Shown piece by piece: positions 1-64,000 of a stretch of DNA of 64,000 nt; positions within the stretch are counted from its first letter, which is position 1; every line of letters starts with the position of its first letter. The stretch is taken from contig JAKCCX010000005.1 of NCBI GenBank assembly GCA_021838715.1, positions 1 to 64,000 on the forward strand, read 5' to 3'. This DNA is from Pseudomonadota bacterium. Its GTDB lineage: Bacteria > Pseudomonadota > Gammaproteobacteria > Burkholderiales > Burkholderiaceae_F. The position numbers and the translations under genes were made by a program. The notes under the pieces are model-generated. The model ran no database searches, was not told the origin of the DNA, and worked only from the letters and a program-made list of their open reading frames with translations.

Positions 1-1392
1 CCCCCGGTGTCGGGTCCGCCCGACTTTGCCGATCTGGTCGCCAAGACCGCGCCTGCGGTGGTCAACATCCGGACCGCCTCGCGGGTTGCGGTGCCATCCG
101 GGCCGCAGCAGCCGTTTTCCCCGCCCAACATGGATCCGAACGATCCGTTCTACAACTTCTTCCACCGGTTCCTGCCGCAGCAGCCCGGCGATGCCGGGCC
201 GGGCGCGGGGGCCGCGCCGGCGCCGCGCACCGAGCGCGAGATGCCGCGGGGCGTCGGGTCGGGGTTCCTGATCTCGCCCGACGGCTACCTGATCACCAAT
301 GCGCATGTGGTCGAGGGGGCTGATGAGATCACCGTGACCTTCCCCGACAAGCGGGAGTTCAAGGGCCGGCTCATCGGATCCGACCCCCGTTCCGACGTGG
401 CCCTGGTCAAGATCGACGGCGGCAAGGATCTGCCGACGCTCAAACTGGGCGATCCGTCCCAATTGCGGGTCGGAGAATGGGTGATCGCGATCGGATCGCC
501 GTTCGATCTGCAGAACACCGTGACGCACGGGATCGTCAGCGCCATGAACCGCGAGACCGGGGAACTGCTGCCGTTCATCCAGACGGATGCGCCGGTGAAC
601 CCGGGAAATTCCGGTGGGCCGCTCATCAACATGCGCGGCGAGGTGGTCGGGATCAACTCCCAGATCTTCACCACGTCCGGCTCGTATGCCGGGATTTCCT
701 TCGCCATCCCGATCGATGAGGCGCAACGGATCGCCAACATCCTGCGCACCAAGGGCAAGGTGGTGCGCGGCCGGATCGGCGTGCTGATCGGCGAGGTCGA
801 TCCCGATGTCGCCGCCGCCATCGGTCTGCCGCGGGCCGAGGGGGCCTCGGTCGCCCAGGTCGAGCCGGATGGACCGGCCCAGAAGGCCGGCGTGCAGGCG
901 GGCGACGTGATCATCCGGTTTGCCGGCAAGCCGGTCGAGGACTCGGCGAGCCTGCGGCGCATGGTGGCGGATACCGCGCCGGGGACGCACACGACCCTGA
1001 CCGTGTGGCGCAGCGGCGCGGCGAAGGTGCTGGCGGTCGTCGTCGGCGTGATGCCGCAGGAGTCGGGCCAGTCCGGGTCGCCCCCGCCGGGTCCGGCACC
1101 GGCGCCGAAGAAGCCGGATGCGCTCGGACTGGTGGTTTCCGACCTGTCGCCCGATCAGCGGCAGAGTCTGCAGATCGCCGGCGGAGTCATCGTCGAATCG
1201 GCGTCCGGGGCGGCGGGCTCGGCGGGGATCCAGACCGGCGACGTCCTGCTCAACATTGCGAACATGCCGATCCGCGACGTCCAGCAGTTCCGCGGCCTGG
1301 TCTCGAAGTTCCATTTCACCAGGCCGATTCCCGTCCTGGTGCGTCGGGGCGGACAGTCGAACTGGGTTGTCCTGAGTCCATCCGGGAATTAA
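1..1392 (+). CDS. mucD: DegQ/MucD-type periplasmic serine protease (5'-truncated by window edge)
   Basis: This is an HtrA-family periplasmic serine endoprotease and chaperone that degrades misfolded envelope proteins. The reading frame is open from base 1, so the signal peptide and true start lie outside the window. Counting from the GTG at base 7, the trypsin-like triad is visible as His100 (TNAHVV), Asp130 (RSDVAL) and Ser202 (NPGNSGGP). Two PDZ domains follow, at roughly residues 250-345 and 365-455. A Gln/Pro/Gly/Ala-rich linker (about 30-80) precedes the protease domain, as in DegQ and MucD. It lies just upstream of lepA and lepB, the common betaproteobacterial order in which this gene follows the rpoE-rse genes. 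The family call is secure; the choice between MucD and DegQ naming rests on context. Confidence 0.93.
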   Translation, partial: PPVSGPPDFADLVAKTAPAVVNIRTASRVAVPSGPQQPFSPPNMDPNDPFYNFFHRFLPQQPGDAGPGAGAAPAPRTEREMPRGVGSGFLISPDGYLITNAHVVEGADEITVTFPDKREFKGRLIGSDPRSDVALVKIDGGKDLPTLKLGDPSQLRVGEWVIAIGSPFDLQNTVTHGIVSAMNRETGELLPFIQTDAPVNPGNSGGPLINMRGEVVGINSQIFTTSGSYAGISFAIPIDEAQRIANILRTKGKVVRGRIGVLIGEVDPDVAAAIGLPRAEGASVAQVEPDGPAQKAGVQAGDVIIRFAGKPVEDSASLRRMVADTAPGTHTTLTVWRSGAAKVLAVVVGVMPQESGQSGSPPPGPAPAPKKPDALGLVVSDLSPDQRQSLQIAGGVIVESASGAAGSAGIQTGDVLLNIANMPIRDVQQFRGLVSKFHFTRPIPVLVRRGGQSNWVVLSPSGN

Positions 1393-1446
1393 CGGATAGA
1401 ATCGTCGGGCCGCGCGCCTTCCGCGCGGTCTCGAACTCCTTGAACC

Positions 1447-1475
1447 GGCCGGCCCTCAAGGGCCGGCCGCGTCCT
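1447..1475 (+). terminator. Hairpin between mucD and lepA, possible terminator
   Basis: A perfect 9-bp inverted repeat (GGCCGGCCC, loop TCAA, GGGCCGGCC) is followed by a short pyrimidine/T stretch (GTCCTTTT). It sits in the only gap between mucD and lepA. It resembles an intrinsic terminator, but the T-run is only four bases and it lies directly upstream of the lepA start. Confidence 0.45.
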
Positions 1476-1482
1476 TTTCGAA

Positions 1483-3276
1483 ATGCAGCATATCCGCAAT
1501 TTCTCGATCATCGCCCATATCGACCATGGCAAATCCACCCTGGCCGATCGCCTGATCCTGCGCTGTGGCGGCCTGGCCGACCGCGAAATCCGGGAGCAGG
1601 TCCTCGACTCGATGGATCTCGAGCGCGAGCGCGGCATCACCATCAAAGCGCAGACGGCGGCGCTCACCTATGTCGCCCGCGATGGCCAGCGCTACAACCT
1701 CAACCTCATCGACACCCCCGGCCACGTCGATTTTTCCTATGAGGTGAGCCGCTCGCTTTCGGCGTGCGAGGGGGCGCTGCTGGTCGTCGATGCATCGCAG
1801 GGGGTCGAGGCGCAGACGGTCGCCAACTGCTACACCGCGATCGAACTCGGCGTCGAAGTCCTGCCGGTGCTCAACAAGATGGATCTGCCGCAGGCCAATC
1901 CGGAGCAGGCGCGGGCGGAGATCGAGGATGTCATCGGCATCGACGCATCCGACGCGGTACTGGCCAGCGCCAAGACCGGCATGGGGGTCGACGAAATCCT
2001 GGAGCGGGTCGTCGCGCGCGTGCCGCCCCCGCGCGGCGACGTGCAGGCGCCGTTGCAGGCGCTGGTCATCGACTCCTGGTTCGACAACTATGTCGGCGTC
2101 GTGATGCTGGTCCGCGTGGTCAACGGCGTCCTGCGGCCCAAGGACAAGATCCTGCTGATGGCCACCGGCGCCGTGCATCTCTGCGAACAGGTGGGCGTGT
2201 TCACGCCCAAATCCCAGGGCCGTCCCCAGTTGTCCGCCGGCGAAGTGGGGTTCGTCATCGCCGGCATCAAGGAGTTGCGCGATGCCCGCGTGGGCGACAC
2301 GCTGACGGCGGCGCAGCGGCCCGCCGCCGGGCCGCTGCCCGGCTTCAAGGAAGTCAAGCCGCAGGTGTTCGCCGGGCTGTTCCCGGTCGAGGCCAACCAG
2401 TACGAGGCGCTGCGCGACGCGCTCACCAAGCTGCAACTCAATGACTCGGCGTTGCAGTTCGAGCCGGAAGTTTCGCAGGCGCTGGGCTTCGGCTTCCGCT
2501 GCGGATTCCTCGGGCTGCTGCACATGGACATCGTGCAGGAGCGGCTCGAGCGCGAATACGACATGGACCTCATCACCACCGCGCCCTCGGTGGTCTACGA
2601 GGTCGTATTGCGCGACGGCACGGTCCTGATGGTGGAGAACCCCTCGAAGATGCCGGATCCCGCGCGCATCGAGGAGATCCGCGAGCCGATCGTCGCGGTC
2701 ACGATCTTCGTTCCGCAGGAGTTCGTCGGCGTGGTGATCACGCTGTGCGTCGGCAAGCGCGGCGTACAGAAGAACATGAGCTATCACGGCCGCCAGGTGC
2801 ACCTGAACTACGAGTTGCCGCTGGCGGAGATCGTGCTCGACTTCTTCGACCGCCTGAAGTCGGTGTCGCGCGGGTACGCGTCGATGGACTATGAGTTCCT
2901 CGAGTATCGGGCCGCCGACGTCGTCAAGGTCGACATGCTCATCAATAGCGAGCGGGTCGACGCGCTGTCGGTGATCGTGCACCGGTCCAATGCGATGCAC
3001 CGCGGGCGCGAACTGGCGGCGAAGATGCGCGAACTCATCCCCAGGCAGATGTTCGACGTCGCGATCCAGGCGGCGATCGGCGCCAACATCATCGCGCGCG
3101 AAAACGTCAAGGCGCTGCGCAAGAACGTGCTCGCCAAGTGCTATGGCGGCGACATCACGCGCAAGAAGAAGCTGCTGGAAAAGCAGAAGGCCGGCAAGAA
3201 GCGCATGAAGCAGGTCGGGGCGGTCGAAATTCCGCAGGAGGCGTTCCTCGCCATCCTGCAGGTGGAGGACAAATGA
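1483..3276 (+). CDS. lepA: Elongation factor 4 (LepA), ribosomal back-translocase GTPase
   Basis: LepA/EF4 is a translational GTPase that acts on stalled or mis-translocated ribosomes. The 597-residue length matches the family. The N-terminus carries the G1 P-loop (AHIDHGKST, about residues 10-18), the G2 region ([11 protein letters not shown]), G3 (DTPGHVDF) and G4 (NKMD). EF-G-like domains follow, and the LepA-specific C-terminal domain ends in a Lys-rich stretch ([13 protein letters not shown]). The ATG start places the G domain exactly where expected, though no strong Shine-Dalgarno precedes it. The stop overlaps the lepB start (ATGA), so the two are translationally coupled. Confidence 0.98.
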
Positions 3277-4250
3277 TGAGCGTGATCACGGCGGTCATTC
3301 TCGCCGGACTCGGCCTGTACGCGGCTGCGATGGCGTCCGGCCGCCTGCCGACCGACTTTGCGCTGTTCCTGCTGCTCTGCACGGTGGTGAGCGGGGTCTA
3401 TTACGTCGCCGAATTGGCGGTGTTCAAGGCCCGGCGGAGCGAGCGCGCGAAGCGCGAACTGGCGGAATTCGATCGCCGCAACGGCGAGGCCGGCGCGATC
3501 GCCCCGGACCCGGTGGCGCGCGAACGGCGGGCACTGGAGGAACGTCTCGCCGCCCGGCCGTGGTGGGTGGAGTACACGGCGGGTTTCTTTCCGGTCATCG
3601 CCGCGGTGTTCCTGCTGCGCTCGTTCCTGTTCGAACCCTTCCGCATTCCGTCGGGATCGATGATCCCGACCTTGCGGATCGGCGATCTCATTCTGGTGAA
3701 TAAGTATCAATACGGCATCCGCATGCCGGTATGGGACCGGACGCTGATTCCCGTGGGGCATCCGCAGCGCGGCGATGTGATCGTGTTCCGGTTTCCCCTC
3801 GATCCGAGCCAGGATTTCATCAAGCGGGTGGTCGGCCTTCCCGGCGACGTGGTCGACTACCGCAGCCATGTCCTCCGGATCAACGGCAAGGTGGTTCCCG
3901 AGGCGCCGATGGCCCCATTTTTCGACGCATCGCGCCTGCAGACCTACCGGCAGTATGAGGAGACCCTGGGGACGGTTCGCCACCGCGTCATCTGGGGCGG
4001 CGGTGATGGCATCGCGGCGTATCCTGTACCGCAGCACGACGACCCCGGCGCCTGCGTCTACAGTACCGACACGGACGGCGGGGTCCGCTGCACGGTTCCC
4101 CCCGATCGCTATTTCGTGATGGGGGACAATCGGGATAATAGCGAGGACAGCCGGTTCTGGGGGTTCGTCCCGGATCGCAATCTGGTCGGGCATGCGGTTT
4201 TCATATGGATGAATTTCGGCAATGTCAAACGGATCGGTAGGTTCCACTGA
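3273..4250 (+). CDS. lepB: Signal peptidase I
   Basis: This is the membrane-anchored type I signal peptidase that cleaves signal peptides from Sec and Tat exported proteins. Two N-terminal hydrophobic segments lie near residues 3-22 and 28-50, and a third near 104-118 leads into the periplasmic domain. The catalytic Ser is residue 129 (PSGSM) and the general-base Lys is residue 184 ([11 protein letters not shown]). The late conserved box [12 protein letters not shown] is present. Start: ATG 3273 overlaps the lepA stop, and a second ATG follows immediately at 3276; the purine-rich GGTGGAGGA at 3261-3269 serves either. Linkage with lepA, rnc and era is classical. Confidence 0.97.
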
Positions 4251-4650
4251 TCGTGCGGGCGTCCGCGCCGCGATCGAGCGGGGGGGGCTTGCGGCGTCGC
4301 AGCGCGGGTTGAGTCTGGTCGGGCTGATTTTCATCGGCCTGATCGTCGTCGTCCTGACGGTGATCGGGGCGAAGACCGTTCCCGCCGTGGTGGAATACCT
4401 GGCGATCGAGAAGGATGTGCAGCACGCGGCCGATTCCGGCCAGACCGTGGAAAGCATCCGGGCGGCGTTCGACCGCTATGCGACCATCGACGACGTCACC
4501 TCGATTCACGGTCGCGATCTCGACGTCACCAAGGACGGCGACCAGGTGGTCGTTTCCTATGCGTACACCTACACGATCCCGCTGTTGAGCAACGTGCGGC
4601 TGGTCATCGACTTCTCGGGGTCGAGTCGCGATCACGGGGCGCACGGGTAA
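4222..4650 (+). CDS. DUF4845 small membrane protein
   Basis: A 142-residue protein with one strong transmembrane segment near residues 31-52 ([20 protein letters not shown]). That segment resembles a type IV pilin-like N-terminus, and a soluble periplasmic domain of about 90 residues follows. The sequence and its invariant position between lepB and rnc identify it as the DUF4845 family, of unknown function. The start ATG lies inside the 3' end of lepB (29-nt overlap), which suggests coupled translation. I infer no biochemical role. Confidence 0.85.
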
Positions 4651-4672
4651 AGGATTGAATCCGGAACGCGCC

Positions 4673-5458
4673 ATGGATCTCTCCGTATTGGAAGATCGCC
4701 TGCAATACCGGTTCCAGAACGGAGCCTTGCTGCAGCAGGCGGTCACGCATCGCTCGCATGGTCTGGTGCACAACGAACGGCTCGAATTTCTCGGCGACTC
4801 GGTGCTGAACTGCGTCGTCGCGCAGATCCTGTTCCAGAAGTATGCGCGGCTCAACGAAGGCGACCTTTCGCGGCTGCGCGCCAACCTGGTCAAGCAGCAG
4901 TCGCTGTCCGAGATCGCCGAGCGCCTTGGCCTCAGCGACTTTCTCCGTCTGGGCGAAGGCGAGATGAAGAGCGGCGGATTCCGTCGTCCGTCGATTCTCG
5001 CCGACACCGCGGAGGCGATTTTCGGCGCGGTGTTCGTCGATGGCGGCTTCGAGGGTGCCCGGGCGGTGATCAGCCGCCTGTTCGACCCGGTTCTCCGGAC
5101 GGTCGATCCGAAGACACTGGGCAAGGACAGCAAGACCCTGTTGCAGGAATATCTGCAGGGAAAGCGCCTGCCTTTGCCCCTGTATACGGTGGTGGAGACG
5201 CGCGGCGCCGCGCACAACCAGGAGTTCGAAGTCGAGTGCGCGATTCCCAAGCTCGATATCAGCGTGCGCGGCAGCGGCCGCAGCCGTCGCGGCGCCGAGC
5301 AGGCCGCGGCGAAGCAGGCTCTGGATGCCGCCCTGGCGGCGGCGCAGGCGATGCGGCGCGGCAAACGTCGGTCGGCGGAAGCGCCGGAATCGGCGCGTGG
5401 CGCCGCGGACACGAGTGCGGGCGCGGACGTTGGCGATCCTCCGCCGGTGACGGTCTGA
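4673..5458 (+). CDS. rnc: Ribonuclease III
   Basis: RNase III is a double-strand-specific endoribonuclease that processes rRNA precursors and controls structured mRNAs. The catalytic domain has the signature [11 protein letters not shown] and the second acidic cluster [16 protein letters not shown] double-stranded RNA-binding domain follows (about residues 150-222, ending [14 protein letters not shown]). A low-complexity tail of about 35 residues rich in Ala, Arg and Ser extends beyond the usual end. I chose ATG 4673 ([10 protein letters not shown]) over the upstream in-frame TTG at 4655, because the helix that opens RNase III starts there. It lies in the lepB-rnc-era cluster. Confidence 0.96.
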
Positions 5459-5477
5459 GGTGCCGAGGAATATCGGG

Positions 5478-6500
5478 ATGAACACCGCAACGAAGGCCGC
5501 AATGAACACCGCAGCGAACACCGCAGCGAACACCGAGTCGCCCGTTTTCCGGACCGGCATGATCGCCATCGTCGGCCGGCCGAACGTCGGCAAGTCGACG
5601 CTGCTCAACGCCATCGTCGGCTCCCACGTGTCGATCACTTCACGCAAGCCGCAGACGACCCGCAACCGCGTGCTCGGCGTCTTGACGCGTCCGGACGCCC
5701 AGTACGTATTCGTCGACACCCCGGGCCTGCAGCATCGGCACCGCAATCTGATGACCCGGCGCATGAACTCCGGCGTGGCGTCGGCGCTGCACGGCGTCGA
5801 CGCCGTCGTCATGGTCGTCGACGCCCATGGTTGGCAGGAGGGCGACGACGCGGTGTTGCGGCTCCTGCCGAAGCCGCGTCCGGTGCCCGTCGTGGCCGAC
5901 GATGCGGCGGCGCCGGGCACCGATGCCGACGGCGCGCCGCCGTCGCCGCCGAGCCGGGTGATCCTGGCACTCAGCAAGACCGATGCCTTGCGCGACAAAG
6001 CCCAACTGCTGCCGCGCATCGCCGATGCCGCGGCCCGGTATCCGTTCGCCGCCATCGTCCCGGTGAGCGCGGCGCGCGGCTGGCAGATCGACGATCTGCT
6101 CGCGGGCCTGCGCGGGCTGCTGCCCGAGGGGATGCCGCTGTTCGAAGCGGACCAGATCACCGATCGCAGCGTGCGCTTCCTGGCGGCGGAACTGGTGCGC
6201 GAACAGGTATTCCGGTTGATGGGGGACGAGCTCCCCTATGGCATGGCGGTCACGATCGAACGGTGGGCGGAATCGCCCGGACGGGCGGTGATCGATGCGT
6301 TGATCCTGGTCGAGCGCGAGTCGCAGCGCGCGATGGTCATCGGCGCCGGCGGCCGCAAGTTGCGCGAGATCGGCGTCAAGGCGCGCGCGGGGATCGAGCG
6401 CCTGCTGGAGAAGCCGGTCTTCCTGCAAACGCACGTCCGCGTCCAACCCGGCTGGAACCGGGATGCGCGGGCCCTGGATCAGCTGGGAATCGAGTCGTGA
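5478..6500 (+). CDS. era: GTPase Era, 16S rRNA maturation
   Basis: Era is an essential GTPase that binds the 3' end of 16S rRNA during 30S assembly. The G1 motif GRPNVGKST is at about residues 33-41, followed by G3 (DTPGLQ), G4 (SKTD) and a C-terminal KH RNA-binding domain (GAGGRKLREIG). ATG 5478 is preceded by GAGGAA at 5464-5469 with good spacing, so I prefer it to the GTG at 5460. The N-terminus carries an unusual extension built from near-repeats of AANT and MNTA. An insert between G3 and G4 (about residues 140-160) is rich in Ala, Pro and Asp. The stop overlaps recO (GTGA). Confidence 0.96.
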   Translation: MNTATKAAMNTAANTAANTESPVFRTGMIAIVGRPNVGKSTLLNAIVGSHVSITSRKPQTTRNRVLGVLTRPDAQYVFVDTPGLQHRHRNLMTRRMNSGVASALHGVDAVVMVVDAHGWQEGDDAVLRLLPKPRPVPVVADDAAAPGTDADGAPPSPPSRVILALSKTDALRDKAQLLPRIADAAARYPFAAIVPVSAARGWQIDDLLAGLRGLLPEGMPLFEADQITDRSVRFLAAELVREQVFRLMGDELPYGMAVTIERWAESPGRAVIDALILVERESQRAMVIGAGGRKLREIGVKARAGIERLLEKPVFLQTHVRVQPGWNRDARALDQLGIES

Positions 6501-7279
6501 GCGCGCTGGCCGGTACTGCGGCGGCACCGCCGCGGCGCCGTGCGCGTGGTTCCGACCACCGAACGGACCAGCAACCCGCATTCGTGCTGCATTCGTATCC
6601 CTGGCGCGAAACCAGCCTCATCCTCGACGTGCTGACCCGCGACTACGGCCGCACCGCGCTGGTGGCGCGGGGCGCCAAGCGCCCGACCTCGCAGTTCCGC
6701 GGCCTGCTGGCGCCGTTCTCGCCGTTGGCGGTGTCGTGGAGCGGGCGGGCGGAGATCAAGACGCTGGTGCGCGTCGAGTGGGTCGGCGGTCTCGCGCCCC
6801 TGCGCGGGGACGGGCTGCTCAATGCCTTCTACTGCAACGAATTGCTGGTGCGTCTGGTCGCGCGGGGCGATCCGCACGAACGCCTGTTCTTCTCCTACGC
6901 CCGGACGCTGGCGGAGCTTTCCTACGACGCGCCGCGGCGCGAGCGGGCGCTGCGCGGTTTCGAGATCGATCTGCTGCGCGAGATCGGCGTGGCGCCGTCG
7001 TTCGACCACGCATCCGACGGCATGCCGATCGATCCGGCGTCCTGGTACCGGGTCGACCCGGAACACGGCACCGTCGTCGCGGAGCCGGGCGCCCCGTCCT
7101 TCGAAGCGAGCCACGGTGTCGCCGGCCACAGCGTGCGTGCGCTGGCCGAACGCGATCTTGCGGCGATCGCCGAATCGCACGACGCGCGCTCCCTGCTGCA
7201 GCGGCTGATCCGTTACCATTTGCGCGGAAAGCCCTTGAACACGCACCGGATCCTTTCCGATCTCCACCGGATGGAATGA
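6497..7279 (+). CDS. recO: DNA repair protein RecO
   Basis: RecO loads RecA onto SSB-coated single-stranded DNA together with RecR. The N-terminal OB fold is recognisable (FVLHSYPWRETSLILDVLTR), followed by VARGAKRPTSQFRGLLAPF and a helical C-terminal domain ending HRILSDLHRM. GTG 6497 overlaps the era stop (GTGA) and gives 260 residues, about the usual RecO size. The first ~30 residues are Ala/Arg-rich and precede the conserved fold, so a start slightly further in cannot be excluded. Confidence 0.93.
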   Translation: MSALAGTAAAPPRRRARGSDHRTDQQPAFVLHSYPWRETSLILDVLTRDYGRTALVARGAKRPTSQFRGLLAPFSPLAVSWSGRAEIKTLVRVEWVGGLAPLRGDGLLNAFYCNELLVRLVARGDPHERLFFSYARTLAELSYDAPRRERALRGFEIDLLREIGVAPSFDHASDGMPIDPASWYRVDPEHGTVVAEPGAPSFEASHGVAGHSVRALAERDLAAIAESHDARSLLQRLIRYHLRGKPLNTHRILSDLHRME

Positions 7280-7283
7280 ACCG

Positions 7284-8087
7284 ATGACGCATCTCAGTGT
7301 CAACCTCAATCGCGTAGCGCTGCTGCGCAACTCCCGACCGCTCGACATCCCCAACGTCGTCCATGCCGCAACGCTGGCGCTCGAAGCGGGAGCGGACGGC
7401 ATCACGCTGCATCCCCGCCCCGATCAGCGTCACGTGCGCCCGGCCGACGTGCACGACGTCGCGGCGCTCCTGCGGCGGTGGCCGGCGGCGGAGTACAACC
7501 TGGAAGGCAATCCGCTGCATCAGCTCATGGAGCATGTCGTGGCGGTGCGCCCGAACCAGTGCACCTTCGTTCCCGATGCCGCCGATGCGGCGACGTCGGA
7601 CCATGGCTGGGACCTCGAACGCGACGGCGAACGGCTGCGCCCGTTGATTGCCCAGGCGCATGACTGCGGCGCCCGGGTGAGCCTGTTCATGGATCCGATC
7701 CCGGAAGCGATGGCCCGCGCCCGCGCGCTGGGCGCCGATCGCGTCGAACTCTACACCGAGCCCTACGCGCGCGCGCACGGCGGGCCGCAGCAGGCGGAGT
7801 GCCTCGATCGCTATCGCGTCGCCGCCGAAGCGGCGTTGCGCGCCGGGCTGGAAGTCAATGCCGGACACGATCTGAACCTGCGCAACCTCGCCGATTTCCT
7901 GCGCGTGGTGCCGGGCGTGCGCGAAGTGTCGATCGGCCATGCGCTGATCGGCGACGCGCTCGAGTTCGGCCTCGGGCAGACCGTGCGGATGTACCAGGCG
8001 GAGATCCGACGGGCATATGCAAAAGCCGCAGCGCGTTTGCCGGGCGGCGCAACCGATTCCCCTCTCGCGCGCGCGGGAGAGGGCTAG
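7284..8087 (+). CDS. pdxJ: Pyridoxine 5'-phosphate synthase
   Basis: PdxJ condenses 1-deoxyxylulose 5-phosphate with 3-amino-2-oxopropyl phosphate to make pyridoxine 5'-phosphate. Recognisable parts are LSVNLNRVALLRNSR, GADGITLHPRPDQRH, YNLEGNP, VELYTEPYA, NAGHDLNLRNL and IGHALIGDALEFGL. The normal C-terminus would be near YAKAAA. The last ~15 residues (TDSPLARAGEG and neighbours) are encoded by a palindromic GGGTGAGGG-type repeat that runs into the 3' end of the gene, so the tail is not PdxJ-like. Confidence 0.95.
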   Translation: MTHLSVNLNRVALLRNSRPLDIPNVVHAATLALEAGADGITLHPRPDQRHVRPADVHDVAALLRRWPAAEYNLEGNPLHQLMEHVVAVRPNQCTFVPDAADAATSDHGWDLERDGERLRPLIAQAHDCGARVSLFMDPIPEAMARARALGADRVELYTEPYARAHGGPQQAECLDRYRVAAEAALRAGLEVNAGHDLNLRNLADFLRVVPGVREVSIGHALIGDALEFGLGQTVRMYQAEIRRAYAKAAARLPGGATDSPLARAGEG

Positions 8088-8097
8088 GGTGAGGGTG
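8059..8097. repeat. Palindromic GGGTGAGGG-type repeat, copy A
   Basis: CCCCTCTC followed by an alternating CG centre, then GGGAGAGGG and AGGGTGAGGG. This is one of four related copies in the window. It lies partly inside the 3' end of pdxJ and in the gap before acpS. Confidence 0.75.
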
Positions 8098-8102
8098 TCG
8101 GC

Positions 8103-8495
8103 ATGATCTTCGGCATCGGCACCGACGCCATCGAGATCGCCCGCATCGAGGCCGCCGTCGCCCGCCATGGCGTGCGCTTCGTCGAGCGCATCCTCGGCCC
8201 GCGCGAGCGCGCCGCGCATGCCCGGCGTGCCGCCCAGTCGCGCACGCGGGGCACCATGTATCTGGCGACGCGGTTTGCCGGCAAAGAGGCGATCGCCAAG
8301 GCGATCGGCCTGGGCATGAACGCGCCCATGCACTGGCACGCCGCGGAGATCGTCAACGCCGATTCGGGCAAGCCCGAGGTGGTGGCCGATGCGGGGCTGG
8401 GGGCGTTCCTCGCCGAGCGGGGCCTGCGGCTGCACGTTTCGGTGTCGGATTCGGAGACGCTGGCCTTGGCGTACGCGGTGGCGGAGGCGGTCTGA
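8103..8495 (+). CDS. acpS: Holo-[acyl-carrier-protein] synthase
   Basis: AcpS transfers 4'-phosphopantetheine from CoA to the serine of acyl carrier protein. The 130-residue protein shows the two family signatures: GIGTDAIEIARIE at the N-terminus, with the metal-binding Asp, and the FAGKEAIAKAIG box at about residues 58-69. Its position between pdxJ and nagZ is the standard betaproteobacterial order. Confidence 0.96.
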   Translation: MIFGIGTDAIEIARIEAAVARHGVRFVERILGPRERAAHARRAAQSRTRGTMYLATRFAGKEAIAKAIGLGMNAPMHWHAAEIVNADSGKPEVVADAGLGAFLAERGLRLHVSVSDSETLALAYAVAEAV

Positions 8496-8496
8496 C

Positions 8497-9516
8497 ATGC
8501 AGTCCGGCCCGGTCGTTCTGGATCTTTGCGGCACCCGGCTTTCCGCCACCGACCGCGAGCGCCTGCGCCATCCCCTGGTCGGGATGGTGATCCTCTTCAC
8601 GCGCAACTTCGAATCCCCGGCCCAGCTCGACGAACTCTGCGCCGAGATCCACGCCCTGCGCGATCCGCCGCTGCGGATCGCGGTCGACCACGAAGGTGGC
8701 CGGGTGCAGCGCTTCCGCCAGGGATTCACCGCGATTCCGCCGATGGCCGCCTTCGGCCGCATGTGGGAGCGCGATGTCCTCGGCGCCTGCCGCGCCGCGC
8801 GGGCTGCGGGCTACGTGCTGGGGGCCGAACTGCGCGCGCACGGCGTCGATCTCAGCTTCACGCCGGTCCTGGACCTGGACTGGGGGCGCAGCGGCGTCAT
8901 CGGCGACCGCGCGTTCCATGCCGATGCGCGGGTGGTGGCGATGTTGGCTTCGCACGTCAATCATGGCCTCGCGATGGCCGGCATGGCCAACTGCGGCAAG
9001 CATTTCCCCGGACACGGCTGGGCGCTGGCGGACTCGCATACCGACCTGCCGGTCGACGAGCGCGGCCTCGACGAGATCCTGCGCGCCGATGCGGCGCCCT
9101 ATGGCTGGCTGGGCATCGGCCTGGACGCGGTGATGCCGGCCCATGTCGTCTATCCCGCGGTCGATTCCGCTCCGGCGGGGTTTTCCCGGCACTGGCTGCG
9201 CGACATCCTGCGCGAGCGCCTCGGATTCACCGGCGCGGTGTTCAGCGACGATCTTTCGATGGAAGGGGCGCGGGTCGCCGGGGACGTGCCGCAGTCCGCC
9301 CAGGCGGCGCTGGCGGCGGGCTGCGATTTCATCCTGGTCTGCAACGACGAAGGCGCGGCCGACCGGGTGCTGGACGGCCTGTGCTGGACGCGCGATGCGC
9401 AGTTCGATGCCCGCGCCGAACGGCTCGTGCCGCGCGATGGTGCGTTCGCGGCGCCGGAACTCCTCCACGGCGAACGCTACCGCGCCGCCCTGCGGGAATT
9501 GCACCGTGTCCTTTGA
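8497..9516 (+). CDS. nagZ: Beta-N-acetylhexosaminidase NagZ (GH3)
   Basis: NagZ is a cytoplasmic GH3 enzyme that removes GlcNAc from muropeptides during peptidoglycan recycling. The sequence shows [10 protein letters not shown], the substrate-binding [11 protein letters not shown], the catalytic KHFPGHG loop with its Asp-His pair (DSHTDLP, about residues 166-182), and [10 protein letters not shown] carrying the nucleophile Asp. The 339-residue length is normal. The ATG follows the acpS stop by one base, and the 3' end overlaps the uvrC start. Confidence 0.96.
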
Positions 9517-11416
9517 CGCGAAAGCCGCGATCGAGCGCCTGCCCCATCTGCCCGGCGTATACCGCATGCTCGATGGCGACGGGACGGTGCTCTATGTCGG
9601 CAAGGCGGTGGATCTGCGCAAGCGCGTCGGGTCGTACTTCGGGCGTGCGCTGCCGCCGCGCACGGCGCTCATGGTGTCGAAGATCGCGGCAATCGAGACC
9701 ACCGTCACGCACTCCGAAGCTGACGCACTGCTGCTCGAGAACAACCTCATCAAGACGCTGGCGCCGCGCTACAACGTCCTGTTCCGCGACGACAAGTCCT
9801 ATCCCTATCTGAAATTCAGCGACCATCGGTTCCCCCGCATCAGCGTCTACCGCGGCGCGACGGACCGGCGGGCGCGGTACTTCGGGCCGTTCCCGAGCGT
9901 ATGGGCGGTGCGCGAGAGCATGCAGATCCTGCAGCGGGTGTTCCGTCTGCGCACCTGCGAGGACAGCGTCTACGCCCACCGCAGCCGCGCCTGCCTGCTG
10001 CATCAGATCGGACTGTGCAGTGCGCCGTGCGTGGGTGCGATCGATGAAGCGGCGTACGGTGCGTCGGTCGATGCCGCGCTCCGGCTGCTGCGCGGCGGCA
10101 CGGCCGAGATCGTCGGGGAACTGGAGGCGCGCATGCTGGCGGCGTCGGAGGCGCTCGATTTTGAGATCGCCGCGCAATTGCGCGACCAGATCGCCGCGTT
10201 GCAGCGCGTGACCCACCAGCAATCGGTGGAAATGGCGGGGTCCGATGCCGATGCGGACATCATCGCGGTGGCCGTCGATCCCGGACACGCCTGCGTCAAC
10301 CTCGCGATGGTGCGCGGCGGCCGTCACCTCGGCGACAAGGCCTATTTCCCGGTGCAGACCGGCGCCGTCGGCGATATCGAGGAAGATCGCGCGGCGGTGA
10401 TCGAAGCGTTCCTGTCGCAACACTACCTCGAACATGCCTGTCCGCGGACGTTGATCATCGATGTCGCGCTCGACCCGGAAGTCCTGCGCGCGGTGTTCTC
10501 CGGGCGCCCGGTCGAGCCCGAATTGATCGGCCCCAGCGACTCGCGGCTGCGGGCGCAGCGCCGGCGCTGGCTGGAGATGGCGCAGACCAATGCGCGGCTG
10601 GCCCTGGCGCGCCGCCTTGCCGAACAGGGTTCGCAGCAGGCGCGCACGCGCGCGCTGATCGACGCGCTGGGGCTCGACGTCGACGATGCCGCCGCGCTGC
10701 GCATCGAGTGTTTCGACATCAGCCACACCGCCGGCGAGGCGACGCAGGCCTCTTGCGTCGTGTACGCCGGCCACGCCATGCAGAACCGTGAATATCGGCG
10801 CTTCAACATCGAAGGCGTGACGGGCGGCGACGATTATGCGGCGATGCGCCAGGCGCTGACGCGCCGGTACACGCCGCTCGCACAGCGCGAAGGGACCGGC
10901 GCGGGAAGCGATGGCCCGGCGCCGGGGCGGATGCCCGGCCTGGTGCTCATCGACGGCGGCACCGGGCAGGTGGCGGTGGCGCGGCAGGTGTTCGCCGAAC
11001 TGGGCCTCGATCCTTCGCTGCTCGTCGGCGTTGCCAAGGGCGAGGTGCGCAAGACCGGGCTGGAGGAACTCGTGTTCGCCGACGGTCGGGCGCCGGTGCG
11101 CCTGGGGCCCGAATCCCAGGCGCTGCTGCTCATCGCCCAGATCCGCGACGAAGCGCACCGCTTCGCGATCACCGGCATGCGGGCGCGACGCGCTCGCACC
11201 CGCAACGTCTCGCAGCTGGATGAGTTGGAGGCCATCGGCCCCAAGCGTCGCCAGCGCCTGCTTGCGCGCTTCGGCGGCATGCGCGGGCTGCAGGGCGCCT
11301 CGATCGAAGATCTGGCGCAGGTTCCCGGCATCTCGCGGGCGCTTGCCCAGCGCGTGCATGCGCAGCTGCACGGCATCGAATCGCCGCGCCCGCAGGCCGG
11401 GGCGGAACGGCCGTGA
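9506..11416 (+). CDS. uvrC: Excinuclease ABC subunit C
   Basis: UvrC makes the two incisions of bacterial nucleotide excision repair. It has an N-terminal GIY-YIG nuclease domain ([21 protein letters not shown], residues about 15-35), a UVR motif for UvrB binding ([14 protein letters not shown]), an RNase H-like C-terminal nuclease (VLIDGGTGQ and the FDISHTAG box) and tandem helix-hairpin-helix motifs at the end ([18 protein letters not shown]). GTG 9506 overlaps the last 11 bases of nagZ and gives 636 residues. Confidence 0.97.
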
Positions 11417-12570
11417 GGGCGCCCATGGTGATGACGTCCGATATTCCCCCTCTCCCGCGTGCGGGAGAGGGCGGGGGTGAGGGGGGGCGCAGCACGGCGC
11501 CCACCAGCGCCGTTCGTTCCCCCCTCGCATCGCTCGACGAACTCGACGACTTCGACACGGTGATCGACGCCCGCTCGCCCGCCGAATTCGCCGACGACCA
11601 TATCCCCGGCGCGATCAACTGCCCGGTGCTCGACGACGCGCAGCGCGCCGAGGTGGGCACGATGTACTGCCAGGTTTCGCCGTTTGCCGCGCGTCGGGTC
11701 GGTGCGGCGATGGCGGCGCGCAACATCGCGCGGCACATCGAGGAATCGTTCGCCGACAAGCCGAAGTCATGGAAGCCGCTGGTCTATTGCTGGCGCGGCG
11801 GCCAGCGCAGCGGTTCGATGACGACGGTGCTCCAGGCGGTGGGCTGGTCGGCGCGGCAGTTGCAGGGCGGCTACAAGGCCTATCGCAAGCGCGTGCTGGC
11901 GGATCTCGCCGAACTTCCGTCGGCCCTGCAATTCCTCGTCCTGCACGGCCCCACCGGCAGCGGCAAGACCGCTCTGCTCGGGGCGATCGCCGCGGCCGGC
12001 GGACAGACGCTCGATCTCGAAGCGATCGCCTGCCACCGCGGCTCGGTGCTGGGGGCGCTCGAAGCGGCGCAGCCCGGCCAGCGGTGGTTCGAGTCGTCGA
12101 TCTGGCAGGCGCTGCGCCGTTTCGACGGCGCGCGCCCGGTGTTCGTCGAGTCGGAAAGCCGGCGCGTCGGCCGGCTCACCATCCCCGAGGCGCTCTTCGA
12201 CGCCTTGACCGGCGCGCGCTGCCTGCGGATCGCCGCCCCCGTGGCGGCGCGGGTCGCCCATCTGGTGGAGGAATATGCCGATCTCACCGGCCGCGCCGAT
12301 GCGTTGCGGGCGCGCCTGGAGTTCTTTGTTCCCCTGCATGGCCACAAGACGGTGGCGCGGTGGCAGCGCTGGGTGGACGAGGCGAACTGGCCGGCGTTGG
12401 CCGAAGCGCTGATCCGGACCCACTATGATCCGGCCTACGGTCGTGGGGGAACGCCGTTGTACCGGCGCGCGTTCGACGAAGATGCCTGGGAGGTGGCCTC
12501 CCTCGACCGGGTTGAGCGGGAGCGGATCGCGCGGGCGATCCTCCATCGATTCGAGGAAACGCATGCGTAA
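11413..12570 (+). CDS. mnmH: tRNA 2-selenouridine synthase MnmH (SelU)
   Basis: MnmH replaces sulfur by selenium at the wobble uridine of certain tRNAs, via geranylated 2-thiouridine. It has an N-terminal rhodanese domain with the active-site Cys in [11 protein letters not shown] (residue 126 from the GTG start) and a P-loop domain (GPTGSGKT, residues 179-186). Start candidates are GTG 11413, which overlaps the uvrC stop, and ATGs at 11425 and 11431. Residues about 12-26 are translated from a palindromic repeat (copy B), so the N-terminus is non-native, and no good start lies between the repeat and the rhodanese fold. Its presence suggests that the cell uses selenium. Confidence 0.92.
11446..11487. 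repeat. Palindromic GGGTGAGGG-type repeat, copy B
   Basis: CCCCCTCTCCCGC, then GCGGGAGAGGG, then GGGGGTGAGGGG. It is the best-formed copy. The two arms CCCTCTCCCGC and GCGGGAGAGGG are perfectly complementary. It lies within the 5' end of the mnmH reading frame. Confidence 0.8.
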
Positions 12571-13147
12571 TGGCGCATCCAGTCTGCCGATGCTGCTCAC
12601 CTGGGCGCGGATCGCCATGATTCCGTTCGTGGTCGGCGTGTTCTATTTCCCCGACAGCCTGCTGGGGCTGCACGCGAAGAACGTGGCCGCCTGCGCGCTC
12701 TTCACGGTCGCGGCGATCACCGATGCGTTCGACGGCTATTTCGCGCGCCGCTACGGTCTGACCAGCCGGCTGGGTGCGTTCCTCGATCCGGTCGCCGACA
12801 AGCTGATGGTCAGCGCGGCGCTGGTGATCCTGGTCGGCCTGGGCCGCGTCAACGGCCTGATCGCACTCATCATCGTCGGGCGCGAGATCACCGTCTCGGC
12901 GTTGCGGGAATGGATGGCGCAGATCGGCGCTTCGCAGAGCGTCGCGGTGAACTGGATGGGGAAGGTCAAGACGATCGTGCAGATGGTGGCGATCCCGGTA
13001 CTGCTCTATCGCGACCCGCTGTTCGGGGTTTCGGTGTTCGGGCTGGGCACCGTGCTGCTGTACGTCGCGGCCTTGCTGACGATCCAGTCCATGCTGATCT
13101 ATATTCGGATGGCATGGCCCGTGCTGGTGTCGCGCAGCAGTTCCTAG
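12563..13147 (+). CDS. pgsA: CDP-diacylglycerol-glycerol-3-phosphate 3-phosphatidyltransferase
   Basis: PgsA makes phosphatidylglycerophosphate, the committed step to phosphatidylglycerol and cardiolipin. The CDP-alcohol phosphotransferase motif is complete: DAFDGYFAR followed by G, then FLDPVADK, giving the D-x2-DG-x2-AR-x8-G-x3-D-x3-D pattern. Several membrane helices are visible. ATG 12563 overlaps the mnmH 3' end by 8 bases. The 194-residue length is normal. Confidence 0.96.
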   Translation: MRNGASSLPMLLTWARIAMIPFVVGVFYFPDSLLGLHAKNVAACALFTVAAITDAFDGYFARRYGLTSRLGAFLDPVADKLMVSAALVILVGLGRVNGLIALIIVGREITVSALREWMAQIGASQSVAVNWMGKVKTIVQMVAIPVLLYRDPLFGVSVFGLGTVLLYVAALLTIQSMLIYIRMAWPVLVSRSSS

Positions 13148-13184
13148 CATCATCGACGGGACGATCGGTGCGGGACGCCGGTCG

Positions 13185-13230
13185 TCCCTCCCGCGCTCCT
13201 GCTTGCGGGAGCGGGCGGGGGTGAGGGGGA
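13185..13230. repeat. Palindromic GGGTGAGGG-type repeat, copy C
   Basis: CCCTCCCGCGCTCCTGC, then GCGGGAGCGGG, then CGGGGGTGAGGGGG. It lies in the 180-bp gap between pgsA and the RND adaptor gene. I see no other gene or clear promoter in that gap. Confidence 0.7.
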
Positions 13231-13327
13231 GCGCACGGCAACCCCGCCGTCATGACGCTGTGGTGAAATCAACTTCTTTGGATGCTTCGGTGGCCCGGTG
13301 ACCGGGTACCGGTCGGATGCTTGTTCC

Positions 13328-14356
13328 ATGAAGAAACTCCTCTTGGCAATGGGATTGTCGTTCTGCGCCGCCGGTGCCGCGCTGGCGCAGGAGGCGCCGG
13401 CGCAGGCCAGCGCGCTGGTGCAGGCCGTGCCGGCGCAGCAGCGCGTCCTGACCCGGACGGTCACGGGGTTCGGCGCGGTCGCGTTCGCCCCGGACGGGGT
13501 GGTGAACGGCAATTTCGCCAAGGCGGGGCGGGTCGTGCGGGTCGCCGTTGCCGCCGGCCAGCGGGTCCGGCGGGGAGAAGTCCTGATCGAGATCGCCGCT
13601 GATCCGTCGGCGTCGCTCGCCTATGCGCAGGCCCGCGATGCCGCACGCTTCGCCCGGCAGGAGATGACGCGCACGCGTTCGCTGTTCACCCGGCAGCTCG
13701 CGACGCGTGCGCAGCTCGACGCCGCGCAGCGGGCGCTGGCGGATGCCGAGCACGCGCTGGCCGCGCAACGCGCGATGGGTGCGCAGAACGGGCGCGACCG
13801 GCTGGTGGCGCCGTTCGACGGCACCGTGGTGTCGGTGGCGGCGGTCCCGGGTGACCGGTTTGCGGCAGGTGCAAACCTGGTGGAGGTGGCGCGCGCCGAC
13901 CGGTTGCGGGCCACCCTGGGCATCGAGCCGGCGGATGGCCGCGGCCTGCGCCCGGGTCTGCCGGTTGCGCTGGGGTCGGTGTCCGACCCGCAGGCGACCG
14001 GCACCGGGACGGTGGTGTGGATCGGCGGTGGCATCGATCCGCAGACCGGCCTGGTTCCGGTGGCGGTGCGCGTCGAGGCGGGAACCCTGCTTGCCGGCGC
14101 CCGCGTGCGCGGCGACATCGCGGTGGCGCGCCGGCGGGCGCTGGCGGTGCCGCGGCAGGCGGTGCTGCGCGACGGCGGCCAGGCGTACCTGTTTCAGGTC
14201 GCGGACCGCCGGGCGCACCGCGTCGCGGTGCGGACCGGGATCGAGGATGCCGGCTGGACCGAGGTCCGCGGGCCGCTGGCGATGGGCGAGCCGGTGGTCG
14301 TGCTCGGGAATTACGAGCTGCAGGACGGGATGGCCGTGCGCGAGGAGTCCCGATGA
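13328..14356 (+). CDS. RND efflux periplasmic adaptor (membrane fusion protein)
   Basis: The adaptor subunit of an RND efflux pump, bridging the inner-membrane pump and an outer-membrane channel. A cleavable signal peptide covers about residues 1-23 (MKKLLLAMG to AALAQ). A split lipoyl/barrel-sandwich domain (VNGNFAKAGRVVRVAVAAGQRVRRGEVL and LVAPFDGTVVSVAAVPGDRF) flanks an alpha-hairpin of about residues 95-150. A beta-barrel and membrane-proximal domain follow. ATG 13328 is chosen because the signal peptide starts there. The stop overlaps the pump gene (ATGA), so the two form an operon. The substrate cannot be told from sequence. Confidence 0.92.
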   Translation: MKKLLLAMGLSFCAAGAALAQEAPAQASALVQAVPAQQRVLTRTVTGFGAVAFAPDGVVNGNFAKAGRVVRVAVAAGQRVRRGEVLIEIAADPSASLAYAQARDAARFARQEMTRTRSLFTRQLATRAQLDAAQRALADAEHALAAQRAMGAQNGRDRLVAPFDGTVVSVAAVPGDRFAAGANLVEVARADRLRATLGIEPADGRGLRPGLPVALGSVSDPQATGTGTVVWIGGGIDPQTGLVPVAVRVEAGTLLAGARVRGDIAVARRRALAVPRQAVLRDGGQAYLFQVADRRAHRVAVRTGIEDAGWTEVRGPLAMGEPVVVLGNYELQDGMAVREESR

Positions 14357-17300
14357 CGGCGATGGCCTGGATTCAGTCGCATCGCCGCTCCATCCTGTTC
14401 CTGCTGTCGCTGATCTCCATCGGAGGGCTGACGGCGGCGTTTCACCTGCCGGTCTCGATGTTCCCGGCGGTGGATTTCCCGCGGGTGGTCGTGCGCCTCG
14501 ATGCCGGAGATCGACCCGCCGAACAGATGGCGCTGCAGGTCACCACGCCGGTGGAGGCGGCGATCCGCGGCGTCCCCGGCGTGCAGAACGTGCGTTCGAC
14601 GACCAGCCGGGGCAGCGCCGACGTCGAGGCGCGCTTCGCCTGGGGCACGGACATGCCGGCGGCGGCGCTGCAGGTCAATGCGGCGGTGGCGCAGATCCTG
14701 CCCGTGCTGCCTGTGGGCACGACCCTCGAGACCCACCGCATGACGCCGACGACCTATCCGATCATCGCCTATAGCCTGGTCTCGGATACGGTCTCGCTCG
14801 CGCGCCTGCGCGACATTGCGGAGTACCAGATCCGGCCGTTGCTGCTCGGCATCGATGGCGTGGCGCGGGTCCGGGTGCAAGGGGGGGCGGTCGCGGAATA
14901 CCAGGTGATCGCGGATCCGGCGCGCCTGCAGGCCGTCGGCATGTCGATGGACGACGTGGCGCGGGCGCTTTCCGCCGCCAATGTCCTGGCGGCGGTCGGG
15001 CGCCTGGAAGATCACTACAAGCTCTACCTGGTGGTCAGCGACAACCGGTTCCGCCGGCTGGCGCAGATCGGCGACACGGTGCTGCGGTCGGATGCGCGCG
15101 GCGTGGTGCGCGTGAAGGACATCGCGCGGGTGCGTCTGGGGGTGGCGCCGATGTGGCAGCGGGTGACCGCCGACGGTCACGACGCCGTGCTCTTTTCGAT
15201 CTATCAGCAGCCCGACGGCAACAGCGTGCAGATCGCCGCGGACGTGCGGGCGCGCCTCGCGACATTCCGGTCCACGCTGCCGCCGGGCGTGCGGGTCGCG
15301 AACTGGTATGACCAGAGCCGACTGGTCGTCGCTTCGGCCGCCAGCGTGCGCGACGCCATCCTCATCGGCGTCGTGCTGGCCGCGGCCGTCCTGTGGCTCT
15401 TCCTGCGCAACGCCAAGGTGATGGTGATCGCGCTGCTCGTCGTGCCGGCCGCGCTGGCGGCCACGGTGGTGCTGCTGCAGGTCCTGGGCATGAGCTTCAA
15501 CATCATGACGCTGGGCGGCATGGCGGCGGCGGTGGGTCTGATCGTCGACGATGCGATCGTCATGGTCGAACACATCATGCGGCGCCAGCGGGAGAGCGAT
15601 CTGCCGCACCATGAACGGGTCATGGGGGCCGCGCAGGAGTTCCTGCGGCCGCTGGCAGGCTCGAGCGCGGCGACCTTGGTGATCTTCGTGCCGCTGGCAT
15701 TCCTCAGCGGCGTCACCGGGGCGTTCTTCAAGGCCTTGTCGGCGACGATGGCCTCGGGCCTGTTGCTGTCGTTCTGCATCACCTGGCTTGCGGTGCCGAT
15801 CCTGGCGGATCGCTGGTTGACGGAAGCCGACGCCGAGGCGGCCGAACGGGAAGGGCGCCTGATGGCCTGGCTCCATCGGCGGTACGAGGCATTGCTGACC
15901 GCATTGTTCGCGCGCCCCCTGTGGCTGCTGTTGGGAATCGCGCCCTTGCTGGCGGGCGGCTGGCTGGCGTACCACGCGATCGGCAGCGGCTTCATGCCGG
16001 CGATGGACGAGGGCGGCTTCACGCTCGACTATCGCAGCAAGCCCGGAACCTCGCTCACCGAAACCGATCGGCTGCTGCGGCAGCTCGAGGCGATCATTTC
16101 GTCCGACCCCAATGTCGCGTCGTATTCGCGGCGCACCGGCGCCCAGTTGGGCGGCGATGTGACGGAGGCCAACGAGGGCGATCTGTTCGTGCGCCTCAAA
16201 TCCGGCCCGCGCGCGCCGATCGACGTGGTGATGGAGGAGATCCGCCGTCGCATCGAAGGACATGTTCCCGGCCTGGAGATCGAAACCGCGCAGCTCATGG
16301 AGGACATGATCGGTGATCTCACCGCGGTGCCGCAGCCGATCGAGGTCAAGATCTTCTCCGACGAACCCGCAAAGCTCTTTGCCGCGGCGCATGCGGCGGC
16401 CGCGTTGCTCGGCCGGATTCCGGGCGTCGTCGAGATCAAGGACGGGATCAACCCGGCTGGCGATGCGATCGAGATCCACGTCGATCGCCTGCGCGCGGCG
16501 CGCGAGGGGATGGATCCCGACAGCGTCACGCGCGCCGTCGCCGCCGAGGTCCAGGGCACCGTGGTGACCCAGATCGAACGGCCGCCGAAGATGGTCGGGC
16601 TGCGGCTCTGGACGTCGGCACGCCGGCGCGACACCGATGCCAAGCTGGCCGACCTGCTGCTGCGCGCCCCGGATGGACACCTGTTTCCGCTGCGGCGCGT
16701 CGCCGGGTTCGTCGCGGTCCAGGGCCAACCGCAGATCGAGCGCGAAAACCTGCGGCGCATGGTGGCCGTGACCGCGCGCCTGGAGGGTCGCGACATGGGG
16801 TCGGCGGCGGCGGCGGTGCAGCGCGCGCTCGATGCGCCCGGGGCGCTGCCCGCCGGCGTGGTGTACGAAATGGGGGGGATGTATCAGCAGCAGCAGATCG
16901 CGTTCCGCGGTCTGATGATCGTGCTGGGCGCCGCCGTCGCGCTCGTGTTCCTGCTGCTGCTCTTCCTCTATGAGCGCTTCCGCGTCGCGCTCGCCATCCT
17001 GGCCACGCCGCTGCTCTGCATCTCGGCGGTGTTCATCGGCCTGTGGACGGCCGGCCTGGAGCTCAATATCTCGGCGCTCATGGGCATGACCATGATCGTC
17101 GGCATCGCCACCGAAGTGGCGATCTTCTATTTTTCGGAGTTCCAGGGGCTGACCGGCGCGGAGTCGGCGGAATCGGTCGTTGCGGCGGTCCGGCGCCAGG
17201 CGCTGGTTCAGGCCGGCAAGAACCGCATGCGCCCCATCGCGATGACCACCGCCGCGGCGATCCTGACCCTGCTGCCCCTGGCGTTGGCCATCGGGCAGGG

Positions 17301-17430
17301 GTCGGCGATGCAGCAGCCGCTCGCCGTCGCCATCGTCTCCGGGCTCATCGTGCAGCTGCCGGTGACGCTGCTGGTCATGCCGGTGCTGTTCGACCGGATG
17401 CAGCGGCGCTCCGCCGCCGCACGCTCCTAG
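14353..17430 (+). CDS. RND efflux pump, inner-membrane permease (HAE-like)
   Basis: A 1025-residue AcrB-fold proton/substrate antiporter with 12 predicted membrane helices and two large periplasmic loops. The proton-relay region in the fourth helix reads LIVDDAIVMVEH, with adjacent Asp399 and Asp400. That pattern is typical of HAE (drug or hydrophobic substrate) pumps and differs from the DFG form of metal pumps. The N-terminus (IQSHRRSILFLLSLISIGG) is the first membrane helix. It is cotranscribed with the adaptor. No outer-membrane channel gene follows in the operon, so it probably borrows a TolC-like protein. Its 3' end overlaps the convergent OMP gene by a shared CTAG. Confidence 0.93.
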   Translation: MTAMAWIQSHRRSILFLLSLISIGGLTAAFHLPVSMFPAVDFPRVVVRLDAGDRPAEQMALQVTTPVEAAIRGVPGVQNVRSTTSRGSADVEARFAWGTDMPAAALQVNAAVAQILPVLPVGTTLETHRMTPTTYPIIAYSLVSDTVSLARLRDIAEYQIRPLLLGIDGVARVRVQGGAVAEYQVIADPARLQAVGMSMDDVARALSAANVLAAVGRLEDHYKLYLVVSDNRFRRLAQIGDTVLRSDARGVVRVKDIARVRLGVAPMWQRVTADGHDAVLFSIYQQPDGNSVQIAADVRARLATFRSTLPPGVRVANWYDQSRLVVASAASVRDAILIGVVLAAAVLWLFLRNAKVMVIALLVVPAALAATVVLLQVLGMSFNIMTLGGMAAAVGLIVDDAIVMVEHIMRRQRESDLPHHERVMGAAQEFLRPLAGSSAATLVIFVPLAFLSGVTGAFFKALSATMASGLLLSFCITWLAVPILADRWLTEADAEAAEREGRLMAWLHRRYEALLTALFARPLWLLLGIAPLLAGGWLAYHAIGSGFMPAMDEGGFTLDYRSKPGTSLTETDRLLRQLEAIISSDPNVASYSRRTGAQLGGDVTEANEGDLFVRLKSGPRAPIDVVMEEIRRRIEGHVPGLEIETAQLMEDMIGDLTAVPQPIEVKIFSDEPAKLFAAAHAAAALLGRIPGVVEIKDGINPAGDAIEIHVDRLRAAREGMDPDSVTRAVAAEVQGTVVTQIERPPKMVGLRLWTSARRRDTDAKLADLLLRAPDGHLFPLRRVAGFVAVQGQPQIERENLRRMVAVTARLEGRDMGSAAAAVQRALDAPGALPAGVVYEMGGMYQQQQIAFRGLMIVLGAAVALVFLLLLFLYERFRVALAILATPLLCISAVFIGLWTAGLELNISALMGMTMIVGIATEVAIFYFSEFQGLTGAESAESVVAAVRRQALVQAGKNRMRPIAMTTAAAILTLLPLALAIGQGSAMQQPLAVAIVSGLIVQLPVTLLVMPVLFDRMQRRSAAARS

Positions 17431-18191
17431 AACCGGTAGCCGACCTTGACGCCGTAGCTGTAGATCCCGCCGGTCGAATCGCCTTCGACGACGACGTCGG
17501 CGATCCCCAGGTTCATGTCGACCCCGGCAAACACCTTGGGTTGGGCGAAGTTCACCTGGGTCAGGTTGGTGACCCCCGACGGAGCGACCCGGCTCCAGAC
17601 CTCGCCGACGCCGCAATACGGGGTGGCGAAGAGAAACCCCTTGGAGATCGAGATGTCGGCGCTCACCGTTTCCATGCCGAGCTGGCTCATGCCGTCGATC
17701 CGGGTCACCGCGCCGCGCAGCGCCACCGCCGGCATGTCGACGCCGCCGGGGAGGATCGCCCATTTCAGCGCGCCGCCATAGAGGCGCACCTGCGAGGAGG
17801 GCACCTGCGAGTACATCACGCCCAGGTCGACGTTGTCGGGCAGGCCCTTGGACAGGCGCACCGACGGCGCCGGCATCGTGCCGTACACCGAACTGCCGGT
17901 GATGGCGGGCTGGATCGCTCCGGTGTTCGCCATGTGCGTTCCGGTCACCGCGACGCCGATGTCGAAGCCCGTGATCCCCAGCGGATCCGCGGGTTCGTAC
18001 GGCTTGTAGGAAAACGCCGCGCCCATGTCGCGCGCGAGGTCGACGAACTGCCCCTGGTTGAGGTTCTGCAGCGTGTTGACGTCGAAACTCGCGGCGGAGG
18101 AAGCGCTCGCGAATCCGGCGAGCAGGGATCCGAGAACGGCGGACCGCGCAGCGGTGGTGGAACGCCGGGCGGATGGACACAGGATGGGCAT
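17427..18191 (-). CDS. Putative outer-membrane beta-barrel protein
   Basis: A 254-residue exported protein with an Arg-rich n-region and a signal peptide ending near residue 32 (ASASSAASF). The rest has alternating hydrophobic strands rich in Gly, aromatic and polar residues and ends in GVKVGYRF, with the C-terminal Phe that the BAM complex recognises in outer-membrane barrels. I do not recognise a named family. Transcription converges on the RND pump gene and the two stop codons share CTAG. Start ATG 18191 is preferred to in-frame alternatives further upstream because it begins the signal peptide. Confidence 0.7.
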   Translation of the reverse strand: MPILCPSARRSTTAARSAVLGSLLAGFASASSAASFDVNTLQNLNQGQFVDLARDMGAAFSYKPYEPADPLGITGFDIGVAVTGTHMANTGAIQPAITGSSVYGTMPAPSVRLSKGLPDNVDLGVMYSQVPSSQVRLYGGALKWAILPGGVDMPAVALRGAVTRIDGMSQLGMETVSADISISKGFLFATPYCGVGEVWSRVAPSGVTNLTQVNFAQPKVFAGVDMNLGIADVVVEGDSTGGIYSYGVKVGYRF

Positions 18192-18327
18192 GGGAAATTC
18201 CGTATCGATGAATGGGAATGCGTCTGGCGCGGATCGTAGCCGAAGCCGGTGCGCATGGGGTACCCGTAATCGTCGCCGGAGACGCCTTGCGGGGATCTTC
18301 CCGATCACGTAGAATTCCGCCTCTTTC

Positions 18328-18403
<76 letters not shown>

Positions 18404-18500
18404 AGATTCTTGCTAGCCTAATCAATTCATTGGGTTAGCTGTGGGAAAAGCCTCTCGGAAGGTTCGATATGTCCAATTCGAACGTCCGATTGAGGTTTTC

Positions 18501-19673
18501 ATGTCCTACGCTACCTACATCTCTCGGTCCGATTCCGGGCTGTTCTACTTCCGTTTGCGTCTTCCTCCGCCTGTCGCGTCGGTCCTTGGTGTGAAGGAGG
18601 TTCGGAGATCCCTGTCCACGAAGGAACGGACAGAGGCGATGCGTAAAGCATTGTCGCTGTATGAGGATATCCATCGCGTTGAACAAGCTACCCGGAACCC
18701 TGGTAACTGCCTACCGCTACCACCATCGTTGCAAAAGTATTCCCGGCGCCATGCTTCCGCGCGTGCCTACCAGGATCCGAGGTTAATCCTCGAAAAAGGG
18801 TTGGAGCATTACAAGCGGGAGCACCGGCACCTCTGGACGGAAAAGACGGCGCAGGAGGTGGAGGCGATCATTTCCCGCTTCGATTTCGGGGCTGCGCGGA
18901 AGTTCGCCGACATCGCCGATCTCAACGCCCAGGCCCAGGCCTGGTGCGACGGCCAGGCCATGGATCGCCCATGCCCCGAGGACCGGACGGTCCGCGTGCG
19001 CGATGCCTTCGCCCAGGAGCAGCCGCTATTGCTGCCGCTGCCGGACGACGACTTCCCGGTGGCCGAGCGCATCGAGGTCAGCCTCGGCAAGACACCCTAC
19101 GCCCGGTTCGACACCAACGACTACTCGGTCCCGGCTCAGCACGTGCGCCGCAGCCTGACCGTGTTCGCCACGGCGCAACGGGTGCGCATCCTGGACGGCG
19201 CCACGGTCGTCGCCTCCCACCCGCGCAGCTACGACCGCGGTCAGCAGATCGAGGATCCGGCCCACATCCGGGCGCTGGAGGACACCAAGCGCAGCGCCCG
19301 CCAGCACCGTGCGACCGACGCGCTCGTTGCCTGCGTTCCATCGGTGAAGGACCTGCTCGTGCAGGCCGCCGCCCACGGCTACAGCCTCGGGGCGGTGACT
19401 CGCGGGCTCATGGCCTTGTTGCAGCGCTACCCGGCGCAGGAACTCGACCAAGCCGTCCGCGACGCGCTCGCGCGCGGTGTGCCGCACCCCAACAATGTGC
19501 TCCTGGCGCTCGACGCCCGGCGGCACGTCCGGGGCGAGGCGCCGCCCACCCCCGTGCAACTGCCGGAGCACCTGCGCAGCCGTGACGTCACGGTCCAGCC
19601 GCACCGGCTCGACTCCTACGGCCAGCTCACGGAGCGTCCCGATGACGACGAACCCGAGTGCGAACCTGCGTGA
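18501..19673 (+). pseudogene. Chimeric ORF: tyrosine-recombinase N-terminus fused to IS21 IstA C-terminus
   Basis: A single open frame of 390 residues joining two unrelated genes. The first ~127 residues match the N-terminal region of tRNA-targeting tyrosine recombinases (YISRSDSGLFYFRLRLPPPV, then RRSLSTKERTEAMRKAL, ending WTEKTAQEVEAII). From about base 18880 the sequence is the C-terminal part of an IS21-type transposase IstA (FGAARKFADIADLNAQ, then YARFDTNDYSVPAQHVRR and VVASHPRSYDRGQQIEDPAHIRAL). Neither catalytic domain is present: no recombinase R-H-R-Y and no DDE core. Base composition rises sharply at the joint. I read it as an in-frame deletion or insertion junction, not a functional enzyme. 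GTG 18441 is an alternative start. Confidence 0.85.
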
Positions 19674-20400
19674 ACGTGCCACCCAGCTGCGCCTGAACGG
19701 AATCCTCGCCCACTGGTCCGAGATCGGCACCGCCGACTGGGTGGCGCAACTCATCGAGTGGGAAGAAACCGAGCGCACCCGCCGCAGCATGGAACGCCGG
19801 CTTCGCCGTGCCAGTATCGGCGCGTTCAAGCCCATGTCGGACTTCGACTGGACATGGCCCGCGCGCTGCGACCGCGCCGCCGTCGAGGAACTCATGGACT
19901 TGCAGTTCATGACCGAGGCGACCAACGCCGTGCTCGTCGGGCTCAACGGAATCGGCAAGTCCACCATCGCCCAGAACATCGCCCACCAGCCCCTGCTCGC
20001 CGGCCACACGGTCCTGTTCATCACCGCCGGGCAATTGCTCGGCGAGCTTGCCGGCATCGACAGCGATTCGGCCCTCCAGCGCAGGCTGCGCTACTACGCC
20101 GGGTTCGACCTGCTGGCCATCGACGAAGTGGGGTACCTGTCCTACTCCAACCGCCACGCCGATCTGCTCTTTGAGCTGACCAACCGCCGTTACAAGAAGA
20201 AGAGCACCATCGTCACGACGAATAAACCATTCTCCCAATGGCACGAGGTCTTCCCCAACGCCTCCTGCGTCGTCTCCCTGATCGACCGGCTCATCCACAA
20301 CGCCGATGTCGTCGCCATCGAGGGCGAGTCCTACCGCCTCAAAGAAGCTCAGGAACGAAACGAACAGCGCGCCGCCGCGCGGCGCAAGCGCAAATCGTGA
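19642..20400 (+). CDS. istB: IS21-family helper ATPase IstB
   Basis: IstB is the AAA+ ATP-binding partner of the IstA transposase. The 252-residue protein has an N-terminal helical region, Walker A GLNGIGKS (residues 100-107), Walker B LLAIDEVGYL (about 157-166) and the sensor region STIVTTNKPFSQW. ATG 19642 lies inside the end of the IstA-derived frame, a 32-base overlap usual in IS21 elements. The gene looks intact, but its IstA partner is truncated, so the element should be immobile by itself. Confidence 0.95.
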   Translation: MTTNPSANLRERATQLRLNGILAHWSEIGTADWVAQLIEWEETERTRRSMERRLRRASIGAFKPMSDFDWTWPARCDRAAVEELMDLQFMTEATNAVLVGLNGIGKSTIAQNIAHQPLLAGHTVLFITAGQLLGELAGIDSDSALQRRLRYYAGFDLLAIDEVGYLSYSNRHADLLFELTNRRYKKKSTIVTTNKPFSQWHEVFPNASCVVSLIDRLIHNADVVAIEGESYRLKEAQERNEQRAAARRKRKS

Positions 20401-20642
20401 CCGAGCTGCGACTTGACGAACTCCCCTGGCCGTTGTCGTCCGACGACGAACCCAGCGGCGAAGCCTGCGCGCAACTCGTCGATCTGCTCTACGCCTTGGG
20501 CGACCTCGTCGCCGAGCGCTACCACCGCAAGATCAAGCGGTACTACCGGCGCCGCCGTCGCAAGGAACAACCCGCCGCCGTCGCCAAACCCGACGGCGTG
20601 CAACTCGATCTGTTCCCCGCCGATCTGCTCGAACCCTTCTGA
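20397..20642 (+). CDS. Small third ORF of the IS21-type element
   Basis: An 81-residue basic protein that starts with GTG overlapping the istB stop (GTGA) and ends in QLDLFPADLLEPF. The middle is strongly basic (RYYRRRRRKEQ). Such small accessory ORFs occur after istB in some IS21 relatives; no function is established. Translational coupling and position before the IS end repeats support a real gene. Confidence 0.6.
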   Translation: MTELRLDELPWPLSSDDEPSGEACAQLVDLLYALGDLVAERYHRKIKRYYRRRRRKEQPAAVAKPDGVQLDLFPADLLEPF

Positions 20643-20652
20643 AGCACCCCAG

Positions 20653-20699
20653 GATCGCCGTAATGGCGCCACCCCGTGATCGGCGTTATGGAGCCACCC
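20653..20699 (+). repeat. Tandem end repeats of the IS21-type element (right end)
   Basis: Two direct repeats 25 bases apart: GATCGCCGTAATGGCGCCACCC (20653-20674, in two parts GATCGCCGTAATG and GCGCCACCC) and GATCGGCGTTATGGAGCCACCC (20678-20699). IS21-family ends carry multiple internal repeats that bind transposase, so this probably marks the right terminus. The matching left end is not visible, consistent with loss in the deletion that made the chimeric ORF. Confidence 0.65.
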
Positions 20700-20780
20700 G
20701 CCTGCCGTCCATCGACGCAGACCGCTTGCGCTCGGCCCCGCCAACCAGCCTCAACAACAAACCGCGGCAAATATCCGCGG

Positions 20781-21260
20781 TTTTACGCAGCCATCAACAG
20801 GTGGCAACCTTCATCTCCCTGACCCACCCTTGCAACGCCCTTAGTTGCTCGGCATTTTCGTGGCAGGTTTGGTAGTTGGCGGCAACGGTTCCGGCGACGG
20901 CAGAGAGCGCAATGCCTGCGGCGGCCGCATCAGCATCTCGGGCGGGCTCGGGCAGTTCTCCGGCGGCGGCAGCGTCGTGCAGGCGCACAAAGCCGCGGTT
21001 GATAGTGCAAGCAGCGGAGGTTCATCCGATCGCATTGATCCGGATGCCGACAGTGAGATGCGGGCCAAGAGCCGCGCGGCGCAATCGATGCTGACGGCAG
21101 GCCGTCTAGATGGAGACCGCCATTGACCGTGGCGATGGACGCGAAGCTGCTGGCCTTGAAGGCGGTGCCATGGGCTTCCGATTCCAAAAACGTACGCGTG
21201 CCTGATCGGTAATCGTGTTCGGCGACAGTGCGCCCAGTGGCGCTGTTCCTATCCATCGGT
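20781..21260. other. Mostly non-coding, decayed sequence between IS end and abiE
   Basis: Apart from the spanin-like remnant, I see no intact gene between the IS right end and the abiE promoter. A 108-codon minus-strand frame (21256 to 20930) overlaps the remnant and has no recognisable domain. Confidence 0.5.
20794..21068 (-). pseudogene. Probable phage outer-membrane spanin (Rz1/LysC-like) remnant
   Basis: On the minus strand one frame (21068 to 20841) reads a lipoprotein signal, LLALSTAALCAC, followed by a Pro-rich stretch (TTLPPPENCPSPPEMLMRPPQALRSL). This is the layout of Rz1/LysC o-spanins of phage lysis cassettes. A second frame (ending 20794) supplies VAANYQTCHENAEQLRALQGWV, which resembles the usual spanin C-terminus. 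The two halves are in different frames, so the gene is frameshifted or the two frames overlap. No holin or endolysin is recognisable beside it. Confidence 0.4.
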
Positions 21261-21265
21261 TGTTA

Positions 21266-21298
21266 TTGACATTTACCTATGTTATGGAACAATATGTC
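21266..21298 (+). promoter_or_regulatory. Candidate abiE promoter with inverted repeat
   Basis: TTGACA (21266-21271) is followed after 18 bases by CAATAT (21290-21295). The interval is bounded by GACAT (21268-21272) and ATGTC (21294-21298) in inverted orientation, a possible operator. AbiEi antitoxins are known to repress their own promoter through inverted repeats. A transcript would start at or just before the abiEi ATG, so the mRNA may be leaderless. Confidence 0.45.
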
Positions 21299-21303
21299 GG
21301 ATC

Positions 21304-21903
21304 ATGGATACGACCGCCGACAAGCTGCTGGAGCTGGTGCGCTCGCAGGGACTGCTGCGCCCCCACGATCTGGTCCCACTGGGCATCCCACGGGTGGCCC
21401 TAACGCGGGCCGTGCGGCGCGGGCAACTGGAGCGCGTCGGGCGCGGCCTGTACGGCCTCGTGGCGCGTCCGGTGTCGGCCCACGGTACGCTGGCTGAAGT
21501 CGCGCGTCGTGTGCCCAAGGGCGTGGTCTGCCTGCTGTCGGCGCTGCGCGTGCACGACCTGACGACCCAGGCCCCGTTCCAGGTGTGGCTGGCCATCGAC
21601 AACAAGGCCGCTGCCCCGAAGCTGGACTACCCGCCGCTACGCCTCGTGCGCTTCTCCGGCGCGGCGCTGAGCGAGGGTGTCGAGGAACACGTCGTCGATG
21701 GTGTGACCGTGCACGTGACCAGCGTCGCCAAGACCGTGGCCGACTGCTTCAAGTACCGTAACAAGATTGGCATCGATGTGGCACTGGAATCGCTGCGGGA
21801 GGCGTGGAACGCCAAGCGCATGACCAGCGACGAGATCTGGCACTACGCCAAGATCGACCGTGTCGCCAACGTGATGCGCCCCTATCTGGAAAGCCTGGCA
21901 TGA
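21304..21903 (+). CDS. abiEi: AbiEi-type antitoxin and transcriptional repressor
   Basis: AbiEi is the antitoxin of the type IV AbiE system and represses the operon. This 199-residue protein has the N-terminal winged-helix domain (LLELVRSQGLLRPHDLVPLGIPRVALTRAVRRG, then LERVGRGLYGL) and the C-terminal AbiEi domain (VVCLLSALRVHDLTTQ, VWLAIDNKA, VTSVAKTVADCFKYRNKIG). The stop overlaps the toxin ATG (ATGA). The gene itself looks intact. GC content is below that of the neighbouring core genes. Confidence 0.93.
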   Translation: MDTTADKLLELVRSQGLLRPHDLVPLGIPRVALTRAVRRGQLERVGRGLYGLVARPVSAHGTLAEVARRVPKGVVCLLSALRVHDLTTQAPFQVWLAIDNKAAAPKLDYPPLRLVRFSGAALSEGVEEHVVDGVTVHVTSVAKTVADCFKYRNKIGIDVALESLREAWNAKRMTSDEIWHYAKIDRVANVMRPYLESLA

Positions 21904-22822
21904 ACGCACCTGACAAGAGCGGGCGCAATGTCGCCGCGTCAGTTCGCGCCCGGCTGCTCAACAAGGCCCGCGCTGAAAGACTCGACTTCAACCTGCTGCT
22001 GACCCGCTACGCGCTGGAGCGCGTCCTGTACCGCCTGAGCGTTTCGGAGCAGTGCGGTCAATTCTTGCTCAAGGGTGCGTTGCTGTTCGACATCTGGTTC
22101 GACGTACCGCATCGCCCGACCCACGATGCCGACCTGCTGGGCTTCGGCTCCACCGAAATCCCGCATCTGGAAAACCTGTTCCGGAGAATCAGCCAGATCG
22201 CCAGCGATGACGGCATCGTCTTCAGGCCGACAGCGTGAAGGCCGCCGAAATCCGCAAGGAGGCCAACTACGCGGGCGTCCGCGTGACGATGATCGGCCTG
22301 CTCGATGGCGCGCGCTGCCCGGTACAGATCGATATCGGCTTCGGCGACGCCGTGACGCCCGGCCCGGACAACGTTCAGTACCCGGTCATCCTCGACGACA
22401 TGCCGCAGCCGCAACTGCGGGTCTATCCCCGTTACACCGTGGTCGCCGAAAAGCTGGAGGCGATGGTCAAGCTCGGCATGCTCAACAGCCGGATGAAGGA
22501 CTACTTCGACCTCTGGGTTCTCGCCGGACATTCCGACTTCGACGGCGCAGTGCTGGCCACGGCCATTCACGCCACGTTCGAGCGCAGGGGGACTGCCATC
22601 CCGCCCGGCGCGCCGCTGGGCCTCACCGATGAGTTCGGCCTGGACGAGCAGAAGACAAAGCAGTGGCAGGCGTTCCTGCGCAAGAACACCTTGGAGCCGA
22701 TGCCGCTGACGAAGGTGATCGAGGTGCTGCGCGAACTCCTGCTGCCCGTGTTGGCCGCGCTCGCCGCAGGCGTAGGGTTCGACCGGCAGTGGCACGCGGG
22801 CGCAGGATGGGATGCGCCCTGA
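21900..22822 (+). pseudogene. abiEii: AbiEii-type nucleotidyltransferase toxin, frameshifted
   Basis: AbiEii toxins are nucleotidyltransferases of the DUF1814 family. The first frame (21900-22238) gives MNAPDKSGRNVAASVRARLL and the NTase core (GQFLLKGALLFDIWF, then RPTHDADLLGFG), then stops after GIVFRPTA. The second frame continues at once with DSVKAAEIRKEANYAGVRV through QVDIGFGDAVTPG to GMLNSRMKDYFDLW. Joining the frames near 22222-22226, most simply by restoring one missing base, recreates a normal product of about 307 residues. The NTase metal site is in the first part; substrate and helical regions are in the second. No slippery heptamer is visible. It is either a real inactivation or an assembly error. 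Confidence 0.88.
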
Positions 22823-23122
22823 CGTCAAGCCGACCTGCCAGTTCGATTCCGCGTTTGGGGATCGAACCCCGGACCATGGTGCTCCAGCGCTGGCGCCAAA
22901 CTACGCGGGCAACTTGGCGGTGGTCTGAACCTGCGTCCCGCTGCCGGCTGGACCCGTCCCGGGGCACGATGGTCGATGTCACGATCATTCCGGCGTCAAA
23001 CCCGACGAAGAATAAGGACGGTGAGCGCGGCCCGGAGATGCGCTAGGCGGCCAAGGTCCAGGACTTCACGAACCGTCGCTGCAAATGGAAGGCTAAGTGG
23101 AAGGCTCCTACATTGGTCGGAG
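22823..23122. other. Intergenic stretch with a tRNA T-arm-like fragment
   Basis: No gene is recognised. On the minus strand, around 22837-22915, the sequence contains GGTCCGGGGTTCGATCCCC preceded by AGCGCTGGAGCACC, which resembles the 3' half of a tRNA, but the stems do not close into a full cloverleaf. It could be a degraded attachment site. The rest is unremarkable. Confidence 0.3.
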
Positions 23123-23797
23123 TCAGGCCCGCAGTGTGGTCAGGAGCGTGACCAGTTCGTGCAGGGCGGTGAATGGCTCGGGGTCATTGTAGGCATTGAA
23201 CTTTACAGCCAACGCCAGCGCCCGCTGCGTGGCAATTTCCAGCCGATCACGTGTGGTGGCGAAAACGCCGCCCGCGCCTTTGTCGTACCCTGGCATGTGC
23301 TGCTTCAAACGCGCCATCACGTCGTCGCGATGAATCGGCCCCTGAATGTCCTCGTAGTGCAGCAAAAGCCACAGTTCAAAGCTCGGAATAGATGGGACGG
23401 CCCTGAAGCTGACGGGCTGTCTCTCGTCATTGCGCAAATTGCCATCCAGCGACCTCGCCAAACTCAGGGCGTCGAAATAGCTGTCGTGGTCGTCGCGGTC
23501 AAACACCGCATATACCTGGTCGAAGCTTTGGGGGCGAATTCCCTTGTGCAAATCGCCGTACTCAAACAGTTGCTGGGCATAACGCACCACCTGGATGGGT
23601 GCGGTGCCGATCTGCCCCGGCTGCACTTCCACATTCGCGGAGTGCAGCTGATGGGCGGCGCGGATTTCTTCCAGATACTGCGGTTCGGTTTTGCTGCCTT
23701 CGGTGACGATCAGGATGCGGGCGTAGCTGGCACGCCGCGTCTCCTTGGCCGCTTTGCGACGCAACTGCCGATCCTTGGCTTGGTTGTCGCGGCCCAT
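23123..23797 (-). CDS. RloB-like TOPRIM protein (AbiLii-like)
   Basis: A 224-residue RloB-family protein, with a TOPRIM-related nuclease fold predicted for the family. Visible motifs are the acidic glycine turn ILIVTEGSKTEPQYL (about residues 28-42), the AVFDRDDHDSY strand with clustered Asp residues, and SIPSFELWLLLHY. The N-terminus is basic (DRQLRRKAAKETRR). Its ATG shares one base with the stop of the upstream ATPase (TGATG), so the pair is coupled. AAA ATPase plus RloB is the composition of the AbiL abortive-infection system. GC content is clearly lower than in the core genome. Confidence 0.85.
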   Translation of the reverse strand: MGRDNQAKDRQLRRKAAKETRRASYARILIVTEGSKTEPQYLEEIRAAHQLHSANVEVQPGQIGTAPIQVVRYAQQLFEYGDLHKGIRPQSFDQVYAVFDRDDHDSYFDALSLARSLDGNLRNDERQPVSFRAVPSIPSFELWLLLHYEDIQGPIHRDDVMARLKQHMPGYDKGAGGVFATTRDRLEIATQRALALAVKFNAYNDPEPFTALHELVTLLTTLRA

Positions 23798-25068
23798 CAG
23801 TGCTTCACTACCAGGGCCTGGTTGCGCAGAAAGGGCAATGCGCCGTAGCGGCCTTGCAGATAACCGCGCTCCAGTGCTTCATGCTTGCGCGGGCTGAAGT
23901 CGAGCAACGGATACAGCGAGGAACTTTGATCCGGGCGCTTCTCGACAAACCAGACCTGATCGCGCCGCAACAGGCCGTAGGCATCGAGCAGCGAGGTGTC
24001 GTGCGTAGTGAAGATCAGCTGTGCGCCGCCGGTGTTGACTTCAGGTCGATGGAACAGGCGCACCAGAGCCTGCACCAGCAGCGTGTGCAGGCTTGTGTCC
24101 AACTCATCCACCACCAGGGTTAGCCCTTTGCTGAGGATGTCCAAGATGGGGCCGGCCAGGAACAACAGGTTGCGGGTTCCACTGGATTCGTCCATCAGGT
24201 CGAAAACTGCCTTGCCGTGCTCAGTGGTGTGATGGAACTTCACTTCGTCCACAGCCTGCTCGCTGGCGGTTTCTTCACGCTTACCGGTGGGGAGGTCGAA
24301 ATGGATGGTATGCACCATGGCCTGCTTGGTGGTCACTTCAATGTCCGCAATGCTGATGTCGGCGGCGCGCAGAAACTCGCAAATGGCTTTGCGCTGAGTC
24401 TCTTGTTTGAGCATTTGCACCGAAAACTGCGGAGATAGTGGCGACTGCTCGTTGAATATCACGAGCCGGTTGGCGAACCAATCAAACACCGGGCGCAGGG
24501 CCTCGCTGTTGAGTTGTACCGCCACCGACAGGAACAATGCATTGGGTCGGGTCGCACCCTCCCACAGGCTCTTGGCGCCCTTCAGACTGGGGCCGAAGGC
24601 ATATACGTCCTTGCCGCGTTCGGCATCGAAGTGGCGATTGAACCAGCTTTGCGGCTTGAACGCCTTGTAGACCAGCAGTTGCTCGCTGACGATGCGTTGC
24701 GCGTTCATGGCGAAGCCATACTGGTAGCGCACGCCGTCGAGGATGAATGTGACCTCGAACTCCGTGGGCTGGTTGCCCGATATGGCGTCCAGTTTGAATG
24801 GTTGGAGCCGATCAAATGTCTGGCCCGGCTGCAGGGCAGCCGACTCCAGCACGACGCCGCGCATGTACTGCAGGGCCTTGATGAGGTTGGATTTGCCGCT
24901 GGCGTTGGCACCGTACACCACCGCGCTCTTTAACAAGCGCGGAGCCGCCTTCAGGCCGCTATCTAGGGCGTGGGTATCCAGCAAGGTCTTGTCGGTGGAC
25001 GCAACCAAGCTGAGCGCCTGCTCGTCGCGCAGGCTGCGGAAATTCTTGATGCGGAACTCGACTAGCAT
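23797..25068 (-). CDS. AAA15/OLD-like ATPase, partner of RloB (AbiLi-like)
   Basis: A 423-residue ABC/SMC-like ATPase. It begins MLVEFRIKNFRSLRDEQALSL, typical of the AAA15 family, with Walker A GANASGKS at residues 53-60. An ABC-type signature region is near residue 290 (MDESSGTRNLLFLAG), Walker B is LTLVVDELDTSLH near residue 315, and the switch His is in TTHDTSLLD. The usual position of a nuclease in OLD proteins is absent; the RloB protein encoded next supplies a TOPRIM domain in trans. AT-rich DNA upstream carries a promoter. Confidence 0.88.
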   Translation of the reverse strand: MLVEFRIKNFRSLRDEQALSLVASTDKTLLDTHALDSGLKAAPRLLKSAVVYGANASGKSNLIKALQYMRGVVLESAALQPGQTFDRLQPFKLDAISGNQPTEFEVTFILDGVRYQYGFAMNAQRIVSEQLLVYKAFKPQSWFNRHFDAERGKDVYAFGPSLKGAKSLWEGATRPNALFLSVAVQLNSEALRPVFDWFANRLVIFNEQSPLSPQFSVQMLKQETQRKAICEFLRAADISIADIEVTTKQAMVHTIHFDLPTGKREETASEQAVDEVKFHHTTEHGKAVFDLMDESSGTRNLLFLAGPILDILSKGLTLVVDELDTSLHTLLVQALVRLFHRPEVNTGGAQLIFTTHDTSLLDAYGLLRRDQVWFVEKRPDQSSSLYPLLDFSPRKHEALERGYLQGRYGALPFLRNQALVVKH

Positions 25069-25101
25069 TGGATTTGCCTATCAAGCGTAGAATATATCAA
25101 G

Positions 25102-25129
25102 ATTATGCATATAAAGCGCAAATTATCAA
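25102..25129 (-). promoter_or_regulatory. Candidate promoter of the AbiL-like operon
   Basis: On the minus strand TTGATA (25129-25124) is followed after 16 bases by CATAAT (25107-25102), in a strongly AT-rich stretch unlike the surrounding DNA. The start codon is about 34 bases downstream of the -10. Confidence 0.5.
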
Positions 25130-25214
25130 TATATATCGGCCTTCAATGGAAAATTTCTGATGGGATGGCAATCTGATCAAAGGCCGCCCGAAGCCGGAGC
25201 CCGCGTGGTCATTC

Positions 25215-25379
25215 TCACCGAGCAACAGTCTTCATCCGTTCTCCATCAAGACGGCCAAATAATTCGTTGATTTTGGCGCGCGCGGCAGGGTCGAAGGTTT
25301 GTCCGCCATGATCTGCGAAGGCGCACCCGACCCATTGATGGGATGCGGTTCGCCGGTTCTGCGCGTCGAATTTCATCAT
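25215..25379 (-). CDS. Small hypothetical ORF (54 residues)
   Basis: A minus-strand frame starting ATGATG with AGGCAGGA as a plausible ribosome-binding site. It encodes a 54-residue polar protein (FDAQNRRTASHQWVGC, then FDPAARAKINELFGRLDGE). A 6-bp inverted repeat (CCTATT..AATAGG, 25385-25400) lies immediately upstream. No family is recognised. It could be a small regulator or a gene fragment. Confidence 0.35.
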   Translation of the reverse strand: MMKFDAQNRRTASHQWVGCAFADHGGQTFDPAARAKINELFGRLDGERMKTVAR

Positions 25380-25618
25380 TCCTGCCTATTTCGGAATAGG
25401 TTGAAACGCCCAATTTCGATGAAATCCGCGCCATTCCGGCATGTCGTGGCAGGCCGGTGCAATCTCGTCACGTTCGTCCCGATATCGCACAGGTTCACCG
25501 TGGCGTGGATGCCGTTCCGGAATGTCGTGGCTCCGGTTGCGGGTGGCGATCGCCTTGGGCCGGCGGTCGTCGAGAACCCTATACTTGTCACCGATTTTTT
25601 GTGGCCTCTTGTACGTCC
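25380..25618. other. Upstream region of jetA with imperfect direct repeats
   Basis: No gene is recognised. Two imperfect direct repeats, CATTCCGGCATGTCGTGGC (25432-25450) and GTTCCGGAATGTCGTGGC (25514-25531), lie 82 bases apart. A possible -10 (TATACT, 25580-25585) precedes jetA by 33 bases, with only a weak -35. The repeats may be operators or remains of a mobile element. Confidence 0.4.
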
Positions 25619-27091
25619 ATGGAACACGCCACCCTCGGCACGCTGCGTGACCGGCATCCCGCTTGGCGGCTGCTGGCGTCGCCGCACGCGCCAATGGTGG
25701 CGAGTTTTCTCCACCGGGTGTTCGTGGCGCCGAACGTACGCGGCATGAGCGAGGCCGATCTCGCCGAGGCGCTGGAGGATGAACTGTTCGTTCTGCGCGA
25801 GCAGGTTGGCGCCGACGCGTACCCGAAGGACGCGCGCGACTACCTGAACGACTGGGTCGCGCCCGACAAGGGCTGGCTGCGCAAGTTCTACAAGCCGGGT
25901 ACGGACGAGGCGCAGTTCGATCTGACCCCCGCCACCGAGAAGGCCATCGCCTGGCTGCTGTCGCTGACCGAGCGGCCGTTCGTCGGCACCGAATCGCGCC
26001 TGCTCACACTCTTCGCGCTGCTCGAGCAGATCAGCGCGGGTACCGAGGCCGACCCGATCAAGCGCGTGGCCGACCTGCGCAAGAAGCGCGACGAACTGGA
26101 CGCCGAAATCGCCCGCGTGCTGGCGGGCGACGCGCCACTGCTGGATGACACGGCGGTCAAGGACCGATTCCTGCAGTTCCAGCAACTGGCTCGCGAACTG
26201 CTGGCCGACTTCCGCGAGGTGGAGCACAACTTCCGCCAGCTCGACCGCAAGGTGCGCGAAAAGATCGCGCTGTGGGAAGGTGCCAAGGGTGCGCTGCTCG
26301 ACGAGATCATGGGCGAGCGCGATGCCATCGGCGACTCCGACCAGGGCCGCAGCTTCCGCGCCTTCTGGGACTTCCTCATGTCCGGCCGGCGGCAGGAGGA
26401 ACTCTCCGAACGGCTGGACCAGGTGCTGGCGCTGCCCTCGGTGGCGGCGCTGAAGCCCGAACCGCGTACCCGCCGCGTGCATCACGACTGGCTGGAGGCG
26501 GGCGAACACACGCAGCGCACCGTGGCCCAGCTGTCGCAGCAGCTGCGCCGCTTCCTCGATGACCGGGCCTTTCTGGAGAACCGCCGCATCCTGGACCTCT
26601 TGCACGGTATCGAGGGCAAGGCGCTCGCCGTTCGCGAGGCAACGCCCTCGGGAACGGTGATGCACATCGACGCCATGGGTTCGGACATCGAACTGCCGCT
26701 GGAGCGGCCGCTGTTCACGCCGAGCATAAAGCCGCGCCTAGCCGATCTGGCGCTCGTGGCCGGCGAGGACGACATCGACACCGCGCGCTTGTTCGACCAG
26801 ATCGTGGTGGACAAGGCGCGCCTGCGGTCGGCTGTTCAACGCGCACTGCGTCGCCAGCCCCAGATCACGCTGCGAGAGTTGCTGGAGGCCGAGCCCTTGC
26901 ACCAGGGTCTGGCCGAACTGGTGGCCTACCTCGAGCTGGCCCACACCGGGGACGGCGGGGACGCCCTGGAAGGCCTGCGCGCACTGATCGACGAAGTCGT
27001 GGAGGAACCGATCCGTTGGCAGTCCAGTAACCCAGCGGGCGAATCCGTGACGCGTGAGGCGCGCGTGCCCCGCGTGATCTTCACGCGCTGA
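25619..27091 (+). CDS. jetA: Wadjet subunit JetA (DUF3375), kleisin-like
   Basis: JetA is the MukF-like kleisin of the Wadjet anti-plasmid condensin. The 490-residue protein has the DUF3375 N-terminus (TLRDRHPAWRLLASPHAPMV, then FLHRVFVAPNVR) with an early winged-helix region. A long helical, coiled-coil-prone centre follows (RVADLRKKRDELDAEIARVL, then QLARELLADFREVEHNFRQLDRKVREK), and the C-terminus carries a second winged-helix-like part. ATG 25619 is chosen because family homology begins there. No strong Shine-Dalgarno is visible. It heads a tight four-gene operon in the canonical A-B-C-D order. Confidence 0.94.
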   Translation: MEHATLGTLRDRHPAWRLLASPHAPMVASFLHRVFVAPNVRGMSEADLAEALEDELFVLREQVGADAYPKDARDYLNDWVAPDKGWLRKFYKPGTDEAQFDLTPATEKAIAWLLSLTERPFVGTESRLLTLFALLEQISAGTEADPIKRVADLRKKRDELDAEIARVLAGDAPLLDDTAVKDRFLQFQQLARELLADFREVEHNFRQLDRKVREKIALWEGAKGALLDEIMGERDAIGDSDQGRSFRAFWDFLMSGRRQEELSERLDQVLALPSVAALKPEPRTRRVHHDWLEAGEHTQRTVAQLSQQLRRFLDDRAFLENRRILDLLHGIEGKALAVREATPSGTVMHIDAMGSDIELPLERPLFTPSIKPRLADLALVAGEDDIDTARLFDQIVVDKARLRSAVQRALRRQPQITLRELLEAEPLHQGLAELVAYLELAHTGDGGDALEGLRALIDEVVEEPIRWQSSNPAGESVTREARVPRVIFTR

Positions 27092-27120
27092 CGGCGTCAA
27101 GCGGCCAGGGGGAGAAGACC

Positions 27121-27810
27121 ATGAACGATGCGCTGCACGAGGACGATTCGGTGGAGGCCATGCCCAGCGCGCTGCCGGCGGTGCCCGAATTGTCGCAGCT
27201 GATGGTGCACCTCCTAAAGGGTGTGCTCTACCGCGACGACGATGAGCGCCTGTGGGCCAGCCTGCTGCGCCTGCAGGCGCGGGTGCGGGAACAGGTCGCC
27301 GTGCTGCTGCTCGATCTGGTGCTGGACGAGGCGGAGGGCCACGCCTTCCTGAAGAGCCGTCCGGACCCGGGCGAGGCAGAGGAGGTGCCCCGCCTGCCGC
27401 GGCTCGTCGCACGCCGGCCGCTGTCCTACCCGGTGAGTCTGATGCTGGCGTTGCTGCGCAAGCGCATGGCCGAGTTCGATGCCGGGGGCGGCGAAACCCG
27501 GCTGGTGCTCTCGCGCGAGGACATCGCCGAGCTGATGCGGGTGTTCCTGCCCGATGGCACGAACGAGGCCCGGCTGATCGACCAGGTGGACGCGACGATC
27601 ACCAAGGTGATCGATCTGGGGTTCCTGCGCCGACTCAAGCCCACTGCTGGCGGCGGGCAGGACCGAGGCCACTACGAGGTGCGACGCATTCTGAAGGCCT
27701 TTGTCGAGGCGCAGTGGTTGGCGGAGTTCGATGCGCGGCTGGAGGCCTACCGCACGGCATGGCCTGGCGGCGCCGGTCAAGGGGCCAGTCAGGAGAAGGC
27801 CGATGCTTGA
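27121..27810 (+). CDS. jetB: Wadjet subunit JetB (DUF4194), KITE-like
   Basis: JetB is the MukE-like accessory subunit that binds the kleisin. The 229-residue protein shows [22 protein letters not shown] at the N-terminus and tandem winged-helix regions ([18 protein letters not shown], then [17 protein letters not shown] and [10 protein letters not shown]). The AGGGGGAGAAG at 27108-27118 is a plausible ribosome-binding site. The 3' end overlaps the jetC start by 8 bases. Confidence 0.93.
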
Positions 27811-30800
27811 GGCGCCGACGCTCGGCCTGGAGTTCGTGGCCGACGACCGCCGCGTCGGCTTTCGGCTGCAGCGGCTGGAAGTGCTGAACTGGGGCACCTT
27901 CGACAAGCGCGTGTGGCGCTACGAGCTCGACGGGCGCAATGGCCTGCTCACGGGCGATATCGGTTCGGGCAAGTCCACGCTGGTCGATGCCATCACGACC
28001 TTGCTCGTGCCGGAGAATCGCGTGGCCTACAACAAGGCGGCCGGGGCGGATTTTCGCGAGCGCTCCTTACGGTCCTACGTGCTGGGCCACTACAAGAACG
28101 AACGCAACGAGGTCACGGGCAGTGCCAAGCCTGTGGCACTGCGCGATGCGTCGAGCTACTCGGTCATCCTCGGCGTCTTCCGCAACGAGGGCTACGACCA
28201 GGCCGTGACGCTGGCTCGGGTGTTCTGGCTGAAGGACCCTCAGGGCCAGCCCGCTCGCTTGTTCGTGGCCACCGAGCGAGCCCTCACGATTGCCGACGAT
28301 TTCAGCGGATTCGGTAGCGAGATCACCACCCTGCGCAAGAATCTGCGGGGCGCGGGCTGCGAGTTGTTCGACAGCTTCCCGCCGTATGGGGCCTGGTTCC
28401 GCCGGCGCTTCGGCATCGAGCACGAGCAGGCCCTGGAGCTTTTCCACCAGACGGTGTCGATGAAGTCGGTGGGCAACCTCACCGACTTCGTGCGCAGCCA
28501 CATGCTCGAGCCCTTCGATGTGGGCGGGCGAATCGAGGCGTTGATCCGCCACTTCGACGACCTGGACCGGGCGCATCAGGCCGTACTCAAGGCCAAGCGA
28601 CAGGTGGACTTGTTGACGCCCCTGGTCGATGACGGGGCGCGCCACCGGCTGCTCGCGGCCGAGATCCAGGGCTGGCGGGATGCGCGGGATCAGCTTCGGC
28701 CGTACTTCGCCCGCCTCAAGGGCGAGCTGCTGGACCGCCGGCTCTGCTTGCTGGCGGAGGATGCGGCCCGGCTCAATGCGCAGATCGAGCGCCTGGACGC
28801 GCAGCGAGAGTCCGAGCGTGTTGAAGTCGGCCGCTTGGAGCGGGCCCTGCGAGACAACGGCGGTGACCGCCTGGAAGAGCTGGCGGCGGAGATGCGCCGT
28901 CTCGAGCAGGAGAAGGGACAACGCCAGAAGAAGTCTGGCCGCTTCCAGGAGCTGCTAGCCCGCATTGATGAGGCGGTGCCAGGGGATGAAGCAGGCTTCG
29001 TCGCCCAGCAGCAGAGCATCACCCAGCGTGCCGAAGGTTTGCGCGAGCGCATTGCGGACCTGGATAACCGCGAGCGCGAAGAGGACTTCACGTTCCGTAA
29101 GGGCCGTGAAGAGCACGCCGCCTTGTCGGAGGAGATCGACAGTCTTCAACGGCGCAAGAGCAACATCGACGCCGCCCAGATCCGCGTCCGCGATGCGCTG
29201 TGCGCGGCCCTCGCGATCGGTGAGGATGAACTGCCCTTCGCGGGCGAGCTCATCCAGGTGCGTGATGACGAGCGAGATTGGGAGGGTGCCGCCGAGCGGC
29301 TGTTGCGTGGCTTCGGTCTCGCGCTACTGGTGCCGGATGTCCACTACAAGGCCGTTGCAGATTGGGTGGACCGCCAGCATCTGGGCGCCCGGCTGGTGTA
29401 CTTTCACGTGCGGCAGAGGAAGGTGGCGCAGGGCGCCGGCCTGCATCCGCAGTCGCTGGTGCGCAAGCTCGTAATCAAGCCGGATTCGCCGCACTACGAG
29501 TGGCTGGAACAGGAACTGCACCAGCGCTTCGACGTGGCCTGCTGCGACACCGGCGAGCAGTTCCGCCGCGAGGCCCGTGCCATCACGCGCGCCGGTCAGA
29601 TCAAAGACCCGAGCGGTCGCCACGAGAAGGACGACCGCAGCCGGATCGCCGATCGCAGCCGCTACGTGCTTGGCTGGAGCAATGCCGACAAACTGCGGGC
29701 GTTGCGCGATCAGCGGCAGTGTCTGGAGACAAATTTGGCCCTGCTTGGACAGCGCATCGGCGAGATCCAGCAGGCACGCAACGAACTGCGGGGCCGACTG
29801 GATGCACTCAGCAAGCTGGAAGAGTTCACGCGTTTCGCGGACATCGACTGGATGAGCCTGGCTCGCCAGATTGCTGCACTCGCCGAGGAGCGTGCACGGC
29901 TGGAAGCCGCATCGGACACGCTGCAGGAGCTCGGGCGTCAGCTCAAGGCGGCGCAAGATCGGCTCACGGATACGGAACGCAAGCGCGACGAGGCTCGGGA
30001 CAAACGTGCTGAGATCACAACCAAGTATGCGACGGCACAGGACCTGCGGAATCAGGCGGTCCGGATTTGGGACGAAGCGCCGCTGACCGAGGTGCAGAGC
30101 GAGCGTCTGGATGGCTGGCGTTCGCAAGCGCTGGGCGAGCATCAGCTGTCGGTCGAGTCCTGCGACAACCGTGAGCAGGAGTTGCGCAGGTGGCTGCAGG
30201 AGCGCATCGACGCGGAGGACAAACGCCTCGCGCGGCTGACCGAGCGCATCGTCAACGCCATGCGTGGCTTCAAGGAGGAGTTCAAGGCCGAGACCGTCGA
30301 GATCGACGTGAGCCTTGCGGCGCTGCCGGAGTACGAGCGGATGCTAACCGGATTGAAGGGCGACGACCTGCCGCGCTTCGAGGTGCGCTTCAAGGAGCTG
30401 CTGAACGTCAATACCATCAACGAGATCGCCAACTTCAACGCCCAGATTGCCCGTGAGCGGGAGACGATCAAGGAGCGCGTCGACTTCATCAACCAGTCGC
30501 TCCAAGTCATCGACTACAACCCCGGTCGGTACATCAAGCTGGTGGCGCTGCCCAGCCCGGATGCGGAGATCCGCGACTTTCAGCAGGATCTGCGGGCGTG
30601 CACCGAGGGCGCGATGACGGGCTCGGCCGACGAACAGTATTCGGAAGCCAAGTTCCTGCAGGTCAAGGCCATCATCGACCGCTTCCGAGGCCGAGAAGGA
30701 CTGTCGGACGCCGACCGGCGCTGGACCGCCAAGGTCACCGACGTACGCAACTGGTTTCTGTTCTCGGCCAGCGAGCGCTGGCGCGCCGATGGTGCCGAGC

Positions 30801-31216
30801 ACGAGCATTACTCGGACTCGGGCGGCAAGTCGGGCGGGCAGAAGGAGAAGCTGGCCTACACCGTGCTGGCTGCGAGCCTGGCCTACCAGTTTGGTCTGGA
30901 ATGGGGTGCGGTGCGTTCGCGGTCATTCCGCTTCGTCGTCATCGACGAGGCGTTCGGGCGCGGGTCGGACGAGTCGGCGCAGTACGGGCTGCGCCTTTTC
31001 CAGCAGCTCAACCTGCAGTTGTTGATCGTCACGCCGCTGCAGAAGATCCACATCATCGAGCCCTTCGTGGCCAGCGTGGGATTCGTTCACAACGAGGGCG
31101 GGCGCGACTCGCGACTACGCTGCCTGTCGATCGAGGAGTACCGAGCGCACAAAGCTGCCGAGACGGCGGAGGGTATGGCGGAAGCCAGGGATGCCGTAGA
31201 CGGCGCGGCATCATGA
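27803..31216 (+). CDS. jetC: Wadjet subunit JetC, SMC/MukB-like ATPase
   Basis: JetC is the SMC-family motor that extrudes DNA loops on plasmids. The 1137-residue protein has an N-terminal ATPase half with Walker [10 protein letters not shown] (about residues 51-59). Long coiled coils follow (about 270-430 and 650-850, rich in Glu, Arg, Leu and Gln) around a central hinge region, and the C-terminal half carries the signature [14 protein letters not shown] (about 1003-1016) and Walker [17 protein letters not shown] (about 1042-1057). Both catalytic halves are intact, as expected for a functional condensin. It overlaps jetB upstream and jetD downstream (ATGA). Confidence 0.96.
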
Positions 31217-32424
31217 ACTGGACCACGCCGGCCGATTTGCGCACCCAGGTCCAGCGCTTGTGGGACCGGGGCAACTTGGTGCGGGCGGCTGCAACGGACA
31301 CCGTTTCGTGGCCGCTGCGCCTGAACCTGAAGGCCCCCACTGCCGCGGACCTGTCCGACCGCTTCGAGGCGGTTCGTGACTGGGTGCGCGCCGTCGCCGA
31401 TATCCCGCAGGTTCGGATCGAATGGCGGGAGTGGAACCACCGCGTCCAGGGGACGCAGCGGCTCCCGGCGGCCGTCTGGCTTGACACCCTGCAAGACGCC
31501 TTGGCATTCATCGGCAAGGCTCGTCAAGCGCAGCGGTTCGAGGCGGTGTGGCAGCAGACGGCAGCCGCGCAGCCCCCGCTGCTGGCGTGGCTATCTCGGA
31601 GGCCGATCCAGGCGCTGGAACTGGCCGACCGCTGGGAGCGTCTGCTGGCCGTCGTCGCATGGCTGCAGACTCATCCTCGACCGGCCGTGTACCTGCGCCA
31701 GGTCAACGTCCCCGGCGTGGACAGCAAGTTCATCGAGGCCCACCGGGGCGTATTGGCCGAGCTGCTGGATCTGACTCTGGCACCAGAAGTCATCGAGACC
31801 GATGCGACCGGCGTCGCACGGTTCACACGCCGATTCGGCTTCCTGGACAAGCCCGTCCGGATTCGGTTTCGCCTGCTCGACCCGGCCTTTCCCAGCCTGC
31901 CGGGCTGCGAAGGCCTGCCCGACATCACCCTGGACGCTGCGAGCTTCGCGGCGCTGGCGCTACCGGTCGAGCGCGTCTTCATCACCGAAAATGAGACAAA
32001 CTTCCTGGCCTTTCCGGAGGTGGCGGGTGCCCTCGTCGTTTTCGGCGCGGGCTACGGCTGGGAGGCGCTGGGGCGCGCGGAGTGGCTGCAGCGATGCCAT
32101 CTGCACTACTGGGGCGACATCGACACCCACGGGTTCGCCATCCTCGACCAACTGCGTGGTCACTTTCCCGGCGCGGCGTCTTTCCTCATGGACCGGGAGA
32201 CGCTTCTTGCCCACCGCCTGCACTGGGGCGAAGAGCCCGACCCTGCACGCCATGACTTGTTGCGTCTCATGCCCGGGGAGGCGGCTGTCTATGACGACCT
32301 CAGATTCGATCGCCACCAGCCCCGGCTACGACTGGAGCAGGAGCGCGTGGGCTTTGGCTGGCTGTGCGATCGACTGGCGTGTATCCCCTTGGGAGCCCTC
32401 GTGGCCCCGCCCCCTTGCTCGTAA
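31213..32424 (+). CDS. jetD: Wadjet nuclease JetD (DUF3322/DUF2220, TOPRIM)
   Basis: JetD is the topoisomerase VI-like nuclease that cuts the plasmid once loop extrusion is complete. The 403-residue protein has an N-terminal DUF3322 arm (residues 1-190, e.g. [16 protein letters not shown]) and a C-terminal DUF2220 TOPRIM domain. The acidic residues are in [13 protein letters not shown] (about 255-267) and the second motif is [14 protein letters not shown] (about 298-311), giving the E...D-x-D pattern. The ATG overlaps the jetC stop. The end is complete, followed by a hairpin. Confidence 0.95.
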
Positions 32425-32478
32425 GCTCGGGAGGCGCTTTTCCCCTGGGTAAACTACCCCCTACAAGACTTCCCTTCC

Positions 32479-32518
32479 AAAACAGCGCATTACGCATTGC
32501 AGGGGGATGCGCTGTTTT
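32479..32518. terminator. Strong inverted repeat after jetD, likely terminator
   Basis: A perfect 12-bp inverted repeat, AAAACAGCGCAT (32479-32490) and ATGCGCTGTTTT (32507-32518), with a 16-base loop. The flanking A and T runs would let it work as an intrinsic terminator in both directions. It falls at the likely right edge of the island, between jetD and the efflux operon. Confidence 0.7.
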
Positions 32519-32714
32519 GCCTTGTCGGGCATCGTGTCTCCACGAAATCCGTCTGCCGCACACGCCCCGAGATGGCCGCCGATGTCAAGATCGGGTCCGG
32601 TGGTGCGCGGGCGATCGGTTCCGGCTCCAATCGCTGAGCCGACTGCGATTCGTCACAGTAGACCCCGGCCGGCGTGCCGCGGAGAATCGCGGCGCCTTGC
32701 TGGCAGGACTCGAC

Positions 32715-33911
32715 ATGACGCGAACCGCCGTACTCCGTGCGCTTTTTCGTTCCGCGGCGCCGCCGTTGTGCGCCGTGTTGTGCGTCGCGCTCGTGGCGGC
32801 GTGTTCGGGGCGGGGTGCGGGCGATTCGCAGGCCCCGGCCGCACGCATCGTCGACGCACCGAAGGACATCCTGGATCTGCGTGACACGCAGACCCGTTCG
32901 CTGCAGTTCGTTCCCGCCGTGTCGCATTCGTTCGCGCCGCACTGTACGGCGGTGGGCAGCATCGATTTCGACGAGGATCGCGCCGTCGCGGTGTTTCCGC
33001 CCTATGCGGGGCGCATCGGCAGGGTCTACGTCCGCGTCGGCGATTCGGTGCGGAAGGGGCAGCCGCTCTATACGATCGATAGTCCCGACCTGATCCAGGC
33101 GGAGTCCACGCTGATCGCGGCGGCAGGGGTGTACCGGCTCACGACGGAGGCGCTGGCGCGCGCGCGCGGGCTTTATGCCGCCCAAGGGATCGCGCAGAAG
33201 GATCTGCAGCAGGCGGTCTCCGATCAGCAGACGGCGGCGGGGAACTACGATGCCGCGCGCAAGGCGTTGCGGCTGTTGGGCAGGAGCCGGCGGGAGATCG
33301 AGGCGATCGCGGCTCGGCGGCGGGTCGATCGCGCGCTGGTGGTGACGAGCCCGGTTGTCGGGCAGGTGACGGCGCGCGTGGCGCAAGCGGGGCTCTACGT
33401 GCAGCCGGGCACGGCGCCGGCGCCGGTCAGCGTGGCGGATCGTTCCACGGTATGGATGAACGCCGACGTCGCCGAAGCCGACCTCCCCCGCATCCGCAAA
33501 GGGGCGGCGGTGCGGGCGCAACTCATGGCATTCCCCGGTCGCGAGTTCGCGGGCACGGTCGACGTGGTCGGCGCTGCCGTCGATCCCGGCACCCACACGG
33601 CGGTCGTCCGATCGGCGTTGCGGGATCCGGGGGGCGCCTTGCATCCCGGAATGCTGGCGCACTTCGTCATCCAGGCGGGAGATCCCGTCGTCGGCGTTGC
33701 GGTGCCGCCGGATGCCGTCGTGCGCGAAGGCGACGGCACGATGACGGTGTGGGTGACGACGGATCAGCACCATTTCACGCGCCGGGTGGTGAAGACCGGC
33801 ATGCGGCAGGATGGGCTCGTGCAGATCGTCGACGGACTGCAGGCCGGCGAAGTGGTCGTCGGCAAGGGGGCCTTGCTGCTCAGCAACCTGTACGCGGGCA
33901 CTCCCGAGTAG
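32715..33911 (+). CDS. RND efflux adaptor, lipoprotein, CusB/CzcB-like
   Basis: The periplasmic adaptor of a tripartite efflux system, 398 residues. The N-terminus is a lipoprotein signal with lipobox LVAAC (Cys30). The barrel-sandwich halves are visible (VFPPYAGRIGRVYVRVGDSVRKGQPLYTI and VVTSPVVGQVTARVAQAGLYVQPG), separated by an alpha-hairpin. GxxLxPGM-type sequence (GALHPGMLAHF) and a membrane-proximal domain follow. It leads a three-gene operon with an HME-type pump and an OMF. Metal or cation export is likely, but no metal-binding N-terminal His/Met motif is present, so the substrate stays open. Confidence 0.9.
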   Translation: MTRTAVLRALFRSAAPPLCAVLCVALVAACSGRGAGDSQAPAARIVDAPKDILDLRDTQTRSLQFVPAVSHSFAPHCTAVGSIDFDEDRAVAVFPPYAGRIGRVYVRVGDSVRKGQPLYTIDSPDLIQAESTLIAAAGVYRLTTEALARARGLYAAQGIAQKDLQQAVSDQQTAAGNYDAARKALRLLGRSRREIEAIAARRRVDRALVVTSPVVGQVTARVAQAGLYVQPGTAPAPVSVADRSTVWMNADVAEADLPRIRKGAAVRAQLMAFPGREFAGTVDVVGAAVDPGTHTAVVRSALRDPGGALHPGMLAHFVIQAGDPVVGVAVPPDAVVREGDGTMTVWVTTDQHHFTRRVVKTGMRQDGLVQIVDGLQAGEVVVGKGALLLSNLYAGTPE

Positions 33912-33937
33912 CCGGCAGCCGACAGGAAGCGCATCCC

Positions 33938-36900
33938 GTGTTGCGGAAGATCCTGGCCTTCGCCCTCGCGCGCCGCGCGCTCGTCGTGTTCGGCGTGGTG
34001 ATGTTCGTCGCGGCCGGGATGGCGGCCGTCGAAAAGCTCAACGTCGAGGCCTATCCCAATCCGGCGCCGGTGATCCTCGAGATCACCGCCCAGGCGCCCG
34101 GCATGTCGGCCGAGGAGATGGAGCGCTACTACACCATCCCGATGGAGATCGGTCTCTACGCCACGCCGGGGATCGCCAACATCCGGTCGACCTCGTTCTA
34201 CGGCCTGTCGTTCGTGCGCGTCACCTTCCGGTACGGCATCGACTATTTCTTCGCCTATACCCAGGCGGCGCTGGCGCTGCAGCAGAACGTGGCCCTGCCG
34301 GGCGGCCAGACGCCGCAGATCCAGCAGTCCAGTCTGGTGGGCGAGGTCTACCGCTATCAGATCGTCGGGCCCCCGCATTTCGGCGTGACGAATCTGCGGA
34401 CGGTGCAGGACTGGATCGTCGCGCGGCGCCTGTCGACGATTCCCGGTGTGGCGGCGGTGAACAGCTGGGGCGGCACCACCAAGGAATTCCAGGTGCAGGC
34501 GGATCTGCCGAGGATGCAGGCCTACGGCGTCACCGTGCCCCAGCTCATGAGCGCGCTGGGCAACGCCAACCTCAACGTCGGCGGCCGCGAGATTTCCTTG
34601 GGCGAACAGTCGGTCAACATCCGCGGCATCGGCTTGATCGACGACGGCGGCGCCGACGATCTCACCAAGGGGTATCGGGTACGGGATATCGAAAACATCG
34701 TGCTTGCGCAGTCCAACGGCGTGCCGGTGCGCGTCAAGGACATCGGCACCGTCAAGGTGGGCCATATGCCGCGGCTTGGCATCGCGGGGCGCGACCACGA
34801 TGACGACATCGTCGCCGCCATCGTGGTGATGAGCCGCACCGAGCACACGAACCACATCGTTCCGAAGATCGAGGCGATGGTTCGGCGCATGAATTACGAC
34901 GGCAGCCTGCCGCCGGGGGTGCGCATCGTGCCGTACTACGACCGCACGTCGCTCGTGCACGTCACGACCGAGACGGTGGTGCACAACCTCGTCGTCGGCT
35001 GCCTGCTGGTGTTCCTGATCCAGTGGATCTTCCTGGGCGACCTGCGCAGCGCGATCATCGTCGGGGTCAACATTCCGTTCGCGCTGCTCTTCAGCATCAT
35101 CCTGCTGGTGCTGCGCGGCGAGGACGCGAACCTGCTGTCGATCGGCGCGGTCGACTTCGGCATCATCATCGACTCGGCGGTGATCCTGGTCGAGAACGTA
35201 TTCCGCAATTTCCAGGCGGGCAAGGACGTCCAGCGGCGGCTGATCGAGGATCTGGCCGAAGGGCAGGTCGGCGCCGATCCTTCGCATGCGGGGGACATGG
35301 GCGAGACGCCGGGATGGAGCGACCGTCTGCGCCTCATCTATGTGAGCGCGTTCCAGGTCGACAAGGCGGTGCTCTTCTCGCTCGCGGTGACCCTGGCCGC
35401 GTTCGTGCCGCTCTTCACCATGCAGGGCGTCGAGGGGCAGATCTTCGGGCCGATGGCGCGCACCTACGGCTACGCCTTGGCGGGCGCGTTGATCGCGACC
35501 TTCACCGTGACGCCGGTGCTGGCGTCGTTCCTGCTGCCCAGGCACGTCGAGGAAGTCGAAACGGTGGTCGTGCGCCGGCTGCGCGCGCTCTACACGCCGG
35601 CGCTGCGCTGGGCCCTTGCGTACCGGGGCCGGGTGGCGGCCGGCGGCGTCGTCTTCCTGGTCGTCTGCGGTCTGCTGGCCTCGCGGCTGGGGTCGGAATT
35701 CCTGCCGGCGCTGGAGGAGGGAAACTACTGGATCCGCGTGTCGCTGCCGCCGACGATGACCCTGGCGGCGGGTACCGAGGCAACGCGCAAGGTGCGCGAG
35801 ATCCTGTTGCGCCACCCGGAGATCATCACCGCGGTGTCGCAGCACGGCCGGCCCGACAACGGCAGCGATGCGTCGCCGCTGTCGAACGTCGAGATCTTCG
35901 CGCCGCTCAAGCCGTTCGACGAATGGCCGTCCGGTCTCACCAAGGAGCGGCTCACCGCGCAACTGGCGCGGGAGATCCACAACGCCGTGCCCGGGGTGGG
36001 TCTGAACTTCTCGCAGTACATCCAGGACAACGTCGAAGAGGCGCTCTCGGGCGTCAAAGGGGAAAACTCCGTCAAGATCATCGGGCCGAATCTCGCCGTC
36101 CTGGAGCGTCTGGCCGGCGCGGTCGAGGACCAGCTGCGGCAGGTTCCGGGCGTCACCGATCTGGGGGTCTTCCACGTGCTCGGCCAGCCCAACCTCGACA
36201 TTCGCATCGATCGGGAGCGGGCGGCGCGCTACGGCCTCAACACCGGCGACGTCGCGACGGTGATCCGCGTGCTGCTGGGCGACGGCGTCGCGACCCAGAT
36301 CCTGGAGGGCGACCGGACGTTCAATCTGACGGTGCGCCTGGCGCCGAAATATCGTGACGATATCGCGGCGATCGGCGACATTCCCGTCGGGTACCCGACG
36401 CAGGGGGGCGGCAATGCGGGCGCGACGGCCTATATCCCGCTGCGGGAACTGGCGACGATCCACCTCGATACCGGGGCGTCCTACATCTATCACGAGAGCG
36501 CGGCGCGCGATATTCCGGTGAAGTTCAGCGTGCGCGGCCGCGATCTCGGCAGCACCGTGGCCGATGCGCAGCGCCGCATCCGGGAGCACGTGCAGCTGCC
36601 CAACGGCTATCGTCTCGAGTGGGCAGGCGAGTTCGGCGAGTTGCAGCAGGCGAAGCACCGGCTCGCCGTCATCGTCCCGGTGAGCCTCGCGCTCATCCTG
36701 ATGCTGCTCTACGGCCTCTTCAACTCGATGCGCGACAGCCTGCTCGCGCTGTCCGGCATTCCGTTCGCCGTCGGCGGCGGCATTCTCGCGTTGTCCGCCA
36801 TGGGACTGCCGTTCAGCATTTCCGCGGCGATCGGCTTCGTCTCGCTGTTCGGCGTGTCGGTGATGAACGGCATTCTGCTGATCACGTACTACAACCAGCT

Positions 36901-37186
36901 GCGGGCATCGGGCCTGGACGGGGTGGAGGCCATGTTCCATGCCGCCGGACAGCGGATGCGGCCGATGCTGATGACCGCGCTGTCGGCGTGCATCGGCCTG
37001 CTGCCGGCGGCGCTTTCGCATGGCATCGGCAGCCAGGTGCAGCGCCCGCTCGCCACCGTGGTCGTCGGCGGCCTGCTGATCGGCCCCATCGTTCTGCTGC
37101 TGGTGGTGCCGGCGATGCAGACCCTGCTGCTGCATGGCCGCGGTGCCGGCACGGCGGGCGGTTCGCACACGGAGGGCGGAACATGA
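33938..37186 (+). CDS. RND efflux pump, HME-like (CusA/CzcA group)
   Basis: A pump of 1082 residues. Hallmarks of the HME (heavy-metal) branch are the N-terminal helix followed by NVEAYPNPAPVILEITAQAPG, IDYFFAYTQAALALQQN, and the fourth-helix motif AVDFGIIIDSAVILVEN with Asp406 in DFG. This differs from the adjacent double-Asp of the HAE-like pump at 14353. The GTG start at 33938 is inferred, because homology begins MLRKILAFALARRALVVFG. The next gene starts inside the stop (ATGA). The periplasmic metal-relay Met residues of CusA cannot be confirmed by eye, so substrate is unassigned. Confidence 0.9.
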   Translation: MLRKILAFALARRALVVFGVVMFVAAGMAAVEKLNVEAYPNPAPVILEITAQAPGMSAEEMERYYTIPMEIGLYATPGIANIRSTSFYGLSFVRVTFRYGIDYFFAYTQAALALQQNVALPGGQTPQIQQSSLVGEVYRYQIVGPPHFGVTNLRTVQDWIVARRLSTIPGVAAVNSWGGTTKEFQVQADLPRMQAYGVTVPQLMSALGNANLNVGGREISLGEQSVNIRGIGLIDDGGADDLTKGYRVRDIENIVLAQSNGVPVRVKDIGTVKVGHMPRLGIAGRDHDDDIVAAIVVMSRTEHTNHIVPKIEAMVRRMNYDGSLPPGVRIVPYYDRTSLVHVTTETVVHNLVVGCLLVFLIQWIFLGDLRSAIIVGVNIPFALLFSIILLVLRGEDANLLSIGAVDFGIIIDSAVILVENVFRNFQAGKDVQRRLIEDLAEGQVGADPSHAGDMGETPGWSDRLRLIYVSAFQVDKAVLFSLAVTLAAFVPLFTMQGVEGQIFGPMARTYGYALAGALIATFTVTPVLASFLLPRHVEEVETVVVRRLRALYTPALRWALAYRGRVAAGGVVFLVVCGLLASRLGSEFLPALEEGNYWIRVSLPPTMTLAAGTEATRKVREILLRHPEIITAVSQHGRPDNGSDASPLSNVEIFAPLKPFDEWPSGLTKERLTAQLAREIHNAVPGVGLNFSQYIQDNVEEALSGVKGENSVKIIGPNLAVLERLAGAVEDQLRQVPGVTDLGVFHVLGQPNLDIRIDRERAARYGLNTGDVATVIRVLLGDGVATQILEGDRTFNLTVRLAPKYRDDIAAIGDIPVGYPTQGGGNAGATAYIPLRELATIHLDTGASYIYHESAARDIPVKFSVRGRDLGSTVADAQRRIREHVQLPNGYRLEWAGEFGELQQAKHRLAVIVPVSLALILMLLYGLFNSMRDSLLALSGIPFAVGGGILALSAMGLPFSISAAIGFVSLFGVSVMNGILLITYYNQLRASGLDGVEAMFHAAGQRMRPMLMTALSACIGLLPAALSHGIGSQVQRPLATVVVGGLLIGPIVLLLVVPAMQTLLLHGRGAGTAGGSHTEGGT

Positions 37187-38718
37187 GTCGCGCCCGCAGC
37201 GGAGGGTGGGGAAAGGCGTGCGCCGGGGCGTTGACGGCGCTGCTGGCGGGCTGCGCCGTCGGCCCCGACTACCACCCGCCCGCCGCACCGCAGGCGAGGG
37301 GCTATGCGCCCCGGCCGATGAAACCGGTGACGGCCGCGGCGCCGGGTGTGCAAGCCGGGACGGCGCAGCGCTTCGAGACGGGCGGCGACGTCCCCTATGC
37401 CTGGTGGACGCGCTTCGGCTCGCCCCGGCTCGACGCCCTCGTCGCGCGGGCCCTGCGGAACAATCCCAACATCGCGGCGGCGCAATCCGCCCTGCATCAG
37501 GCGCAGGAAATGACTGCCGCGCAGCGGGGCTATTCGTATCCGACCGTGAGCGCGCAGTTCACGCCGCAGCGTCAATTGCTGGCGGGCAACCTGGGCGGAA
37601 ATTCCCCCGGCATCCAGGGCAACGGCACCATCATCCAGACCTGTCAGAACGCGAGCGCGCCCTACAACTGCGGCGTGACGTACAACATGTATCTCTCGCA
37701 GCTGGCGGTGGGCTTCGTCCCGGACGTCTTCGGGGCCAATGCCCGCCAGATCGAGTCCTTGCAGGCCCAGGCCGACACCGCGCGGTTCCAGATGGAGGCG
37801 GCCGCCATCGCGCTGGCGGACAATGTCGTCGCCGCGGCGGTGCAGGAGGCGGCGCTGCGCGCGCAGATCGCCGCGACCCGGCGTCTGGTCGACGCCAACG
37901 CCGAAATGCTGGCGATCCTGCGCGCCCGGTTCCGGCTGGGGTACGCGATGCGCGCGGACGTCGCCGCCCAGGAACTGGCGCTGGCGCAGGCGCGGCAGCA
38001 ACTGCCGCCGTTGCGCAAGCAGATCGAGCAGACCCGCGACCTTCTGCGCGCACTGGTGGGCGATCTGCCCGACGCGGGCGGGGATGCCGGATTTGATTTT
38101 GCCGGCCTGCGCTTGCCGACCGATCTGCCGGTGAGCCTGCCGTCGCGGCTCGTCGCGCAGCGCCCCGACGTGCGCGCGGCGGAGGCCCAGATGCATGCGG
38201 CGAGCGCGCAGGTTGGGGCGGCGATCGCCGCGCGGCTGCCGCAGTTCTCGATCGATGCGGCAGCGGGGGGGATCGCGTCGAAGATCTCGCAGATGTATTT
38301 CACCGGCGGGCCGTTCTGGGTCGTGACCGGCAACGTCGCGCAGACGCTCTTCGACGGCGGCACCTTGAAACACCACGAACGCGCGGCCAAAGCCGCGCTG
38401 CGCCAGGCGCAGGATCAGTACCGGGCGACGGTCGTCGCGGCGTTCCAGAACGTCGCCGACACGCTCCATGCGTTGCAGGCGGACGCCGATGCCTTGCGCG
38501 CCGCCGCCGACGCGGAGCGGGCGGCCGCCGCCGCCCTGGAGGTCAGCCGGCGCCAATACGATGCCGGCTATGTCGACCGCCTGGCCTTGCTGGCCGCCCG
38601 GCAGTCCTATGAGCAGGCCGCCGTCGGGCTGGTGCAGGCGCAGACCGCCCGCTACACCGATACGGCGGCGCTGTTCCTGGCGTTGGGGGGCGGGTGGTGG
38701 AATCGGCCGGCGCAATGA
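37183..38718 (+). CDS. Outer-membrane efflux channel (NodT/OprM family lipoprotein)
   Basis: The outer-membrane factor of the same operon, 511 residues. It has a lipobox LLAGC (Cys24) followed by AVGPDYHPP, the typical start of NodT-type factors. Duplicated OEP helical repeats follow (WWTRFGSPRLDALVARALRNNPNIAAAQSAL and its second half LPSRLVAQRPDVRAAEAQMHAASAQVGAAIAARLP). An insert of about 40 residues near 125-165 contains two Cys (QTCQNASAPYNCG) that could form a disulfide. It converges on gmk. Confidence 0.93.
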   Translation: MSRARSGGWGKACAGALTALLAGCAVGPDYHPPAAPQARGYAPRPMKPVTAAAPGVQAGTAQRFETGGDVPYAWWTRFGSPRLDALVARALRNNPNIAAAQSALHQAQEMTAAQRGYSYPTVSAQFTPQRQLLAGNLGGNSPGIQGNGTIIQTCQNASAPYNCGVTYNMYLSQLAVGFVPDVFGANARQIESLQAQADTARFQMEAAAIALADNVVAAAVQEAALRAQIAATRRLVDANAEMLAILRARFRLGYAMRADVAAQELALAQARQQLPPLRKQIEQTRDLLRALVGDLPDAGGDAGFDFAGLRLPTDLPVSLPSRLVAQRPDVRAAEAQMHAASAQVGAAIAARLPQFSIDAAAGGIASKISQMYFTGGPFWVVTGNVAQTLFDGGTLKHHERAAKAALRQAQDQYRATVVAAFQNVADTLHALQADADALRAAADAERAAAAALEVSRRQYDAGYVDRLALLAARQSYEQAAVGLVQAQTARYTDTAALFLALGGGWWNRPAQ

Positions 38719-38766
38719 CCGGCGTCGCCGGTCGGCGCCATCGTGCCGCCCGACGCTACCGGGTCG

Positions 38767-39471
38767 CTAGCTCCGTTTCGCCGCCGGGGCGATGCCCAGT
38801 TGTGCGAAAAGGTCGCGGTTGCGCACCGCCTGCACAGCGACCCGCAGGCGGGTTGCCGCGACCACGGCCTGCAGTTCCGACAGCGCCACGTCGAAATCGC
38901 GGTTGACGATGACGTAGTCGGCGTCGGGCGCGTGGGCGATTTCCTCGGCTGCACCCTCCAGCCGTCGGCGGATCACCGCTTCGCTGTCCTGTCCACGCTT
39001 GTGCAGGCGTTCGGCCAGGGCTTCCATCGACGGCGGGAGGATGAAGATTTCCACCGCCGGCGGGAAGAGCGCCTTGACCTGGGCTGCACCTTGCCAGTCG
39101 ATTTCCAGCAGCACGTCGGTCCCCGCGGCGAGAAACTCCTCGATCACCCGGCGGGAGGTGCCGTAGTGGTTGCCATGGACCTGTGCGGTTTCGAGGAAGT
39201 CGCCGTGCTCCTTGCGCCGCTGGAAGTCCTCGACGGTGAGGAAGTGGTATTCGCGGCCGTTCACCTCTCCCGGCCGCGGTGCGCGCGTGGTGCAGGAGAT
39301 CGACAGCGAGAGCTGCGGGTCGCGGGCGAGCAGCGCGTTGACGAGGGAGGACTTGCCGGCGCCGGATGGCGCGACGACGAGGAATAGCTGGCCGGCGGAT
39401 CCAGCGTTGGGCACATTCGGTACCGGTTGCATGGTGATGGTCTTGGCGTTGGACGGATCGGAGTTTGGCAT
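38767..39471 (-). CDS. gmk: Guanylate kinase
   Basis: Gmk phosphorylates GMP to GDP. The 234-residue protein has the P-loop [10 protein letters not shown] (about residues 34-43), the GMP-binding region [19 protein letters not shown], and [16 protein letters not shown] 39471 gives an N-terminal extension of about 25 residues; an internal ATG at 39432 would remove part of it. Its common downstream partners rpoZ and spoT are not here; the efflux operon converges on it instead. Confidence 0.96.
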
Positions 39472-39516
39472 GAAGCAGATCCGGATTCCCGGCGTCGCGG
39501 CCGAACCGGTCGACGA

Positions 39517-40629
39517 TCAGTTCGGAGGATGGCGTTCGAGGATCGCCAGCAGGGCCATTCCGCGGCGGTCGGGTCCGAATGCATACCGGTCCGACGGCGG
39601 ACGCCCGAACCCCCATATCGCGGCCATCTGCACTCCGCTGTCGGCGACTTGCTGGATCGACTTGCGCTCGGGAGTCTGACCGGAAAATCCGAATTCGCCG
39701 AGGAACACGGGCCGGCAGGCCTGACGGCTGCGGCGCACGATCATCGGCAACGCATCGAAGATCGTGCCGCGGTCCCATGGGCGTGCGGCCGGCTTCTCGG
39801 GGTAGACATGGATGGATGCGACCGCGATTCCCGGGGCCGTTTCGGCGGCGAGGGCGCGGAGGAAATCCGCGTGTCCGTCCGGTGTCCAGCCGGCGTGCTC
39901 GAAGAGATGTTCGGCGGCGGGGCGCGGCAGGGCATTGCCCGAGTCGAAGAGATGGCGGTCGCCTGCCGCCCGCAGCGTGGCCGCGAGGCGCCGGTTCAGC
40001 GCCACCAAGCCCGCACGCGAGTGGCGCGCTCGGGGGAAATCGATCTGGAGGTTTCCTTCGTTGGTGAACTCGACGAGCCAGATCGTCGGGTCGCTGCCGA
40101 AACGCCGACCGAATTCGCGCAACACCGCGTCGAGAAATGCCGACGTCCGGCTTGCCGGGTTGCGGCTCGCCGACGGCGGTTCCCCGAAAAAAACGGAATA
40201 TGGGTCGACGTTCCAGAAGACGTCCACTACCGCCCCGATGTGCCGCGCGCGCAGATCGGCCAGAAATATGCCAAGGCGGTCGAAGTATCGCTTGCGGTGG
40301 GCGACGAAATCGCCGATTTGGGGGGCCGGCGTACCGGGCTGATACCGGGCCCAGGGACCAAACGCCATCCGGATGAAGGGCACCTTGGCCGCGGCGAGCG
40401 CATCGAGGTAGGGAAGGTAGGCGCCGCGATCGCCGTCCCGGGAAAATTTCCAGAAGCCGTTGACGAAATTGACGCCGATCGCCTTCACCGGGCCGCGATC
40501 GTCGACAATGCGGCAATCCGAGATATGCAGAAGACCGTCGGCCCGCGCTTCGCCGCCAATGCAGAACAGCGCGATCACGCAGGCTGCCGCGTGGCGCGCG
40601 GATCGAAGGCGCTTTGGCAGCTTCGACAT
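39517..40629 (-). CDS. Secreted GH5-like glycoside hydrolase
   Basis: A 370-residue exported protein with a signal peptide ending near residue 31 (GGEARA-DG). The (beta/alpha)8 GH5 fold is suggested by GVNFVNGFWKF, VPFIRMAFGPW, the acid/base Glu in LVEFTNEGN (Asn190-Glu191) and the nucleophile Glu in PVFLGEFGFSG (Glu312). Substrate cannot be predicted from sequence; beta-1,4-glucan, mannan or exopolysaccharide are all possible. The gene sits between yicC and gmk, two housekeeping genes that are normally near neighbours. Near-palindromic spacing gives no obvious promoter. Confidence 0.75.
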   Translation of the reverse strand: MSKLPKRLRSARHAAACVIALFCIGGEARADGLLHISDCRIVDDRGPVKAIGVNFVNGFWKFSRDGDRGAYLPYLDALAAAKVPFIRMAFGPWARYQPGTPAPQIGDFVAHRKRYFDRLGIFLADLRARHIGAVVDVFWNVDPYSVFFGEPPSASRNPASRTSAFLDAVLREFGRRFGSDPTIWLVEFTNEGNLQIDFPRARHSRAGLVALNRRLAATLRAAGDRHLFDSGNALPRPAAEHLFEHAGWTPDGHADFLRALAAETAPGIAVASIHVYPEKPAARPWDRGTIFDALPMIVRRSRQACRPVFLGEFGFSGQTPERKSIQQVADSGVQMAAIWGFGRPPSDRYAFGPDRRGMALLAILERHPPN

Positions 40630-40677
40630 CCGATGAATCCATTTTCCCGGGGCGGTCGCGTGGCGCGCGGGTGCGCG

Positions 40678-41577
40678 CTACTCGAGGTTCTGCACCTGCT
40701 CCCGCATCTGTTCGATGAGCAGCTTCAGTTCGACGGCCGCGGTCGTCATCTCGATCGCGCTTGCCTTCGACGCGATGGTGTTGGCTTCGCGGTTGAGTTC
40801 CTGCATCAGGAAGTCGAGCCGGCGCCCCACGCCGCCGCCGGCGTCGAGCGTGCGGCGGACTTCGGCGACGTGCGCGCCCAGGCGATCCATCTCTTCGGCG
40901 ACGTCGGCGCGCATGCCGTGCATCGTCAACTCCTGGCGGATGCGGTCCGAGAGTTCTTCGCGCGCGATGCCGCTGCCGGCCAACGCGTTGCCGAGCGCCT
41001 GGGTCATGCGCTCGTTGAGGCGCCGCTCCATTTCGGCGAGGATCCGGGGAACGAGGGTACGCAGTTGCACCAGGATCTCGTCGATCCGGGTGCAGCGTTC
41101 GCGCAGTGCCGTACGCAATTGCGCGCCTTCGCGCAGGCGCGATTGGCGCAAGCCTTGCAAGGCTTCGTCGAATGCGGCCAGCAGAGGCTCGCGCCAGGAC
41201 TCGGCGGCGGCATCGCCGGTTTCGATGACCCCGGGCCAGCGCAGGATCTCGCCGACGTCGAGCGGCCGGGCATCGGTGGCCACCTTGGCAACCGAACGCC
41301 CCAGTTCCAGCAGATGGGTGAGCGCCGTCGGGTTGATCCGGGCGCCGCTGGCGGTCGGATCGCGGCCGAGGGCCACGCGGCAGTCGAGCTTGCCGCGCGA
41401 AATGGCCGCGCCGATGCGCTCGCGGATCACCGGCTCCGTGGCGCGGACCTCATCCGGAAGGCGGAGGGAAAGCTCCAAAAAGCGTCCGTTTACGGACCGG
41501 ATTTCGACGGTTACCGTGCCGGAAGTCGTGGTTTTCGTCGCATCGGCAAAGCCGGTCATGCTTGCCACATCACCCAT
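40678..41577 (-). CDS. yicC: YicC-family endoribonuclease
   Basis: A 299-residue YicC protein, described in E. coli as an endoribonuclease that affects sRNA stability. It has the family N-terminus (SMTGFADATK), VEIRSVNGRFLELSLRLPDE and the DUF1732 C-terminus (MHGMRADVAEEMDRLGAHVAEVR, then GRRLDFLMQELNREANTIASKA). ATG 41577 places the SMTGF motif at residue 6, as usual. It is divergent from the kinase gene 77 bp away. Confidence 0.95.
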   Translation of the reverse strand: MGDVASMTGFADATKTTTSGTVTVEIRSVNGRFLELSLRLPDEVRATEPVIRERIGAAISRGKLDCRVALGRDPTASGARINPTALTHLLELGRSVAKVATDARPLDVGEILRWPGVIETGDAAAESWREPLLAAFDEALQGLRQSRLREGAQLRTALRERCTRIDEILVQLRTLVPRILAEMERRLNERMTQALGNALAGSGIAREELSDRIRQELTMHGMRADVAEEMDRLGAHVAEVRRTLDAGGGVGRRLDFLMQELNREANTIASKASAIEMTTAAVELKLLIEQMREQVQNLE

Positions 41578-41653
41578 GCGGGGGCCTCGTTTCTATGGGA
41601 TGAAAGGAAAATCGGGTACCCTTCGCGGGAACCCCGGCGAACCTGTATTCACC

Positions 41654-42649
41654 ATGGCGTCCCAGACCAATTCGGCCCTTCCCGAAGGGTTTCAACTCGG
41701 CAGCTATCGAATTGTAAAGAAGATATCGAGCGGCGGCTTCTCGATCGTCTACCTTGCGCAGGATGAGCACGGCAATTCGGTCGCGATCAAGGAATACATG
41801 CCGGCGACGCTGGCGCAGCGCAAGCCGGGCGAGCTTGCGCCGTATGTTCCGCCGGAGAGCTTGAACACCTACCGCATCGGCCTGAAGTGCTTCTTCGAGG
41901 AGGGGCGGGCGCTGGCGTCGATCTACCACCCCAACGTCGTGCGCGTGCTCAACTTCTTCCGCGGCAACGACACCGTCTACATGGTGATGCAGTACGAGTC
42001 CGGGCGGTCGCTCCAGGAGCACGTGCTGCGCAACCGCAACAAAGACCAGAAGGACGTGCTGTCCGAGCGGTTCATCCGCCGCGTGTTCACCCAGGTGATG
42101 AACGGACTGCGCGAGGTCCACGCGAACCGCCTGCTGCACCTGGACGTCAAGCCGGCCAACATCTATCTGCGGATGGACGGCGCGCCGATCCTGCTCGATT
42201 TCGGCGCTGCGCGCCAGACGCTGCAGCGCGATTTCAGCAAGGTCTATCCGATGTACACGCCGGGGTTCGCCGCGCCCGAGCTCTACAAGCGCGATGCCGA
42301 ACTCGGCCCCTGGACCGACGTCTACAGTGTCGGCGCCTGCATCTATGCCTGCATGTCGGGCATGCCGGCGCAGGAGGCCGACCAGCGCATGAAGGGGGAC
42401 AAGATGCCCCAGGCGTTGCGGTCGTTCCGCGGCCTGTACTCGAACGAACTGATCTCGATGACCGAGCGCTGCCTGCGCCTGAATTCGCTGGAGCGGCCGC
42501 AGACGGTGTATGCGGTGCAGAAGGAATTGCTCAACAACGTGCCGGAAGTCCCCGAGTTCTCGGTGTTCGAGCGCGCCGGGGCGCGCGTGCGCCACTTCCA
42601 GGAGCGTCTTTCGCAATTCGCGAAGGACCACGACATCACCTGGTTCTGA
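41654..42649 (+). CDS. Soluble Ser/Thr protein kinase (Hanks type)
   Basis: A 331-residue eukaryotic-like kinase without membrane segments or sensor domain. It has the glycine loop ISSGGFSIVY (residues 24-33), VAIKEY with the ATP-binding Lys46, the catalytic loop HLDVKPANIYL (Asp164) and the metal-binding LLDFGAAR (Asp182). The catalytic loop reads HLD rather than HRD, which is common in this bacterial subgroup. It is followed after 6 bases by a PP2C phosphatase, so the two form a reversible phosphorylation switch. The target is unknown. Confidence 0.93.
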   Translation: MASQTNSALPEGFQLGSYRIVKKISSGGFSIVYLAQDEHGNSVAIKEYMPATLAQRKPGELAPYVPPESLNTYRIGLKCFFEEGRALASIYHPNVVRVLNFFRGNDTVYMVMQYESGRSLQEHVLRNRNKDQKDVLSERFIRRVFTQVMNGLREVHANRLLHLDVKPANIYLRMDGAPILLDFGAARQTLQRDFSKVYPMYTPGFAAPELYKRDAELGPWTDVYSVGACIYACMSGMPAQEADQRMKGDKMPQALRSFRGLYSNELISMTERCLRLNSLERPQTVYAVQKELLNNVPEVPEFSVFERAGARVRHFQERLSQFAKDHDITWF

Positions 42650-42655
42650 CCGATC

Positions 42656-43591
42656 ATGCGGTTCTCCATCTATCAGGAAAGCAAGATCGGCGGCCGCAAG
42701 GTCAATCAGGACCGCATGGGCTATCTGTACACCCGCGACTGCCTGCTGATGGTGGTGGCGGATGGCATGGGCGGCCATGCGCGCGGCGAGGTGGCGGCCC
42801 AACTGACCGTGCAGACGGTGGCGGCGATGTTCGAGCGCGAGGCCAAACCCCGGCTGGCGAATCCGGCGCGCTTTCTCGAGAATGCGATCCAGGTGGCGCA
42901 CCGCGAACTGCACCGCTATCGCGCCGAGCATGGGATGCCGGAGGCGCCGCGTACGACGATCGTGGTGTGCGTCGTGCAGCATGGCGTGGCGACCTGGGCG
43001 CATGCCGGCGATTCCCGGTTGTACTGGATCCGCGACGGTGCGATCGTCGACCGCACGCTCGACCATTCGCGTGTGCACCATCTCGTGAGTTCGGGACTGA
43101 TCCGGGCGGAAGACGCGAAGGATCATCCGGAGCGCAACCGGATCTTCAATTGCCTGGGAGCCGACATCGATCCGGTGGTGCAGATCGGCAAGCCGGCCAC
43201 CCTGCGCTTCGGCGACGTGCTGCTGCTGTGCACGGACGGCTTGTGGGGTAGCCTGTCGGATCGCGAGGTCGTCGGCCCGTTCACCGGGCAGACGGTGATG
43301 CGCGCCGTGCCGGACCTGGTGGAGACGGCGCTCGCGGCCGGCGGCCCCGAGGCCGACAACTGCACGGCCATGGCGATGTCCTGGGCCGGCGCCGCGGTCG
43401 ACGACTGGATGGGCGGCCGCGACTTCGGCGTGTCGACGCGGGAGATCCCCGAGGGTGCGATCGCGTCGACGGTGCAGATGCCGCGCGCCGGAGAGGACCC
43501 GGGCGTGCTCACCGACCAGCAGATCGACGAGGCGATCTCGGAAATTCAGAACGCGATTCAACGGAGTTCAAAATGGGTGCGGGGACAGTGA
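42656..43591 (+). CDS. PP2C-family protein phosphatase
   Basis: A 311-residue metal-dependent Ser/Thr phosphatase. Motifs are [52 protein letters not shown] and [10 protein letters not shown], covering the metal-coordinating Asp residues. The C-terminal ~45 residues are not part of the PP2C fold. It pairs with the upstream kinase. The 3' end overlaps the rph start by 19 bases. Confidence 0.94.
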
Positions 43592-44310
43592 TGGTTCGGG
43601 GTGGAAGCCGCGGTGTCGACGAAATGCGGCCGGTGGCCATCCAGCGCGGGGCGACGCGCCATGCCGAAGGGTCGGTGCTGGTGTCGTTCGGCGATACGAA
43701 GGTGCTGTGCACGGCCTCGGTGACGGACGGCGTGCCGTCCTTCCTGCGCGGCAAGGGCCAGGGCTGGCTCACCGCCGAGTACGGCATGCTGCCGCGTGCC
43801 ACCGGCACGCGCAGCGAGCGCGAGGCGGTGCGCGGCAAACAGAACGGGCGCACGATCGAAATCCAGCGGCTGATCGGACGCAGCCTGCGTTGCGTCGTCG
43901 ATATGGCGGCGCTCGGCGAACGCACGATCCAGATCGACTGCGACGTGCTGCAGGCCGACGGCGGCACGCGCACCGCATCGATCACCGGGGCATACGTCGC
44001 CCTGGTCGATGCCGTGCGCTGGATGCGGACGCGGTTCGATCTCCCGGCCGATCCGTTGCGCGACGCGGTGGCGGCGGTGTCGGTGGGGATCGTCGACGGG
44101 GCGGTGCTCCTCGATCTCGACTATGCGGAGGACTCGCGCTGCGATACCGACATGAACGTCGTGATGACCGGCGCCGGCGGCTTCGTCGAGGTCCAGGGGA
44201 CGGCCGAGGGGGCGGCGTTCCCGCGTGCGCAACTCGATGCGATGCTCGCATGCGCGGAGGGCGGAATCCGGCAACTGCTCTCGGCCCAGCGGGCGGCGCT
44301 GGGCGCATGA
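43573..44310 (+). CDS. rph: Ribonuclease PH
   Basis: RNase PH is a phosphorolytic 3'-5' exoribonuclease that trims tRNA ends. The 245-residue protein shows [29 protein letters not shown] in two segments, [35 protein letters not shown] and [12 protein letters not shown] 43573 has GGAG at -8 and overlaps the phosphatase gene; a second ATG at 43591 is possible. Its stop overlaps rdgB (ATGA). Confidence 0.97.
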
Positions 44311-44954
44311 CCGCCGGCAGCTCCGATCCCGGGGCGAGGGCCGGGAAGGACGATGCGGCGCGCCGCATCGTGCTGGCATCGAACAACGCGGGCAAGTTGG
44401 CCGAGCTGCAGGCGCTGCTGGCGCCCCTCGGCGTCGCGGTGCGCACGCAAGGCAGCCTCGGCATCGCGGCGGCGGACGAGCCGCATGAGACTTTTCTGGA
44501 AAATGCGCTCGCCAAGGCGCGCCACGCGGCACGCCTCAGCGGGCTGCCGGCGCTGGCCGACGATTCCGGTCTGTGCTGCGATGCCTTGCACGGCGCGCCG
44601 GGCGTGCGCTCCGCGCGCTTCGCCGGCGAGCACGCGAGCGATGCCGAGAACAATGCGCTGCTCGTGCGCATGCTCGACGGCGTTGCCGATCGCGCGGCCC
44701 ACTACGCGTGCGTCGTGGTCGCGGTGCGCGCCGCCGCGGACCCCGAGCCGCTGGTTGCGGAGGGGCGCTGGAACGGCCGCATCGTCGACCAGCCGGCGGG
44801 CGCGGGCGGTTTCGGCTATGACCCGTATTTCGGGCTTCCGGAGTCTGGTTGCACCGCGGCCCAACTCGATCCGGCGGCAAAGAATCGCGTCAGCCATCGC
44901 GGCCAGGCGATGCGGGCGATGGCGGAACTGCTGCGGGTGCGCTGGGGGTGGTAG
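44307..44954 (+). CDS. rdgB: dITP/XTP pyrophosphatase (RdgB/HAM1)
   Basis: RdgB hydrolyses non-canonical purine triphosphates and keeps inosine and xanthosine out of DNA. The 215-residue protein has [57 protein letters not shown] and [10 protein letters not shown] short N-terminal extension of about 20 residues precedes the fold. Its stop lies inside the start region of hemW. Confidence 0.96.
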
Positions 44955-46141
44955 CAACGATCCTGCCCCCACTTTCCCTGTACATCCACGTTCCGTGGTG
45001 CGTCCGGAAGTGCCCCTATTGCGATTTCAACTCCCATGCCGTGCCCGCCGGCGAGGCGATCCCCGAGCAGGCCTATCTCGATGCCCTGATCGGGGATCTC
45101 GAATCGACCTTGCCGGCGGTATGGGGCCGCACGGTGCGCAGCGTGTTCTTCGGCGGCGGCACGCCGGGGCTGTTGTCGGGGCCGGGGGTCGCGCGGCTGC
45201 TGGCGGAAATCCGCGCCCGCATCACGCTCGAACCGGGGTGCGAGATCACGCTGGAAACCAACCCCGGCGCGCTGGAGGAGGGACGGTATGCGGCGTTTCG
45301 CGACGCCGGCGTGAACCGCCTCTCGATCGGCGTGCAGTCCTTCGATGACGCCAGCCTGCGCCGGCTGGGCCGGGTGCACGACGGCGGGCAGGCCGAGCGG
45401 GCGATCGAATCGGCGTTGCGCTCATTCGACAACGTCAATCTGGATCTGATGATCGGCCTTCCCGGCCAGGCGGAAGCGGCGGCACGACAGGACGTCGTGC
45501 GCGCGCTGGGATTCGGGACGACGCATCTGTCGGTCTATCAGTTGACGATCGAAGCCAACACCGTGTTTGCCAAGTTTCCGCCGCCGTTGCCGGAGGAGGA
45601 TGTCGTGGCGCGGGCCCAGGAGGAAATCGACGGCCTGCTCGCGCAGGCGGGGTTCGAACATTACGAGGTGTCGGCCTATGCGCGGCCGGGGCGGCGCTGC
45701 CGGCACAACCTCAACTACTGGATGTTCGGCGATTACCTCGGCATCGGCGCCGGCGCGCACGCCAAGGTCACCTCGCCGGGAGGGGGCGTGCTGCGCGAAG
45801 AGCGATTCCGCGCGCCGGAGTCCTACCTGCGCAACGCCGTGCAGGGGCAATTCGTTTCCCAGCGTCGCATGGTGGCTGCCGACGATCTCGTCTTCGAATT
45901 CGCGCTCAACGCGTTTCGCCTGCGGGACGGTTTTGCGCCGTCCCTGTTGGCGGAGCGCACCGGCCTCGGCCCGGAGAAGTTCGAGCCCGGGCTGCGGGAG
46001 GGCGTGCGGCGCGGGTTGATCGCGCGGCATCCGGAGCGGATCGCGCCGACCGGGCTGGGAATGCGCTTCCTGAACGACCTGCAGGCGCTCTTCCTGCCGG
46101 CGGGCGACGGTGGTGCATCCGAAGTCGCCGCGGACTCGTGA
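44948..46141 (+). CDS. hemW: HemW-like radical SAM haem chaperone
   Basis: HemW is a radical SAM protein related to HemN that binds haem. The 397-residue protein has the [4Fe-4S] motif in WCVRKCPYCDFNSH, FFGGGTP, NRLSIGVQSF, and the HemW-type CRHNLNYW. It lacks the C-terminal features of coproporphyrinogen dehydrogenase, so HemW is preferred to HemN. GTG 44948 starts inside the rdgB stop and places the cluster close to the N-terminus as in HemW. Confidence 0.93.
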   Translation: MVATILPPLSLYIHVPWCVRKCPYCDFNSHAVPAGEAIPEQAYLDALIGDLESTLPAVWGRTVRSVFFGGGTPGLLSGPGVARLLAEIRARITLEPGCEITLETNPGALEEGRYAAFRDAGVNRLSIGVQSFDDASLRRLGRVHDGGQAERAIESALRSFDNVNLDLMIGLPGQAEAAARQDVVRALGFGTTHLSVYQLTIEANTVFAKFPPPLPEEDVVARAQEEIDGLLAQAGFEHYEVSAYARPGRRCRHNLNYWMFGDYLGIGAGAHAKVTSPGGGVLREERFRAPESYLRNAVQGQFVSQRRMVAADDLVFEFALNAFRLRDGFAPSLLAERTGLGPEKFEPGLREGVRRGLIARHPERIAPTGLGMRFLNDLQALFLPAGDGGASEVAADS

Positions 46142-46150
46142 TGGGCGATC

Positions 46151-46180
46151 TTGGTGCGAAACCGCACCAAGATGGTGCGC
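46151..46180 (+). promoter_or_regulatory. NtrC-binding sites upstream of glnA
   Basis: GCACCAAGATGGTGC (within 46163-46180) matches the NtrC dyad GCACC-N5-GGTGC exactly. An overlapping inverted repeat TTGGTGCG (46151-46158) with CGCACCAA (46163-46170) adds a second dyad. The centres are roughly 100 bases upstream of the predicted sigma-54 start, a normal enhancer distance. Confidence 0.85.
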
Positions 46181-46241
46181 CCGGGCTTGTCCGCCGGCGG
46201 GCGGACAGCAGAAAGCCGTTCCGCTTTCGCAAGGAACTTAC

Positions 46242-46256
46242 AGGCATAATTCCTGC
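46242..46256 (+). promoter_or_regulatory. Candidate sigma-54 promoter of glnA
   Basis: AGGCAT-N5-CTGC has the invariant GG and GC exactly 10 bases apart and fits TGGCAC-N5-TTGC with three mismatches. It lies 50 bases before the glnA start and downstream of the NtrC sites. Confidence 0.6.
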
Positions 46257-46306
46257 TTGCATATTTTCCCGTTCAGCGGTTTTCTAATTTTGGAGGAGAG
46301 GAATCG

Positions 46307-47719
46307 ATGGGGTCGGCCAATGACGTCATGAAGATGATCGCGGATAACGAAGTCAAGTTCGTTGATCTGCGGTTCACGGATACCCGCGGCAAGGAGCAGC
46401 ATGTCTCCGTGCCGACCAAGATGTTCGATGCGGAAAAGTTCACCGACGGCCACGCCTTCGACGGCTCGTCGATCGCCGGCTGGAAAGGCATCGAAGCGTC
46501 GGACATGCTGCTGATGCCCGATCCTTCGTCGGCGCGCATGGATCCGTTCCGCGAGGAAAACACCCTCATCCTCACCTGCGACGTGCATGAGCCGAACACC
46601 GGCAAGGGCTACGAGCGCGATCCGCGTTCGCTGGCGCACCGCGCCGAGGCATATCTGAAGTCGAGCGGCATCGGCGACGTCGCCTACTTCGGTCCGGAAC
46701 CCGAATTCTTCATCTTCGATTCCGTGACCTGGAACGTCGACATGTCGGGTTCGTTCGTCAAGATCAAGTCCGAAGAAGCGCCGTGGTCGACCGGCATCGA
46801 ATACGACGGCGGCAACCTGGCGCACCGCGCGCCGGTCAAGGGCGGCTACTTTCCGGTCCCGCCCGTCGATTCGCTGCAGGACATCCGCTCCGAGATGTGC
46901 CTGCTGCTCGAGCAGCAGGGCGTCGAGGTCGAGGTGCACCACCATGAAGTCGCGGCCCCGGGCCAGTGCGAGATCGGCACGAAGTTCAGCAGCCTGGTGA
47001 CGCGCGCGGACTGGATGCAGATCCTGAAGTACACGGTCTGGAACGTCGCCGCGTCGTATGGCAAGACCGCGACCTTCATGCCGAAACCGGTGGTCGGCGA
47101 CAACGGCTCGGGCATGCACGTGCACCAGTCCGTGTGGAAGGACGGCCAGAACCTCTTCGCCGGCAACGGCTACGCCGGGCTGTCCGAGTTCGCGCTCTAT
47201 TACATCGGCGGCATCATCAAGCACGCCCGCGCGCTCAACGCGATCACCAACCCCGGAACCAACTCGTACAAGCGCCTGGTGCCCGGATTCGAGGCGCCGA
47301 TCAACCTGGCGTACTCGGCGCGCAACCGCTCGGCGGCCTGCCGCATCCCCTTCGTCTCGAGCCCGAAGGCGCGTCGCGTCGAAGTGCGCTTCCCGGACCC
47401 GACCGCCAACCCCTACCTGGCGTTCGCGGCGCTGTTGATGGCCGGCCTGGACGGCGTGCAGAACAAGATCCACCCTGGCGACCCGATCGACAAGAACCTG
47501 TACGACCTCGAGCCGGAAGAGGCCGCCAAGGTGCCGACGGTGGCCCACAGCCTGGACCAGGCCCTCGAAGCGCTGGACAAGGATCGTGAGTTCCTGACCC
47601 GCGGCGGGGTGTTCTCGAACGACATGATCGATGCGTACATCGCGCTCAAGCATGAGGAAGTCACCCGCTTCCGCATGACCACGCATCCGGTCGAGTTCGA
47701 CATGTACTACAGCGCGTAA
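46307..47719 (+). CDS. glnA: Glutamine synthetase type I
   Basis: GlnA makes glutamine from glutamate and ammonia and is the main ammonium-assimilating enzyme. The 470-residue protein has [17 protein letters not shown], the ATP-binding [16 protein letters not shown] and the GSI-beta adenylylation loop [10 protein letters not shown] (Tyr399), so activity is likely controlled by GlnE. A strong ribosome-binding site GGAGGAGAGG precedes the ATG by 5 bases. Transcription is probably NtrC/sigma-54-dependent, and the ntrBC genes lie just downstream. Confidence 0.98.
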
Positions 47720-47810
47720 CTGCGGTGCACACGGCTCCCGCATTCCCGGCCCGCTCCCCCGAAGGGGCGGATCCGGGGGCGCGGGCGGCCGCGGGTACGG
47801 CGGAAAACGA

Positions 47811-47839
47811 AAAGGGCGGCCGGATGGCCGCCCTTTTTT
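47811..47839 (+). terminator. Rho-independent terminator after glnA
   Basis: An 11-bp stem AAAGGGCGGCC and GGCCGCCCTTT with a GGAT loop, continuing into a T-run (six T in all). It separates glnA from the DUF4124-ntrB-ntrC genes, so these probably have their own promoter as well. Confidence 0.92.
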
Positions 47840-47902
47840 CGGGGGTTTCCTCCCGGGCGCAACGGGGTAGACTTTCCCCGTTTCGCACTTCCTCCCCGAG
47901 CC

Positions 47903-48412
47903 ATGCGCAGCGTCACGATCCTGGTTGCCGTTCTTGCCGCGCTTGCCGGAGGAGTCGCGGCGGGCCGTGCCGCAGCGGCGCCGCTCGACAGTGTTTACGA
48001 GTGCACCGATGCGGATGGGAACCGGAGCTACCAGAACGTTCCGGATTCCTCGTCCTGCCGTCGCCTGGACGGTCTGGTTGCCAGCGTTCCCACGCCGGAG
48101 CGATCCCGCGTGCGTCGGGCGCATCCGCGGCGACCGTATGTGATGGAAACGAATTTCCCGCGGATCAGTCCGGCAACGCAACGGGCGCGCGACCTCGGCC
48201 GCCATCGCCTGCTGGAGGACGAACTGCACGCCGAAGAGGGCCGGCTCGCGCGCTTGCGGGCGGAGTACGGTCGGATGCAGTCGCTGGCGGCAACGGGCGG
48301 TGCGCCCGGCGGCTCCGGCGATCGGGCGCAGCAGATCTCCGACGACATCGAACGCGCGCGCGAGAACATCACATCCCTGCATCAGGAATTGCTGGCAGGC
48401 AACCGGTACTGA
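47903..48412 (+). CDS. DUF4124-domain exported protein
   Basis: A 169-residue protein with a signal peptide (residues about 1-25, VAGRAAAA) and a DUF4124 domain (SVYECTDADGNRSYQNVPDSSSCRRL) containing two Cys. A helical C-terminus follows (LLEDELHAEEGRLARLRAEYGRMQ). Function unknown. Proteins of this family occur between glnA and ntrB in many betaproteobacteria. Confidence 0.8.
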   Translation: MRSVTILVAVLAALAGGVAAGRAAAAPLDSVYECTDADGNRSYQNVPDSSSCRRLDGLVASVPTPERSRVRRAHPRRPYVMETNFPRISPATQRARDLGRHRLLEDELHAEEGRLARLRAEYGRMQSLAATGGAPGGSGDRAQQISDDIERARENITSLHQELLAGNRY

Positions 48413-48484
48413 GCGTGGCGGGGCCGCGCGGTCGCCGGCATGCCGCGTCGCCTCGATCCGGGTGATGGAACGAGGCCGGATTGC

Positions 48485-49561
48485 ATGATGGAAACGGAAC
48501 TCGATTTTCTGTCCGTCGCGGTCCTGCTGGTTGACCGCGCCGGCGTCGTCCGCCGCGCCAACGCCGCGGCGGAGACGACCTTCGATCTCTCCCGTCGCCT
48601 GCTCGAAGGGCATGCCGCCCGGTCGCTGTTCGTGCAGTCGGTCCAGATCGACGAACTGCTCGCGGGCATCCCGGCCGACGGCGAGTTTCCGCAACGGCGC
48701 CTGCTGATGGCGGTGCGCCGCTCGCTGCGCGAGCCGCTGCCGGTGGTGGTGGTCGCCGGGCCCGCCGCCGTGGAGGGTCTGGCGCTGGTCCTCGAAGTGT
48801 TCGACCCCGGCGTGGTGGGCAGGGTGATGCGGGAGGACCGTCGTGCCGACATCAGCGAGACCAACCGGCGCCTGCTGCGCAATCTGGCGCACGAAATCCG
48901 CAACCCGTTGGGCGGGATCCGGGGCGCTGCGCAATTGCTCGAGTCGGAACTGTCCGGCTCCGACCAGCGCGAATACACGCGCGTCATCATTTCGGAGGCC
49001 GACCGGCTGCAATCGCTGCTCGATCGGGTGCTGGCGCCCAGTCGCGGCCCACGCGTCGTCGAGGCAATCAATGTCCACGAGGTCTGCGAGCGGGTGCGTT
49101 CGGTCATTCTGGCCGAGCATCCGGTGGGTCTGGAGGTGGTGCGCGACTACGACGCGTCGATTCCCGAAATCCAGGCCGACCGGGAACAGTTGATCCAGGT
49201 CCTGCTCAACGTCGTGCGCAACGCCGCCCAAGCGCTGGCGGCGCGCATCGCGCAGGGGGATGCGCGGATCGTGCTGCGGACGCGGATCGCAAGGCAGGTG
49301 ACGTTCGCACGCTTTCATTGTCCGCTGGCATTGGATTTGCGTGTCATCGACAACGGTCCGGGGGTTGCCGAGGAAATCCGCGAGCGGGTCTTCGATCCGC
49401 TCGTCTCGGGCCGCGAGGGCGGCAGCGGCCTGGGGCTGGCGCTGGCGCAGGGGTACATCGAAGACAACGGCGGCATGATCGATTTCGAGACCGAACCGGG
49501 ACGGACGCAGTTCCGGATTCTGTTGCCGATCGATCGGGCGCCAAGCGAGACGACGGGGTGA
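48485..49561 (+). CDS. ntrB: Nitrogen regulation sensor kinase NtrB
   Basis: NtrB (GlnL) phosphorylates or dephosphorylates NtrC according to PII/nitrogen status. The 358-residue protein has an N-terminal PAS domain (LDFLSVAVLLVDRAGVVRRANAAAE), the H-box NLAHEIRNPLGGIRG (His136), the N-box (LNVVRNAAQAL) and G-boxes (DNGPGV, GSGLGLALAQG). It is cytoplasmic with no membrane helices. ATG 48485 is followed by a second ATG at 48488; an upstream in-frame ATG at 48440 precedes the conserved PAS start. Confidence 0.96.
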   Translation: MMETELDFLSVAVLLVDRAGVVRRANAAAETTFDLSRRLLEGHAARSLFVQSVQIDELLAGIPADGEFPQRRLLMAVRRSLREPLPVVVVAGPAAVEGLALVLEVFDPGVVGRVMREDRRADISETNRRLLRNLAHEIRNPLGGIRGAAQLLESELSGSDQREYTRVIISEADRLQSLLDRVLAPSRGPRVVEAINVHEVCERVRSVILAEHPVGLEVVRDYDASIPEIQADREQLIQVLLNVVRNAAQALAARIAQGDARIVLRTRIARQVTFARFHCPLALDLRVIDNGPGVAEEIRERVFDPLVSGREGGSGLGLALAQGYIEDNGGMIDFETEPGRTQFRILLPIDRAPSETTG

Positions 49562-49571
49562 GCGCAGCGGC

Positions 49572-51131
49572 ATGAACAGGGACGAAGAGGCAGGGCGGTC
49601 CGTTGCGGCGGACAAGTCGGGGGCGTCCGTCTGGGTGGCGGACGACGACCGGTCGATCCGATGGGTGCTCGAAAAGGCGCTGGAGCGGGCCGGCTTGCCG
49701 GCGCGGATGTTCGCCAACGCCGCCGAAGTCCTCGAGGCATTGGCGACCGAGCAGCCGCGGGTGCTGGTGTCGGATATCCGCATGCCGGGGACGAGCGGGA
49801 TCGACCTGCTGCAGGAGGTGAAGCGGCGGGCTCCCGGACTGCCGGTGATCATCATGACGGCGTACTCGGATCTGGAAAGCGCGGTATCGGCGTTTCAGGG
49901 CGGGGCGTTCGAGTACCTGACCAAGCCGTTCGACGTCGACAAGGCGATCGCGCTCGTCCGCCGGGCGCTGGATGAAGGGGCGCCGCAGCGCGAGCCGGCC
50001 GAGGAATCGGTCGCGCTGCCGGAAATCCTCGGCCAGGCGCCGGCCATGCAGGAGGTGTTCCGCGCCATCGGTCGCCTCTCCCAGTCGAGTGCGACGGTGT
50101 TGCTGACCGGGGAGTCGGGAAGCGGCAAGGAAGTGGTCGCGCGGGCGCTGCATCGCCACAGTACCCGGGCGTCCGGACCGTTCATCGCGCTCAACACCGC
50201 CGCGATCCCGCGCGACCTGCTGGAGTCGGAATTGTTCGGGCACGAGCGGGGGGCGTTCACCGGCGCCCAGGCCACGCGTCGCGGCCGGTTCGAGCAGGCC
50301 GAAGGCGGCACGCTGTTTCTCGATGAGATCGGCGACATGCCGGCGGATCTCCAGACGCGCCTGCTGCGGGTGCTGTCCGACGGGTTCTTCTACCGGGTGG
50401 GCGGGCAGCAGCCGATCAAGGCCGATGCGCGGGTGATCGCGGCGACCCACCAGGACCTCGAAGGGCTGGTGCGGGCCGGGCGATTCCGCGAAGACCTCTT
50501 TCACCGCCTGAACGTCATCCGCCTGCGTTTGCCGCCGCTGCGCGAACGCCGCGAGGACATTCCGCTGCTGGCGCGGCATTTCCTCGCCCGCAGCGCCAAG
50601 GAACTGGGCGTCGAACCGAAGCGGCTCACCGAGGAGGCTTTGCAGTTCCTTTCGCACCTGCCGTTGCCGGGCAATGTCCGTCAGCTCGAGAACCTCTGCC
50701 ACTGGCTCACGGTGCTGGCGCCGGCGCAATCGATCCGCGTCGAGGATCTGCCCGCCGAGTTGCGGGCGGGGACGATCGCCACGGCGGGAATTCCCGCCGC
50801 GGCGGCCGCGGACACCGCGCCCGGCCGGCCCGCGATCGGCGCGGAAGGCGTTTCCGCATCCGCCGCTTCGGTCGTGGCCGATGGCGGCGCACCGCGGCTT
50901 GCCCCGGGGGATTGGCGCCTGACCCTGCGGGCCGAGGTGCGCAAGCGTCTGGACGCCGGGGAATCGTCCCTGATGGACGAACTGGCACGCGACTTCGAAA
51001 CCGTGGTGATCGGCACCGTGCTCGATGCGCTGCACGGGCGGCGCATCGACGCGGCCGCCCGCCTCGGGCTCGGGCGGAACACCATCACCCGCAAGATCCG
51101 GGAGCTCAAGCTGGAGCATTCCGCAGACTGA
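49572..51131 (+). CDS. ntrC: Nitrogen regulation response regulator NtrC
   Basis: NtrC (GlnG) activates sigma-54 promoters under nitrogen limitation. The 519-residue protein has a receiver domain with the phospho-acceptor in LVSDIRMPG (Asp68), an AAA+ domain with Walker A GESGSGKE, the sigma-54-contacting loop ERGAFTGA and GTLFLDEIGDM, and a C-terminal Fis-type helix-turn-helix (AARLGLGRNTITRKIREL). The Ala/Gly-rich linker before the Fis domain is longer than usual. It begins 10 bases after ntrB. Confidence 0.97.
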   Translation: MNRDEEAGRSVAADKSGASVWVADDDRSIRWVLEKALERAGLPARMFANAAEVLEALATEQPRVLVSDIRMPGTSGIDLLQEVKRRAPGLPVIIMTAYSDLESAVSAFQGGAFEYLTKPFDVDKAIALVRRALDEGAPQREPAEESVALPEILGQAPAMQEVFRAIGRLSQSSATVLLTGESGSGKEVVARALHRHSTRASGPFIALNTAAIPRDLLESELFGHERGAFTGAQATRRGRFEQAEGGTLFLDEIGDMPADLQTRLLRVLSDGFFYRVGGQQPIKADARVIAATHQDLEGLVRAGRFREDLFHRLNVIRLRLPPLRERREDIPLLARHFLARSAKELGVEPKRLTEEALQFLSHLPLPGNVRQLENLCHWLTVLAPAQSIRVEDLPAELRAGTIATAGIPAAAAADTAPGRPAIGAEGVSASAASVVADGGAPRLAPGDWRLTLRAEVRKRLDAGESSLMDELARDFETVVIGTVLDALHGRRIDAAARLGLGRNTITRKIRELKLEHSAD

Positions 51132-51202
51132 AAGAGGGTGTTCGGCCCGCAAACTTGGGGGCGGAACCTTCGAAGATCGGCCGGCGCCGTCGCATTTCTT
51201 TA

Positions 51203-51251
51203 CATTTCAAAAGAAGAATTCGCTTCGAATTTTTCTATCCTTTTGAAAATG
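51203..51251. promoter_or_regulatory. Inverted repeat upstream of the PEP-CTERM sigma-54 promoter
   Basis: CATTTCAAAAG (51203-51213) and CTTTTGAAAATG (51240-51251) are inverted copies apart from one extra base, about 26 bases apart. Position just upstream of the -24 element suits an enhancer-binding site or a short terminator-like structure for ntrC. Confidence 0.4.
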
Positions 51252-51266
51252 CGGGGTTTTTGTTTT

Positions 51267-51282
51267 TTGGCATCGATGTTGC
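51267..51282 (+). promoter_or_regulatory. Sigma-54 promoter of the PEP-CTERM gene
   Basis: TTGGCAT-N5-TTGC. The GG (51269-51270) and GC (51281-51282) are 10 bases apart, and TGGCAT-N5-TTGC differs from the consensus TGGCAC-N5-TTGC at one base. The start of transcription would be near 51294, leaving a 45-base leader. Confidence 0.8.
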
Positions 51283-51338
51283 TTGTTTCTCCCCCGAGCA
51301 TCGTGTAGTTCAAACGTCGTAAAGGATAGGGGAGAAGC

Positions 51339-52082
51339 ATGATGGCAATTTCCAGGAGCTTTCGAGGCAATCTTCGGGCCGGTGCACTGGCCCTCGCCGT
51401 CGGCCTGACCTTCGCCGGGCCGGCGTTTGCTACCGCCAACAACGATGGGCCGCCAACCGGGGCAATCCTGGATCTCAATGGCCAGTCGATCAATCACGGA
51501 GCGCCCGTCACGGAGTCGGTGAACTTCACGGCCGGACTGGCAAATACCGCGATCACGTTTGCCTTCCGGGAGGACCCTTCCTTCATCCTTTTCGGTAATG
51601 CATCGCTGATCGACAACACGACCTCGAGCGGTAATTTGCTGGCCAACGGCGATTTTTCGGGTGGAACCTATTTGAACAACGGGAATTCGGGCACCCCGAA
51701 CGGCTGGACCTACGCAAATATCTATGGCGCCACCTTTGGGGGATATGTCTCGGGGGGATGTAGCGGCTTCGCTTCCGGATCCTGCTGGGTTGACGGCGCG
51801 GTGCAGGCGTACGACGCAATCAGCCAGACGGTCGCGACAACCGTGGGAAATCAATACACCCTGTCGTTTGCGTATACCGACATCGGCGGCTTGTCGACCT
51901 TTTCCGATTTGTCGACCAACGGCAATACGACGAATACCGGCGGGAACGGCGTCGACATCCTGGCCTACGCGCAAGCCGGACTGCCTCCCCCGAGCGTCCC
52001 GGAACCGGCCACGCTTGGCTTGCTGGGGATGGCCCTCGTCGGCGCGGGCGCCGCCCGGCGGATGCGCAACAAGCGGAACTGA
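51339..52082 (+). CDS. PEP-CTERM sorting-domain protein
   Basis: A secreted 247-residue protein with a signal peptide (about residues 1-32, FAGPAFATA) and a C-terminal PEP-CTERM tail: VPEPATLGLLGMALVGAGA followed by a basic end RRMRNKRN. Exosortase (EpsH/XrtA-type) recognises this tail and removes it, releasing the protein to the cell surface or matrix. The body is rich in Gly, Asn, Ser and Thr with few Lys. GC is lower than in neighbouring genes. A good ribosome-binding site (AGGGGAGAAG) precedes ATG 51339; ATG 51342 is also possible. The exosortase gene is not in this window. Confidence 0.9.
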   Translation: MMAISRSFRGNLRAGALALAVGLTFAGPAFATANNDGPPTGAILDLNGQSINHGAPVTESVNFTAGLANTAITFAFREDPSFILFGNASLIDNTTSSGNLLANGDFSGGTYLNNGNSGTPNGWTYANIYGATFGGYVSGGCSGFASGSCWVDGAVQAYDAISQTVATTVGNQYTLSFAYTDIGGLSTFSDLSTNGNTTNTGGNGVDILAYAQAGLPPPSVPEPATLGLLGMALVGAGAARRMRNKRN

Positions 52083-52145
52083 TCGCCGAGACCGAAGGGG
52101 CGGACGGGCGCCGCGACCGACCTATGCCGGTGCGGCGCCCCTGGG

Positions 52146-52925
52146 TCACCCGATCGTCGCGATGACCGGCGCGTGGTCGCTGGGCTGTTCGTTGCGGCGC
52201 GGGCCGACGTCGATGGCGCAGGCCGTGCATTGCGCGGCAAGCGCCCCGCTCAGCAGGATGTGGTCGATGCGCAGGCCCATCTTGCGGCGGAATGCGAGGT
52301 TGCGGTAGTCCCACCAGGTGTAGGAACGATCGGCTTGTTCGAACCGCCGGAACGCGTCGTGCAGGCCGAGTGCGAGCAGGCCGCGGAAGGCGGCGCGCTC
52401 GGGTTCGGAAAACAGCACCTGGCCTTCCCAGAGCGCGGGATCATGCACGTCGCGCGCTTCGGGGGCGATGTTGAAGTCGCCGGCGAGCGCCAGCCGCGGG
52501 TGGCTGGCGAGTTCGCCGCGCAGCCATTGCGCGAGCGCCGTGATCCATTGCAGCTTGTACGCGTACTTGTCGCTGCCGACGCTTTGGCCGTTCGGGAAGT
52601 AGGCGCAGACCACGCGGATTCCCGCCGTGGTGACGGCGATCAGGCGTTTCTGCGGGTCGTCCAGCCCCGGCAGGGCCGTCACGATGTCCTGGGCGTCGTC
52701 GCCCAGGGTCTCCTTGCGCAGCAGGATGGCGACGCCGTTGTATGTCTTCTGTCCGGCGAACAGGCTGTGGTATCCCGCTTCGTCGAGCGCGGCCACCGGA
52801 AAATTCTCGTCGGTGAGCTTGGTTTCCTGCAGGCAGACGACGTCGACCGGTTGCGCCTGCAGCCAGGAAAGGAGCTGTGGCAGCCGGACTTTGAGCGAGT
52901 TGACGTTCCAGGTGGCGATGCGCAT
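52146..52925 (-). CDS. xthA: Exodeoxyribonuclease III
   Basis: XthA is an AP endonuclease and 3'-5' exonuclease of base-excision repair. The 259-residue protein has MRIATWNVNSLKVRL, CLQETKLTDENFP (catalytic Glu), LALAGDFNIAPEARDV, TWWDYRN and the end motif RIDHILLS with QPSDHAPV. ATG 52925 is chosen because the fold starts there; six extra codons to ATG 52943 are possible. Confidence 0.95.
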   Translation of the reverse strand: MRIATWNVNSLKVRLPQLLSWLQAQPVDVVCLQETKLTDENFPVAALDEAGYHSLFAGQKTYNGVAILLRKETLGDDAQDIVTALPGLDDPQKRLIAVTTAGIRVVCAYFPNGQSVGSDKYAYKLQWITALAQWLRGELASHPRLALAGDFNIAPEARDVHDPALWEGQVLFSEPERAAFRGLLALGLHDAFRRFEQADRSYTWWDYRNLAFRRKMGLRIDHILLSGALAAQCTACAIDVGPRRNEQPSDHAPVIATIG

Positions 52926-53007
52926 GGTTGCGGGATCGTACACCGGGGCGGTCGGCGCGCCCGGCGCTTCCGCCTGGACGGGAACTTCGGGCGCGGAGGA
53001 ACGGCGC

Positions 53008-53802
53008 CTACCCGAACCGTCCGGTGATGTAGTCCTCGGTCTGCCGCTTCTTCGGCTTGGTGAAGAGTTCCGCCGTCGGTCCGAACTCGATGAGCTCGCC
53101 CAGGAACATGTACGCGGTATAGGCGGAGACGCGCGCCGCCTGCTGCATGTTGTGCGTGACGATCACGATGGTGTAGTCGCCCTGAAGGTCGGCGAGCAGC
53201 TGTTCGATCCGTCCGGTGGCGATCGGGTCGAGCGCCGAGGTCGGCTCGTCGAGCAGCAGCACCTGCGGCCGCAGGGCCACCGCGCGGGCGATGCACAGCC
53301 GCTGCTGCTGGCCGCCGGACAGGCTCATCGCACTGCTGTGCAGCTTGTCCTTGACCTCGTCCCAGAGCGCGGCGTCGCGCAGCGCCTGTTCCACCCGTTC
53401 TTCGAGTTCGAAGCGCGGCAGGCGGTAATGGTGCCGCAGGCCGTAGGCGACGTTTTCATAGATCGAAAGCGGGAACGGAACGGCCTTCTGGAACACCATG
53501 CCGACGCGCGAGCGCAGATGGTTGAGCGAATATCCCGGGTCGAGGATGTTCTCGCCGTCGAGCAGGATCGTGCCCCTGGCCTCCAGGCCGGCGTAGGCGG
53601 AATAGATCCGGTTGAAGATCCGCAGCAGCGTCGACTTGCCGCAGCCCGAGGGTCCAATAATTGCCGTGACCTTGTGTTCGGGAATGTCGAGCGAGATGTT
53701 CTTGAGCGCGTGAAAACCGCGGTAGTAGAAGTCGAGGTCGCGCACCGAAATCTTGATGCGCTCCGCCTGCACCATGGCCGGGTCGCCTGTGCCGTCCATC
53801 AC
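53008..53802 (-). CDS. pstB: Phosphate ABC transporter ATP-binding protein PstB
   Basis: The ATPase of the high-affinity phosphate importer. The 264-residue protein has Walker [11 protein letters not shown] (about residues 49-58), signature [14 protein letters not shown], Walker [12 protein letters not shown] and the switch His in VTHNMQQA. Its ATG overlaps the pstA stop. No phoU gene follows; xthA is next on the same strand. Confidence 0.97.
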
Positions 53803-54686
53803 GAATGCCCTTCGACCCGATTGCGCAGCAGGAGCGCCCGCGTTCCGACGCTCAGGAGCAGCACGAACAGCGTGACGATGAATGCGCCGGCCCAGGCCAG
53901 CGCGTGCCAGGAGTCGTACGGGCTCATGGCGAACTGGAAGATCACGATCGGCACGCTCGCCGTCGGCGCGTTGAGGTTGGGCGCCCAGTACTGGTTGTTC
54001 AGAGCGGTGAAGAGCAGGGGGGCGGTTTCGCCGCTGATCCGTGCCAGGCCCAGCAGGATGCCGGTGAGGATGCCGGGCGCGGCGGCGCGGTAGAGGATCT
54101 GCACCGTCACTTTCCAGCGCGGGATCCCCAGCGACAGGGCGGCCTCGCGCATCACGTTGGGGACGAGGCGCAGGGTTTCGTCGGTGGTTCGCACGACCAC
54201 CGGCAGGACGATGAGGCTCAGGGCGAGGGCGCCGGCCCAGCCCGAAAAATGTCCGACCGGTCGGACCGCCACGGTGTAGATGAAGAGTCCGAGCACGATG
54301 GACGGCGCCGACAGCAGGATGTCGTTCACGAAGCGGACCAGTTCCCGCAGTGCGGGGCGGCGCTCGGCGAATTCCGAAAGATAGGTCCCCGCGGCCACGC
54401 CGATCGGCGCACCGATCGCGATGCCGAGGGCGCTCATCAGCAGGCTCCCGACCAGTGCGTTGGCCAGGCCGCCGTCGTCGCCTGGGGGCGGGGTGATCTG
54501 CGTGAAGATCGCCGGGGTCATCGCGCGAATGCCGTTGCGGACCGTCACGAGGAGGATCCAGGCGAGGCAGAGCAGGCCGAACGCCGTGGCCACGAACCCG
54601 AGCAGGTTGGCGAGCACGTTGGCGGCGCGGCGGCGGCGGTAGCGCCGTTCGACGATGCGAGGCAGCGAGATCAAGGAAGCGGCCAT
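53799..54686 (-). CDS. pstA: Phosphate ABC transporter permease PstA
   Basis: The second inner-membrane permease of the phosphate importer, 295 residues, with about six membrane helices and the EAA-type loop ([22 protein letters not shown]). The ATG at 54686 shares one base with the pstC stop (TGATG). It is encoded between pstC and pstB in the standard order. Confidence 0.95.
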
Positions 54687-55681
54687 CAGCGACCCTCTCT
54701 CCGGGCGAGCCGGTACAGCATGAAACGTGCGATCGCCAGCACGATGAACGTCACGACGAACAGGAGGAAGCCCAGCGCGATGAGCGACGACAGGTAGATG
54801 TCGGAGTCGGCTTCGGTGAATTCGTTGGCGAGCGTCGCGGCAATCGAGTTGCCGGGCATCAGCAGCGAGAGATGCAGCGCGTGTTCGTTGCCGAGGACGA
54901 AGGTGACCGCCATGGTCTCTCCCAGGGCGCGGCCCAGGCCCAGGAAAATGCCCCCGACCACCGCCGAGCGGGTGTAGGGGAGCACCACTTTCCAGACCAC
55001 TTCCCAGGTTGTGGAGCCCAGCGCGTACGCCGATTCCTTCAGCGCGTGGGGCACGGCGAGAAAGACGTCGCGCATCACCGACGAGATGAACGGCACCACC
55101 ATCACGCCCAGGACGATGCCGGCGGTGAGCATCCCGATGCCCAGCGGCGGTCCGCGGAACAGCATCCCGATTCCGGGAATGCCGCCCAGATGGCTGTTGA
55201 TCCAGGGCAGGACGTAGGTCGCCATGAACGGGACGAACGAGAACAGCCCCCACATCCCGTAGATGATGGACGGAATGCCGGCGAGCAGTTCGATCGCTGC
55301 GCCCACCGGTCCGCGCAGCCAGCGCGGCGCGATTTCGGTGAGGAACAGCGCAATGCCGAAGCTGACCGGGACGGCGACCAGCATCGCGATGACCGAGGTG
55401 ACGAGGGTGCCGTAGATCGGCACGAAGGCGCCGAACTGGCGATTGACTGCATCCCAGTCGCGGCTGATGAGGAATTTCCACCCGAAGGTGTGGAAGGCGA
55501 GCCGTCCGCCCCACAGCATCGAGCCCGCTGCGGCGCCGAGCACCAGCAGCACGGATATGGCGGCGCCGAACAGAATGCCGTGAAAGGCGTGGTCTTGGCG
55601 CGTTTCGGCGCGCGCGCGCGCAAGACGAGGCGCGTCGTCCGGAACGGCCGGGGCGGATAACGGCACGGTCGAAAGTTTCAT
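54686..55681 (-). CDS. pstC: Phosphate ABC transporter permease PstC
   Basis: First permease of the phosphate importer, 331 residues. Membrane helices begin at about residue 35 ([19 protein letters not shown]). Conserved parts include [15 protein letters not shown], the EAA loop ([22 protein letters not shown]) and [18 protein letters not shown]. Confidence 0.95.
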
Positions 55682-55690
55682 TGCATCAGG

Positions 55691-55723
55691 AAAAAGCCCC
55701 GCGGCGGTGCGGTGCCGCGGGGC
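55691..55723 (-). terminator. Hairpin between pstS and pstC (attenuator-like)
   Basis: On the minus strand, a 9-bp stem GCCCCGCGG and CCGCGGGGC with a 10-base loop runs into TTTTT. Located just after pstS, it would let most transcripts end there and give excess binding protein over the membrane subunits. Confidence 0.8.
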
Positions 55724-55765
55724 GATGGACCACTTCCGGTCGGGATTCTGACAGGAAGCCGATCG

Positions 55766-56785
55766 TTAGTGGATCTGCGCGGCCCAGTACTTTTCGATAT
55801 TTTTGACCAGCGACGGCGGCAGCGCGACGTAGACGAGCTTCTTCGCCTGGCCTTGGCCGTGCTCCAGCGCCCAGCGGAAGAAGGTCATCGCGGCCTTCGA
55901 GCGCGCCGGATCCCGCGGGTGCTTGTAGACCAGCACGAAGGTGCTGGCGGCGATCGGCCAGGACGTGGCGCCCGGCGCATCGGTGATCACCATGTTGAAG
56001 TCCTGGTCCACCGGCCAATGGGCCTTGGCCGCGGCGGCCGAGAAGCTCTCCAGGCTGGGGGCGACGTACTTGCCGGCCTGGTTCTTCATCAGGGTGTAGG
56101 ACATCCGGGTTTCGAGCGCGTAGGCCAGTTCGACGTAGCCGATCGAGCCCTTGAGCTGCTTGACGTACGCCGAGACGCCTTCGTTGCCCTTGCCGCCGAC
56201 GCCGGCCGGCCAGGCCACGGAGGTGCCTTCGCCGACCTTGCTCTTCCAGGCGGGGCTGACCTTGCCCAGGTAGTCGACGAAGTTGAAGGTCGTGCCCGAG
56301 CCGTCGGAACGATGCACGACGGAGATCTCCCCGTCGCCCAGGTTCAGGCCGGGGTTGAGCGCGGCGATCGCCGGATCGTTCCAGTGGGTGATTTCGCCGA
56401 GATAGATCTTGGCCAGGGTCGGGCCGTCCAGCTTGAGCTGGCCGGGTTTGATGCCTTCGATGTTGACCACCGGCACGACGCCGCCGATCACCACCGGGAA
56501 TTGCGCCAGGCCGTGCTGCGCCAGCACCTTGGGAGCCAGCGGCATGTCGGTGGCGCCGAAGTCCACCGTTCCCGCCTTGATCTGGGCGATGCCGCCGCCC
56601 GATCCGATGGACTGGTAGTTGATCTTGGTACCGGTCGCCGCGTTGTAGTCGGCGGACCACTTGGAGAGCAGCGGATAGACGAAGGTCGAACCGGCGCCGG
56701 TGATTTCGGCTGCGGACGCCGCGTGGGCCAGCAACAGGCCGCAGGCAGCCGCCGTCGCGAAGCGGGCGAGCAAAGATCGATTCAT
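55766..56785 (-). CDS. pstS: Phosphate-binding protein PstS
   Basis: The periplasmic phosphate receptor, 339 residues. It has a signal peptide ending AAHAASA-AEI (about residue 25), GAGSTFVYPLLSKWS at the mature N-terminus, GSGGGIAQI for phosphate contact, and the VHRSDGSGTTFNF motif. It is the first gene of pstSCAB and is preceded by a Pho box. Confidence 0.96.
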   Translation of the reverse strand: MNRSLLARFATAAACGLLLAHAASAAEITGAGSTFVYPLLSKWSADYNAATGTKINYQSIGSGGGIAQIKAGTVDFGATDMPLAPKVLAQHGLAQFPVVIGGVVPVVNIEGIKPGQLKLDGPTLAKIYLGEITHWNDPAIAALNPGLNLGDGEISVVHRSDGSGTTFNFVDYLGKVSPAWKSKVGEGTSVAWPAGVGGKGNEGVSAYVKQLKGSIGYVELAYALETRMSYTLMKNQAGKYVAPSLESFSAAAAKAHWPVDQDFNMVITDAPGATSWPIAASTFVLVYKHPRDPARSKAAMTFFRWALEHGQGQAKKLVYVALPPSLVKNIEKYWAAQIH

Positions 56786-56876
56786 GGAATGTTCCTTCCG
56801 GTAAAGTGGATTTCTGTACGCGAACGCGCAGCGCGACGGTACGCGGCGATTGTTTCCACAAAGTTACATGTCAAAT

Positions 56877-56894
56877 ATTACAGAATGGTTACAG
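56877..56894 (-). promoter_or_regulatory. Pho box upstream of pstS
   Basis: On the minus strand CTGTAAC-CATT-CTGTAAT: two 7-bp direct repeats separated by 4 bases, fitting the PhoB consensus CTGTCAT-N4-CTGTCAT. A weaker third repeat (TTGACAT) follows at the same 11-base spacing. Confidence 0.8.
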
Positions 56895-57000
56895 AGGGTG
56901 CCGATGTCGTCGGAACGCTGAATTTTCATGATGAGAAATATCGTTTCATAATTTGAAATTTATGCGGGGGATGGTACATTCCTTAAAAAGGAGACAGCTG

Positions 57001-59712
<2,712 letters not shown>

Positions 59713-59729
59713 GAGAGAGGGAATCGATC

Positions 59730-61091
59730 ATGGCCAATCCCGTGGCAGACGTCGTGGAAGTGCGGGTTCCGGATATCGGGGATTTCAAGGACGTCGAGGT
59801 CATTGAACTGCTGGTCAAGCCCGGCGACACGATCGCCGTCGACCAGTCGCTGATCACCGTCGAATCCGACAAGGCATCGATGGAGATTCCGTCGGCCGCG
59901 GCGGGCGTCGTGCGCGAGCTCAAGCTGCAGATCGGCGACAAGGTGTCGAAGGGGGCGCTCGTCCTGCTGCTCGAGCCGGCGGCGGCCGCCGCGGCACCCG
60001 CGCCAGCGGTCGCGGCGGAGCCCGCGGTAGCGGACAAGCCCCCAGCGGCGAAGCCGGAAACGGTGCCGAAGGCGGACAATCCGCCGCCGACGTCGGGCTC
60101 CGCAAGCGGTGTGACCGTTGCTGCGGCAGCCGCCGCCGCGCCGGTCGGCGCCGTTTCGAGCACGGTCCATGCGTCGCCGTCGGTGCGCGCGATGGCCCGC
60201 GAACTGGGCGTCGACCTGTCGCGCGTGTCGGGCAGCGGCCCCAAGGCGCGGGTGACCCACGACGATGTGCGCGCGTTCGTCAAGAGCGTGATGCAGGGTG
60301 CGCAGGCGCCGGTGGGCGGATCCGGCTCCGGCATCGTCGCCGCGGGCGGTGCGCCGCTGCCGGCGTGGCCGCAGGTCGACTTCGCCAAGTTCGGGCCGAT
60401 CGAACGGGTCGAGATGTCGCGCATCCGCAGGATTTCCGGCCCCGGCCTCCACCGCAACTGGGTGAGCATTCCGCACGTGACCAATCACGAGGATGCCGAC
60501 ATCACGGAACTGGAAGCCTTCCGGGTCCAGCTCAACCGGGAGCACGAAAAGCGCGGCATCAAGCTCACCATGCTCGCCTTCCTCGTCAAGGCCTGCGTCG
60601 CGGCCCTGCAGCGGTTCCCGGATTTCAACAGCTCGCTCGATGCGGCCGGCGGCGACGCGGTGATCCGCAAGGGCTACTACCACATCGGTTTCGCGGCGGA
60701 CACGCCCAACGGCCTGGTCGTTCCGGTGATCCGCGACGCCGACCGCAAGGGCGTGCTTGAAATCGCGCAGGAGATGACCGCGCTGGCGGCCAAGGCGCGC
60801 GAAGGCAAGCTGAGCCCGGCGGAGATGCAGGGCGGCACGTTCTCGATCTCGTCCCTGGGCGGGATCGGCGGCACCTATTTCACACCGATCATCAATGCGC
60901 CCGAGGTGGCGATCCTCGGCGTGTGCCGCGCGACGATGCGTCCGGTCTGGGACGGCGAACAGTTCGTGCCGCGCCTGATCCTGCCGATGTCGCTGTCCTG
61001 GGATCATCGGGTGATCGACGGCGCGGGCGCGGCGCGCTTCAACGCCTACCTCGCCCAGGTGCTGGCCGACTTCCGCCGCGTGTTGCTGTAA
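59730..61091 (+). CDS. aceF: Dihydrolipoamide acetyltransferase (PDH E2)
   Basis: E2 core of pyruvate dehydrogenase. The 453-residue protein has a single lipoyl domain with the lipoylated Lys48 (ESDKASME), an Ala/Pro linker, a peripheral subunit-binding domain (ASPSVRAMARELGVDLSRV) and the catalytic domain ending SLSWDHRVIDGAGAARF. It starts 17 bases after aceE with GAGAGGGAA upstream. Confidence 0.97.
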   Translation: MANPVADVVEVRVPDIGDFKDVEVIELLVKPGDTIAVDQSLITVESDKASMEIPSAAAGVVRELKLQIGDKVSKGALVLLLEPAAAAAAPAPAVAAEPAVADKPPAAKPETVPKADNPPPTSGSASGVTVAAAAAAAPVGAVSSTVHASPSVRAMARELGVDLSRVSGSGPKARVTHDDVRAFVKSVMQGAQAPVGGSGSGIVAAGGAPLPAWPQVDFAKFGPIERVEMSRIRRISGPGLHRNWVSIPHVTNHEDADITELEAFRVQLNREHEKRGIKLTMLAFLVKACVAALQRFPDFNSSLDAAGGDAVIRKGYYHIGFAADTPNGLVVPVIRDADRKGVLEIAQEMTALAAKAREGKLSPAEMQGGTFSISSLGGIGGTYFTPIINAPEVAILGVCRATMRPVWDGEQFVPRLILPMSLSWDHRVIDGAGAARFNAYLAQVLADFRRVLL

Positions 61092-61114
61092 GCACGTCGG
61101 GGCGGAGGACGGAC

Positions 61115-61663
61115 GTGACGGACGCAGCGAACCCGGGTGTACCCGGCTCGGCGCAATCGGCGATCACGATTGCGCCGATCGATCTGCGGCATGTCGACAG
61201 CTTCGGCGACTGTCTTGGCGAGGTCGCGCGGGAACGCAAGTACCTGGCGATCGTCGACGGCTTCTCCCTGGAGCAGAACGCGGCGTGGGTTGCCGCCGAT
61301 CGCTCGCTCGGGAACCCGTTCCACGTCGCGCTCGACGGCGATCGGGTCGTCGGCTGGTGCGAAGTGCGGCGCGACCCGCTACCCGGGCGCGGCCATGGCG
61401 GCGTGCTGGGGATCGGCGTGCGGGCGGCATACCGGCGCCAGGGGCTGGGGCGCCGTCTGATGGCGACGGCGATCGCCGACGCCTGGATGCGCGGGTTCGA
61501 GCGTATCGAATTGTGGGCTCGCGCGCCGAACGAGGCGGCGATCTCCCTCTACCGGAAATTCGGCTTTGTCGAGGAGGGGCGCCGCCGCGATGCGGTGCGC
61601 CTGGACGACGGCCCCGAAGATGAAGTGCTGATGGCAATCCGTTTCGTAAAGGAAACCGTGTGA
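61115..61663 (+). CDS. GNAT-family N-acetyltransferase
   Basis: A 182-residue GNAT protein with the acetyl-CoA motif A GIGVRAAYRRQGLGRRLM (about residues 90-107) and motif B (NEAAISLYRKFGFVEEG). GTG 61115 has GGCGGAGGA 6 bases upstream. It lies inside the PDH operon between aceF and lpd; its stop overlaps the lpd start (GTGTGA). The substrate is unknown; small molecules, ribosomal proteins or PDH itself are possible. Confidence 0.85.
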   Translation: MTDAANPGVPGSAQSAITIAPIDLRHVDSFGDCLGEVARERKYLAIVDGFSLEQNAAWVAADRSLGNPFHVALDGDRVVGWCEVRRDPLPGRGHGGVLGIGVRAAYRRQGLGRRLMATAIADAWMRGFERIELWARAPNEAAISLYRKFGFVEEGRRRDAVRLDDGPEDEVLMAIRFVKETV

Positions 61664-63078
61664 ACGAACCATACGACCTTCTCGTGCTCGGCGCAGGCCC
61701 CGGCGGATACTCGGCGGCGTTTCGCGCCGCCGACCTCGGCATGCGCGTGGCGCTGGTGGAGCGCGGCCCGACGCTGGGCGGCGTGTGCCTCAACGTCGGC
61801 TGCATTCCTTCCAAGGCGTTGCTGCATGTTGCGGCGGTGCTCGAGGAAGCCGTGCATCTGGCCGGCGTCGGGGTCGAGTTCGCGCCGCCGCAGATCGATC
61901 TCGCGAAACTGCGTGCGCATCGGAGCCAGGTCGTGGGCAAGCTGACGTCGGGGCTCGCCGCGATGGCCAAGCTGCGCAAGGTCGACGTGCTGCGCGGCAC
62001 GGGGCGGTTCGCCGACCCCCACACCCTGGCATGGACGGCCGCCGAGGGCGGCGAGACCCGCAACATCGGGTTTCGCCAGGCGATCATCGCAGCCGGCTCC
62101 GAGCCGGTCGCACTGCCGTTCCTGCCGCAGGATCCGCGCATCGTCGACTCCACCGGCGTCCTCGAACTGCCGTTCCTGCCCAAGCGCATGCTGGTCATCG
62201 GCGGCGGCATCATCGGGCTGGAAATGGCGACGGTGTATTCGGCCCTGGGGGCGCGGGTCGACGTCGTCGAACTGACCGACGGCCTGATGCCGGGAACCGA
62301 TCGCGATCTGGTCAAGGTCTGGCACAAGCGCAATGAACACCGCTTCGATCGGGTTCTGCTGCGCACGCGCGCCGCGGCGGTCGACGCGCTGCCGGAGGCG
62401 GTGCGCGTGCGGTTCGAGGGCGAGCAGGCGCCCGAGGGACCGGTCGATTACGACCTCGTCCTGGTTTCCGCCGGACGGCGTCCCAACGGCAAGGCGATCG
62501 GCGCCGAGGCGGCGGGCGTGCAGGTCGACGAGCGCGGGTTCATCCCGACCGACGCGCAGATGCGTACCAACGTCGCACACATCTTCGCCATCGGCGATAT
62601 CGCCGGGGCGCCCATGCTGGCGCACAAGGCCGTGCATGAGGGCCATGTCGCGGCCGAAGTCGCCGCCGGTAACAAGGCGGCGTTCGACGCGCGCGTGATT
62701 CCCTCGGTCGCGTATACCGACCCGGAGATCGCCTGGGCCGGTCTCACCGAAGACGAAGCGCGCGCGCGCGGCGTCGCCGTCAAGAAGGCGGTGTTTCCCT
62801 GGAACGCGTCCGGGCGGGCGATCGCCAACGGACGCGACGAAGGGTTCACCAAGCTGCTGTTCGACGAGACGACCCATCGCATCGTCGGCGGCGCGATCGT
62901 CGGCACGCACGCCGGCGACCTGATCGGCGAAATTGCGCTGGCGATCGAGATGGGTGCGGACGCGCTGGATATCGGCAAGACCATCCACCCCCATCCGACC
63001 TTGTGCGAGTCGGTGGGGCTGGCGGCCGAGGTGGCCGAAGGCGCGTGCACGGATCTGCCGCCGGCGCGGAAACGATAG
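61660..63078 (+). CDS. lpd: Dihydrolipoamide dehydrogenase (PDH E3)
   Basis: Flavoprotein that reoxidises the lipoyl groups. The 472-residue protein has an FAD-binding [10 protein letters not shown], the redox disulfide [12 protein letters not shown] (Cys43 and Cys48), the NAD-binding [10 protein letters not shown], and the active-site His in HPHPTLCE (about residue 444). It lacks an N-terminal lipoyl domain, which some betaproteobacterial PDH E3 proteins carry. It starts with GTG overlapping the GNAT stop. Confidence 0.97.
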
Positions 63079-63113
63079 GTATCATTGGCGGCTCTTTTCG
63101 AAGGATTCCGCCC

Positions 63114-63806
63114 GTGACCGACAAGCTGAGCCAGGACGAACTCAAGCGCGCCGTGGCGCGCGCCGCCATACAACACATCACGCCGTGCCTGGGCACGGGA
63201 GCTGCGCTGGGCGTGGGGACGGGTTCCACCGCGGATCTGTTCATCGACGAACTGGCCGCCCATCGCGATGCGATCGCGGCCGCGGTCGCCAGCTCGGAGC
63301 GCAGCGCGAAGCGTCTGCGCACCCACGGCATCCGGGTCGTCGATCTGAACGAGGTCGAATCGATTCCGGTCTACGTCGACGGTGCCGATGAGATCGACCC
63401 GACCTTCGCCATGATCAAGGGCGGGGGCGGCGCGCTCACCCGCGAGAAGATCGTGGCCGCCGTCGCTGCGAGCTTCGTCTGCATTGCCGATGCGAGCAAG
63501 AAGGTCGACGTGCTGGGCCGCTTCCCGCTGCCGGTCGAGGTCATTCCGATGGCACGCAATTTCCTGATGCGCGAGCTGACCAAGCTGGGCGGGGAGCCCC
63601 GCCTGCGCGAAGGATTCCGCACCGACAACGGCAACGAGATTCTCGATGTCCATGGCCTGCAGATCTCCGATCCGCGGACCCTCGAGGCGTACCTGAACCA
63701 GATTCCCGGCGTCGTCACCGTCGGCCTGTTCGCCGCGCGCGGTGCGGACGTCCTGCTGCTGGGAACGCCGGACGGCGTGCAGGAGCTCCGCCGGCCGGGA
63801 TGCTGA
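63114..63806 (+). CDS. rpiA: Ribose-5-phosphate isomerase A
   Basis: RpiA interconverts ribose 5-phosphate and ribulose 5-phosphate. The 230-residue protein has [21 protein letters not shown] and [15 protein letters not shown] 63114 follows AAGGA (63101-63105). It ends in RRPGC just before repeat copy D. Confidence 0.95.
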
Positions 63807-63828
63807 GCGCCGGCCACCCCATATTCCC

Positions 63829-63864
63829 GATTCCTCCTTGGGACAGAGGGCGGGGGTGAGGGGG
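63829..63864. repeat. Palindromic GGGTGAGGG-type repeat, copy D (partly degraded)
   Basis: TTCCTCCTTGGGA then AGAGGGCGGGGGTGAGGGGG. The right half matches the other copies; the left arm is weakened. It lies in the gap between rpiA and the last gene. Confidence 0.6.
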
Positions 63865-63879
63865 TATAACCGGGCCACC

Positions 63880-64000
63880 ATGCAGCAGCATCGTCTTTCC
63901 TTTCTTGCCACCGCCGGCTTCGAAGCCGCGCGCAGCCTCGCGTTTGCACCCCCGGACCATCGTCTCGGGCGCGTGCACGGCCACGGCTTTCGTGCCTTCG
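63880..64000 (+). CDS. 6-carboxytetrahydropterin synthase (QueD) family protein, partial
   Basis: The first 40 codons of a gene cut by the window end. The start MQQHRLSFLATAGFEAARSL and the motif LGRVHGHGFR, with the zinc-ligand His pair, fit the QueD/PTPS family, a queuosine-pathway enzyme. ATG 63880 is the first possible start after repeat D. No Shine-Dalgarno is obvious. Confidence 0.65.
   Translation, partial: MQQHRLSFLATAGFEAARSLAFAPPDHRLGRVHGHGFRAF

Follow-up and report, generated by a model that had tools for sequence, protein, structure and literature searches.

A recombinase–IstA fusion frame beside tRNA-Ala(CGC), very probably a deletion scar in a decayed integrated element

One uninterrupted reading frame beside a tRNA-Ala gene begins as one kind of mobile-element protein and ends as another, which raises the question of whether it encodes a chimeric protein with an activity of its own or is what a deletion left behind. 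The frame lies within 64,000 nucleotides of contiguous DNA, termed the window below. It extends from a GTG at 18441 or an ATG at 18501 to a TGA at 19671–19673 and contains no internal stop. The ATG is the likelier start, given a GAGG stretch just 5′ of it (found by eye) and the short lead that precedes the domain in several DUF6538 proteins. Pfam places two families in the predicted product (P0001), DUF6538 at residues 8–60 (E 1.8e-10) and Mu-transpos_C_2, the IstA beta-barrel, at residues 180–252 (E 3.8e-26, with all 73 profile positions matched). The frame check and the Pfam matches thus bear out the initial annotation, which had described a 390-codon frame with a GTG or ATG start in which two families are fused. 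The shift in composition that it reported is likewise present, GC rising from 0.57 before the joint to 0.72 after it and GC3 from 0.67 to 0.90. It had placed the change at about 18880; the change of family stands, but the position does not, since nucleotide homology to intact IS21-type copies, aligned from the same-genus genome G021 and the locus L013, starts at 18891, and the joint is therefore placed at 18888–18894.

The right-hand part of the frame (18891–19673, forward strand) comprises, by homology to G021 and L013, the last 260 codons of an IS21-type istA, encoding the beta-barrel and the C-terminal helices. IstA from G021, where the element is present in six copies, is 82% identical in protein sequence to residues 102–390 of the fusion, and that from L013, a public record titled as an Acidobacteria MAG, is 84% identical to residues 129–390. 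According to PMC10122671, IstA has two HTH domains at its N-terminus, followed by a DDE domain and a small beta-barrel, and closes with a C-terminal extension. The intact G021 frame of 553 residues shows a comparable order, with HTH_23 at 56–88 (E 0.0012) and rve at 171–269 (E 2.4e-5), neither of which reaches Pfam's own threshold, ahead of the beta-barrel at 343–415. The joint corresponds to residue 294 of this frame and is thus preceded by the rve match, in agreement with the earlier claim that IstA has lost its DDE core; the HTH region is lost as well. The fusion, which scores 30.7 against NF033546 (cut-off 160), is not a full IstA carrying both HTH and DDE core.

The rest of the insertion sequence (IS) is found downstream. 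An istB gene (19642–20400, forward strand) is open over its full length of 252 amino acids and is recognized by NCBIfam IS21_help_AAA (205.1 bits, cut-off 200) and Pfam IstB_IS21 (E 7.8e-53). Together with the Mu-transpos_C_2 domain encoded by the end of istA, this assigns the element to the IS21 family by homology. The right terminal inverted repeat and the IS end lie at 20749–20799 (forward strand), where the sequence ends ...CGCAGCCATCAACA and the G021 copies end ...CGCAGCCGCTAACA; positions 20749–20794 match the inverted left end of the G021 IS (83% over 46 bases). The G021 IS is 3461 bases long, running TGTGAATGGCTGCG...CGCAGCCGCTAACA, and five-base direct repeats flank all five copies that could be read on both sides, the fetched stretch of the sixth having ended before its right end. 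The window fragment (18891–20799, 1909 bases) corresponds to the G021 IS from position 1549 to its end and is 87–89% identical in DNA sequence to the related intact copies. What is absent corresponds to the first 1548 of the 3461 bases, among them the left end and, within istA, the HTH and DDE regions. The window copy thus resembles other IS21-family elements in its istB, its IstA C-terminal barrel and a right terminal repeat ending in CA, but differs from them in lacking about 1.5 kb on the left, so that it cannot be an autonomous IS. With the right end present at 20799 and the left end absent, a target duplication cannot be seen.

The left-hand part of the frame (18501–18890, forward strand) was delimited with Pfam, alignment and a search for the catalytic domain PF00589. 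It appears to be the N-terminal portion of a tyrosine recombinase, some 128–130 codons carrying DUF6538, an assignment that draws on this domain and on its position beside a tRNA gene rather than on catalytic residues. PF00589 has no match in the fusion, consistent with the initial annotation that the recombinase had lost its catalytic domain, or anywhere on the contig (C27); the five PF00589 matches in the genome are all on other contigs. The notion that the missing integrase C-terminus lies beyond the IS was rejected for the same reason, and the tail of a phage gene is found there instead. The last native recombinase residue is placed, provisionally, by alignment to distant homologues. In one such alignment (A2) the motif WTEKT of the window aligns with WTEKT of L061, a 509-residue frame with Phage_integrase at 314–479, shortly before the window departs from the family. 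By BLASTP against L061, only residues 10–85 of the 410-residue frame (that from the GTG) align, with 25% identity (E 9e-8).

DUF6538 is listed by Pfam as a domain of unknown function, and no mention of it was found in the literature searched. To judge from matches to the domain, it occurs in at least 92 of 398 genomes of the phylum, the genome under study included, with at most 15 candidates scored per genome, and was not found in six other genomes of the genus (E 0.001). A sample of DUF6538 proteins was drawn from 30 returned loci, 13 of which had a frame of at least 389 codons uncut by the end of the locus; ten of these 13 were tested (L057, L060 and L069 being left out), and Phage_integrase was present at E≤0.001 in six and without a match at that cut-off in four.

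The recombinase part begins 97 bases beyond a tRNA-Ala gene with anticodon CGC (18328–18403, forward strand; ARAGORN), the apparent integration site. Homology between the window and its relatives stops at 18403–18408 in all five relatives' tRNA loci that were fetched (G021, G022, G023, G024 and G026), as would be expected at the boundary of a tRNA-integrated element. The 47-base 3′ part of the tRNA gene (18357–18403) is present on two contigs of G023. Only on the second of these, L039, does homology to the window extend further; this contig was fetched for its Wadjet genes and carries a second 47-base tRNA end at positions 81–127, followed by about 44 bases like 18404–18447, about 107 other bases and then sequence like the window from 25218 onward, with the Wadjet genes. 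From this order, window positions of about 18448–25217, including the fusion, are absent at that place in G023. Another element's end is seen on the tRNA side at the end of L034, also from G023, and the same sequence follows the tRNA in G022. Within the genus, tRNA-Ala appears to have served as an integration site more than once. In the genome under study a second tRNA end was sought without success in the window, in the remaining 64001–78838 of the contig and in the rest of the incomplete draft (up to two mismatches in 24 bases); the element's far side may have been lost by deletion. An inverted 17-base match to the tRNA T-arm at 22859–22875 (88%) may be a trace of another tRNA-derived end or may be due to chance.

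The IS end runs into the C-terminal remnant of a spanin-like phage gene (20794–20988, reverse strand), identified by PHROG profiles: PHROG 4952 (‘signal peptide motif’, category other) matches best, at E 1.4e-25 over profile positions 107–168 of 171, and two Rz-like spanin PHROGs match more weakly (E 0.0032 and 0.0041). The interval 21304–22822 contains an AbiEi-like gene and, after it, an AbiEii-like gene broken into two frames (profile positions 4–109 and then 111–298, of 299), a further sign of decay; a stretch 68% identical to this region is found elsewhere in G023. On the reverse strand at 23126–25068, an RloB-like protein is encoded beside an AAA_21 ATPase, a two-gene defence candidate recognized by the PADLOC AbiLii and AbiLi models. 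A type I Wadjet-like set occupies 25457–32421, with JetA, JetB, JetC and JetD in that order (best PADLOC E values 3.4e-216, 1.4e-94, 0 and 9e-157) and about 81% DNA identity to G023. The locus resembles tRNA-integrated prophages and islands with a DUF6538-type recombinase in that a recombinase-type gene adjoins the tRNA 3′ end and reads away from it, and in that a phage gene remnant and defence genes come after. It is unlike them in that the recombinase is cut at about codon 128–130 and in that a second tRNA end was not found.

The tRNA boundary, the IS without its left part, and the phage tail and defence genes that come next point to a decayed tRNA element in which a deletion runs from the integrase into an IS21 copy. 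We therefore consider it highly probable that a deletion within a decayed element, integrated at tRNA-Ala(CGC), left this frame behind as its scar. An element with a DUF6538-type recombinase would have entered at the tRNA gene, an IS21-type element would have inserted near the end of a phage gene, and a later deletion would have removed everything from about codon 130 of the integrase through roughly the first 1.5 kb of the IS; both this order and the single deletion are inferred. With its breakpoint inside the IS, the deletion does not look like one initiated at an IS terminus. The product, if translated, would have neither the recombinase catalytic domain nor the DDE domain, and most likely does nothing. 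A deletion scar, there called fresh, was one of the outcomes that the initial annotation had envisaged, and a scar as such fits an IS with an intact right end and about 1.5 kb missing on the left, a cut integrase, and decayed neighbours in the form of the phage gene tail and the split AbiEii-like gene. Points against full certainty for the scar are that the integrase half has no close relative among the sequences found, that no second tRNA end was found in the draft genome, that four of the ten DUF6538 proteins lack a Phage_integrase match at E≤0.001, and that the istA part shows no relaxation on the window branch.

That no stop interrupts the joined frame had been offered as a sign that a chimeric protein could still be made. 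The frame is indeed open, but this is weak evidence: when joints of the integrase part to the G021 IS were simulated 2000 times, 30% gave frames of at least 390 codons, 45% at least 300 and 69% at least 200. An in-frame join thus needs no selection; landing in frame was a matter of luck, at odds of roughly one in three. Across the actual joint, the other two phases are open for 88 and 230 codons.

Selection was compared on three branches, by three-sequence parsimony of the window, G021 and L013 with sites showing three bases omitted (nine in istA and eight in istB). In the istA part, synonymous and non-synonymous changes number 27 and 20 on the window branch, 17 and 14 on that of G021, and 21 and 27 on that of L013 (Fisher p 0.36); in istB the window branch has 23 and 16 versus 16 and 3 and 17 and 8 on the other two (Fisher p 0.16). 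Pairwise dN/dS in the istA part is 0.20 for window–G021, 0.28 for window–L013 and 0.32 for G021–L013, and the corresponding values for istB are 0.15, 0.19 and 0.09. No selection signal on these three branches sets the istA part of the fusion apart from the intact copies. The lack of relaxation in the istA part on the window branch implies a young scar or continuing constraint. The changes in istA and istB neither support special constraint nor prove decay. Most of the window branch probably predates the fusion.

A second instance of the chimera was sought in several collections. It was found in none of the 66 other genomes of the family: four of the 67 match the fusion, the genome under study included, but in the remaining three the match starts at residue 102 and lies within the IstA part. 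The integrase half was found in none of 273 other genomes of the class, sampled from a larger group (E 1e-6), nor in plasmid or phage records (E 1e-5); 286 plasmid records match the fusion, none of them in the integrase half. Among the 20 of these 286 that were listed, a Rhizobium plasmid (H2) was the sole record to cover at least 80% of the fusion at a single place; it was set aside, as its annotation shows two adjacent hypothetical frames with istB after them, which resembles an istA in two frames rather than a chimera. Public genome contigs, scanned with short protein stretches rather than the exact joint as seeds, yielded 11 loci, none of which matches ahead of residue 93. Viral contigs were the one collection in which the exact joint was sought, and neither it nor the fusion nor the integrase half was found there in pattern-seeded scans that reach close relatives only. 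A sequence search of the PDB returned nothing at E 0.01, and nothing relevant to such recombinase–transposase fusions was found in the literature searched. Conservation of the fusion was thus seen in no second genome of these collections, leaving the earlier description of the open frame as ‘conserved’ unsupported.

The absence of a second instance of the joint from the collections searched would also be expected if it were an assembly misjoin, and the genome is a draft of 146 contigs. IS copies and other repeats can lead assemblers astray, and drafts can collapse or omit them. The joint, however, lies inside the IS rather than at an IS end and within a single contig of 78.8 kb, and the assembly, searched with the complete G021 IS, yielded no other copy that could have bridged two places; we accordingly regard a misjoin as improbable.

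The remaining explanation is that the fusion is expressed and acts as a decoy, its IstA barrel docking on IstB, whether from the neighbouring gene or from an incoming element, and blocking the activation of a genuine IstA. As reported in PMC11208146, the C-terminal beta-barrel of IstA docks on IstB, and mutation or removal of the barrel lessens both stimulation of the IstB ATPase and integration. A decoy is conceivable because the fusion retains the barrel, matched over the whole Pfam profile and predicted with fair confidence: the mean pLDDT is 78–89 per ten-residue block over residues 191–260, though 48 in 181–190. The predicted structure of the fusion as a whole has a mean pLDDT of 60.6 and a pTM of 0.33, such that the IstA part alone is usable; confidence in the model of the integrase half is low. 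Adjoining the frame is an open gene that scores as istB, and the GAGG before the ATG at 18501 would suit translation; however, the chimera has no second copy in the collections searched, the istA part has changed on the window branch much as on those of the intact copies, and the draft assembly yielded no further copy of the IS. No sigma-70-like site was found in 18000–19000 either, which carries little weight because shuffled sequences average only 0.5. Interference with IS21 by the retained barrel is conceivable but unsupported by these findings, and a decoy very improbable. The initial annotation had gone further in suggesting a dominant-negative protein or repressor of related elements, for which the missing second copy, selection signal and other IS copy leave no positive support. 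Its further suggestion of DNA binding is doubtful, since the lost part of IstA includes the HTH region and DUF6538 is of unknown function.

If the decoy were nevertheless real, it would amount to self-made protection against IS21-type transposition, in which a chance fusion supplies a stand-alone ligand of IstB encoded before an open istB, and would be an instance, in bacteria, of a transposase fragment recruited as a regulator. The fusion looks real but ordinary as a deletion scar. In the GC-rich DNA found here the full-length frame stays open in about a third of simulated joints and a frame of 200 codons in more than two thirds, and an eye-catching ‘domain-shuffled’ protein can arise when mobile DNA at a tRNA gene decays in the ordinary way.
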